DNA from: a bacterium
Lineage (GTDB): Bacteria > Sysuimicrobiota > Sysuimicrobiia > Sysuimicrobiales > Segetimicrobiaceae
Direction of reading: 5' to 3'
DNA length: 41,911 nt
NCBI GenBank assembly: GCA_035295165.1
Contig: DATGJN010000069.1
Location: 1-41,911, forward strand
The stretch's first letter is position 1; every line of letters starts with the position of its first letter. The notes under the pieces were generated by a model. That model was given only the letters and a program-made list of their open reading frames with translations. It had not been told where the DNA came from and made no database searches. Shown here piece after piece: positions 1 to 41,911 of the stretch. The position numbers and the translations under genes are program-made.

Positions 1-16
1 CCCAGCCCAGGACCAG

Positions 17-60
17 CCGGCCCGGCCCAGCCCTGAGACCCCCGGCCCGGCCCAGCCCTG
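17..60. repeat. GC-rich direct repeat at the window edge
   Basis: A 19-nt unit (CCGGCCCGGCCCAGCCCTG) occurs at 17-35 and again exactly at 42-60. The surrounding 60 nt are almost entirely C, G and A. I see no gene in the first 533 nt; open frames there have the composition of chance frames in GC-rich DNA. The repeat may be cut off by the window edge, so its full copy number is unknown. Confidence 0.6.
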
Positions 61-533
61 TCGCCGCCTCCGCAGACCAGGACCGAGCCGAGCAGGAGTG
101 TACCCTGGAGTGCCACGTCCAGCCCGGTTGTCAAGTACCCCGTCAACGCACCGCTGGGGTCCCTCCGTGGGCTCGCGGCAATGCGTCCTTCTATTCGCGC
201 CGGGCCGTCTGCGGCCTGGTGGCGCGGCGCCCGCCGGGTCGGGTCCCTCCGCGCACTACTGGGGCCGCCTGTACCGGGGCGGCCGTGGCTGTCAGTGGTC
301 TGGGGGTCGGCCGGGAGCCTCTGCGGGTGACGTTCGGGATAGGGTGGCCCAACCGACCACTCGGCCACCGTGGAGGATCCGTCGCGACCCGGGCGCCAGA
401 CGCGCCAACGCCGTCCGGGCCGGGAGGCAACGGTAAGTTTGTGTCAACTTTGGGGCAATCGGATCGGGCCCATGCCGGATACCCGTGCGAAACCGTAATG
501 AGTAGGATCAGAGCAACACCAAGGGGGTGTACG

Positions 534-833
534 ATGACCCAACGGAAGAGTCGGATCCTCGAAGCGCCCGCAGCGTCGAGCCATCGGATCGTCGCGCTGG
601 TGGAGAGGCGAGATCTGAGCCCCCAAGGCGCCGCGCGCCGCCAACGATTTGACGACTCTCTGGGGCTGGTTCGCGCACTGCAGCTGACTTCTGCCGAGGT
701 AGAGTACGTCAGACGACTGGCGCGCAAGACTCACCGGTTGCCGCATGAATGCGTCCGTGACTTGGCAAACGAGTCGGCCAGCGACGCCAGGCTGTTTACC
801 CTGATCGCAGCCGGAACAGGGCGCCCAGCATAG
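534..833 (+). CDS. Small hypothetical protein (99 aa)
   Basis: The ATG at 534 follows an AAGGGGGTG Shine-Dalgarno-like stretch by a few nt, which is why I chose it over upstream starts in the same frame. The product is basic (many Arg) and soluble, with no signal peptide or membrane segment. Its second half (LTSAEVEYVRRLARKTHRLP) looks helical. I do not recognise a family. It is followed 25 nt later by another small gene with its own RBS, so the two may be co-transcribed. It could be a chance frame, but the RBS argues for a real gene. Confidence 0.45.
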   Translation: MTQRKSRILEAPAASSHRIVALVERRDLSPQGAARRQRFDDSLGLVRALQLTSAEVEYVRRLARKTHRLPHECVRDLANESASDARLFTLIAAGTGRPA

Positions 834-858
834 CGACGCATCCGGGAGGGAGCAGACG

Positions 859-1095
859 ATGTGCACGCGCGAGTACCATCTTGGACCCTATCAAGTCATC
901 GAACACATCGAACGCGACGTTGCCCCGTATCGATGGCGCGTGATCGCCTACGACGCGGCGAGAGTATTGGTTGACACGCAGTGGGTCGCTCCGACGATTG
1001 AGGAAGCGCAGAAACAACTCGCTTGTGCTGTCAACTACACGAAGTACGTTCTCACTGGCGACACAATGGCACTCGCCGACGGATTGGGATCATGA
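859..1095 (+). CDS. Small hypothetical protein (78 aa)
   Basis: The ATG at 859 is preceded by GGGAGGGAGC, a good ribosome binding site. The composition is balanced, unlike that of GC-rich shadow frames. An aromatic N-terminal half (YHLGPYQVIEHI, YRWRVIAYDA) is followed by a probable helix (PTIEEAQKQLACAV). No signal peptide, membrane span or metal-binding motif is visible. I do not recognise the family. It lies just downstream of another small gene on the same strand and may share its transcript. Confidence 0.5.
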   Translation: MCTREYHLGPYQVIEHIERDVAPYRWRVIAYDAARVLVDTQWVAPTIEEAQKQLACAVNYTKYVLTGDTMALADGLGS

Positions 1096-1471
1096 CCGTC
1101 GTGATGTGGTCACAGCCAGCCGCCCATCTGAATGTGCTGGAGGTTCAGGGACGGCGCCCCGAAGCAGCGGAGCAACACAAACGGAGGGTAGGGCTTGCCG
1201 CGCCGATTGACACGACGCATCGCGGCAGGTTCTCATGCGCGATCTTCCTCGGTCAAGCTGATCGAACCTACACGCGCGTCTGGTCCGGTCTAGAGGGCTC
1301 TCGCCCCACACGATAGCGGAAGGGATCCCCACACGGGAGACCCGCCCCGGCACCCCGCGCCACCAACCCCAGGATGGCCCGGCGCGAGCAGAGGGGTCCG
1401 CATTCCTGCGAGCTTATTCAAGGAGAGGCCCCGTTGGTGCACCTCCAGAGCCGGCGGCGCAGGCGCCCTGG
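1096..1471. other. Intergenic stretch, nothing recognised
   Basis: This 376-nt stretch lies between a small plus-strand gene and the 3' end of the minus-strand moeA-mobB gene. Open frames here are short and Arg/Ser/Pro rich with no plausible RBS. I see no tRNA, clear terminator or repeat. Confidence 0.5.
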
Positions 1472-3226
1472 CTACGTGACAGCGAGGCGGTCGCACACGA
1501 TGTCCGCCACCCGCGCGATCTCCGCCTCCAGCCGTCCGGCGTCCAGTTCGGCGACCGCGGGCACCGATGCCCAAACCTCGGCGAATGCGGCGCCCGGCTT
1601 CGGTGGGCCCACCTGGATGACCGGGCGGTCGGGATGATGGAATCCCTCCATCAAGATGCAGTCGGGCGCCGTTCCCCAGGCCGCTTGCGCGGCCGCGGCC
1701 GCGAGTCGAGCGAGTCGGTCGGGTTCGGCCATCCCGGCCGCGATCCTGAGCGCTGTTTCGTCGGGCCCCGCGATGACGGTGATGAGGGCCCCGGCGTCAC
1801 GGAACCGCGCGCTGTCGCTGTCCTGGCGGTCGATCGCGAAGCCATGGGCGGCGTGCTTGACGGCAACGGCCTTGACTCCCCGAGCGGTGAGGCGACGGAG
1901 GACGCCGCTGAGCACGGTCGTCTTACCGCTTCCCGACGCGCCGATGACGCCGATGAGGGCCGGCGGCGGCGCCACGCGGGGGACGACTAAGCGGTTGCGA
2001 TTCTCTGCGCGGTCGAGTAGCAGCACTGGAACGCGCGACGCTGCGGGCAGGGGAGGTGTGTCGGGCGCGATCAGGGCGAGCGCGTTCGCGTCAAGGAGCG
2101 ACGCGTAGGTGCCCGGTTCCTCGCCGTGCAGCAGCTCGACCTCGGGGTCCTCGCCATCGGGCTCGCGCAGCCGTGCCCACAGCGCGCGCTGACGATCCGT
2201 CGCGCGCAGGAACGGCTTGACGAGCGCGGCCATGCGGAGTGGCCGCACGGTGTGGCGCCGTCCTTGAAGCTGTAGGAGCATCGGTCGGGCGAGCAGATGG
2301 AAGGCGGCCAAGCAGGCGACCGGCGTGCCCGAGAGGCCGATTGCCCATTGGTCGTCCAGGCGTGCCGCGAAAAATGGCCCGCCCGGTTTGAGTTCGACCC
2401 GACCCACGATTCGGCGCGCGCCCAAATCGAGCCAGGTCCGGTGGACCGCGTCGTGCTGACCGACAGAGACCCCGCCGGTCGAGATCACGACGTCATACTC
2501 GTTGATCAGCGCAGCAAACGACGCCCGCAGCGCCGCGGGCTCGTCCGGCACGATGCCCCGGTATTCGACCACGCACCCCAGGGTTTCGAGCGCGCCGCAG
2601 AGGGCGACCGAGTTGCTGTTGAACACCCGGCCAGGCGGAAGCGGCCCCGTGTCGCCTCTGAGTTCCACAAGCTCGGTGCCGGTCGCGACGATCCCGGCGC
2701 GCAGCCGCCGCCGCACGCCGACCTCGCGTACGCCCGCCGCCGCGAGGGCCGCGGCGGCCTCCGCGGTGATGACATTGCCGGCGGTCACCAACTGGGTGCC
2801 GGCGCGGATATCCTCGCCGGGCTCCGCGATGTTTCGCCGGACCGCCACCGGGCGATCGATCTGAACGAAATCGCGGTCCGGTCGGACTACTTCAAGGGGT
2901 ACGACCCGGTCGCCGCGCGCCGGCATGGGCCCGCCGGTCGTGATCGTCCAGGCTTCGCCTCGCGCGGGCCCGGCTCCGGGAAGACCACCCATCGCGGCCG
3001 CGCCGGTGATGCGAAGCCGGACAGGGTGTTCCAGTGAGGCCGCTCGCAGATCCGCCTCATGGCACACATAGCCGTCCATGGCCGCGCGTCGGAAGTGCGG
3101 TACCGGGGAGGGGGCCACGACGTCTTCGGACGCCACGCGGCCACACGCGTTCCACACCGCGACACGTTCGACGGACAGCGGAGACACGTGCGCCAGCAGC
3201 AGATCAAGGGCTTCGGTCAGTTGCAT
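1472..3226 (-). CDS. moeA-mobB: Fused molybdopterin molybdenumtransferase (MoeA) and MGD biosynthesis GTPase (MobB)
   Basis: 584 aa in two parts. Residues ~1-400 are MoeA-like (inserts Mo, or W, into adenylated molybdopterin). Signatures include PVPHFRRAAMDGYV near the N-terminus, the central TTGGPMPARGDRVVPLE, FNSNS, STGGVSVGQHD, and a GLSGTPVA stretch. Residues ~420-584 are MobB-like: the P-loop GASGSGKTT (429-437), VKHAAH, and a C-terminal MEGFHH segment; MobB helps attach GMP to make MGD. I start at the ATG at 3226 because GAGGAG lies about 10 nt upstream and MQLTEALDLLL matches a MoeA N-terminus; the frame stays open further upstream without homology. It is divergent from a formate dehydrogenase operon that needs this cofactor. 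The fusion order MoeA then MobB in one chain is less usual than separate genes. Confidence 0.9.
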   Translation of the reverse strand: MQLTEALDLLLAHVSPLSVERVAVWNACGRVASEDVVAPSPVPHFRRAAMDGYVCHEADLRAASLEHPVRLRITGAAAMGGLPGAGPARGEAWTITTGGPMPARGDRVVPLEVVRPDRDFVQIDRPVAVRRNIAEPGEDIRAGTQLVTAGNVITAEAAAALAAAGVREVGVRRRLRAGIVATGTELVELRGDTGPLPPGRVFNSNSVALCGALETLGCVVEYRGIVPDEPAALRASFAALINEYDVVISTGGVSVGQHDAVHRTWLDLGARRIVGRVELKPGGPFFAARLDDQWAIGLSGTPVACLAAFHLLARPMLLQLQGRRHTVRPLRMAALVKPFLRATDRQRALWARLREPDGEDPEVELLHGEEPGTYASLLDANALALIAPDTPPLPAASRVPVLLLDRAENRNRLVVPRVAPPPALIGVIGASGSGKTTVLSGVLRRLTARGVKAVAVKHAAHGFAIDRQDSDSARFRDAGALITVIAGPDETALRIAAGMAEPDRLARLAAAAAQAAWGTAPDCILMEGFHHPDRPVIQVGPPKPGAAFAEVWASVPAVAELDAGRLEAEIARVADIVCDRLAVT

Positions 3227-3679
3227 ACATGAGACTCCTCGAACGAAAACCTCTCGGACCCGCGCCCGTGCGAGAAGTACGTTCCACAACCGCCCCCCCA
3301 AGGGCCTCCATGAGATCCCGTGCGTTGGTGGCCGCTGCGCTTCGCGTGAAACGACGGTGCGGCACTCACGCGTCACGGCGAAGCAGGACTTTTCGGTCAC
3401 CCCGCGAACACCCGCGATATTGTTGGGGTCGCCGGCTCTCGCGAACGCGCCACCCGCGAACCGACGTGCCCAGGAACCGGCTCCGGGGGTGGTGCAGATG
3501 CATCACGGGACCCTGAGCGCCAGACCGACACCGGGGCACGAGGCTCCGTTGCCGGCCTGCCAGCCCTCTGCCCCAAACCCGCTTCACACCGTGCTAGGCT
3601 GCGCCCGGATTCGTCAACGGTTCGACCGCCACCCCAGTTGCCGTGTCACGTCAAACCATGTTGTGGAGGTGCCGACGCC
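3227..3679. other. Divergent intergenic region, moeA-mobB / formate dehydrogenase
   Basis: These 453 nt separate the start of moeA-mobB (minus) from the start of fdhA (plus) and must hold the promoters of both. I cannot pick out a convincing -35/-10 pair or a known riboswitch. A GGAGGT ribosome binding site for fdhA lies at 3665-3670. Confidence 0.5.
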
Positions 3680-6600
3680 ATGGGCACGCTGACGCGCCGC
3701 GACTTCATCAAACTTACGGCCGCAGGGACCGGGAGCGTTGCGCTTTCGGCGCTCGGGTTCGACCTCGCGCACGCGCAGGCGGTGAAGCAGGAGCTCCGCA
3801 TCGCCGGCGCGGCGGAGATGCACTCGGTGTGTCCCTACTGCGCCGTCGGTTGCGCACTGATTGCGTACACGCGCACGGCTCCGGACGGGACCGCGCAGTT
3901 GCTCCAGATCGAGGGAAATCCGGACAGCCCCATCACGGAGGGCCGGCTCTGTCCCAAAGGCGCGACCGCGATGCAGCTCGCGACGTCAGTCCGCCGGGTG
4001 GATCAGCCGCTCTACCGGGCCTCAGGCGCCACCGCGTGGCAGAAGGTCACCTGGGACTTCGTGCTGGACCGGGTCGCCGGGCACATCAAGGAGTCTCGCG
4101 ACCGAACGTTCGTGACCGAGGACGCGAAGGGGAACGTCGTCAACCGGTGCGATGGCATCGCCTTTGCCGGGGGCGCGACGTTCAGCAACGAAGAGGGGTA
4201 CCTCGCGACCAAGCTCATGCGGGGGCTGGGGGTCGTCTTTATAGAACAGCAGGCCCGTGTTTGACACGGGCCCACGGTGGTCAGTTTGGCCGCCACGTTC
4301 GGAAGAGGGGCAATGACAAATCACTGGAGGGACATCAAGAACGCAGATCTGATCCTCATCAACGGCGCCAATCCCGCGGAAGCCCACCCCGTCGGCTTCC
4401 AGTGGTTCATGCGCGCGAAGCTCGATCCAACGAAGGGGCCGGGGGCAGGCGGCGGGGCGAAGCTCATCCACACCGATCCGCGGTTTACGCGCACGTCGGC
4501 GGTTTCCGACATGCACCTCCGGATCCGAACCGGGACCGACGTCGCCTACTTCGGCGGTCTCATTAACTACATCGTTCAAAATAGCCGCTATCACGCCGAC
4601 TACGTCGTACACTACACGAACGCGTCGTTCATCGTGAAAGACGGCTACAGCTTCCAGGATGGGCTCTTCTCCGGCTACCAGCCCGGCACGCGGTCGTACG
4701 ATCGCGCCACCTGGAGCTATGACACCGACGCGAAGGGGTTCGCCAAACGGGACCTGACCCTGCAGGACCCCCGGTGCGTATTCCAGCTGCTCAAGCAGCA
4801 CTACGCCCGTTACACGCCCGAAGTGGTGTCGTCGATTACGGGAATCCCCCAGGCCGACTTCCTTCGGGTCGCCGAGATGGTGGCGGAGATGGGCCGGCCC
4901 GACAAGGTCATGACGATCGTGTACGCGGTCGGCCTGACGCACCACACGACCGGGACGCAGCTCATCCGGTCGGGCGCGCTGTTGCAGCTGCTCCTCGGCA
5001 ACATCGGCCGACCGGGCGGGGGGATGAATGCCGAGCGGGGTCACGCGAACATCCAGGGCAACACCGACAACGCGATCTCCTGGGACATCCTGCCGGGGTA
5101 CCTTGCGGTGCCGATGCCGGGCGAGAAGACCGTGGACGATTACGTGAAGGTGGCCGCGGCGAAGAAGCTCGATCCAAACTCGTGGAACTTCTTCGGGACC
5201 AACTACCGGAAGTTCATGGTGAGTTTGCTCAAGATGTGGTACCGCGACGCCGCGACGAAGGACAACGACTTCGCGTTCAGCTATCTTCCGAAGCCGGGCG
5301 GGAACGCGTCGTGGATGTCGATCTACGATCAGGCGCTCCGCGGCAAGATGGAGGGCGTGATTCTGTCCGGGATGACGGCGACCAGCATCGGGCCCGACAC
5401 CGCGCAGGTTCTCGAGGCGCTGTCCAAGCTCAAGTGGCTGGTCGTGATGGATCCGTTTCCGACGACCAGCTCCGAGTTCTGGCACGGGCCCGGCATGGAT
5501 CCGAGCAAGATTCAGACCGAGGTCTTCATGCTGCCCTGCACCCACTGGATCGAGAAGGACGGGTCGTTCACCAACAGCGGCCGGTGGGTCCAGTGGAAGG
5601 ACCAAGTCCTTCCGCCGCAGGGGCAGGCGCGGCACGATCATTGGGTGCTGGCCGACCTCTTCCAGCGGGTCAAGAAGCTCTACCAGCAACACGGAGGGGC
5701 GTTCCCCGACCCGATTCAGCACCTGACGACGACCTACAAGGATCCCGTACGGCCCGAACTGGACGAGTTGGCGCAGGAGATGAACGGGAGAGACTTGGTC
5801 ACCGGCAAGCGCCTTGCGACGTTTGCGGCGCTCAAGGACGACGGCACCACCGTGTCCGGCAACTGGATCTACGCTGGGATGTACCCCGAGTCGGGCAATC
5901 TCACGAAGCGCCGCGACGGGGTGCGCAATCCCGCGAAGAACGACCCGACGGGAATGGGGTACTACCCGAACTGGGCCTGGAGCTGGCCGCTCAACCGCCG
6001 CGTGCTCTACAATCGGGCGTCCGCCGATCGTGCGGGCAAGCCCTGGGACCCGAACCGGCCGGGCATTCAGTGGAACGGGACCAAGTGGGTGGGAGACGTG
6101 CCGGACTATCCGCCGGCGATGAACCCCGCGGACCCGAAAGCGTGGCTGCCGTTCATCATGAACGGCGAGGGCGTGGGGCGGCTCTTTAGCAACGCCTTAC
6201 TGGACGGCCCGTTCCCGGAGCACTACGAGCCCGTCGAATCTCCGGTGGACAACCCGCTCCATGCGGCGACGTCGGCGTCGCCTGTTGCGTTTCTGTATGA
6301 CAAGGCAGCCGGCCGCCCGGACCGGTTCGGGACCGCCGCGGAGTACCCTTACGTGGCCACGACGTACCGGCTGACCGAGCACGAGCACTATGTGACGCAG
6401 CAGGTGCCTCATCTCGTGCAGTTGCAGCCCGAGGCGTTTGTCGAGATCCCGGAGGGGCTGGCGACCGAAAAGGCGATCAAGAACGGCGACATGGTCCGCA
6501 TCTCGTCCAAACGCGGGAAGGTGGAAGCGAGGGCGGTCGTCACCAAGCGCCTCGGGGCGCTCCAAGTCGCGGGCAAACAGATCTGGCAGATCGGGATTCC

Positions 6601-6751
6601 CATCCATTGGGGCTTCGTTGGCATTTCGGCAGAGCTGTATCCGGACAAGTCACAGCACTGGCTCGCGAATGCCCTGACGCCGTTCGTCGGCGACGCCAAT
6701 GCGAGGACGCCGGAGTTCAAGGCGTTCCTCGTCAACCTGGAGAGGATGTGA
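3680..6751 (+). CDS. fdhA: Formate dehydrogenase catalytic subunit, selenocysteine-containing, Tat-exported (FdnG/FdoG type)
   Basis: 1023 aa when the in-frame TGA at 4262-4264 is read as selenocysteine (residue 195). Oxidises formate to CO2 at a Mo/W bis-MGD centre. Residues 1-32 form a twin-arginine signal (TRRDFIK, hydrophobic stretch, AHA cleavage region), so the enzyme acts outside the membrane. A [4Fe-4S] motif follows (C51, C54, C58 in CPYCAVGC, then C in GRLCPKG). Flanking the TGA, EQQARV-Sec-HGPTVVSLA matches the Sec position of FdnG-type enzymes, and homology runs through without a shift. The C-terminal part carries the molybdopterin dinucleotide-binding domain. The start is set by GGAGGT 9 nt upstream. 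Length matches the family (about 1015 aa). Its stop codon overlaps the fdhE start (TGATG). Automated annotation would probably split this gene into two pieces at the TGA. Confidence 0.95.
4262..4294 (+). promoter_or_regulatory. UGA selenocysteine codon with candidate bacterial SECIS hairpin (fdhA)
   Basis: After the TGA (4262-4264) come 11 nt, then a 7-bp stem: GGTGGTC (4276-4282) pairs with GGCCGCC (4288-4294), with two G-U pairs, around the 5-nt loop AGTTT. Position and size match bacterial SECIS elements read by SelB. The loop differs from the canonical GGUCU seen in the second formate dehydrogenase of this window. Confidence 0.75.
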
Positions 6752-7641
6752 TGGGCGGTGCCGTGGAGGTCGAGGCACCGTGGGCGGTCCGCAGGAGCCG
6801 GACCGATGCACTGCGGGCGCGCTACCCGTTCGCGGGCGAGATCCTGACCCTCTACGCCGCGCTTCTGGACGTGCAGGAGCCCGCCTACGCGCGGGCGCTG
6901 GCCGCCCGTCCGTCGAGTCCGGCGTCCTACGCGGTCGAACACGTTCTTCCGGCCGTCGTCGGGGTCACCATGGCGCACGGCCCGGCGCACCTCGCCCGGG
7001 CGCTCCGGGATCGGTCCCCTTGGCCCGGCGCGGTGCGGGCGGTGGAGGCGTGGCTCGCGGGCGCCGACCAATCTCCGATTGACCGGTATCTTGCCCGGGC
7101 CGCCGCGGGCCCCGTCCTCGAGGCGCTGACCCAATCCGGGCGCGCGTACCGGGGCGCGGGAGCGCCCGGCGACGGCCCCAGGGACGAGCGTCACTGTCCG
7201 AGCTGCGGCGGGCTGCCGCAGGTCAGCTACCTCGCGCCTCCCGGGGACGATCTCGTGGGCGCGAGGCGGTACCTGGTGTGCGGACGGTGCGCGACGGCGT
7301 GGCCGTACCCGCGTGCGACCTGCGCGGCCTGCGGCGAGCGGGACGGCGCCCGGCTCCCGGTGTACGCGGAGGAGGGTACCGCGGAGGTAGAGACATCCGG
7401 CGGCGTCGTGCGCGGTCTCGCACGTCGTCCCGAGCCCGTCCCGGCGGGCGGCAGCGCACCGAGGTTTCCGCACGTCCGGGTGGAGGCATGCGAGACCTGC
7501 GCCCGGTATCTGCTCGCGATCGACCTCGCGCGCGATCCCCGGGCCGTCCCCGTCGTGGACGAGATGGCGGCGGTGCCGCTCGATTTGTACGCGCAAGAAC
7601 GCGGCCTCTCCAAGATCGTGCCAAACCTGATGGGGGTATGA
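6751..7641 (+). CDS. fdhE: Formate dehydrogenase accessory protein FdhE
   Basis: 296 aa. FdhE is a cytoplasmic rubredoxin-like maturation factor that binds the catalytic subunit of exported formate dehydrogenases. Characteristic CxxC pairs are visible: CPSCGG, CGRC, CAACG and CETC, in the order expected for the iron-binding C-terminal half. The ATG overlaps the fdhA stop as TGATG, implying translational coupling; in-frame upstream sequence lies inside fdhA. The gene sits between the catalytic and iron-sulfur subunit genes, whereas in enterobacteria fdhE follows the structural genes. The first 150 residues are Ala/Arg rich and less conserved. No membrane segment is seen. Confidence 0.9.
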   Translation: MGGAVEVEAPWAVRRSRTDALRARYPFAGEILTLYAALLDVQEPAYARALAARPSSPASYAVEHVLPAVVGVTMAHGPAHLARALRDRSPWPGAVRAVEAWLAGADQSPIDRYLARAAAGPVLEALTQSGRAYRGAGAPGDGPRDERHCPSCGGLPQVSYLAPPGDDLVGARRYLVCGRCATAWPYPRATCAACGERDGARLPVYAEEGTAEVETSGGVVRGLARRPEPVPAGGSAPRFPHVRVEACETCARYLLAIDLARDPRAVPVVDEMAAVPLDLYAQERGLSKIVPNLMGV

Positions 7642-7644
7642 GCG

Positions 7645-8478
7645 ATGGCTGAGCCCGTCGGATTCTTCACGGACACCAGCATCTGCATCGGGTGCAAGGC
7701 CTGCGAGTCGGCGTGCAAGGAGTGGAACCGGCTGCCCGGCAACCCGCCGAAGTTCTTGGACAGCTTCGACAACACCGGATCGCTCGACGCCCAGAACTGG
7801 CGCCACGTGCAGTTCTACGATCGCGTCCCCGACGAGACGGTCGTGGCCGGCAACGGTCACGCGTGGCTGATGATGTCGGACGTCTGCAAGCACTGCAAGC
7901 AGGCGAGCTGCCTGGAGGTCTGCCCGACGGGCGCGATCATCCGCACTGAGTTCGATACGGTATTCATCCAGCAGGACATCTGCAACGGGTGCCGGTACTG
8001 CATCGCGGCGTGCCCGTTCGGTGTCATCGGGTTCAACGAGAACACCGGGACCGTGCACAAGTGCACGTTCTGCTACGATCGGCTGCAGGCCGGGATGACG
8101 CCGGCCTGCGCTCAGGCTTGTCCGACGCAGTCGATTCAGTTCGGCCCGTTGTCCGAGATGCAGAAGCGCGCCGACGCCCGGCTGGCGACGCTCCATGCTC
8201 AGGGTGAGACGAACGCGCAGCTCTACGGACGTGACGACGCCGTGTACGGAGGGCTCAACGCGTTCTTCCTCTTGATGGACAAGCCCGAGACCTACGGGCT
8301 CCCAAACGCGAACAATGCGACGTTACCCCGTCGGAACAACCGCGGCGGGTACCTGGGCTCGCTCGCTGCGGCCGCGCTCGGCGTGGTCGCGGCCGTCGTC
8401 GCGTTCCGGGACCGTCGCATGAACGAGCTCGGCGGGCGCCGGAACGGCGGCGCGGACACGCAAGGGAGGAACGCGTGA
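7645..8478 (+). CDS. fdhB: Formate dehydrogenase iron-sulfur (beta) subunit with C-terminal membrane anchor
   Basis: 277 aa. Carries electrons from the catalytic subunit to the membrane subunit through four [4Fe-4S] clusters. The cysteine motifs are CIGCKACESACKEW, CKHCKQASCLEVCPTGA, CNGCRYCIAACPFG and CTFCYDR...CAQACPT, in the order of the FdnH/HybA/PhsB family. Near the C-terminus a hydrophobic span (LGSLAAAALGVVAAVVAF) followed by positive residues looks like the single anchoring helix found in FdnH. There is no Tat signal of its own, as expected if it is exported with the catalytic subunit. The gene starts 3 nt after the fdhE stop and its TGA overlaps the next start. Confidence 0.92.
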   Translation: MAEPVGFFTDTSICIGCKACESACKEWNRLPGNPPKFLDSFDNTGSLDAQNWRHVQFYDRVPDETVVAGNGHAWLMMSDVCKHCKQASCLEVCPTGAIIRTEFDTVFIQQDICNGCRYCIAACPFGVIGFNENTGTVHKCTFCYDRLQAGMTPACAQACPTQSIQFGPLSEMQKRADARLATLHAQGETNAQLYGRDDAVYGGLNAFFLLMDKPETYGLPNANNATLPRRNNRGGYLGSLAAAALGVVAAVVAFRDRRMNELGGRRNGGADTQGRNA

Positions 8479-9341
8479 TGGCGGAGCACTTCGTCCAGCC
8501 GCCGCAGTGGGAGTGGTACATTCTCGGGTACTTCTTCCTCGCCGGGTTGACGGGGAGCCTGTACGCGCTGGCGACGATGCTGCGCTTGTGGGGCGGCCCG
8601 GAGGACGAGGCAACGGCACGCGCCGGATTCCTGATCGCGTTCCCGGTCGCTATCGTGTGCCCGGTGCTGCTCACGCTCGATCTCGGCACGCCGCTGCGCT
8701 TCTGGCACATGCTCATCGCCACCACGCCGGGGCAGGGCGGCCTCATGTTCAAGTATTGGTCGCCGATGTCGGTCGGGTCGTGGGCGCTTCTGGTGTACGG
8801 CGTGTTCACCTTCGTGTCGTTCGTGGCGGAACTCGGCGCCGCCGGTTGGGGGCGATCCCCGGCGGGGCGCGTGTTCAGCGGGGTCGGCGCCGCACTGGGG
8901 CTGTTCGTGGCATCCTATACCGGCGTGTTGCTCAGCGTCTCCAACCAGCCCGTGTGGAGCGACACCTGGGCGCTCGGCGGGTTGTTCCTCGCGTCGGGGT
9001 TGACGGCGGCCGCGGCGCTCCTCGCCGTGTGCGCGCCACGGCCGCGTGGGAATGCGGCCACCGACGGCCGGTTGGGGCGCGTCGATGTCTACTTCGCCTT
9101 GCTGGAACTCATGTGGATCGTCCTGTTTTTCCTCGGACTCAACGGAGCCGGTACGCTGTCCCGCTTGATGGGGACGCCCTGGCTCGTGCTCTGGCTGCTG
9201 GTGGCGCTGGGGATTGCCGTGCCGCTGGTCGGTGGGACGGGGGCGCGCCGCGCGGCATTCGTGAGCATGCTGGCCGCCGCGGTCGTGCTGGCGGGGACGC
9301 TAGCCCTCCGCGCGGTCGTGATCTTCGGCGCCCAGGTCTAG
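8478..9341 (+). CDS. nrfD: NrfD/PsrC-type membrane anchor subunit of formate dehydrogenase
   Basis: 287 aa integral membrane protein with about eight or nine hydrophobic segments. It resembles the NrfD/PsrC/DmsC-type quinone-reactive subunits, not the haem-b FdnI subunit; I see no conserved multi-histidine haem pattern. Role by context: passes electrons from the fdhB clusters to the quinone pool. The ATG at 8478 overlaps the fdhB stop (GTGATG); the GTG at 8475 is an alternative start one codon earlier. AGGGAGG lies upstream. Its TAG stop (9339-9341) overlaps the stop of the convergent OsmC gene in a shared CTAG. Confidence 0.85.
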   Translation: MAEHFVQPPQWEWYILGYFFLAGLTGSLYALATMLRLWGGPEDEATARAGFLIAFPVAIVCPVLLTLDLGTPLRFWHMLIATTPGQGGLMFKYWSPMSVGSWALLVYGVFTFVSFVAELGAAGWGRSPAGRVFSGVGAALGLFVASYTGVLLSVSNQPVWSDTWALGGLFLASGLTAAAALLAVCAPRPRGNAATDGRLGRVDVYFALLELMWIVLFFLGLNGAGTLSRLMGTPWLVLWLLVALGIAVPLVGGTGARRAAFVSMLAAAVVLAGTLALRAVVIFGAQV

Positions 9342-9751
9342 GCCGCGCCGGCGATTCGCCACGTGTAGGTGAGCACCGCCGCCTTGCGGAGCATCGCGGA
9401 TACGGAACAATACCGGTTCTGACTGAGCTCGACGGCGCGTTGGACCTGTTCGGCCCTCAGCCCTGCGCCCGTGAATACGTACTCGAGGGCGATCCGGGTA
9501 AACACGCGCGGGTGTTCCTCCGCCCGTTCGCCGGATACGCGGATCTCCAGTCCCTCGAGCGGGGCGCGCATCTTCTCGAGGACCGACACGACGTCCATGC
9601 CGGTGCAGCCGCCGAGCGCCACGAGGACGGCTTCCATCGGCGACGGACCGCCGCCGCCGTGTTCGTGCGTCGCATCCAACGCGATCGTGCCGCCCGACCC
9701 GGCTGTGGCGGCGAAGGCCAGCGCGCTCGTCCAGCGAACGGTTGCGTCCAT
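9338..9751 (-). CDS. OsmC/Ohr-family protein
   Basis: 137 aa. OsmC/Ohr proteins reduce organic hydroperoxides with two cysteines. Both are visible: one in LGGCTGMDV, in the central helix, and one in NRYCSVSAML. The PSPMEAVLVALGGCTGMDVV block is highly typical. The ATG at 9751 is chosen because GGGAGG lies 6 nt upstream; the frame is open further upstream but with no homology. It is convergent with the formate dehydrogenase operon and overlaps it by 4 nt at the stop codons. It belongs to the YhfA-like OsmC group by overall pattern, so a peroxidase role is likely but not certain. Confidence 0.9.
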   Translation of the reverse strand: MDATVRWTSALAFAATAGSGGTIALDATHEHGGGGPSPMEAVLVALGGCTGMDVVSVLEKMRAPLEGLEIRVSGERAEEHPRVFTRIALEYVFTGAGLRAEQVQRAVELSQNRYCSVSAMLRKAAVLTYTWRIAGAA

Positions 9752-9904
9752 GCCATGCCTCCCGGCGGGATGCGCGTGCCGCGATCCACATCCTTTCGCG
9801 GAATTCGACGAGCGCGCGCGGCCGCCCTTCGGGGGACCCAGGAATGGGCTCCCGCGCGGGTGAAGCAAAGAGATCGAGGCGGACACGCGGGGAGGGAGGC
9901 GCGC

Positions 9905-10387
9905 ATGCAGATCCACGTCGTACCGGTCGAGAACCCCGACGGCCTCAACGTTATTCTTGGTCAGTCACATTTCATCAAGACGGTCGAGGATCTGCACGAA
10001 GCGTTGGTCGGAACGGTGCCGGGGATTCGGTTTGGTGCCGCGTTTTGCGAAGCGAGCGGTCCGCGGCTCATCCGGACCACCGGGACCGATCCCGCGCTCG
10101 TCGACCTCGCCACACGCAACATCCAGGCGATCGGGTGCGGCCACGCCTTCCTGGTTGTGCTCGGGAACGCGTACCCGGTCAACGTGCTCGACGCCGTGCG
10201 CCGGGTTCCGGAGGTCTGCCGGATCTACTGCGCGACCGCCAACCCGCTGGAGGTGATCGTCGCGGAAACCGAACAGGGACGCGGCGTGCTCGGCGTCGTC
10301 GACGGCGCGCCTCCGCTTGGCGTCGAGGGACCGGACGACGTGGCCGCGCGCCACGGATTGCTCCGGAAGATCGGCTACAAACTGTGA
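9905..10387 (+). CDS. Adenosine-specific kinase family protein
   Basis: 160 aa. Matches the small adenosine-specific kinase family (formerly DUF355), common in thermophilic archaea and bacteria. The typical blocks are NVILGQSHFIKTVEDLHEAL, GIRFGAAFCEASG and GCGHAFLVVLGNAYPVNVL. The family has been described as binding adenosine and AMP and phosphorylating adenosine, but its role in cells is poorly known. The start is at ATG 9905 after GGAGGG. It is divergent from the OsmC gene with about 150 nt between starts. The next gene (rpiA) follows within 30 nt, so the two probably form an operon. Confidence 0.88.
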   Translation: MQIHVVPVENPDGLNVILGQSHFIKTVEDLHEALVGTVPGIRFGAAFCEASGPRLIRTTGTDPALVDLATRNIQAIGCGHAFLVVLGNAYPVNVLDAVRRVPEVCRIYCATANPLEVIVAETEQGRGVLGVVDGAPPLGVEGPDDVAARHGLLRKIGYKL

Positions 10388-10415
10388 GTTGGTGAACGGC
10401 GGGGGAGCGACGGGA

Positions 10416-11126
10416 GTGACGACGGCGGCGACCGATCCCCGCGATCGCTTCAAGGAAGCGGCGGCGCTCCGGGCGGTCTCGGACGAGGTGCGCGACGGTA
10501 TGGTCGTCGGGCTCGGCACCGGATCCACGGTCGCGTTCGTCCTCCGTGAACTCGGGCGGCTGGTCCAGGAGCGGGGATGGCGGCTGCGGGGCGTGCCGAC
10601 GTCGGAGCGCACTGCGACCGAGGCCCGGCGTCTGGGGATCGCGCTCACGACGCTCGACGACACTCCCGACATCGTGCTGGACGGCGCGGATCAGGTCGAC
10701 CCCGCGCTCCACCTCGTGAAGGGCGGGGGCGGCGCCCACGTCCGTGAGAAGGTGGTGGCGCTCTCCGCGCGCCGCGTCGCGATCGTGGCCGATTTCACGA
10801 AGTCGGTCGAGCGCCTGCGCGGACCGATCCCACTGGAGGTCCTGCCGTTCGCCCTGCCGTGGGTACTGCGCGCGCTCCCAAACCGGATCCCGGGCTGCGT
10901 TCCAGCGGTCCGCCTGCGGGATGGGCAGCCGGCGCGGTCCGACAACGGGAACCTGCTGGTGGATCTTGCCTGCGGCCCACTCGACGATCCCGGCGCGGTC
11001 GCCGCCGCACTCGACGGCGTATCCGGCGTCGTTGACCACGGACTGTTCATCGGTGTGGCCGACGTCGTCTACCTGGCTGGCCCCGAGGGACTGAGACGCA
11101 TGGAGGCCGTGCGCCGGACCCCATGA
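10416..11126 (+). CDS. rpiA: Ribose-5-phosphate isomerase A
   Basis: 236 aa. Interconverts ribose-5-phosphate and ribulose-5-phosphate in the pentose phosphate pathway (cytosol). All family signatures are present: GLGTGSTV near residue 32, the phosphate loop PTSERT, the catalytic DGADQVD block, KGGGGAHVREK, and VVDHGLF near the C-terminus. I take the GTG at 10416 as start (GGGGGAG 8 nt upstream); an in-frame GTG at 10392 is possible. The length is normal. Its TGA overlaps the start of the next gene (ATGA), so the two are coupled. Confidence 0.93.
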   Translation: MTTAATDPRDRFKEAAALRAVSDEVRDGMVVGLGTGSTVAFVLRELGRLVQERGWRLRGVPTSERTATEARRLGIALTTLDDTPDIVLDGADQVDPALHLVKGGGGAHVREKVVALSARRVAIVADFTKSVERLRGPIPLEVLPFALPWVLRALPNRIPGCVPAVRLRDGQPARSDNGNLLVDLACGPLDDPGAVAAALDGVSGVVDHGLFIGVADVVYLAGPEGLRRMEAVRRTP

Positions 11127-11410
11127 CGCCGCTCGGCGGGCCGTGGCCCGCGCTGCTCCATCCACTCAACCAGCGTCTCCTGGCGCTTCCGCCTGGTCTG
11201 CTCGTACTGTTTGTCGTGTGGACCCTGATCTGGAAAGGCATCGCGCTGTGGCGTTCCGCGCGCGCAGGACAGCCGGCGTGGTTCGTGGTGCTGCTGATCG
11301 TCAACACAGTCGGTGTTCTGGAGATCGTCTACCTCGTCTTGTTTGCACCCCGGCGGCCGCCCGACCCGCAGCACGGGGCCCGGGAGGGCGGGGGCGCGCC
11401 CGTCGCGTGA
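11123..11410 (+). CDS. Small membrane protein, DUF5652-like
   Basis: 95 aa with two membrane helices (about residues 20-42 and 52-74) and a Pro/Gly-rich polar tail. The pattern WTLIWKGIALWRSAR, then WFVVLLIVNTVGVLEIVYL, is that of DUF5652 proteins, whose function is unknown. The start overlaps the rpiA stop by 4 nt, so translation is coupled. The co-location with rpiA gives no clear functional hint. Confidence 0.8.
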   Translation: MTPLGGPWPALLHPLNQRLLALPPGLLVLFVVWTLIWKGIALWRSARAGQPAWFVVLLIVNTVGVLEIVYLVLFAPRRPPDPQHGAREGGGAPVA

Positions 11411-11502
11411 TTCTGCGCCGCCCGCGGAGGTTCGACGTCGGATCTTCGTCGGGAATCGTTAAGAAATCGTCGAAAGATCGTCACCATTCCGCAATATTCG
11501 GG

Positions 11503-11531
11503 TTGCCTACACACCTGTTCGATGCTACCAT
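11503..11531 (+). promoter_or_regulatory. Weak candidate promoter for the Fur-family gene
   Basis: TTGCCT (11503-11508), a 17-nt spacer, then TACCAT (11526-11531). If used, transcription would start near 11538, which favours the ATG at 11543 over the one at 11522. It is only a consensus-like match. Confidence 0.25.
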
Positions 11532-11542
11532 GGGTTGCACCG

Positions 11543-11971
11543 ATGGGACGGTTCTTGGCAGATCAAGCCGCCGCGGAGTTCCGGGCCCGGGGGCTCAAGG
11601 TTACGGCGCAACGAATGGCGGTGTTCGGCGCGCTCGAACGGGCGGTCGGGCATCCGACGGCCGAGGAACTGCACGGGGACGTGCGCGAAGCCGTACCCGG
11701 CTTCGCGCTCAAGACGGTCTACGCGATTCTGCGCGAACTCTCCACGCTCGGGTTTGTCGAAACCCTTCCGCTTCCCTCCGGCGCGATGCGCTGGGAAACC
11801 AACACCACGCCGCACGCCCATTTTGTGTGCAACGGCTGCGGCCGCATCATTGACCTGCCGATCGATCCGATGACGTTGCTCTCCCTCGCGCAGCGCACGA
11901 GCCGGCGCCTCCGGATGTTGCGGCCCCACCTGCTCGTGCGCGGGCGCTGCGACCGGTGCTCCCGGTCCTGA
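11543..11971 (+). CDS. Fur-family metal-dependent transcriptional repressor
   Basis: 142 aa. The N-terminal winged helix (KVTAQRMAVFGAL, then ALKTVYAILRELSTLGFVE) and C-terminal dimerisation domain are typical of Fur/PerR proteins. The HAHFVCNGCG segment carries the regulatory-site histidines and the first CxxC; the second CxxC (CDRC) is at the extreme C-terminus, together forming a structural zinc site. Whether it senses iron, zinc or peroxide cannot be told from sequence alone; a PerR-like role would fit the nearby OsmC gene. I prefer ATG 11543; ATG 11522 in the same frame would add seven residues. Neither has a strong RBS, which is unusual in this window. Confidence 0.85.
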   Translation: MGRFLADQAAAEFRARGLKVTAQRMAVFGALERAVGHPTAEELHGDVREAVPGFALKTVYAILRELSTLGFVETLPLPSGAMRWETNTTPHAHFVCNGCGRIIDLPIDPMTLLSLAQRTSRRLRMLRPHLLVRGRCDRCSRS

Positions 11972-12038
11972 CCGCCGCGTCCCGCCCGCTGCTCAGCTCG
12001 CGTCCGTCATCGCAACAGGAGATTCCCACGGCACGCCG

Positions 12039-12057
12039 CCCTGGGGCATGCCCAGGG
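12039..12057. other. Perfect 7-bp hairpin upstream of the copper operon
   Basis: CCCTGGG (12039-12045), loop GCATG, CCCAGGG (12051-12057). No T-tract follows on either strand, so it is a weak terminator candidate at best for the Fur-family gene. It could also be a protein-binding palindrome. Confidence 0.35.
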
Positions 12058-12138
12058 GCCTACCGGTGCGCCCGGTTCCTCGGGCGGATGTCGCCGAGGC
12101 AGTTGACCCGTTGACTCCCGATGTGTACGCTGGAGCTA

Positions 12139-12156
12139 TCCCCCCCCACGGGGGGA
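12139..12156 (+). promoter_or_regulatory. Candidate CsoR operator
   Basis: A perfect inverted repeat, TCCCCCC (12139-12145) and GGGGGGA (12150-12156), with a 4-nt spacer. C-tract/G-tract palindromes of this form are the known binding sites of CsoR-type repressors. It directly abuts the csoR ribosome binding site (AGGGAGG, 12156-12162), so a bound repressor could block transcription of csoR-copA. Confidence 0.7.
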
Positions 12157-12168
12157 GGGAGGTGGATC

Positions 12169-12468
12169 GTGCCGAGGACAACGCTGGCCGTGGGCACGCG
12201 CGAGAAGGACGCCATCCTCGCGCGGCTGCGCACCGTCGAAGGGCATCTGCGCGGCATCGCCAGGATGGTGGAAAACGATGCGTACTGCGTCGATGTGATC
12301 AAGCAGACTAAGGCCGTGCAACGTGCGCTCGACAAGGCGAACGCGCTGCTGCTCGAACGACACCTGAACCACTGTGTTAGCGCGGCGATCCGCTCCAACG
12401 ATCCGCGTGAGCGGGAACGCGTGATTGCTGAGCTGCTCGTCGTGTTCGAGAACGGCCGTCAAGGGTAG
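12169..12468 (+). CDS. csoR: Copper-sensing repressor, CsoR family
   Basis: 99 aa all-helical DNA-binding protein. The Cu(I) ligands of CsoR are visible as C40, H65 and C69 (AYCVDVI and RHLNHC), with the family's spacing. [15 protein letters not shown] is the usual first helix. I start at GTG 12169 because AGGGAGG lies 6 nt upstream and the family begins a few residues before the RL-x-RVEGQ motif; the in-frame ATG at 12121 would translate through the palindrome. It is followed 7 nt later by copA. Expected to repress csoR-copA-copZ until Cu(I) binds. Confidence 0.92.
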
Positions 12469-12475
12469 CCTGGTC

Positions 12476-14881
12476 ATGGGGCAGGAGACGTTGGAGCTGC
12501 CGATCGAGGGGATGACTTGCGCCTCGTGCGTGCGGCGCGTCGAGCGGTCGCTCGCGAGGGTGGCGGGTGTCGAACGGGCCACGGTCAACCTCCTGACCGA
12601 CTCTGCCCGCGTGGTGTTCGACCCGGCGCTCGCGACCGACGCCCAACTGCGCGGTGCGGTCGAGCGCGCGGGGTACCATGTCGGCGTGGGAGGCCGCCCG
12701 CCCGGGACGGCCGCGTCGTCGCCGGTCGAGGCCACGGTCCCCGATGACGCGCGCGACGCGGCGCAGCGACGCCAACTCGACGACCTCCGGGCCAAGTGGG
12801 TGACGAGCTTGGGGGTCGGCGCAGCCATGATGCTGGTGACGTACCTGCCGCTCCCGGTGTCGCCGGACGTGCTGGCGCCGTTCCTGCTGATCGGTGCGAC
12901 GGTCGTGCAGGTGTGGGCGGGCGGCACATTCTACGCCGCGGCGTGGACCGCCGCAAAGCACGGGGCCGCCACCATGGACACGCTCGTCGCGATCGGCACG
13001 AGCGTGGCGTACGGCTACAGCGCGTTCCTCACGCTCTGGCCCGGGCCCGCGCGCGCCTGGGGCCTCCCGCCGGACCTGTACTACGAATCCGCGGTCCTGA
13101 TCATCGCGCTCGTCTTGCTCGGACGCTGGCTGGAGACGCGCGCCCGGCGACGGGCCGGCGCGGCGATCGCGGCGCTGGCCCGCCTGCGCCCGCGGACTGC
13201 ACGCGTGGTGCGGGGCGCGGACGACGTGGACGTCCCGGTGGAGGCCGTTCGGGTGGGCGACCTGGTGCGCGTGCGTCCGGGGGAGACCGTGCCCGTGGAC
13301 GGCGTCGTGACCGAAGGCGCGTCAGCGGTCGACGAGAGTATGTTGACCGGGGAGAGCCTGCCGGTCGCCAAGGGGCCGGGCGATGTCGTCATCGGCGCGA
13401 CGCTCAATAGGGTCGGCGCGTTCGTGTTCCGTGCGACGCACGTGGGCCGCGATACGACGCTCGCGCAGATCGTCCGCCTGGTGGAGGCGGCCCAGGAATC
13501 GAAGGCCCCGGTACAGCGGCTCGCGGACACGGTCGCGGGTTACTTCGTACCGGCGGTGCTCGCGATCGCGGCGCTGACGTGCCTCGCGTGGCTCGCGTTC
13601 GGGCCCGAGCCCCGGTTGACCCACGCGCTGACCACGGCGGTAGCGGTGCTGATCGTCGCCTGCCCGTGCGCCCTGGGACTGGCGACGCCGACGGCGATCA
13701 TGGTGGGCACGGGCAGGGCCGCGGAGTACGGCATCCTGATCCGAGGCGGCGAAGCGCTCGAGCAGGCCCGGTGGATCACTCGCGTTGTCCTTGACAAGAC
13801 CGGCACGCTCACGCGCGGCGTGCTGCGGGTCACGCGTGTGATCCCCCGCGCCGGCACGACGGAGGCGGACCTGCTCCGCCTGGCGGCGGGAGCGGAGATC
13901 GGATCCGAGCATCCGATCGGGGAAGCCATCGTCGGGGCGGCGCATGCACGCGGACTCTCGCTGCCGCACGCTGAGGAGTTCCGCGCCATGCCCGGCCGCG
14001 GGGTGGAAGCCCGTGTGGACGGGCGCGCGGTGCTGGTCGGGAACCGCGCGTGGATGGGCGAACGCGGGGTCGCGTTCGATGCGCCCGGGACTGCGGCCGG
14101 TGAGGCGATGTCGCCCGCGGCCGGCACCACCGCGGTGGACGTCGCCGTGGACGGCCGCGCCAGCGGTACGATCGAGGCTGCGGATACGCTGAAGCCCGAG
14201 GCGGCCGAGGCCGTCGCTCAGCTGCGCGCGCTCGGGCTGGATGTGTGGATGCTGACCGGTGACGCCCCAGCTGTCGCACTCGCGATCGCTCGGGAGGCCG
14301 ACATCGCTCCCGACCGCGTGCTTGCCGGGGTGCGCCCCGATCAGAAGGCCGAAGCGGTCCAGCGCCTGCGGTCGACCGGCGTCGTGGCCATGGTGGGCGA
14401 TGGCATCAACGATGCGCCGGCCCTTGCGCAGGCCGATCTCGGGATCGCGATCGGCACAGGGACCGACGTCGCGATGGCGGCGTCGGACATCACGCTGGTC
14501 GGGGGGGATCTGCGGGGGATCGTGACCGCGATCGCGTTGTCCCGCAAAACCGACGCCGCGGTGGTTCAGGGACTCGTGTGGGCGTTCGCGTACAACATGC
14601 TGCTGATTCCGGTCGCGGCCGGGGTGCTGTACCCGGTCGCCCATGTGCTACTGAGCCCGGTGCTTGCCGCCGCGGCGATGGCGATGAGCAGCGTGAGCGT
14701 GGTGACGAACGCGCTCCGTCTCCGCCGGTTCCGGCCCGCCGCTGACGTGTCGACGCTCTTGCACCCGCCGCTTCGTGAGCGCTTCGGCGAGTACGCGTAC
14801 TTGGCGGGGATCGCGGCGGCGGCGCTCGCCGTGGGCGCCGCCGCGTTTGCGCTCGGGGGGCGCGGCGGCCTGGGCAGATAG
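12476..14881 (+). CDS. copA: Cu(I)-exporting P1B-type ATPase
   Basis: 801 aa. One N-terminal heavy-metal-associated domain (GMTCASC, C15 and C18), paired membrane helices, the actuator loop ([15 protein letters not shown]), the metal-pathway CPC in [13 protein letters not shown] (near residue 395), the phosphorylation site DKTGTLT (D about 439), the SEHPIGEAI histidine-proline motif, and the hinge [16 protein letters not shown] (near 640). CPC plus later YN and MSS membrane motifs indicate Cu(I) specificity. The start ATG 12476 lies 7 nt after the csoR stop. Length is normal for a single-HMA CopA. Regulation by CsoR is inferred from context. Confidence 0.96.
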
Positions 14882-14964
14882 CGGTGTTCCCGGCCCTCCG
14901 ACGCGGAGGCGCCACGGGGCCGCGACAGACCACTGACGGATATCGTCGCGAAGGAGGAACGAGA

Positions 14965-15186
14965 ATGGCCGTTGTCGTGCTGACGGTGCCGGATGTGTCC
15001 TGCGAACATTGCGAACAGACGGTGAAGTCCGTGCTGGGGCCGCTTCCCGGCGTGCACGATGTCACGGTGGACCTCGCCGCCAAGCAGGTGCGTGTCGTCT
15101 ACGACGAGGGTACGGCCACCGTGGACCGGATGAAGGAAGTTCTCGGCGCCGAGGAGTATCCCGTCGCGTCGAGCGTCCGGATCTAA
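14965..15186 (+). CDS. copZ: Copper chaperone, HMA domain (CopZ-like)
   Basis: 73 aa single heavy-metal-associated domain, beta-alpha-beta-beta-alpha-beta by pattern, with the metal-binding CxxC as C13 and C16 in VSCEHCE. Likely delivers Cu(I) to CopA. AAGGAGG just upstream of ATG 14965 is one of the strongest ribosome binding sites in the window, so the small chaperone is probably made in larger amounts than the pump. It starts 83 nt after copA. The motif is CEHC rather than the CxHC or CGHC of well-studied CopZ, so another soft metal cannot be excluded. Confidence 0.88.
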   Translation: MAVVVLTVPDVSCEHCEQTVKSVLGPLPGVHDVTVDLAAKQVRVVYDEGTATVDRMKEVLGAEEYPVASSVRI

Positions 15187-15211
15187 CGCGAGGACCCCGG
15201 CGTCGGGAGCG

Positions 15212-17029
15212 ACGGCGATCGGCTACCAGCCCATCGAACACTACGGTATCGTCGGCGATCTGCACACCGTCGCCCTGATCGGGATCGACGGTTCTGTCGA
15301 TTTCCTGTGCTTCCCCCGGAGCGACTCGCCGACGATCTTCTGCGCGCTGCTCGACGATCGTCGCGGCGGTCGGTTCCAGATCCGTCCGGCGCTCGGCGAG
15401 GCCCGGCCACGGCAACTCTACTTGCCGGACACGAACGTATTGCTCACCCGGTTTCTCTCCGACGAGGGTGTGGCCGAGATCTCGGACTTCATGCCCGTCC
15501 GGGATCCCGCGGGCGTTCGCGCGCTCGTCCGGCGGGCCAAGACCGTCCGGGGACACGTGCGTTTTCGCCTAATTTGCGCTCCGCGATTCGACTACGCCCG
15601 GGTCCACCACCGTGTGGAGGTGTCCGGGCAGGACGCGCTGTTCGTCCCTGAGAACGGCCAGCCGGCGCTGCGTCTGCGGAGCGCCGTGCCGATCCGCGCG
15701 GCCGGCGGCGATGTGGTGGCGGAGTTCTCGCTCCGCGCCGGCGAGGCTGCGGCGTTTGTGCTCGAGGAGGTCGCGCGCGGCGGGGTGAGCCCCACCCGCA
15801 ATCCCGAGTACGTCTCCGAGGCGTTCAAGGACACGCTGAACTTCTGGCGCCGCTGGCTGGGGCGCGCTCCGTACCGTGGCCGCTGGCGAGAGATGGTGAA
15901 CCGGTCGGCGCTTGCGCTGAAGTTGCTGGTCTCCGATCCATACGGCGCGCCTGTGGCGGCCGCGACGTTTGGTCTGCCGGAACTGGTCGGGGGCGAGCGC
16001 AACTGGGACTATCGCTACGCGTGGATTCGCGATGCGTCGTTGACCGTGTCCACGCTGGTCCGCCTCGGCTACGACGTGGAGGACGCGAACGCGTTTCTCC
16101 GGTGGGTCGAGGCCCGGTGCCGCGATGTCGGGCCGGACGGCGCACTGCAGACCGTGTACCGGGTTGACGGCGGACGCGATCTCGAGGAGCGCATCCTCTC
16201 CCACCTTGAGGGCTATCGGCGCTCGGTGCCCGTTCGGATCGGGAACGCGGCGTACACGCAGCTGCAGCTGGACATCTACGGCGAGCTGCTGGACGCGGTG
16301 GCGATCCTCCAGCACCGCGGCGGGGAGCTCTCGGCGGGCCTGTGGGCCGCCCTGTCGCGGCAGGTCGATTGGGTCTGTGCCCACTGGCACGAACGGGATG
16401 AGGGAATCTGGGAGGTCCGCGGCGGGCCGCGGGAATTCCTATACTCGCGGTTGATGTGTTGGGTGGCCGTCGATCGGGCGCTCCGGCTGGCGGCCGACCG
16501 CAGCGACACGGCGCCCGCCAATCGCTGGCGGCGCGCGCGCGATGAGATCGCGCGCGACATCCGCGAGCAGTTTTGGGATCCGGCACGCCAGGCGTTCGTG
16601 CAGTCCAAAGGCTCGACCTCGATGGGTGCGGCCACGCTGCGCATGCCGCTCGTCGGGTTCATCGCGGCGACCGACCCGCGCTGGCGGTCGACGCTGGCCG
16701 CGATCGAGGCCGAGTTGATCGATGACTCGCTCGTCCGTCGGTACCGCGTCGAGGAGTCCCCCGACGGTCTCTCGGGCCACGAAGGCACGTTCAGCATGTG
16801 CACATTTTGGTACGTGGAGTGCCTGGCGCGCTCGGGAGATCTCGAGCAGGCTCGCTTCGTCCTCGAAAAGATGTTGGGCTACGCGAACCACCTCGGGCTC
16901 TACGCGGAGCAACTGGGCCTCCGAGGCGAGCACCTCGGCAACTTCCCCCAGGCGTTCACGCACCTCGCGCTCATCAGCGCGGCCCACGACCTGGACCGGC
17001 GGCTCGATGCGGCCGGTCGTTCGGGCTGA
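15212..17029 (+). CDS. Glycoside hydrolase family 15 protein (glucoamylase/trehalase type), start codon abnormal
   Basis: About 605 aa. GH15 enzymes hydrolyse alpha-glucosides (starch, malto-oligosaccharides, trehalose) by inversion. Family blocks: the N-terminal TAIGYQPIEHYGIVGDLHTV, then DGSVDFLCFP, GGERNWDYRYAWIRDAS (catalytic acid region) and SGHEGTFSMCTFWYVECLA (catalytic base Glu). The family N-terminus is encoded from about 15212, but between the upstream in-frame TGA at 15131 and this point there is no ATG, GTG or TTG. The first such codon is a TTG at 15422, well inside the domain. The best candidate is ACG at 15212, where homologues would have Met before TAIGY, with GGGAG just upstream. 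So this is either a non-canonical start, a lost start codon, or a base error. Confidence 0.85.
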   Translation, partial: TAIGYQPIEHYGIVGDLHTVALIGIDGSVDFLCFPRSDSPTIFCALLDDRRGGRFQIRPALGEARPRQLYLPDTNVLLTRFLSDEGVAEISDFMPVRDPAGVRALVRRAKTVRGHVRFRLICAPRFDYARVHHRVEVSGQDALFVPENGQPALRLRSAVPIRAAGGDVVAEFSLRAGEAAAFVLEEVARGGVSPTRNPEYVSEAFKDTLNFWRRWLGRAPYRGRWREMVNRSALALKLLVSDPYGAPVAAATFGLPELVGGERNWDYRYAWIRDASLTVSTLVRLGYDVEDANAFLRWVEARCRDVGPDGALQTVYRVDGGRDLEERILSHLEGYRRSVPVRIGNAAYTQLQLDIYGELLDAVAILQHRGGELSAGLWAALSRQVDWVCAHWHERDEGIWEVRGGPREFLYSRLMCWVAVDRALRLAADRSDTAPANRWRRARDEIARDIREQFWDPARQAFVQSKGSTSMGAATLRMPLVGFIAATDPRWRSTLAAIEAELIDDSLVRRYRVEESPDGLSGHEGTFSMCTFWYVECLARSGDLEQARFVLEKMLGYANHLGLYAEQLGLRGEHLGNFPQAFTHLALISAAHDLDRRLDAAGRSG

Positions 17030-17051
17030 CCGCCGGTGTGGCCCTCGGCGG
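17030..17051. terminator. Hairpin between convergent genes
   Basis: CCGCCG (17030-17035), a 10-nt loop, and CGGCGG (17046-17051) fill almost the whole gap between the GH15 stop and the dppC stop. No T-tract follows. It could act as a weak bidirectional terminator. Confidence 0.35.
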
Positions 17052-17052
17052 C

Positions 17053-17883
17053 TTAGGGGCGAAGGCGGGGGTCCAGCACGTCCCGCATGCCGTCGCCGAG
17101 CAGGTTGAACCCGAGGACGGCGAGCGAGATCGCGACACCCGGAAACACCGCCGTCAGCGGCGCGGACACCATGAACTGGCGCGCCTCGTTCAACATGCTG
17201 CCCCAACTCGGCGCCGGCGGGGGCGTCCCGGCGCCGAGGAACGACAACCCGGCCTCGATCACGATCGCGTTCGCGAAGCCGACCGTCACCTGCACGAGAA
17301 TCGGCGCGACGCAGTTCGGCAGGACGTGCCGCCACAGAATGCCCCAGCTGGTTTGCCCGAGCGCACGCGCCGCGTCCACGTACTCTTCCCGGCGGCGCAC
17401 GAGCACCGCGCCGCGGACGACCCGCGCGATCACCGGGACGTACACCACGCCGATCGCCACGATGCCGCTCGTGGCGCTCGGGCCGAGCGAGGCCACGAGG
17501 CCGATCGCCAACAAGATCGCCGGAAACGCGAGGATCGCATCCATGACTCGCATCGCCACCGCGTCGAGTGGCCCGCCGGTGAACCCCGCAGCCGCGCCGA
17601 TCGGCAGGCCTACCGAGACCGCCAGCACCATCGACAGCAAGCCCACCGTGCACGAGAGCCGAGCGCCGTACAGGACGCGGGACCACTCGTCCCGGCCAAA
17701 CTGATCCGTCCCGAACCAATGCGCGATCGAGGGCGGCGCCAGGGTCTGCGCCATGTGCATCGCGAGCGGGTTGTCGCGTGCGAACAGGGGCGCGCCGAGC
17801 GCGGCCGCCAGCGTTCCCGCCACAAGGACGGCGCCCAGGACGCCCAAGCGATGACGGAGGAACGCCCTCCAGCGCCGCGTCAC
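17053..17883 (-). CDS. Peptide/nickel-type ABC transporter permease (DppC-like)
   Basis: 276 aa. An N-terminal membrane helix after a basic leader, the region HWFGTDQFGRDEWSRVLYGAR (the typical GTDxxGRD of DppC/OppC), then further helices. The EAA motif EEYVDAARALGQTSWGILWRHVLPN is the docking site for the ATPase. It ends LLGDGMRDVLDPRLRP, as the family does. I start at GTG 17883, which overlaps the stop of the upstream dppB (GTGA). It is the last gene of a binding protein-DppB-DppC set; no ATPase gene follows. Confidence 0.9.
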   Translation of the reverse strand: MTRRWRAFLRHRLGVLGAVLVAGTLAAALGAPLFARDNPLAMHMAQTLAPPSIAHWFGTDQFGRDEWSRVLYGARLSCTVGLLSMVLAVSVGLPIGAAAGFTGGPLDAVAMRVMDAILAFPAILLAIGLVASLGPSATSGIVAIGVVYVPVIARVVRGAVLVRRREEYVDAARALGQTSWGILWRHVLPNCVAPILVQVTVGFANAIVIEAGLSFLGAGTPPPAPSWGSMLNEARQFMVSAPLTAVFPGVAISLAVLGFNLLGDGMRDVLDPRLRP

Positions 17884-18824
17884 GTGTAGCGGATCCTCGG
17901 GTCCATCAGCGCGTACGCGAGGTCGACCAGCAGTTGTACCATGGTCGCGAGCGCCGCCACGACGAGGATGGTGCCCTGCAGGACGGGGTAGTCGCGGCTC
18001 TGCACGGCCTGGACGGCGAGTTGCCCGACGCCGGGCCACGCGAAAATCTGCTCGGTGATCACGGCGCCGCCCAGCAGCACGCTGATCTGGACGCCGAGCA
18101 CCGTCAGGGTCGGCAGGATCGCGTTGCGCAACACGTGCCGGGCGATGACGCGGGCAAGCCGCAGCCCTTTTGCACGGGCGGTCCGCACATAGTCCTCGCC
18201 GAGTTCCTCGAGGACGCCGGAGCGCACCATACGTGTCAGCGCGCCCGCGAGTCCGAGTCCGAGCGTGACAGCCGGTAACACGAGGTGCCGCAACGCGTCT
18301 GTCGGGCTGCGCGTGAAGGGAACGTACCCGATCGACGGGAGCAAACGCCAGTGCAGCGCGAACAGCAAGATGAGCATCACGCCAAGCCAGAAGGACGGGA
18401 TCGCGACACCGGCGAGGGCAATCCCCATCGCCCCAAGATCCCATGCTGAGTTACGGCGGACCGCGGCCAGCACGCCCGCCGGGAGCGCGATGCACAGGCC
18501 GACGACGCCCGCCGCGACGGTCAGTTCGAGGGTGACGGGAAGCTTTTCGCCGAGCATCACGGAGACGGGCTCGTTCGTCCTCACGGAGCGCCCGAGATTC
18601 CCGCGGAGGGCGCGGCCGATCCACCACCCGTACTGTTGAAGAACCGGCCGGTCGAGTCCCATCTCGCGGCGGACGGCCTGTTTCGTCGACGGATCCACCT
18701 CGACGCCGAGCATGGCGTCCACAGGGTCCCCCGGGATCAAATGGACGAACGAGAAGACGATGACCGACATGATGGCCAGAACGAGGACGAGCGCGAGGAC
18801 GCGGGTCTGGAGGTAGGAAAGCAC
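17880..18824 (-). CDS. Peptide/nickel-type ABC transporter permease (DppB-like)
   Basis: 314 aa integral membrane protein with about six helices. Family markers: the N-terminal LVLVLAIMSVIVFSFVHLIPGDPVD, the MGLDRPVLQQYGWWIGRALRGNLGRS block, and an EAA loop (EDYVRTARAKGLRLARVIARHVLRN). Pairs with the adjacent DppC-like permease as the translocation pore. It follows the binding-protein gene by 48 nt and overlaps the next gene by 4 nt. The substrate may be peptides, nickel or another oligomer; sequence alone does not decide. Confidence 0.92.
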   Translation of the reverse strand: MLSYLQTRVLALVLVLAIMSVIVFSFVHLIPGDPVDAMLGVEVDPSTKQAVRREMGLDRPVLQQYGWWIGRALRGNLGRSVRTNEPVSVMLGEKLPVTLELTVAAGVVGLCIALPAGVLAAVRRNSAWDLGAMGIALAGVAIPSFWLGVMLILLFALHWRLLPSIGYVPFTRSPTDALRHLVLPAVTLGLGLAGALTRMVRSGVLEELGEDYVRTARAKGLRLARVIARHVLRNAILPTLTVLGVQISVLLGGAVITEQIFAWPGVGQLAVQAVQSRDYPVLQGTILVVAALATMVQLLVDLAYALMDPRIRYT

Positions 18825-18872
18825 GGCGCGCGGGGGTGGGAGGAGGCCGGTCCACGGCCTCCTCCCGGCAAG

Positions 18873-20429
18873 CTACTTAGAAAGCCAGACGTCCTGCACG
18901 CCGCCTCCCGCGTATGAGAGCGCCCCGATGAGTTGCGGGACGAACCCGTGGACGGTCGTGCGCCAGCCCGCCGCAGAGTCGCCGCTGCCGAAGATCAGCA
19001 TGGAGGCGTCGTCCTGCATCGTTTGGACGACGCGGACGTAGAGCGCCCGCTGCTTTCCGGGGTCCGACTCCGCCCGCGCCTGATCCAGCGCCTGATCTAG
19101 CGCAGGATCGCTGATGAAGCCGCCGATCGACCAGGCCCCGCCGTTCGTGTGGAGATACCGGTAGTACGCATCGTCGGGGTCGACCTTGGCGAAGAAGCCG
19201 GTGTTGACGAAGTCGTAGTCCCCTGCGACGAACCGCTGCGACCACGTGGGGATGTCGTACAGCTGCAAATCGACGGTCACGCCGATGCGCTGCACTTGCG
19301 CCTGAAACACCTGGGCGACCGTGGGCAGCCCGTAGCCGTTGCCGACGATCATCGTGGCCTTCAACCCACCGGGCAACCCTGCCTCCGCGAGCAACTGTTT
19401 TGCCCGGGCGAGATCCTGCGCGCGGTCCTTGACCGGGAGATACCAGGGCGACGACGGGGTGAAGTTCTGGTTGACCGGATGCCCCCACCCGCGGTACGCG
19501 GCCTCGACCAGCTCCTGCTTGTTGATCGCATACGCGATCGCCTGCCGGACCTTGACGTTGTCGAAGGGCTTGCGGCGCGTGTTCAGCGCGATCACGCCCT
19601 GGCCCGCCCCGCCTCGGTTGAGGCGGATCACGTAGTCCGAAGACGGGTGTTTGAACAGATCTTCAAGCCGCGCCTGCGGCACGTCCGTGGAGATCATGAT
19701 GTCGCCGGTCTGCAGCGCCGTCAGACGGACCGTCTCGTCCGTGATCGGTTTGACCATGACGCCGTCGAGGTATGGCTTCCCGGGTTCCCAGTATCGGTCC
19801 CACCGCTTCAACGACAGGTGGTCGTTCGTCTTCCATTCGTCGAAGCGGAACGGGCCCGTCCCGATCGGTTTCGTCACCTGGTTGGTGGCAGGATCCACCG
19901 CTTCAGGAGGCACGATGCCCTGGAACGTCGTCGCCAGCTTGTTCGGGAACACGCCGAACGGCGACTTGAGTTTGAACAGGACCGTGTACTTGTCCGGCGT
20001 GGCGATCGACTCGATCGGACTCAGGTCGCCGCGGCCGCGAGCCCCCGTTTTCGGATCGAGGATGCGGTTGATGGCGAATTTGACATCTGCCGACGTCATC
20101 TCGCGTCCGTTGTGGAACAGGACGCCATGGCGGAGGTTGAAGGTCCACGTCAGTCCGTCCGGCGAGACGTTCCAGGACGTGGCGAGCTCCGGGCGGAGGG
20201 CGAGGTTCGCCGCCAGTTCCACCAGCGGTTGGTAGAGGGGGCTCAGCGACGTGTAGATGATCGTGAGTGCCGATCGGTGCGGATCGAGGTTCGGGAGGTC
20301 GGCCGGAACGCCGACGATGAGCGTCCCGCCGCGTGTGGGTGTCTGCGCAAGGAGCACGGGTGGACACGCGAGGGCCACGACGACGAGCGCACAGGTCACG
20401 TGTAGCCAGATCCGTACCGATGTGAGCAT
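18873..20429 (-). CDS. Extracellular solute-binding protein, family 5 (peptide/nickel type)
   Basis: 518 aa. An N-terminal signal peptide (basic residues, then a hydrophobic run to LLAQ) is followed by the SBP_bac_5 fold, with TRGGTLIVGVPADLPNLDPH, then TWTFNLRHGVLFHNGREMTSADV and RPFDNVKVRQAIAYAINKQ-like blocks. It captures the substrate outside the membrane for the two permeases encoded next. The ATG at 20429 has GGAGG upstream; the frame continues farther but without homology. An IS lies about 200 nt upstream of the start and may have displaced or replaced the native promoter. Confidence 0.92.
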   Translation of the reverse strand: MLTSVRIWLHVTCALVVVALACPPVLLAQTPTRGGTLIVGVPADLPNLDPHRSALTIIYTSLSPLYQPLVELAANLALRPELATSWNVSPDGLTWTFNLRHGVLFHNGREMTSADVKFAINRILDPKTGARGRGDLSPIESIATPDKYTVLFKLKSPFGVFPNKLATTFQGIVPPEAVDPATNQVTKPIGTGPFRFDEWKTNDHLSLKRWDRYWEPGKPYLDGVMVKPITDETVRLTALQTGDIMISTDVPQARLEDLFKHPSSDYVIRLNRGGAGQGVIALNTRRKPFDNVKVRQAIAYAINKQELVEAAYRGWGHPVNQNFTPSSPWYLPVKDRAQDLARAKQLLAEAGLPGGLKATMIVGNGYGLPTVAQVFQAQVQRIGVTVDLQLYDIPTWSQRFVAGDYDFVNTGFFAKVDPDDAYYRYLHTNGGAWSIGGFISDPALDQALDQARAESDPGKQRALYVRVVQTMQDDASMLIFGSGDSAAGWRTTVHGFVPQLIGALSYAGGGVQDVWLSK

Positions 20430-20590
20430 CAAGCGCCTCCGGCGGGGTTTTCTCAACACCGACGCTGCCCTGGGCGGTCTACGTTCGCTGGCAACAAGCG
20501 ATCTCCTGGCGTGGCGGGCGCCCTGCGCGCCGTGGCGTGGGTGAGGACCGTACACCGAGGAGCCGTGTGCCTCTCTCAGCGGGTACCACG

Positions 20591-20697
20591 ATTTTGAGGC
20601 ACCAGGTCGGCGTCGGTAACATTCCTTATGAGGCATCACGGCGTACGTGATGCCTCATAAGTCCTGGTCACCGAAGGAGGGGGTGATGCCTCAAAAT
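20591..20697. repeat. Abutted IS ends: paired terminal repeats facing each other
   Basis: Four copies of a 10-nt motif lie here. Plus orientation: TTTTGAGGCA at 20592 and TTATGAGGCA at 20626. Minus orientation: TGCCTCATAA at 20651 and TGCCTCAAAA at 20687. The inner two form a perfect 16-bp inverted repeat (20625-20640 and 20646-20661) around the 5-nt spacer GCGTA. Copies within each pair are 34-36 nt apart. The left pair has the orientation and spacing of this IS's right end, the right pair is its left end, so a right end appears joined to a left end. Confidence 0.75.
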
Positions 20698-20804
20698 GGG
20701 TGTCACCCACAATCTGTCTTGGTTGTCCCTGTCTGTGGTGCGGCGGCCGCGCGCGCGCACGTCGTCGTCGGGCCCTGACGTTACTCATGGGTCGCTCCTC
20801 TCTC

Positions 20805-21947
20805 CTACCGGTCGGCGAGTTTCCAGAGCGCCTGGAGGCGTGCCTCGAGGTCGGTACGCAGCTGAAGCGGGGTGAGCCGGTGATACTCAGCGGTGAGCGC
20901 GTCGCGTTGTGCTGGAGTGAGGACCTTGCTGGCGAGCAGCCGGCGGTAGGGCGTCTGCGCGCGGTCGTACCGCTTGCGCACCCGGGCGCCGTGGCGCTCT
21001 TTGGAGACGAGTTTGCGGATGGGCTGAAAGAAGTTCACGTAGGGCCGCAGGAGCGCATGCACCACCTTGAGCGCCAGGAAGGCCGCGCGGGTGCAGTAGC
21101 GATCGTACCCGATGAAGCGGCGGAGGACGGAGCCGTTGCGCTGCTCGACGTAGGCCTGATCGTTCTTCCGGTAGGGCCGACCGCGGGTGAAGCCGACGTG
21201 CTCGCGGCGACACCACGGGATGAGGATGTGGTTGAGGAATTCCCCGCCATTATCGGTATGGATGCTCTCCAGGGGGATGGGCAGCGCTTGGCGGATCGCG
21301 TGGACGGCGCTGCCGACGCGTGTCTGGCCCTTGCCCCACACGGCCTGCAGTTCGGTCCACCCGGTGGCGACGTCAATGGCGAGGAGCGAGGTGAGGTAGA
21401 AACCGTACATGCTTTCCCCGCAGTGCGCCAGCAGATCCGCCTGCATGTGGCCCGGGCGGACGTTGCCCCACTCCGTAAACGGGCGCAGCGGTACCTGGGC
21501 GCGCAAGGCGGCGAGGCTGGGGCTGGTCGTGGCGAGGCCGTGGCGTCGGTGCTGCCGGCGCACGGAGTGCAAGAGCCGATCGATGGTGGCGGGACTGATC
21601 TGCTGGAGGGCGGAACGCTGCTCCGCCGAGAGCATCACCTCGTCGTGGCGCTCCAGGGCCGCGATCAGTTCCGGCAGAAAGGGCGCCAAGCGCGTGGAGC
21701 AGAGGTAGTCGCTGGCTTCCCACACCTGCTCCAACGCCGGCCGCAAGGTGCTCAGATACTGTCGGGGGCGGCCGGCCCGACGCCGCGCTCGTTTCGGCGG
21801 GTGCCGCAAGAGCCGGATCGCCACCTTGCGATCGCGATTGGTGAGCCGACAGAACTCATCCAAGCGACGACTCTTATCGCGGCGGGAGGCCAGACGATAC
21901 CGAGGACGAAGGGATGCGGCGTATTCGCGTACACTGTGAGGACCCAC
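20805..21947 (-). CDS. Integrase-core (DDE) transposase
   Basis: 380 aa. The N-terminal part is a helical DNA-binding region (REYAASLRPRYRLASRRDKS, then RLTNRDRKVAIRLLRHPPKR). The central retroviral-integrase-like core carries the catalytic acids: the D of QADLLAHCGES, the D of LESIHTDNGGEF, and the E of KNDQAYVEQRNGS. The GTG start at 21947 has AGGAGG 4 nt upstream; the frame stays open beyond it to an ATG at 22115, but that would run through the IS end and into the tRNA-Asp region. It appears intact, so the element could still be active. Confidence 0.88.
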   Translation of the reverse strand: MGPHSVREYAASLRPRYRLASRRDKSRRLDEFCRLTNRDRKVAIRLLRHPPKRARRRAGRPRQYLSTLRPALEQVWEASDYLCSTRLAPFLPELIAALERHDEVMLSAEQRSALQQISPATIDRLLHSVRRQHRRHGLATTSPSLAALRAQVPLRPFTEWGNVRPGHMQADLLAHCGESMYGFYLTSLLAIDVATGWTELQAVWGKGQTRVGSAVHAIRQALPIPLESIHTDNGGEFLNHILIPWCRREHVGFTRGRPYRKNDQAYVEQRNGSVLRRFIGYDRYCTRAAFLALKVVHALLRPYVNFFQPIRKLVSKERHGARVRKRYDRAQTPYRRLLASKVLTPAQRDALTAEYHRLTPLQLRTDLEARLQALWKLADR

Positions 21948-21974
21948 GTTGCCTCCTGGGCGCCGATGACCGGC

Positions 21975-22020
21975 ATTTTGAGGCAACAGTTCTCCCTTCG
22001 GTGTCGAGAATTTTGAGGCA
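21975..22020. repeat. Right end of the IS (two terminal motifs)
   Basis: ATTTTGAGGCA at 21975-21985 and again at 22010-22020, 35 nt apart in the same orientation. They are inverted relative to the two left-end copies. The first lies just upstream of the transposase RBS. Confidence 0.7.
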
Positions 22021-22087
22021 CTTCGGCGTATTGACAGGGTGGGGATCGGGCCGTAGACTGCTTGATGGCGGGAGTGCCGCCCATCGT

Positions 22088-22166
22088 GGGGGCGTGGTGT
22101 AGCCTGGTTTAACACACCTGCCTGTCACGCAGGAGATCGCGGGTTCAAATCCCGTCGCTCCCGCCA
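22088..22166 (+). tRNA. tRNA-Asp (GTC)
   Basis: Acceptor GGGGGCG (22088-22094) pairs with CGCTCCC (22156-22162), followed by discriminator G and an encoded CCA. The anticodon arm CCTGC-CTGTCAC-GCAGG gives GTC. The T arm GCGGG-TTCAAAT-CCCGT is normal. Its 3' half is duplicated 3.5 kb downstream, which marks it as an integration target. Confidence 0.95.
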
Positions 22167-22167
22167 A
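22117..22167 (+). repeat. Left attachment-site repeat (within tRNA-Asp)
   Basis: 51 nt from the anticodon stem to the base after CCA. Matches 25656-25706 at 50 of 51 positions (G at 22141 versus A at 25680). Confidence 0.85.
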
Positions 22168-22212
22168 CCTTTATCCCGCAAGACCTTCCGCTGATTTCGG
22201 GGGTCAAAACCC

Positions 22213-22668
22213 ATGCAAAGGGCAGGAGACATTGCCGACGGCCTCTCCGGCCCGTTGCACGAAGGGACGTACCTCACGGAAGTGATTGACGCGTTCTTGC
22301 TCAGCCGGCGGGTCGCAAACTGCACCCGCAAGACCCTCGAAATGTATGAGGCGAACCTCCCGCGCTTCGTGCGGTTCTTCACCGAGCAGACGATTCTGCT
22401 CATATGTGTTGAGCCCGAGTACGTCGACAAGTACTTCGATAATCTGCGCCGGGTGGGGAGCACGAAGCGGCTGCGCGACGGGGAGATCATCTTCACCGGC
22501 CCGCCGAAGAAGTCCCCACTGCGCTTTCGCATGAAGCCGCCCCGGACGTTGCCGCGTACGCCGGACGATGAACGGCAAGGGCGGACGCGGGACCGGCGTC
22601 GATCAGGGCGCGGCTTCTTCGTTCTCACCGAATCCGAGCATGGTAGAATGAACTGCAAAAGGCCGTGA
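22213..22668 (+). pseudogene. Truncated tyrosine recombinase (N-terminal core-binding domain only)
   Basis: The frame encodes 151 aa. Residues ~20-85 (TYLTEVIDAFLLSRRV, KTLEMYEANLPRFVRFFTEQ, EPEYVDKYFDNLRRVGS) look like the SAM-like core-binding domain of phage-type integrases. After about residue 125 the sequence turns into Arg-rich translation of a hairpin repeat (22592-22615), and the catalytic domain with its R-H-R-Y residues is absent. Being directly downstream of tRNA-Asp, this was probably the element's integrase. A full integrase would be 300-400 aa. Confidence 0.65.
22592..22615 (+). repeat. Dispersed hairpin repeat, copy A (degenerate)
   Basis: ACCGGCG, loop TCGATCAGGG, CGCGGCT. 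One base is missing from the 11-nt loop of the other copies and the stem has mismatches. It lies at the broken end of the integrase fragment and 79 nt upstream of a DoxX gene. Confidence 0.65.
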
Positions 22669-22693
22669 GGAATTCATCGCCGGGGGGTGTGGC

Positions 22694-23260
22694 ATGGGGC
22701 AAGCAGCATCGTTGCATCGTGTCTCGATCGGCGAGCCTCCGATCGCACAACTACTGTTTGCGGATACCCGTCTCGCGTGGATCTGGCTTGTGGTTCGCGT
22801 ATACGCAGGCTACGAATGGCTGATGGCCGGAACGGAGAAGTTGGGGAATCCGGTGTGAACCGGCGCAAAGGCCGGAACCGCACTCACGGGGTTTGTTGGC
22901 GGGGCCCTTACAAAGACCACGGGTGCACATCCCGACGTCGGTGGCTGGTACGCGGGATTCCTGCACGCCTTTGTGTTGCCACATGCCGCCGCGTGGAGTT
23001 GGGCGATCGCGCTGGGAGAGATCGCCGTTGGCATCGGATTGATCCTTGGCCTGTTCACCGGGGTCGCCGCATTCTTCGGCGGCCTCATGAACGCCAACTA
23101 CCTGCTAGCGGGTACGGTCAGCACGAATCCTATACTGTTTATCCTCGCGACGTGGCTTGTGCTTGGGTGGCGTGTGGCGGGATACTATGGCCTGGATCGG
23201 TGGGTGCTGCCTGCGGTCGGGGTGCCGGGTCACCCTGGACCGCTCTTGCGACGCGGCTGA
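22694..23260 (+). pseudogene. DoxX-family membrane protein, interrupted by in-frame TGA
   Basis: Reads as 188 codons from ATG 22694 with one TGA at codon 55 (22856-22858). Residues 1-54 contain a membrane helix ending GTEKLGNPV; the same frame continues after the TGA with TGAKAGTALTGFVGGAL, then HPDVGGWYAGFLHAFVLPHA and GLILGLFTGVAAFFGGLMN, matching the DoxX/terminal-quinol-oxidase-subunit family through four helices. Related proteins often have Trp near this position (EKLxNPxW), so TGG to TGA is the simplest reading. The rest of the frame is clean, which suggests a recent mutation, a base error, or stop readthrough. A GTGTGG-rich leader precedes the ATG; no strong RBS is seen. Confidence 0.75.
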
Positions 23261-23354
23261 CGAATCGCGCATACGAGCAAACCAGCGGTCCCGCGACGGT
23301 AAATCCGCCGGGGACCGCTCTCCTCTTGGCGCTATCGAGATACGTGGGTCCGGG

Positions 23355-23828
23355 CTATCTGACCGCCCCCGCAAAGACCTTCTCGCTGTGAGGTACAACC
23401 TCTTCCACCGGTACCTTCTTCGGCAGAACGGCTTCCGTCACGGGAATCGTGATCTCCAGCACACCGTTGAGGTATTTCGCCTGGATCTTCTCGGTCTTCA
23501 AGCCCTCCGGCAACGCCAGTGTGCGCTCAAACTTGGCGTAGGTAATCTCCGAGAAGAGGAACCCCTCCGGCGGAATCATGAACTCCGGCTTCCGCTCACC
23601 CTTGATCGTGAGCAGGTTGCCGGAGACTGAGAGATCTACTTCCTTTGGCGCTATGCCGGGGATGAATGCTCGCAATACCAACGCGTGCTTGTAGTAGAAA
23701 GCCTCCATTGGCGGAAACATGTTCATTGGAGTTGTGACAACTGGCTCCCCGAACGTTCGAACGAGATTGCCCAGTTCCCGCTGCAATTTGACAATATCCT
23801 CAAATGGATCCCCACGGCGAATCAACAT
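23355..23828 (-). CDS. Small heat shock protein, Hsp20/alpha-crystallin family
   Basis: 157 aa ATP-independent holdase. The alpha-crystallin domain is recognisable from HALVLRAFIPGIAPKEVDLSV through LTIKGERKPE, FERTLALPEGL and YLNGVLEITIPV, followed by a short tail containing the LPKKVPVEE region. The start ATG 23828 has AGGGGGTG upstream. A -10-like TATTAT on the minus strand (23889-23894) is a possible promoter element, but its -35 is poor. I see no CIRCE element. It lies inside the tRNA-Asp island remnant. Confidence 0.9.
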   Translation of the reverse strand: MLIRRGDPFEDIVKLQRELGNLVRTFGEPVVTTPMNMFPPMEAFYYKHALVLRAFIPGIAPKEVDLSVSGNLLTIKGERKPEFMIPPEGFLFSEITYAKFERTLALPEGLKTEKIQAKYLNGVLEITIPVTEAVLPKKVPVEEVVPHSEKVFAGAVR

Positions 23829-23969
23829 GTTTCACCCCCTCACATTCCACCTCACCTCTGTTGCGTACGACATCCCACACCTAATGAAATAATACGCCGT
23901 CGCATAGCACGAGGAGAATCGGGCGGAGGCCTGATTCCTACGGATTCGTGGGGAATGCAGCCGAAGGCA

Positions 23970-24015
23970 GCGAGACGGGCCGCGTCGATTCAGGGCGCGG
24001 CCCTTTGTATCTCGC
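23970..24015. repeat. Dispersed hairpin repeat, copy B
   Basis: Perfect 8-bp inner stem GGGCCGCG (23977-23984) / CGCGGCCC (23996-24003) around loop TCGATTCAGGG. An outer stem, GCGAGA (23970-23975) / TCTCGC (24010-24015), extends it. It sits between Hsp20 and DinB. With copy A it brackets the DoxX-Hsp20 block. Confidence 0.8.
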
Positions 24016-24054
24016 GGAAGAGTCGAGCGTGGTATCCATCCTGGTGAAACCCTG

Positions 24055-24570
24055 TCAATGTTTCTCCCAAACACTACGTAGCGCGTAGTCCAGGGTCTCC
24101 GCTGTCACGCCAGCGTGGCGAAGCATCATCATCACCTGGGCACGATGGTGTATTTCGTGGAATATTAGCTGACCAGCGAGGACGGCTCCGTTGATCCGAA
24201 TCGTCATCGGGGGCTTGTATAGCATCGGAACCCACTCGATATAACGGTCGCGGTCGAGGTCGGCTAGCACTTGGCGTGTCTGTGGATTCACGCCCGTCCA
24301 GATCGTCGCCAGTTCCTCAAAGGGCGGTTGCTTATCCATCTGAAGAGGGTTATCCGCCGCCGTGACGCTTCGCCCGGACAGCCATTGCGTGTACCCCCAC
24401 TGGGAGCGAGCGATATGAACAAGCGTGGTGCTGATCGTGCCGTGCCCAACCGGGAACGACCGCGTGTACATCTCGACGGGGCCGTTCCGTATCCAGCCAA
24501 AGAGTTTCTCCCGCGCGAGGCAGAGGTAGTCGAAATAATCGACGAGGTCCCGGTTCGAGGCAGGCATCAT
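24055..24570 (-). CDS. DinB-family protein
   Basis: 171 aa four-helix-bundle protein. The metal-site histidines of the DinB/YfiT superfamily are visible: one in STTLVHIARSQWGY and the pair in FHEIHHRAQVMMML (HxxxH spacing). Members include thiol-dependent transferases and hydrolases; the substrate here is unknown. I start at ATG 24570 (GGGGGGTGCGGA immediately upstream); ATG 24567 is the next codon. The region upstream in the frame (Arg/Pro rich) does not look coding. Confidence 0.85.
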   Translation of the reverse strand: MMPASNRDLVDYFDYLCLAREKLFGWIRNGPVEMYTRSFPVGHGTISTTLVHIARSQWGYTQWLSGRSVTAADNPLQMDKQPPFEELATIWTGVNPQTRQVLADLDRDRYIEWVPMLYKPPMTIRINGAVLAGQLIFHEIHHRAQVMMMLRHAGVTAETLDYALRSVWEKH

Positions 24571-24862
24571 TCCGCACCCCCCGACACGCCGATTGAGACA
24601 CTGGTGATTGGATGGAGGACTGCGGGGTTCGGGTGCAACATTCCTGCTCAATCGCGTAATGGTCATCTTTCACAAAGAGCACGTCACGACGTGGTGTTGG
24701 TACAATCCGAATCCCCCGAGTGAACTCGGCGCCCGACAAGCGAACGTGTGGAACGAAGCGCGATAGTCCGCGACGATCTCTCCGTTCAAGCTAGGTTGGA
24801 TGCGAACCAACGAGGGAGTCGCTGCTCTCTCCGGACGAACTCCTGCCCTGGAAAAAGGTTGA
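24571..24862. other. Intergenic stretch between prepilin and dinB
   Basis: Nearly 300 nt with no gene that I can support. It must hold the dinB promoter on the minus strand. A terminator-like hairpin for the prepilin gene lies just to its right-hand edge at 24863-24886. Confidence 0.4.
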
Positions 24863-24886
24863 GGGGAGGCACGGACCACCCTCCCC
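24863..24886 (-). terminator. Probable Rho-independent terminator of the prepilin gene
   Basis: On the minus strand, GGGGAGG, a 10-nt loop and CCTCCCC are followed 6 nt later by TTTTT. It lies 22 nt past the prepilin stop codon. Confidence 0.6.
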
Positions 24887-24908
24887 CCGACCACGGACCG
24901 AGCGAGTG

Positions 24909-25316
24909 CTAGAACGAGGCGCTCGTCTGCGTGCTCCCATCGCTACTCAACGTCAAGGTCATCGACTGACCCGCGACCGGCGTACCGGTGGTCCCGATCG
25001 CGGTTGCGACAACGCTCGCCGCCGTGCCCGTGCCCACGGAGTACGTCCAGTTGGCGTTGCCCGGTTGGGTAAAACCGATCGACGGAAGCGTCCCGTTCAC
25101 GAACGTGTTGTACTGCTGGTAGTAGGCCCACTCCATCGTTTTGATCTCCTGCAGTGCGTTGCTGGCCTCGGCCTTGTAGGCCTTCTGGCGAGCACCCAGG
25201 TACAGCGGCACCGCCGCCGCGATCAGAATGCCGATGATCGCGAGGACGACAACCAACTCGATTAGGGTGAAGCCCCGATCTTCCTGCCGGATCTTCTCGT
25301 GCAGCCACTCGAACAT
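24909..25316 (-). CDS. Type IV prepilin / pseudopilin-like protein
   Basis: 135 aa. Leader of 14 residues (MFEWLHEKIRQEDR) ending in the prepilin peptidase site G|FTLIELVVVLAIIGILIAAAVP, with the conserved Glu at +5 of the mature protein. The hydrophobic helix is followed by a helical YLGARQKAYKAEASNALQEI segment and a Thr/Ser/Gly-rich globular tail lacking the cysteine pair of classical pilins. The start ATG 25316 has GGGGGGAG upstream. It would need a prepilin peptidase and assembly ATPase, neither of which is encoded here. It stands alone next to the island's right end. Confidence 0.9.
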   Translation of the reverse strand: MFEWLHEKIRQEDRGFTLIELVVVLAIIGILIAAAVPLYLGARQKAYKAEASNALQEIKTMEWAYYQQYNTFVNGTLPSIGFTQPGNANWTYSVGTGTAASVVATAIGTTGTPVAGQSMTLTLSSDGSTQTSASF

Positions 25317-25655
25317 TGCCGGTATCTCTCCCCCCCTTCTGCCCCGTACATAGTCGAACCGGCCTGGTTTTGAGGCGGTTCACCATATCTGTACCCAGCA
25401 TCCCCCGGAGTCGGGACATCTCGAACGGACAAACCTCCACGACGTTCCACCCACTATCAAGCAGGGCTGCAGCACGCCCGCCGTCTGTTCCCCGTGACGG
25501 TTGCAATGTTGCAGGAGACGCCCCTCCGATCGCCAACGTCTGCGGCTTATGCCACATGGAGTGGGAGAGGTGCCGTATGCGAAGTCGCTCGAACAGCACG
25601 AGATCGGGTTTCGCAAACCCGTGCAAATCAAAACGTTGCGCACGATAGATTCGGT
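25317..25655. other. Stretch upstream of the prepilin gene, no gene seen
   Basis: About 340 nt between the prepilin start and the right-hand tRNA-Asp repeat. Open frames are of low quality, and one is simply antisense to the tRNA fragment. Presumably it contains the prepilin promoter on the minus strand. Confidence 0.4.
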
Positions 25656-25706
25656 CCTGCCTGTCACGCAGGAGATCGCAGGTTCAAATCCCGTCGCTCC
25701 CGCCAA
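25656..25706 (+). repeat. Right attachment-site repeat (partial tRNA-Asp)
   Basis: Copy of the tRNA-Asp 3' 51 nt, from the anticodon stem to the base after CCA, with one mismatch. The 5' half of a tRNA is absent, so this is not a functional tRNA gene but the far junction of an integration event. Confidence 0.85.
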
Positions 25707-25876
25707 ATTTACCAAGGACTTCCACACGATCGCTGCTTCGTCTGTTTCGGCATCTGCAGCCTAACGACCCATGACCCGTACCCATCTACCCTCGGCCTCG
25801 GGGTGCGCGAAAGTTACGCCCCGCTGACCGTTTGTTATTAGGGTTTGCGGACTGCCGTGGAGTCTGATTGTATCAT

Positions 25877-25891
25877 CGTCGCTCCCGCCAA
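25877..25891 (+). repeat. Short third copy of the tRNA-Asp 3' end
   Basis: CGTCGCTCCCGCCAA matches the last 15 nt of the attachment repeat. It may be the trace of an earlier or tandem integration at the same site. Confidence 0.5.
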
Positions 25892-25993
25892 TCTTTCTTG
25901 TACGTTGCGCGTTCGCAAGTCCCGTAGGCGCGCGTCGTCGATCGCGCCGTTTCGATTCCGGTCGGCAGTGCGGCGACCGTTGCGACGCGAGGA

Positions 25994-26023
25994 GGACCGC
26001 GCAGCCTGAGCACTGCGCGGTCC
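25994..26023. other. Perfect 11-bp hairpin
   Basis: GGACCGCGCAG (25994-26004), loop CCTGAGCA, CTGCGCGGTCC (26013-26023). No T-tract follows on the plus strand, nor a clear one on the minus strand. The loop differs from the TCGATTCAGGG hairpin family. Confidence 0.5.
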
Positions 26024-26192
26024 CGCGTCCGTTCCTGTCTCAGAACGCTGCGATCGACCAACGATGACGTGCCCCGGCGTGATCGGCTCCGGCGAGCCCT
26101 GGGAGTGAGTGCCGGCGTCCGGAGCGTTGAAGTTCGTCTTCCTCATCCAGGCGTGCTCGATGCCTCCTTCGCGTGGCGGTGCCGCGGCAAGA

Positions 26193-26471
26193 TCACAGTG
26201 GGATCTCAGCCCACATCGTGCCGGTGGCGTTCGAGTACAACGAGTCGAGTTTGACGGCACGGAAGTCGGGATCTTGGCTCAGGGTGTCAAAATGGGCGAA
26301 CGCGTCGATCTCATAGATCAACAGGCGGTTCGGCGTGCCGGACGTCGTCGCCGCATAGTACCTGAGATTGCGTCCGCCGTGACGCTCGATGACGGTCCGC
26401 AGCTTTCGCAACTCGGCTTTGACCTGTTCCCTGTCGTTCGGATGGATCTGAAAGGTGTAGTGTACGATCAT
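26193..26471 (-). CDS. Small dimeric alpha-beta-barrel-like protein
   Basis: 92 aa. The pattern MIVHYTFQIHPNDREQVKAE...IYEIDAFAHFDTLSQDPDF resembles NIPSNAP and antibiotic-biosynthesis-monooxygenase-type ferredoxin-like folds, which form dimeric barrels. The exact family and substrate are not recognisable. The start ATG 26471 follows a GAGGTGACGG-like sequence on the minus strand. It lies 22 nt downstream of another small gene on the same strand, so the two are probably co-transcribed. Confidence 0.7.
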   Translation of the reverse strand: MIVHYTFQIHPNDREQVKAELRKLRTVIERHGGRNLRYYAATTSGTPNRLLIYEIDAFAHFDTLSQDPDFRAVKLDSLYSNATGTMWAEIPL

Positions 26472-26493
26472 CGTCCGTCACCTCGGGTAGCGG

Positions 26494-26718
26494 CTAGAGC
26501 TCAATGGTCTCAAGGTGCTTGCCAAGTTCCTGCCGCAGTTGCGGCGTATCCTCGTGTCCGTGCACTTTGATGGCGTGCGCACTGGCAGCTTCGACGAGAT
26601 CGTTGCGCTGGCTTGCGGGCGCCATGATCACGAGCTGGCAGTTCGACTCGCTCGGGAACTTGCCGCAGTTGACCGCGAGCCACTTCCCGGTCTTGAGATT
26701 GAGCTGCTTGAACTCCAT
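26494..26718 (-). CDS. DUF1059-like small protein
   Basis: 74 aa. The single Cys in LAVNCGKFPSESNCQLVIMA plus the EAASAHAIKVHGHEDTPQLR stretch (Ala-His...HG) fit DUF1059, small proteins of unknown function whose core is a short Cys-containing strand followed by a His-rich helix. The ATG at 26718 has GAGGGGTGA upstream; the longer in-frame start gives an Arg-rich extension without support. Placed directly upstream of the alpha-beta-barrel gene. Confidence 0.7.
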   Translation of the reverse strand: MEFKQLNLKTGKWLAVNCGKFPSESNCQLVIMAPASQRNDLVEAASAHAIKVHGHEDTPQLRQELGKHLETIEL

Positions 26719-26844
26719 GCCGATCACCCCTCTTCCTCGAGATTCTTCTTCGTGCGATCGTTGAGGGAGCCGTTTGCCCCTGTTCGGGCAGCGGAGACGG
26801 AGCCGGACACATCCTACCGGGCCGTCCGGTGAGGTTCGCACTCC

Positions 26845-27243
26845 CTAGGTGATGGTGGGAGAGAGCCTGACGTGACTGGGCGGAGCGTGAGCCTGGAACG
26901 GGGCGGCGGGCTGCTTAGCACGCCCCTGTTCCCGCGACGGGCGGGCCTGGTGGCCAAGGACCGGCCATGGGAACCGGTGGACAGGAGCCGTCCAGCACAC
27001 ACGTGCCCGGCCTGCAGATTTCCGACGAGATACGTGGTGTCGCAGCGCGGCGATGGGCGTGAGATCGTTCGCGGAAATCCGCACCGGTTGGAAACCGGGT
27101 ACGGCGCGCACGTCGAGGGTGGCGCCCCGCGAGCGGCCGACGGCCGGACTGCGGTGATCACGGACGGTGCTCGCGACGCACCACCCCGCGGGTGCCGCCG
27201 GCATCGGCGTCGCGATGAGCGGGCTGAGCACGATCCAAAGCAT
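26845..27243 (-). CDS. Doubtful hypothetical protein
   Basis: 132 aa from ATG 27243, with GGAGG about 11 nt upstream and a hydrophobic start (MLWIVLSPLIATPMPAAPAG) that could be a signal peptide. The rest is Arg/Pro/Ala rich with no recognised domain and looks like chance coding in GC-rich DNA. It lies downstream of the formate dehydrogenase operon on the same strand. The opposite strand also has a long open frame of no better quality. Confidence 0.25.
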   Translation of the reverse strand: MLWIVLSPLIATPMPAAPAGWCVASTVRDHRSPAVGRSRGATLDVRAVPGFQPVRISANDLTPIAALRHHVSRRKSAGRARVCWTAPVHRFPWPVLGHQARPSREQGRAKQPAAPFQAHAPPSHVRLSPTIT

Positions 27244-27401
27244 CGCCGCTGGCACCTCCGGGTGCCTCGATGCGGTTGTGCCGTCTCGAAGGAAAGTGCT
27301 CGACCAGGAGCCGCCGTCTCGCGGTGGCCTATTCGTCCGTGCCGTTCTAGTTCCTGCGCACGGTGCCTGGAGCCGTCCGCGCCTGTCGTTCGCTCGGCGG
27401 G

Positions 27402-28253
27402 CTAGGCGTTGCCCTTCCCATCGGGGGCGTCCGGCCGGACGTAAGTGAACCCGAACCGTCCCTTCACGCAGAGGTGTCCTCGCGTCACGTCATGGTCTGC
27501 GGGGGACGTGACCTTGACGATCCGGTTGTCCTGGACGTGCAGCTCGACGGCGCAGCCGACGCCGCAGTACGGGCAGATCGTGCCCGCCACGTGCTGCCGG
27601 CTCTCGTCCCATTCGTGGGCCCGCCGCATACGGTGTTCGATCAGCGGCATCAGCGCGCCGGTTGGACACACGGCCACGCAGTTGCCGCAGAAGACGCACC
27701 GCGAGTCGAGCAGCGGCGCATCCGCGCCGGTGTCGATGCGCGCGCTGAACCCCCGGCCGGCGACCGAGAGTGCGAAGGTAAACTGGGCGTCCTCGCCACA
27801 CGCCTCCACGCACTTGTAGCACAGAATGCACTTGTCGTATTCGCGCACATAGAGGTCGTTGTCGTCGCGCAGCGGCTCTTCCACCCGGCGTACGTCGGTC
27901 CCGAAGCGCGCGGGGTTCCCATGGTACTCCGCGAGATAGGCTTCGAGCGCCGGTGCGGTCGACGTGTCCACCGACGAGGCCAGCAGTTCCAGCACGACCT
28001 TTCGCGCCCGCCGCACCCGCTCCGTGGCTGTGCGTACCTTCATACCCGCCTCGACTCGGCGGGAGCAGGACGGCACGAGCGCGCGGCTGCCGTCGAGCTC
28101 CACCACGCACGCCCGACAGACGTTGACCGGCGTCAGGTTGGGATGGTAGCAGAGTGTGGGCGCGTCCATGCCCGCGCGTCGCAGCGCTTGGAGGATCGTC
28201 ATCCCATCCTCCGCGTCAATCGGATGCCCGTCGACCTCGATGGCCACGCTCAC
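27402..28253 (-). CDS. fdhA-N: Formate dehydrogenase alpha chain, N-terminal iron-sulfur part (separate polypeptide)
   Basis: 283 aa, all cluster-binding. Residues 1-75: a NuoG-like [2Fe-2S] domain (C35, C46, C49, C63). Residues 138-205: two [4Fe-4S] ferredoxin motifs (C142/C145/C148/C152 and C186/C189/C192/C196). Residues 225-272: the molybdopterin-oxidoreductase Fe4S4 domain (C227, C230, C234, C262, then VKGRFGF). In usual NAD-linked enzymes these domains run directly into the catalytic domain in one chain; here the protein stops just after that point. The catalytic remainder is encoded three genes upstream (30007-31971). The start is GTG 28253, overlapping the stop of the FdsB/NuoF-like gene (GTGA). 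It is the last gene of the operon. Confidence 0.88.
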   Translation of the reverse strand: MSVAIEVDGHPIDAEDGMTILQALRRAGMDAPTLCYHPNLTPVNVCRACVVELDGSRALVPSCSRRVEAGMKVRTATERVRRARKVVLELLASSVDTSTAPALEAYLAEYHGNPARFGTDVRRVEEPLRDDNDLYVREYDKCILCYKCVEACGEDAQFTFALSVAGRGFSARIDTGADAPLLDSRCVFCGNCVAVCPTGALMPLIEHRMRRAHEWDESRQHVAGTICPYCGVGCAVELHVQDNRIVKVTSPADHDVTRGHLCVKGRFGFTYVRPDAPDGKGNA

Positions 28254-29476
28254 GCCGATCCCCCCCGCATGAGCGTCAGGGCGCTGAGCACCGCTCCGGA
28301 CGCCGTTTGTCCCAGCCCGCAGATGGACGCGTCGGTCATTGCCGCGCCGATTTCCTCCAAAAGCTCCGCGTCCCCCGGTTTCGCCCTCCCGGAGGCGAGA
28401 CGCTCGACGATCTCCCACTGACGCTGCGTGCCCACGCGGCAGGGAACGCACTGGCCGCACGATTCCTCCTGGAAGAAGCGGGCCACGCGCAGCACGACGT
28501 CCCAGAGCGGTGCCGTGTCGTCCAGCACGATCACCGCGCCCGAACCGATCGTTCCCCCGAGGGTCCGCAGGTCCTCGAACGTCAGCGGCACGTCCAGGCG
28601 CTCCGGGCCCAGGAACGTGCCGGCCGCGCCGCCGCACAGGACGGCTTGGAGGCGGCGCCCCTGCCAAACACCCCCGGCCAGGGAGAGTAGCGCGCGCAGC
28701 GTGGTACCGAACGGCACTTCGTACAACCCGGGCCGCTCGACGTGGCCGCTGACGCAGAAGAGCTTCGTGCCCGTGGATCGGTCGGTGCCGTAGCGCCGAA
28801 AGCCGGCCGCGCCGTCCCGCAGCACCAGGGGGACGTTGCAGAGCGTCTCGACATTGTTCACCAGCGTCGGGTCGCCGAACAGGCCTGCCTGTGTGGGGAA
28901 CGGAGGCTTGTTGCGCGGTTCGCCGCGCCGGCCCTCGGCCGAGTTGAAGAGCGCAGTTTCCTCCCCGCAGATGTACGCGCCGGCACCGCGAAAAATCCGG
29001 ATGCGAAACTCCCGCCCCGAACCCGCCGTGTTGGCGCCCACAATTCCCGCATCCTGCGCCTGCTTGATCGCACGTTGGAGGCGGTCGGCGGCGAGGCGGT
29101 ACTCGCCCCGGACGTAGACGAGCCCGTCTTCGGCCCCAACGGTCAACCCGGCGATCGTCATCGCCTCAACGATCGCGAACGGGTCTTCTTCCATCAGCAC
29201 CCGGTCCTTGAAGGTGCCGGGCTCGCTCTCGTCGGCGTTGCAAACGACGCGCCGACGTCCGCGCGCGCCTGCGACCGCGCGCCACTTGCGGCCTGCGGGA
29301 AACGCCGCGCCGCCCCGCCCGAGCAGGCCCGACGCCTCCAGCTCAGAGAGGACCCACTCCGGGCCAGCCTGGACGGCTTTCGTCAGCGCCTCCCAGCCGT
29401 GCGCGCGCCGGTAGTCCTCCAGGCTCTCGGGATCGGCGACGCCGACCCGCGCGAGCAGCCGCCGCACTTCAGGCAT
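28250..29476 (-). CDS. fdhB2: NAD-linked formate dehydrogenase beta subunit (NuoF/FdsB-like)
   Basis: 408 aa FMN- and NAD-binding flavoprotein subunit. Visible motifs: GLLGRGGAAFPAGRKW (FMN/NADH fold), CNADESEPGTFKDR, AYICGEETALFNS, PPFPTQAGLFGDPTLVNNVE, and the [4Fe-4S] site ESCGQCVPCRVGT. It lacks the N-terminal thioredoxin-like extension that some fused homologues carry; that part is a separate gene here. The ATG at 29476 overlaps the end of the upstream NuoE-like gene by 8 nt. Passes electrons from the alpha-chain clusters to NAD(P). Cofactor preference (NAD or NADP) is not decided by sequence. Confidence 0.92.
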   Translation of the reverse strand: MPEVRRLLARVGVADPESLEDYRRAHGWEALTKAVQAGPEWVLSELEASGLLGRGGAAFPAGRKWRAVAGARGRRRVVCNADESEPGTFKDRVLMEEDPFAIVEAMTIAGLTVGAEDGLVYVRGEYRLAADRLQRAIKQAQDAGIVGANTAGSGREFRIRIFRGAGAYICGEETALFNSAEGRRGEPRNKPPFPTQAGLFGDPTLVNNVETLCNVPLVLRDGAAGFRRYGTDRSTGTKLFCVSGHVERPGLYEVPFGTTLRALLSLAGGVWQGRRLQAVLCGGAAGTFLGPERLDVPLTFEDLRTLGGTIGSGAVIVLDDTAPLWDVVLRVARFFQEESCGQCVPCRVGTQRQWEIVERLASGRAKPGDAELLEEIGAAMTDASICGLGQTASGAVLSALTLMRGGSA

Positions 29477-30017
29477 CGCCGGTCCCCGTGGCTGCGGCGG
29501 CCGCGATCTCCTCGAGCGTGGCGCGCCGATGCACGCAGCCGTTGACAACGGCCACCGGCGCGTCCTCGCACCGGCCGAGGCAGGGAACCGTCTCCCAGTC
29601 GAGCGGCGGGACGTGACCGCTCGCCGACATTCCGTGGGGCGCGGCGTCATGAGCCTCGCCGGTGAACCGTCGGGGCGGGCCGTATGCGGCCTCGAACCGC
29701 CGGAGCAGCGAATCCGCGCCGCGGAGGCGGCACGGCACATCGTCGCAGACGTGGACGACCACCCCGCGGGGCGGGTCGAGACGGAACAGCGCGTAGAAGG
29801 TGACGACCCCCCAGACGTCGGGGAAGGGCAGGTTCATCCGGTCTGCCAAGTGATGCAGGGCGCCCTGGGGAAGCCACCCGAGATCGTCTTGGAGTGCGTG
29901 GAGCAGGGGGAGCAGGTCCGACCGCTGCGGCTCGGCGCCCAAGCGGGCGAGCGCGCGGTCGACCGCCGCGCGCTCCCGCTCGGGAGCACGCGCCGAATGG
30001 CTGCGTTCAATCGGCAT
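29469..30017 (-). CDS. fdhG2: NAD-linked formate dehydrogenase gamma subunit (NuoE/FdsG-like)
   Basis: 182 aa thioredoxin-fold [2Fe-2S] protein. A helical N-terminal half (LLPLLHALQDDLGWLPQGAL, WGVVTFYALF) is followed by the four ligands in HVCDDVPC and PCLGRC. The second cysteine pair is preceded by a longer His/Pro-rich insert than in NuoE. The start ATG 30017 overlaps the 3' end of the catalytic gene by 11 nt. Together with the NuoF-like subunit it forms the diaphorase module of the enzyme. Confidence 0.9.
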   Translation of the reverse strand: MPIERSHSARAPERERAAVDRALARLGAEPQRSDLLPLLHALQDDLGWLPQGALHHLADRMNLPFPDVWGVVTFYALFRLDPPRGVVVHVCDDVPCRLRGADSLLRRFEAAYGPPRRFTGEAHDAAPHGMSASGHVPPLDWETVPCLGRCEDAPVAVVNGCVHRRATLEEIAAAAATGTGDA

Positions 30018-31971
30018 GAGCCTCCGTCTCCTCTCCCAACCGGTCCTCGCCCCACGTTCCGCGCGGCGCGACCCGTTCGACCGCGATCGCCGTGGCTTTG
30101 AACTCGGCCGTGCCAGACTTAGGGTCCCAGGCGTCGATCGTCAACACGTTCGTGGGTATGATGTCCGGGTGGTGCAGCGTCATGAAGCAGAGGCCGGGCG
30201 CGAGGGTCTCGTCCGGTTTGGCTGGCAGGAGCAGCGATGCGCGCCGGGATCGAACGCGCACCAGGTCGCCCTCCTCGATACCGAGCCGCCGCGCATCCTC
30301 GGGCCAGATGCACAGGAATTCCATCTGGGGCCGGGGCGCCGCGTAGCCGCGCGACTGCGTGCCGGTATTGTAGAACTCCAGCTTGCGGCCCGTAGTGAGG
30401 AGGAAGGGATATGCTTCGTCAGGCTGCTCCACCGGCGGCTCCCAGTCCACCGGCATCAGCGGGGCGCGGCGGCCCTGCACCGGCCGGAGCCAGAGGCGTT
30501 CGTGGAGGAACTTGCTGCCGGGGTCGTCCTCGTCGACACACGGCCACTGCAATCCGTCGGACCCCGCCAGCCGCGTGTACGACATCCCCCGGTGCCTCGC
30601 GGAGAGACGCCGGACTTCGTTCCAGACGTCCTCGGCGCACGTATAGCCCCAGTCGTGGCCCATCCGCCCGGCCACGTCCTGGAGGATGAAGATGTCGTCG
30701 CGTGCCTCTCCCGGGGGATCGACGGCCTTGCGCATCAGCTGCACCCGCCGCTCGGAGTTGGTCACGGTGCCCTCGCATTCGCACCACGACAGCGCCGAGG
30801 GCAGGACGACGTCGGCGATCTCTGCGGTCTGGTTGAGGGCGATGTCCTGGAAGACGACGAAGTCGAGGCTTCCCAGCAACTCGCGGCTCCGCTTCTGGTT
30901 GGCTTCCGACATCAACGGGTTTTCGCCGATGACGTATGCGGCGCGGATCTTGCCGTTCTCCATGTCCTCGAACATCTGGCTCTGGTGACGCCCGCGTTTT
31001 GGCGGCAGCGTGACACCCCAGGCCGCCTCGAACGGCGCGCGCTGCGCAGGGTCCTCCAGGTCCGCACCGCCGGGCAGGCGGTTCGGCACCGCGCCCATGT
31101 CGCCTCCGCCCTGCACGTTGTTCTGGCCGCGCAACGGGTCGAGACCCGAGCCGTAGCGACCGACGTGCCCGGTGAGGTTCGCCAGGTTGCAGAGGGCGTA
31201 GACGCCGTCGGTCGCGTTGTGGTGCTCGGTGATACCCAGCGTCCAGCAGATGATCGCGCGCGGCGCCGCAGCGTACATCCGGGCGATCCGTCGGATCGTC
31301 TCTGCCGGCACGCCACTCACCCGCTCGGCGAACTCGGTGGTGTACGTCGCGATGTTCTCACGATAGCCGTCCAGGCCGTGCGTGGCGTGCTCGATGAACT
31401 CACGGTGCTGCAGTCCTTCATCGAGGATCACCCGCCCGATCGCGTTGGCGAGCGCGATGTCGGCGCCGACACGGATCTGCAGATGAACGTGCGCCAGTTG
31501 CGCCGTCGGCGTCCGCCGCGGGTCGACGACGATGAGGCGCGCTCCGTTGCGCATCCCCCGGAGCATGTGATGGAACATGATCGGGTGCGTTTCGCGCGGA
31601 TTGGAGCCCCAGAGGAAGAGCAGATCGGTCCGCTCCATCTCTTCATACGAGGTCGTGCCGCCCCCTGCGCCGTAGACCGTCTCCAGACCGGAGACGCTGG
31701 GCGCGTGTCAGGTGCGGTTGCAGCTGTCGATGTTGTTGGTGCCGATCACCGTCCGCATGAACTTCTGGGCGACGAAGTTCATCTCGTTGGAGGCCTTGGA
31801 ACAACTGAAGCAACAGAACGCGTCCGGTCCGTGAGCCCGCCGGATTTCCTCGAAACGCCGCGCCACGTGATCGAGCGCGTCGTTCCAGGTCGCCCGCTCG
31901 AGAGCGCCGGCCCTCCGGATCAGAGGGTGCGTCAACCGCGCCGACGGTCGCTGATAGCCTCGTGCTGGCAT
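30007..31971 (-). CDS. fdhA2: Formate dehydrogenase catalytic subunit lacking its N-terminal Fe4S4 domain, selenocysteine-containing
   Basis: 654 aa with the TGA at 31708-31710 read as selenocysteine (residue 88). The chain starts RLTHPLIRRAGALERATWND, where a normal enzyme has already passed the Fe4S4 domain; then DSCNRT-Sec-HAPSVSGL gives the active site, and GSNPRETHP, ARMYAAAPRAIICWTLGITE and LANLTGHVGRYGSGLDPLRG are bis-MGD domain blocks. The C-terminus holds the dinucleotide-binding domain (LLTTGRKLEFYNTGTQSRG, MTLHHPD). ATG 31971 has GGAGGTG upstream, so this is a true gene start, not a truncation. Predicted cytosolic; no Tat signal. A naive annotation would start it at 31638 and lose the active site. 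Confidence 0.93.
31678..31710 (-). promoter_or_regulatory. UGA selenocysteine codon with canonical SECIS hairpin (fdhA2)
   Basis: On the minus strand, TGA (31710-31708) is followed after 11 nt by the stem CGTCTCC (31696-31690), the loop GGTCT, and the pairing strand GGAGACG (31684-31678). This perfect 7-bp stem with a GGUCU loop is the same loop sequence as in E. coli fdhF. Confidence 0.9.
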
Positions 31972-32345
31972 CCCTCATCCACCTCCGGGCCGTGGAAATC
32001 GCTGTGCTCCACCGTGAAATTATAGCACCCGGTACCCAGAGCGTCTGACATTACGATCGGCCCCGCCGCGCGATGGGTAACGTCCCATCGGGGAACAATC
32101 CCGGTGCATGGACAACCGCGCCCTGCTCCCGGTCGGTGTCGCCATTTTGTCAGCCAACTCTGGCTCTGGGGCCCGACGATGTGGCGATCGGTTCGGCGGT
32201 GGCGCGATTCAGGTCAGGCGCCGGCCGGAACCGCGTTCGCGTTAGGACGGGCCGCGAGCGGGGTATCGTGAACACGCAGCGCCTGCTTTGCGACGGCTTG
32301 CAGTGCACGCTTGGCCGTCCGCAGAGAGGGAGGAGGCAGACGCAC
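31972..32345. other. Divergent intergenic region
   Basis: 374 nt between the start of the NAD-linked formate dehydrogenase operon (minus) and a surface protein gene (plus). It must contain both promoters; I find no confident consensus boxes. A hairpin GGCGC / GCGCC (32201-32222) with a loop partly like the dispersed repeat (CGATTCAGG) lies here. Confidence 0.4.
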
Positions 32346-33569
32346 ATGAGACGATTGCTCACCGTGGTGGGCGTGATGCTCGCGTTGGTCACACCCAGCG
32401 CGGTGTTCGCGCAGGCAATCCGGGTATACGTCGACCAGCAACCCGTCAACTTCGACGTGCCGCCGGTCCTCATTCAGGGCCGGGTGCTGGTGCCGTTACG
32501 CGGTATTTTCGAGCGTCTCGGCGCCACCGTCGACTACGATGCCCCGACGCAACACATCGTGGCGATCCGCGGCCAGCAGAATGTCGAGTTGACTGTGGGC
32601 TCTCGACAGGCCCACGTGAACGGCATTCCGAAGCTACTCGACGTCCCTGCGTTCACGATCAACAATCGGACCATGGTCCCGCTCCGCTTCATCAGTGAAT
32701 CGCTTGGCGCCGACGTCCGTTGGGACGACGCGACGCAGACGATCTTCATCGGCGGCGGGGTGGCGGGCGGGCCGGCGGCCCCTCCCCCGGGACCGGCGCA
32801 GGCGGCGGGGGCCCTTTCCGGGCGTATCGTGGCCGTCACCACCGGGCAGAACCCGTCGATCATCGTCCGGCGAGGCGGGCAGGACACGACCGTTTCCGTG
32901 ACCGCGGACACCGCAATCTATCGCTACAACGCCGATACGAACGCCGGCGGGTCAGCGGCCCTCGGGGCGCTTCGTAAGGGAGACACCGTCGCGGTGCAAC
33001 TGGACGGCAGCGGCCAGGCAGCAAAAATCACCGCCACGTACCGTGTCGTCTCCGGAGGGCGGATCGCGTCGGTCGGCCCAGGTAATCGCACCGTGACGCT
33101 CGCCAACGGACAATCTTACGTCGTGCTGACGGACGCTCAAATCAGTCTGAACGGACAGAGCGCCGGCTTCGACGCGATCCAACCGGGACGCAATGGCCGG
33201 TTCTTCGTGGTACAGGGGACGAACCAGGCGTACGAGGTGAACGTGACCACCCCGGCCGCACAACCCGCCCCGACAGTCTTGAACGCTCCGGCGATTACGT
33301 CCCCAACGGATGGGGCGAAGGTGGGGAACGCCATGATCGTCACCGGCATGGCGCAACCCGGCGCCACGGTGGTCGTGCGGGCGGAGCCGCGTCTGCTCGG
33401 ACAGGCGGTGCAAGCGACGACGACGGCGGACGGGGCCGGCAGGTGGCGGGCGGCGTTAAACGTACAATCGCTGCCCATGGTATCGTTCCCGTACGTCATC
33501 TCAGCGATCCAGATCCTCAACGGCACGCAATCCGATGCAACGAGCATTCAGGTCAGCATCAACCAGTAA
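32346..33569 (+). CDS. Secreted protein with copper-amine-oxidase-N domain
   Basis: 407 aa. A signal peptide (MRRLLTVVGVMLALVTPSAVFAQ) precedes the Cu_amine_oxidN1-type domain (about 24-140), recognisable from FDVPPVLIQGRVLVPLRGIF, DVPAFTINNRTMVPLRFISE and VRWDDATQTIFIGG. A Gly/Pro-rich linker follows, then a beta-rich middle domain with repeats of the type GRIVAV...GDTVAVQLDGSG (DUF5666-like), and a C-terminal Ig-like domain (APAITSPTDGAKV...IQVSIN). Despite its name the first domain is not an enzyme; it is common in envelope proteins of Firmicutes and related phyla. GGAGGAGG lies upstream of ATG 32346. Likely an extracellular or wall-associated structural protein. Confidence 0.85.
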   Translation: MRRLLTVVGVMLALVTPSAVFAQAIRVYVDQQPVNFDVPPVLIQGRVLVPLRGIFERLGATVDYDAPTQHIVAIRGQQNVELTVGSRQAHVNGIPKLLDVPAFTINNRTMVPLRFISESLGADVRWDDATQTIFIGGGVAGGPAAPPPGPAQAAGALSGRIVAVTTGQNPSIIVRRGGQDTTVSVTADTAIYRYNADTNAGGSAALGALRKGDTVAVQLDGSGQAAKITATYRVVSGGRIASVGPGNRTVTLANGQSYVVLTDAQISLNGQSAGFDAIQPGRNGRFFVVQGTNQAYEVNVTTPAAQPAPTVLNAPAITSPTDGAKVGNAMIVTGMAQPGATVVVRAEPRLLGQAVQATTTADGAGRWRAALNVQSLPMVSFPYVISAIQILNGTQSDATSIQVSINQ

Positions 33570-33691
33570 GGAGCGATCGGTCGGAGCCCCCGAGCGATTG
33601 GGGGCAGGCAGGGGGTTTCCCATCGCATGAGCGGCGGCGGGGCCGGCCCGTCACGGGCGACCCCGCCGAAATCTGTGCGAACGAGACGCGG

Positions 33692-33958
33692 TTAGACCTT
33701 GTGGAGCGCCTCTTGAGCGACTTCCTTGCTGAGACCGCGAATCGCTTTGACGAGCGCCTGATTCGCTTGTCCCCTGTCTCGCAACGCATCGACCGGAATT
33801 TCCTCGACGGTCGAGTGCGCACCCCGGGAGAACGTGACCGCAAGGACGCCGTCTCGAGTCTCGGTGACGTCACCGACTCCGACGTCGTCTCGGCCGAGGC
33901 CCACGGTCGCTTCCTCAATGATCTGTCGGTACCGCTTGAGGTCTTTGGGCGTGGACAT
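33692..33958 (-). CDS. Small hypothetical protein (88 aa)
   Basis: Soluble, mixed-charge protein starting MSTPKDLKRYRQIIEEATVG, with a clear GGAGG 8 nt before ATG 33958 (an alternative GTG three codons upstream lies inside the RBS). The first part is helical; the middle VTETRDGVLAVTFSRGAHST is beta-rich; the C-terminal QALVKAIRGLSKEVAQEALHK is an amphipathic helix. No family recognised. It is convergent with the surface-protein gene. Confidence 0.65.
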   Translation of the reverse strand: MSTPKDLKRYRQIIEEATVGLGRDDVGVGDVTETRDGVLAVTFSRGAHSTVEEIPVDALRDRGQANQALVKAIRGLSKEVAQEALHKV

Positions 33959-34087
33959 GGGACTCACCTCCTCCGCTGAGTTTTACCCTGGGCGGTAGGA
34001 AACTATGCGTGGCTTCCGGGCTCCCGTACCGAGGTCTTGCCGCCCAACGAGGCCGTCCGCTATACTCTGAGGCGTTCTTCCACGGTT

Positions 34088-34163
34088 GCCGGGGTAGCTC
34101 AGGTGGTAGAGCAGGGGACTGAAAATCCCCGTGTCGGCGGTTCGACTCCGTCCCCCGGCACCA
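34088..34163 (+). tRNA. tRNA-Phe (GAA)
   Basis: Acceptor GCCGGGG pairs with CCCCGGC; discriminator A and encoded CCA at 34160-34163. Anticodon arm GGGGA-CTGAAAA-TCCCC gives GAA. D arm (GTAGCTCAGGTGGTAGAGC) and T arm are normal. Confidence 0.95.
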
Positions 34164-34767
34164 TATTTTTCTAGGGTTTCCGCTCATCGCCATTCAGCAT
34201 TTTGCCCGCCGTGCAAACGGGACGCAAACGTGAGCGCCGATTCGCGGCCTACCCCCCCGGAAATATGGGGTCTCTGCTGACCCCCGCTGACCGGACGGGG
34301 GAGTCCACTGGTTGTTCTCTCCGTCTCCTTGGAATCTAAGGCTACGATTAGGCGGAGACTTCTCTACCCGAGATCTCGTGCTGAGACAGGATCTGCTCGG
34401 TAGACTATTGGAGGATCGGCAATGCCCATCGGATGGGGCCAAGTGTCCTACCGAGCGCCAATGGACGATGTGGTGGGAGGACGAAGTATACGAGGATTGT
34501 GATGATCCGTCGTTTGGCGGTTTGCTGAACATGCCATCGCTACCTCATCCATGCGCGGATCAATAAGCCCGTGGTCCTAGGTTTGAAACCTACGCCGAGT
34601 GTCAGTCGATGGTCCGCCTGCTCTTGCAGCGTATGCCCGGGATGTTGAAAGAAGATGTGGACCGCGTTCCAACACGTATGCATTCCACGCGGCGCCCTGA
34701 CTAGCAAAGGATAAAGTCAACCTGCGCTTCAAAATTGGACTGCAAACCTGAACCGAAACGTACCTCC
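34164..34767. other. Gap after tRNA-Phe, no gene supported
   Basis: About 600 nt with lower-quality frames. The base composition is less GC-rich than the neighbours, which fits acquired or decayed DNA next to a tRNA. An 84-codon plus-strand frame (34312-34566) has no RBS and no recognised motif. I found no second copy of the tRNA-Phe 3' end in the rest of the window. Confidence 0.4.
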
Positions 34768-35235
34768 TCAGCTCATCGCTTTCTTCACCAGCGCGACGAT
34801 CCTTGCTTCGTCGGCGGCGGTCAGCTCCTTCAGCGCGAAGGCGGTTGGCCACATGTCGCCTTCGTCGAGGTTCGCTTTGTCGCTGAAGCCGAACGTCGCG
34901 TATCTCGCCTTGAACTTGTGCGCGCTTTGGAAGAAACAGACGACATTGCCGTCCTTGGCATACGCGGGCATCCCGTACCAGGTCTTCGGCGAGAGGATGG
35001 GCGCGCTGGCTTTGATGATCGCATGGAGCCGCTCGGCCATGACGCGATCCGGTGCCGGCATCTCGGCAATCTTCGCGAGCACGTCACCTTCCCCATCCGC
35101 CTTGCTCGCGCCCGCCTTCAGCTCTCGGATGCGTTCTCTCATAGCGGCCCGTTCCTCGTCCGTGAATCCCGTGACCGCCTTGCCGGTCACGGGAGCACTC
35201 TTGGCGGACGTCTGTGGCTCCTTCTTCGGTCTCAT
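34768..35235 (-). CDS. DUF1801 / YdhG-like protein
   Basis: 155 aa. An acidic-basic leader ([16 protein letters not shown]) and helix [19 protein letters not shown] are followed by the DUF1801 fold: [38 protein letters not shown]...[16 protein letters not shown]. The family is related to frataxin-like iron chaperones by fold; its role is unproven. The start ATG 35235 is preceded by GAGGAGG at ideal spacing. No operon partner; the next minus-strand unit ends in a terminator at 35361-35380. Confidence 0.85.
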
Positions 35236-35360
35236 AGAGCCTCCTCATCTGAATTGATTGACGGTTCAAAATGAGATGCGCTTCAGAAACGCGACTCGCT
35301 TTTCCTTCCGGACAGTAGGCTGACTCTTCCCGCGAGATCCACGTCAACCAAAACAAGAAG

Positions 35361-35380
35361 GGGGCGGGTTCCCCCGCCCC
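35361..35380 (-). terminator. Rho-independent terminator (minus strand)
   Basis: On the minus strand, GGGGCGGG, a 4-nt loop and CCCGCCCC are followed by CTTCTTGTTTTGG. It lies 30 nt past the stop of a candidate membrane microprotein (35411-35530), which is the only unit it could serve. Confidence 0.7.
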
Positions 35381-35410
35381 AGACTGGTACTGGCGTTACA
35401 ATTCTGCGCC

Positions 35411-35530
35411 TTACCGGACAATCATATGTCCGGTTAGAATCAGTAGACCAGCCCCCAGCAGCAACAATGCTAGTAGCATACTGCACCCCCACTCTTTGGT
35501 TGTCGTGCGGACCTGTTTTCCCCAGTGCAT
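35411..35530 (-). CDS. Candidate membrane microprotein (39 or 22 aa)
   Basis: From ATG 35530 the frame gives 39 aa: a polar, basic start (MHWGKQVRTTTKEWG) and one strongly hydrophobic span (MLLALLLLGAGLLILTGHM). An internal ATG at 35479 gives 22 aa and has the better ribosome binding site (GTGGGGGTG). A good terminator follows 30 nt after the TAA. Single-span microproteins of this size are easily missed by gene finders; function unknown. Support is the RBS, the clean membrane segment and the terminator; there is no homology evidence. Confidence 0.4.
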   Translation of the reverse strand: MHWGKQVRTTTKEWGCSMLLALLLLGAGLLILTGHMIVR

Positions 35531-35736
35531 AAGTAGGCGTATCGAATCGAACGAATGAATCTCCCCCGGTGCGCGGACAGGCGTGGGAACGCGCGTTCGG
35601 TTCGGGACTCCTGCTGAACACTCGCAAGGGGTTTAGGCTGACTCCAGCCAAGCTTCCGCGCTGAAAAGGGGCATAGTCAGATGGAGAACATCTCTTCGTT
35701 ATAGGTGGACCGCCACCCCGTGAACAAGGAGCACCG

Positions 35737-36471
35737 ATGACCTCACCGAGAAAGCTCGCAATCGCTGCGGGCATATGCTACCTCACCACCCACGTCACCT
35801 CGGTCGCCGCGCTCATCCTGTACGGCCCGATCCTGAACAACGTCAACTACATCATCGGCTCCGGGCCCGACACCCGTGTCCTATTGGGGGCGTTCTGCGA
35901 GGTGATCCTGGCCTTCGCCATCATCGGTAGCGCGGTCGCGCTGTTCCCCGTCGTCAAGAGGCAGAACGAAGCCGTTGCCCTTGGCTACGTCGGCCTCCGC
36001 ACTCTTGAAGCCGGCATCATCGCTATCGATGTCGCCAGCCTCCTTGCGGTCGTGACCTTGCGGCAGCAACTGGCGGGGGCCGCAAGCTCGGACACGGCCT
36101 CGCTGGTCGCGCTCGGCAGGGGCCTCGTTGCGCTCCACAACTGGACCTTCTTGATCGGGCCCAGCTTCACCAGCGGAACCAACACGGTGTTGATAGCGTA
36201 TCTCATGTACACGTCGCGTCTCGTGCCCCGGTTCATACCCGTGCTGGGGCTGATCGGAGGCCCATTGGTCTTCGCGTCGGTGACCGGCGTGTTGTTCGGT
36301 GTCTACGGGCAGTACTCGACCGTCCCGGCCGTCGCCGCCGTTCCGGAGTTCGCCTGGGAGTTGACCCTCGCCATCTACCTCATCGCAAAGGGATTTAACC
36401 CCTCCGCTAGCGTGATGGAAGCAGTCATTGCTGATGCTCGACGAGGGGGGTCGCTAGCCCTCATCGTGTGA
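35737..36471 (+). CDS. DUF4386-family membrane protein
   Basis: 244 aa with about six hydrophobic helices. The family pattern is visible: RKLAIAAGICYLTTHVTSV at the start, LLGAFCEVILAFAIIGSAVALFPVVKRQNEAVALGYVGLRTLEA, then ALHNWTFLIGPSFTSGTNTVLIAYLMYTSRLVPRFIPVLGLIGGPL. DUF4386 function is unknown. AAGGAGCACCGATG gives a clear start. The stop is followed within a few nt by an integrase fragment, so its native downstream context has been disturbed. Confidence 0.88.
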   Translation: MTSPRKLAIAAGICYLTTHVTSVAALILYGPILNNVNYIIGSGPDTRVLLGAFCEVILAFAIIGSAVALFPVVKRQNEAVALGYVGLRTLEAGIIAIDVASLLAVVTLRQQLAGAASSDTASLVALGRGLVALHNWTFLIGPSFTSGTNTVLIAYLMYTSRLVPRFIPVLGLIGGPLVFASVTGVLFGVYGQYSTVPAVAAVPEFAWELTLAIYLIAKGFNPSASVMEAVIADARRGGSLALIV

Positions 36472-36475
36472 TACA

Positions 36476-36649
36476 GACTCTCGGGTGCGCTCACTCAATC
36501 CGGTCACGGTGCGCGCCCTCGAGCGGTGGCTCGAAGTACACCCGGCGGCGTATCCGCAGAACCGCCTGTCTGTCTACGAAGACGGACGCCAAATGCAGGA
36601 GTTTGGACTCAATCAAATCCTCTACCGGTTCTCGGCGAACGCGAAGGTC
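36476..36649 (+). pseudogene. Tyrosine recombinase fragment (part of catalytic domain)
   Basis: The frame reads RVRSLNPVTVRALERWLEVHPAAYPQNRLSVYEDGRQMQEFGLNQILYRFSANAKVPRRF. This fits the middle of a phage-type integrase catalytic domain, between the first catalytic Arg and the HxxR motif. The N-terminal domain, the HxxR segment and the catalytic Tyr are all missing. The coding sense ends in the dispersed hairpin (copy C). No RBS. Together with the N-terminal integrase fragment at 22213 it is one of two recombinase pieces ending at the same type of repeat. Confidence 0.6.
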
Positions 36650-36678
36650 CCGCGTCGATTCAGGGCGCGGCCTCTTTG
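36642..36678 (+). repeat. Dispersed hairpin repeat, copy C
   Basis: CCGCG / CGCGG around loop TCGATTCAGGG. A 2x2 internal mismatch is followed by an outer stem CGAAGG (36642-36647) / TCTTTG (36673-36678). The outer arms differ from the other copies but still pair. It lies 118 nt upstream of the DoxX gene. Confidence 0.78.
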
Positions 36679-36795
36679 TGTCTACCTTAGGCGCGCCCGC
36701 CGTCTTGTTAACAATCCGTTACCAGGCGTCGGAAGGAGCCCTGGGCTCGCACGGGAATCCCAAGGCGGGCTGAGTAGTGTGCGGGGAGGGCTCCC

Positions 36796-37215
36796 GTGAC
36801 GGACGAACTGCGGTCTCGTGCCCAAGACCTCGCCATGCTGTGTCTCCGCATCGGATTGGCCGTGTTCTTCTTTCGCCCGGGCTGGGCAAAGATTGCGTCC
36901 CTGCGCGGCATCATCGGACTGTGGCAACGGTTACACCTCCCGCTGTCGAGTGTGTTTGGGCCGATTCACGCGATCGTCGAGTTCGGCGGAAGCATCTTGA
37001 TGCTGGTGGGCCTGTTCACGCGGCTTGTGGGTTCGCTGCTGGCGATGGACATGTTTGGGGCATTGGTGATCGTGAAGATCCATACTCGGACGTTCATCAG
37101 CCAAGAGTGGCTGGCGTTCTGGATGAGCGTTGCGCTTCTGGTGGTTGGCGCCGGGGCGTATTCCCTCGATGCCATGTTCGGGCGTCGTCGGGCCGCCCGA
37201 GCGACGTCGCAGTAG
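36796..37215 (+). CDS. DoxX-family membrane protein
   Basis: 139 aa, four hydrophobic segments. LRIGLAVFFFRPGWAKIASLRGI, then VFGPIHAIVEFGGSILMLVGLFTRLVG and the AFWMSVALLVVGAGAYSLDAM end segment are typical of the DoxX/YqjF group. The family is linked to redox or quinone processes but is poorly defined. It starts with GTG 36796 after GGGGAGGG. It is bracketed by hairpin copies C and D, and is a distant relative of the interrupted DoxX gene at 22694, which is likewise next to a hairpin and an integrase fragment. Confidence 0.85.
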   Translation: MTDELRSRAQDLAMLCLRIGLAVFFFRPGWAKIASLRGIIGLWQRLHLPLSSVFGPIHAIVEFGGSILMLVGLFTRLVGSLLAMDMFGALVIVKIHTRTFISQEWLAFWMSVALLVVGAGAYSLDAMFGRRRAARATSQ

Positions 37216-37233
37216 GCTGAGGCGACACGGAAC

Positions 37234-37264
37234 GCGGGCCGCGTCGATTCAGGGCGCGGCTCGC
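37234..37264 (+). repeat. Dispersed hairpin repeat, copy D
   Basis: A 10-bp stem GCGGGCCGCG (37234-37243) / CGCGGCTCGC (37255-37264), with one G-T pair, around loop TCGATTCAGGG. It begins 19 nt after the DoxX stop. No run of T follows, so it is not an ordinary terminator. Confidence 0.8.
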
Positions 37265-37314
37265 TTGCTTCCGCTGACGAGGTACGGGTGGATCAGGGGA
37301 AGAACTCTGCGGTC

Positions 37315-37801
37315 ATGTCAACGCCTCGGGTGCGTGTGCGGCGCAGTACCGCCGCCGACGACACGCGATTCGTGGCGCGCTCCTCGAGGAGCAAGACTTT
37401 GAGCGCGCGTTACATGATACGCGAAGACCCGGTGCAGACATTGCCGAGGCGTATTTCGCGTGGCTGCAAGCGTGTGTTGACCGTCAGCGCGGGGCGGTGT
37501 TCGTCGCTGAAGTCGAAGACGTATTCGCCGGGTACGTTGCGTGTTGGATCACTAACAACGATGGCATTGCGGAGACGTACGATTCCAACGCGTGCGGATA
37601 CGTCTGGGGCATCTGTGTCCGCGCTGCTTTCGGAGGGCGAGGGATCGTCGCCAACTTACTCGACGTAGCGGAGAAGCCTGTGGTAGCGTTTGGGGGCCGG
37701 AGGCTCCGCGTGACCAGTCTTGCCCCAACATGTCCGCGCAACGAGCGTATCTCAAGCATGGGGTCAATCCGTACGCGATCGTCTTCGAAAGGCGGATTTG
37801 A
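37315..37801 (+). pseudogene. GNAT acetyltransferase, two frameshifts
   Basis: Starts MSTPRVRVRRSTAADDTRFV at ATG 37315 (GGGGAAG upstream). Near 37380 it must shift to a second frame (LEEQDFERALHDTRRPGADI, then VFVAEVEDVFAGYVACWI and YVWGICVRAAFGGRGI, the acetyl-CoA loop). Near 37730 it shifts to a third frame (SAQRAYLKHGVNPYAIVFER), which ends at TGA 37801. Each shift equals loss of one base. The parts line up with a normal GNAT protein of about 160 aa. Two independent shifts make a sequencing error less likely than decay. Confidence 0.75.
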
Positions 37802-38134
37802 CACGGAATCGGATCCGCCGTGGACGCAAGAGAAGCTGATCCTACGGAATTGCTTTGCCGCCGTCGTGTTCCAAGCGTTCCCACGCAAGGATCTTCATCG
37901 GTCGGTGTGTCGGATGTATCAACCTCGTTTTGGTGATTTCTAAGCGCTCAAGTGGACCAGGGGAGGCATGAGCTTCGGGGGACCGCGCGGCTGCGGCCTC
38001 CGCGAGGCCGTGAAGACGTCATAGGACGGTATCCCGGGCGTCGATGTTCTCGAAGAACGCTTGATCTCCCGAAGCGGTGCGCATCAACGGGCGCTCACCA
38101 CGCTGCGTCCGCGAGAGATGTCCTGCGGCGATCG
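37802..38134. other. Gap between the GNAT remnant and the second peptide transporter
   Basis: About 330 nt. Open frames here are continuations of shifted GNAT frames or shadows of the dppC end. I see no clear terminator for the transporter operon on the minus strand. Confidence 0.4.
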
Positions 38135-39046
38135 TCACACTGGTCCGAGACCCCGAAGACGCGGATCGAGCACATCCCGCATGCGGTCGCCCAACAGATT
38201 GAATGCCAGCACCACGAGCGTGATGGTGATCCCGGGGATCGTCGGCATCCACCAGGCCTGCCACACCAGGTCCAGCGAGTACCCGAGCATCTGGCCGAGA
38301 CTCGGCGTCGGCGGCTGGATGCCGAGGCCGAGGAAGCTCAGCGCGGCTTCGAAGACGATTACCACCGGCAGCTGGAGTGTCGCCAGCACGAGCACGGTGG
38401 GGAGGACGTTCGGCAGCACATGTTGCGCGAGAATGCGGACGTCTGACGCGCCCACCGCCCGCGCCGCCGCCGCAAACTCGCGCTCGCGCAGCGCCAGGAC
38501 TTCGGCGCGCACCACGCGCGCGTAGGCCGGCCACCCGGCGATCGCCAACACGCCCACAATCTGCAGGAGCCCGGACCCGAGCACCGCGACCACGGCCACC
38601 GTGAGCAGGAGCGTGGGGATGGACAACTGCGCGTCCACGACCCGCATCAACGCGACGTCGAGCCAGCCGCCGCGGTACCCCGTCACCATGCCGACGGTCA
38701 GGCCCAACAGCGTCGAGAGGGGGACGACCGCCAGTGCGACGAGCAGTGAGATCCGAAGACCGACCAGCAACCTGCTGAAGACATCACGCCCGAGCTGATC
38801 CGTGCCGAGCAGGTGGACGCCGCCGTGCACCGGCGTCAACGACGGCGGACTCACGGTGAGGCTCAGATTCTGCGCGGCCGGGTCGTAAGGCGTCACGAAC
38901 GAGCCCCCGAACCCGGCCACGAGCAGTATTGTCAGGAGCACCGTCCCCACGACCCCCGAAGGGCTCCGCAGGAAGCGGCGAATCGCGGAAGCTCGCCCGA
39001 CGCTACGTGCGCGCGGCGCTTCGAAGACGAGGGTCGACCCAGCCAT
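38135..39046 (-). CDS. Peptide/nickel-type ABC transporter permease (DppC-like), second module
   Basis: 303 aa. An N-terminal helix after a basic leader (ASAIRRFLRSPSGVVGTVLL), the GTDQLGRDVFSRLLVGLRISL region, the EAA loop (REREFAAAARAVGASDVRILAQHVLPN), and the closing LLGDRMRDVLDPRLRG all match DppC/OppC. ATG 39046 overlaps the upstream permease gene by 44 nt; no better start is seen. Last of three transporter genes in this operon; no ATPase gene follows. Confidence 0.88.
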   Translation of the reverse strand: MAGSTLVFEAPRARSVGRASAIRRFLRSPSGVVGTVLLTILLVAGFGGSFVTPYDPAAQNLSLTVSPPSLTPVHGGVHLLGTDQLGRDVFSRLLVGLRISLLVALAVVPLSTLLGLTVGMVTGYRGGWLDVALMRVVDAQLSIPTLLLTVAVVAVLGSGLLQIVGVLAIAGWPAYARVVRAEVLALREREFAAAARAVGASDVRILAQHVLPNVLPTVLVLATLQLPVVIVFEAALSFLGLGIQPPTPSLGQMLGYSLDLVWQAWWMPTIPGITITLVVLAFNLLGDRMRDVLDPRLRGLGPV

Positions 39047-39929
39047 ACGCCAAATCCACGGTGAGGTTGACGGCGAGAAATACGGCGGCACCCACAATCG
39101 TGGCGCCCTGGACGACCGGAAAATCACGCCCCAACACCGCTTGGACCGCCAGCCGCCCCATCCCCGGCCAAGCGAAGATGGATTCCACGATCAGGGCGCC
39201 GCCCAGCATCTGCCCGAAGCTGAGGCCCAGGATGGTTAGGACCGGGAGCGCCGCGTTGCGCAACGCGTGCTTGAACAGCAGGACGCGGCCCGTGAGGCCT
39301 TTGGCGAGTCCCGTGCGGATGTAATCCTGAGCCAGGACGTCGAGCAGGCTTGTGCGCGTGAGCCGGCTGACTTGCGCCGCGTAGGAGCCGCCGAGCACAA
39401 ACGCGGGCATGACGAGGTGGTTGAGGCCGCCGTAGCCGGAGACCGGAAGCCATCCGAGTTTGACGCCGAAGACGATGATGAGGAGGATCCCCAGCCAGAA
39501 GCTGGGCATGCTCGTTCCGAGGAGGGCGATCGTCATCGCAGTCGCGTCGGCGCCCGTCCCGCGGCGGGCCGCGGCCACCATGCCGAGCGCCACGCCGAGC
39601 AGCATCGCCACCGCGAGGGCGGCGAGGGTCAGTTCGAACGTCGCGCCGAAATGTTCGGAGATCAGCTCGCTCACCGGCACGCCCTGGCGGTACGAATACC
39701 CGAGATCGCCGCGGGCGACCCGCGCGATGAAGCGGGCGTATTGCACGGAGAGCGGTTGGTCCAACCCGTAGGCCTGCCGGATCCGCTCCATGTCCTGCCG
39801 CGTCGCGTCCTGCGTCACCAGCAGCGTCGCGGGATCGCCGCTGATGTGCAGCAGGACGAACACGATCGTGACCACGCCGAGCATGGCCGTCAACGACAGT
39901 GCCAGCCGGCGGACCAGGTACCGGCTCAC
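39003..39929 (-). CDS. Peptide/nickel-type ABC transporter permease (DppB-like), second module
   Basis: 308 aa. MSRYLVRRLALSLTAMLGVVTIVFVLLHISGDPA is the standard DppB start; QAYGLDQPLSVQYARFIARVARGDLGYSYRQGVPV and the EAA loop (QDYIRTGLAKGLTGRVLLFKHALRN) follow, ending VDLAYGWVDPRLRS. About six helices. It starts 43 nt after the binding-protein gene and partners the DppC-like permease next to it. Confidence 0.92.
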   Translation of the reverse strand: MSRYLVRRLALSLTAMLGVVTIVFVLLHISGDPATLLVTQDATRQDMERIRQAYGLDQPLSVQYARFIARVARGDLGYSYRQGVPVSELISEHFGATFELTLAALAVAMLLGVALGMVAAARRGTGADATAMTIALLGTSMPSFWLGILLIIVFGVKLGWLPVSGYGGLNHLVMPAFVLGGSYAAQVSRLTRTSLLDVLAQDYIRTGLAKGLTGRVLLFKHALRNAALPVLTILGLSFGQMLGGALIVESIFAWPGMGRLAVQAVLGRDFPVVQGATIVGAAVFLAVNLTVDLAYGWVDPRLRSAART

Positions 39930-39972
39930 CGCAGCCTCGGCGTGAGCCGCCCTCGCGGTGCCGAGTACCGGA

Positions 39973-41523
39973 TCAATGCCTCGCCCACGACGCGTCGAAC
40001 ATCGTCAGGAGCAGGTCGGGCCGGGGCGTCCATTGCAGATCGTGACTCATGCCGTAGGCGTTGGGCGCGGTAAACAGCGTGATGGCCGGCGCTTGCTCCT
40101 TATACATCAGCTGCAGGCGCTTGGAGATATCGCGCAGTTTTGCCTCGTCGGGGGCCGCCTGCGCCGCCTCGACCAACTGGTCGAACGGCGCGTACCCGGG
40201 CCGCCACTGGGACCACTCGCCGGGCGAGTAGAACGCCCGGAGCGGAATGATGGTGCTGATCCCGAAGAAATCCGTGAAGCGGGTGAACCAACCGTCCTCG
40301 GGCAGCTTGCGGTCCAGTACCGCCCGCAGCTGCACGCCGATCTCCGAGATATTCACGTGCGTCCGCACCCCGACGTGGTTCAGCTGGTCGGCGATCGCCT
40401 GGACGATGTCCCGGTCGCCTGGGTATGTCCCGGTCGTCCCACTGATGCTGAAGTCGAACCCGTTTGGATAGCCGGCCTCCCGCAACAGCGCGCGGGCCCG
40501 GTCCGGATTGTAGCCGAACGGCGGGACCGAGGTGTCGCACGCCTCCATCACCTCGCTGCAGAATGTCGCCACCGGCGTGCCCACGTTGTGCATGACACTG
40601 GTCAGGATCGCCTGGCGGTTGATCGCGTAGTTGAGGGCCTGCCGCACGCGAGGGTCGGCCAGCGGTTTGCCCTGCGGGATATTGACCAGGTTGTAGATGA
40701 CGAAGAACACGCTCAGGCTCTTGCCGATCACGAGTTTTGTCTTCGATGAGATCTGGACCGGACTGAACAGTTCAGGCGGGATGAGGTTGATCAGCTGCAC
40801 CGACCCGGCGAGCAGTTCCGCGACCCGCGGCGCGTCCGTGGGAATGGTACGGAAGATCACGTGGCTAATTTTCGGCCTGCCGCCCCAGTAGGTGGAGTTG
40901 GCCTCGAGCTCCACACGATCGTCCTTCACCCAACGGACAAAGCGGTACGGTCCTGTTCCTACCGGGTGACGGACGAGCGCATCGGGGCCGTTCTGGGCGA
41001 GGTAGCCGGGCGGTACGATCATGCCGTAGTAGCCGAGAAACCGCGGCATGTTGGGCCACGGCCCTTCCGTTGTGATCCGCACCGTCGAGTCGTCCACGAC
41101 GGTCACCGACTTGATCAGGCGCAGCCCCCCGGCGCCGGGCCAGTGCGTCTTGGGATCCAGCATCCGGTCGAACGAGAACTTGACGGCCTGGGCGTTGAAC
41201 GGCTCGTCGTCGTGAAACTTCACGCCCTTGCGCAGTTTGAATTCCCACGTGCTGGGGTCCACGGCCCGCCAGGAGAGCGCAAGCCCGGGCTTCAGGTTCA
41301 GGTCGGCATCCCGGTATACCAGCGTGTCGTAGACGTTGACCAGAATGTTCATCGACGCGGTGCCGGTAGTCTTGTGCGGGTCTCCGGTATCGAGGTCGGC
41401 GCTTTGCGCGACGACCACGGTGTCGCGCGTCTGCGCTTGCGTCGCCACGCCCGAGCCCGCGGCGCTGATCAACGCTGCTCCGACGCACATCGCGACGATC
41501 TTCCGCCACCTAACAACTCTCAT
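39973..41523 (-). CDS. Extracellular solute-binding protein, family 5, second module
   Basis: 516 aa. Signal peptide (MRVVRWRKIVAMCVGAALISAAGSGVATQAQ), then SBP_bac_5 blocks: TVVVAQSADLDTGDPHKTTG, TWEFKLRKGVKFHDDEPFNAQAV, ADPRVRQALNYAINRQAIL. The GGGAGGTG RBS fixes ATG 41523. Only moderately similar to the binding protein at 18873-20429, so the two modules probably take up different substrates. The first gene of a binding protein-DppB-DppC operon. Confidence 0.92.
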   Translation of the reverse strand: MRVVRWRKIVAMCVGAALISAAGSGVATQAQTRDTVVVAQSADLDTGDPHKTTGTASMNILVNVYDTLVYRDADLNLKPGLALSWRAVDPSTWEFKLRKGVKFHDDEPFNAQAVKFSFDRMLDPKTHWPGAGGLRLIKSVTVVDDSTVRITTEGPWPNMPRFLGYYGMIVPPGYLAQNGPDALVRHPVGTGPYRFVRWVKDDRVELEANSTYWGGRPKISHVIFRTIPTDAPRVAELLAGSVQLINLIPPELFSPVQISSKTKLVIGKSLSVFFVIYNLVNIPQGKPLADPRVRQALNYAINRQAILTSVMHNVGTPVATFCSEVMEACDTSVPPFGYNPDRARALLREAGYPNGFDFSISGTTGTYPGDRDIVQAIADQLNHVGVRTHVNISEIGVQLRAVLDRKLPEDGWFTRFTDFFGISTIIPLRAFYSPGEWSQWRPGYAPFDQLVEAAQAAPDEAKLRDISKRLQLMYKEQAPAITLFTAPNAYGMSHDLQWTPRPDLLLTMFDASWARH

Positions 41524-41911
41524 TGCGACACCTCCCGCTCAATTTCGCTGCACGGCCGGACGCGCCTCCTGGCGGTGCACGCTGTAAGGGCCCACGGCTC
41601 GTTCCGCAGCGCGTCGCGATCGGCACACGGCGGTCCGCCTCGGCGCATCGCGCCCGCATTGCGGCCGCGCGCCGAACGGCTCTGGAACTCGACGCGATGA
41701 TCTGGCCATCATGGGGGGCGAGCTGACATCCGGCCCGACCTGTGTCGGCGCGACCGTCAGGTCGGTGGGCACCGTCTCCTGCGCGACCGGATAGGGTACC
41801 AGTGAGTAGTGGTGGATCGCGGGTCTCGTTGAGCCGCCGACGCACCCGCACGGAGCCGGTGCGCGCCTTACCGGCAGCGACACCCCCAGCGCGCAGCCGC
41901 ATCCCGTCTCG
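41524..41911. other. End of window, no gene seen
   Basis: 388 nt upstream of the second binding-protein gene. Presumably carries its promoter on the minus strand. Open frames on both strands look like chance frames. Confidence 0.4.

Follow-up and report, generated by a model that had tools for sequence, protein, structure and literature searches.

Among described enzymes, the FdsABG(D) formate dehydrogenase (FDH) of Rhodobacter capsulatus (6tg9) and FDH1 of Methylorubrum (7vw6) share with the locus analyzed here the domain set, the NuoE/NuoF diaphorase subunits and the inferred cofactor chain. They differ from it in that the HoxU-like region, the Fe4S4 domain and the catalytic domains reside on one chain of about 950-990 aa, and the R. 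capsulatus enzyme has Cys at the active site instead of the Sec residue encountered here. In these systems, the alpha gene is located after the NuoE/NuoF genes. The short FDHs of the FdhF type, i.e. E. coli FDH-H and HDCR, resemble our enzyme in catalytic fold, active-site Sec and in-gene SECIS but begin with an Fe4S4 domain of their own; the E. coli FdhF gene contains a SECIS loop. A MopB catalytic unit encoded in two genes is also found in formylmethanofuran dehydrogenase FwdB/FwdD, where, unlike here, the separate piece is the C-terminal dinucleotide-binding domain. It has been stated that all bacterial FDHs hold the proximal [4Fe-4S] cluster on the bis-MGD subunit (PMC7171172), and in the open-access literature, to which our search was confined, we found no mention of a proximal-cluster domain on another chain. 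In 2014, Sec-containing FDHs of Sulfobacillus were noted to be syntenic with NuoEFG homologues (PMC4378227), and fdhA was listed beside nuoG, hoxF and hoxE in a Lost City Chloroflexi MAG in 2020 (PMC7117926). Judged by the published gene lists, both clusters probably have the arrangement described here; the lists name the genes and carry no remark on the Fe4S4 domain having left the catalytic chain.

The window, that is the whole stretch of DNA analyzed, has a length of 41.9 kb and represents one entire contig (C69) of a 4.79-Mb host genome present in 121 pieces. Four genes on the minus strand are arranged in the order catalytic subunit-NuoE-NuoF-G, their ends overlapping at every junction. 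We use the name G for the 283-aa protein with [2Fe-2S], ferredoxin and Mo-type Fe4S4 domains. The first gene (30007..31971, minus strand) encodes a selenoprotein of 654 aa with MopB/FdhF-like Mo/W-bisPGD domains that lacks the N-terminal Fe4S4 domain. Its ATG is preceded by GGAGG, in agreement with the proposal that the gene has its own ribosome-binding site, and because an in-frame TGA is situated two codons upstream, the frame cannot be extended N-terminally. The next gene (29469..30017, minus strand), encoding a NuoE/FdsG-like [2Fe-2S] subunit of thioredoxin fold (182 aa; PF01257, 99 bits), starts before the catalytic gene ends. It is followed, with an overlap of 8 nt, by the gene for a NuoF/FdsB-like subunit for FMN, NAD(H) and a 4Fe-4S cluster (28250..29476, minus strand, 408 aa), in which PF01512, PF10531 and PF10589 were recognized by Pfam and which matches TIGR01959 at 454.7 bits. 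The last gene, starting with GTG and overlapping that for NuoF by 4 nt, encodes G (27402..28253, minus strand), in which the N-terminal half of the alpha chain forms a protein by itself. Coordinates, order, sizes and domain content of the genes agree with the original prediction when compared with ORFs, Pfam and TIGR01591, except that G does not stop right after VKGRFGF as had been noted but about 15 residues further. A promoter scan found nothing, and an Rfam scan of the window returned two tRNAs and nothing else.

Pfam assigns PF00384 and PF01568 (Molybdopterin, Molydop_binding) to the catalytic protein, while PF04879 (Molybdop_Fe4S4), the proximal [4Fe-4S] domain usually residing on the catalytic chain in MopB FDH alpha subunits, is absent from it. 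This domain, with the motif CPYCGVGC...CVKG, is found on G along with PF13510 (Fer2_4) and PF00037 (Fer4). With respect to TIGR01591 (Fdh-alpha), G covers positions 1-49 and the catalytic protein positions 51-672; the model is therefore tiled with neither gap nor doubling, and only the two proteins jointly reach a full-length match (1-672). Compared with E. coli FdhF, the cut falls into the linker after ..KGYYGWDFI.. and before ..PRLKTPMIRR.. Whereas FdsA-type FDHs have one alpha chain of about 940 aa, the corresponding parts are encoded here by two genes with nuoE and nuoF between them, and their products add up to 937 aa. HoxU/NuoG-N clusters, NuoE and NuoF are nevertheless all encoded in one operon, as is characteristic of the FdsA type. 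The split of the alpha chain is genuine, and the domain content suggests that it is a natural division of an FdsA-type chain within one NAD-linked enzyme, as had been proposed. On its own, the catalytic protein scores 657.7 with TIGR01591, below the cut-off of 666.25, which is to be expected because positions 1-50 sit on the other protein. Together with NasC as the second-ranked model, this score could also point at another MopB enzyme coupled to NAD, e.g. a relative of assimilatory nitrate reductase. Given the active-site Sec, the invariant His and Arg residues and top matches that are all FDHs, we regard such an assignment as very improbable. It is also at odds with the gene neighborhoods of relatives, as a gene for FdhD is found near the operon in 27 and one for formate-THF ligase in 18 of 80 public loci.

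The catalytic frame is open over its full length, as originally assumed, only if selenocysteine is inserted at the TGA of codon 88 (31708..31710, minus strand), where the gene is interrupted in the output of a standard ORF caller. The codon is part of the motif NRT-U-HAPSVSGL, coincides with the selenocysteine of E. coli FdhF and is followed by a bacterial-type SECIS hairpin (31657..31710, minus strand) with the stem GUCUCC/GGAGAC and the apical loop GGUCU. The fold energy of the hairpin is unremarkable by itself (z -1.2) and its identification thus rests on conservation: The GGUCU loop is present in 75 of 75 Sec copies and in none of 10 Cys copies, remains invariant although it spans a free third-codon position, and the stem has undergone substitutions on both sides with pairing kept across relatives. 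At the site of codon 88, 70 of the 80 public loci contain TGA and ten encode Cys, the latter mostly from Nocardiopsis isolates and their kin. SelB and tRNA-Sec, which bacterial selenoproteins call for, are present in the host genome, as is FdhD. Judged from these sequence features, the TGA at codon 88 is a selenocysteine codon.

The same split and gene order were sought in related genomes and found in at least eight phyla, i.e. Bacillota, Chloroflexota, Actinomycetota, Acidobacteriota, Planctomycetota, Gemmatimonadota, Dormiibacterota and Vulcanimicrobiota. The 80 public loci fetched include 75 long enough to contain G, which is a separate gene in all 75 and follows the catalytic, NuoE and NuoF genes in that order in 74 of them. 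In the one exception (L082), the catalytic gene is divergent, still adjacent to an intact NuoE-NuoF-G block. Of the 79 loci having both NuoE and NuoF, 75 encode them in a single open frame, and a fusion of G with NuoF never occurs. Nine more operons from whole genomes keep the order, two of them residing on the same contigs as two of the public loci (L009 and L014). Relatives with a continuous alpha chain do not occur at 54% identity or more. The ligands of the Fe4S4 cluster (C227, C230, C234, C262) and K264 are invariant in 51 G proteins, and CxxCxxxC...CxKG is present in G of 75 out of 76 relatives, the remaining one being cut by a contig end. C/U88-H89 and R281 of the active site are likewise invariant in 34 aligned relatives (NRT-C/U-H; RGQNNVQGG).

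These observations bear on the possibility that the TGA and the split reflect misassembly or decay of an ordinary fdsA gene, which the breaking of the catalytic gene by the ORF caller and the provenance of the window from a single contig of a genome in many pieces might suggest. The same split in other genomic records including isolates, with TGA at one codon, the SECIS loop fixed at synonymous sites and the intact frames of orthologues with 82-85% identity in sister genomes leave such an explanation with practically no probability. The split operon even resides on the complete chromosome of an isolate, Nocardiopsis eucommiae (L056), where the match to G comes in two pieces. Misassembly is excluded because split and order recur in public loci from these phyla and on this chromosome, and a pseudogene is ruled out by the relatives as well. 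The host genome was also searched for a second single-chain NAD-type alpha subunit, and none was found. The only other full match to G (on C35) is NuoG of complex I in an intact nuo operon, and a second complete alpha copy that could use the subunits encoded here is thus not present among the matches in this genome. Taken together, these findings identify the split form as a real, long-standing variant of an enzyme already known.

Outside the clade delimited by at least 54% identity, there is a sharp gap, with the next homologues at 34-44% (about 42%). These are mostly either single-chain frames with a length of about 900 aa or chains of about 690 aa which, where checked, have their own Fe4S4 domain. 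In the tree of catalytic proteins, the split chains form one clade (29/29, SH-aLRT 100), while the placement of the root is supported by 5%. The tree of G is noisy, with a support of 79 for the split clade and one long outgroup row close by. The distance correlation (mirror-tree) of catalytic subunit and G (0.68) is hardly above that of catalytic subunit and NuoF (0.66). Alternatively, the two proteins may never have formed one chain: An FdhF-like subunit could have joined a HoxU/NuoG-like diaphorase partner that already carried an Fe4S4 domain and then have lost its own. The catalytic part indeed scores higher in phmmer against FdhF-type (483 and 476 bits) than against FdsA-type enzymes (416-424 bits), NuoG likewise bears an Fe4S4 domain, and a pair of a 215-aa HoxU-like frame and an adjoining FdhF exists in one genome (L160 in G208). 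In that pair, the N-terminal diaphorase part is also separate, but FdhF retains its own Fe4S4 domain, so that the break falls on the opposite flank of this domain. We consider independent assembly unlikely, as G is nearest to the N-termini of single-chain FDHs and not to NuoG or HydA: Its best matches among solved structures are the N-termini of 7vw6, 9wxb and 6tg9, and its best matches outside the clade are such N-termini as well (44-48% identity, 227-233 bits), above relatives of NuoG and hydrogenases. Furthermore, the succession NuoF-[G-catalytic part] in loci with single chains (L106, L108-L113), which the NuoE-NuoF-NuoG order of complex I (L150) resembles, agrees with the NuoF-G succession here. 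From the order in single-chain loci it follows that the split operon can be read as a rotation, in which the catalytic piece would have come to the front and NuoE, NuoF and the N-terminal half would have stayed. The N-terminal half is encoded last, as the original prediction had emphasized, but relative to single-chain operons the piece that moved would be the catalytic gene. Fission is therefore preferred over an independently assembled pair on the grounds of similarity and domain logic, in view of the noisy G tree and the low root support. A single cut, placed in the linker that connects the Fe4S4 domain to the first catalytic domain, would have divided the alpha chain, and an ancestral order E-F-[N-cat] would have been rotated into cat-NuoE-NuoF-G. 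The original prediction did not touch on the Sec codon and its SECIS, on how widely the arrangement occurs, on the catalytic clade having a single origin or on the rotation.

The locus very probably encodes a four-chain, cytoplasmic, NAD(H)-linked Sec-containing Mo/W-bisPGD FDH, the alpha chain of which was divided once with rotation of the catalytic gene to the front. AlphaFold models were obtained for single chains. That of the catalytic subunit has a mean pLDDT of 82 and a TM score of 0.88 to E. coli FdhF (1fdi), consistent with an FdhF-like fold without the N-terminal domain. The model for G is of moderate quality (mean pLDDT 71, below 50 in the ferredoxin part) and reaches a TM score of 0.71 to both 6tg9 and 9ktl. 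With the Fe4S4 domain on G and the catalytic domains on a separate protein, there are strong reasons to assume that the Mo/W site and its proximal cluster are assembled from two chains, which is in line with what had been deduced earlier from the window. G would dock noncovalently onto the catalytic subunit and supply the proximal [4Fe-4S] cluster together with the adjacent lysine of the CxKG motif. Following the electron path of the R. capsulatus FDH (PMC7171172), formate would be oxidized at the Se-Mo/W site and electrons would pass to the proximal cluster on G, from there via the ferredoxin clusters and the [2Fe-2S] cluster of G to the cluster of NuoF, and finally via FMN to NAD+. Electrons may also flow in reverse, for CO2 reduction; the sequence is compatible with either direction. 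Synthesis and maturation of the catalytic chain would involve FdhD and SelA/B/C. The earlier suggestion of a possibly exchangeable catalytic part is given little weight by the constant order in which the pieces occur together in nearly all relatives, L082 being the only case of an uncoupled catalytic gene. A widespread MopB enzyme whose metal-pterin site and proximal cluster are completed only by the docking of two proteins, and in which NuoE-NuoF-G would form an independent diaphorase able to accept different catalytic subunits, is a tentative and rather doubtful scenario.

If true, the docking of two proteins would breach the general statement that the proximal cluster belongs with the bis-MGD subunit. 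Structural work counts this cluster as a part of the Mo/W subunit (e.g. PMC7171172), and the conserved natural split sits at that border. It may thereby provide a ready system for asking whether pterin insertion and catalysis depend on the proximal cluster, and could allow other electron-transfer modules to be coupled to a Sec-containing CO2/formate catalyst. Because the TGA breaks the gene in standard calls and G can be labelled NuoG, current counts of the enzyme in Actinomycetota, Chloroflexota, Dormiibacterota and Planctomycetota may be too low. Among 386 genomes comprising relatives of the host and a spread over the domain, members of the clade (at least 54% identity) occur in only 11.

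Among the relatives with a split formate dehydrogenase, uncoupling of the catalytic gene from those for the diaphorase is seen only in the public locus L082 (3237-7857): the NuoE-NuoF-G block, G being the separate N-terminal half of the alpha chain, is intact and the catalytic gene is divergent from it. In a Limnochordaceae MAG (locus L013:717-12385), selA is located directly 3' of the split operon, and genes for a RuBisCO large chain and of the phosphoribulokinase family reside upstream. An alternative break position is encountered in locus L160 (G208:C1:110300-113300), where the FdhF-type chain next to a HoxU-like 215-aa frame retains an Fe4S4 domain of its own.

As judged by eye from translations, the window encodes another Mo/W formate dehydrogenase, this one FdnG/FdoG-type (3640-7000, plus strand), with its own in-frame TGA (motif ARV-U-HGPTV). 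Inspection of translations also points at FdhE-like, 4Fe-4S FdnH-like and NrfD-like frames 3' of this gene and at MoeA/MobB-like genes on the opposite strand. Seven single-frame matches to Mo-bisPGD oxidoreductases (~800-880 aa), several of them in adjacent sets, are present on four further contigs of the same genome (C2, C22, C96 and C104), a genome with many molybdoenzymes.

Elsewhere in the window, a transposase-like gene with an rve domain (20805-22115, minus strand; weak Pfam match) adjoins a tRNA-Asp (22088-22166), and the protein encoded at 24909-25316 (minus strand) begins with a segment resembling the N-terminus of type IV pilins (GFTLIELVVVLAIIGIL).
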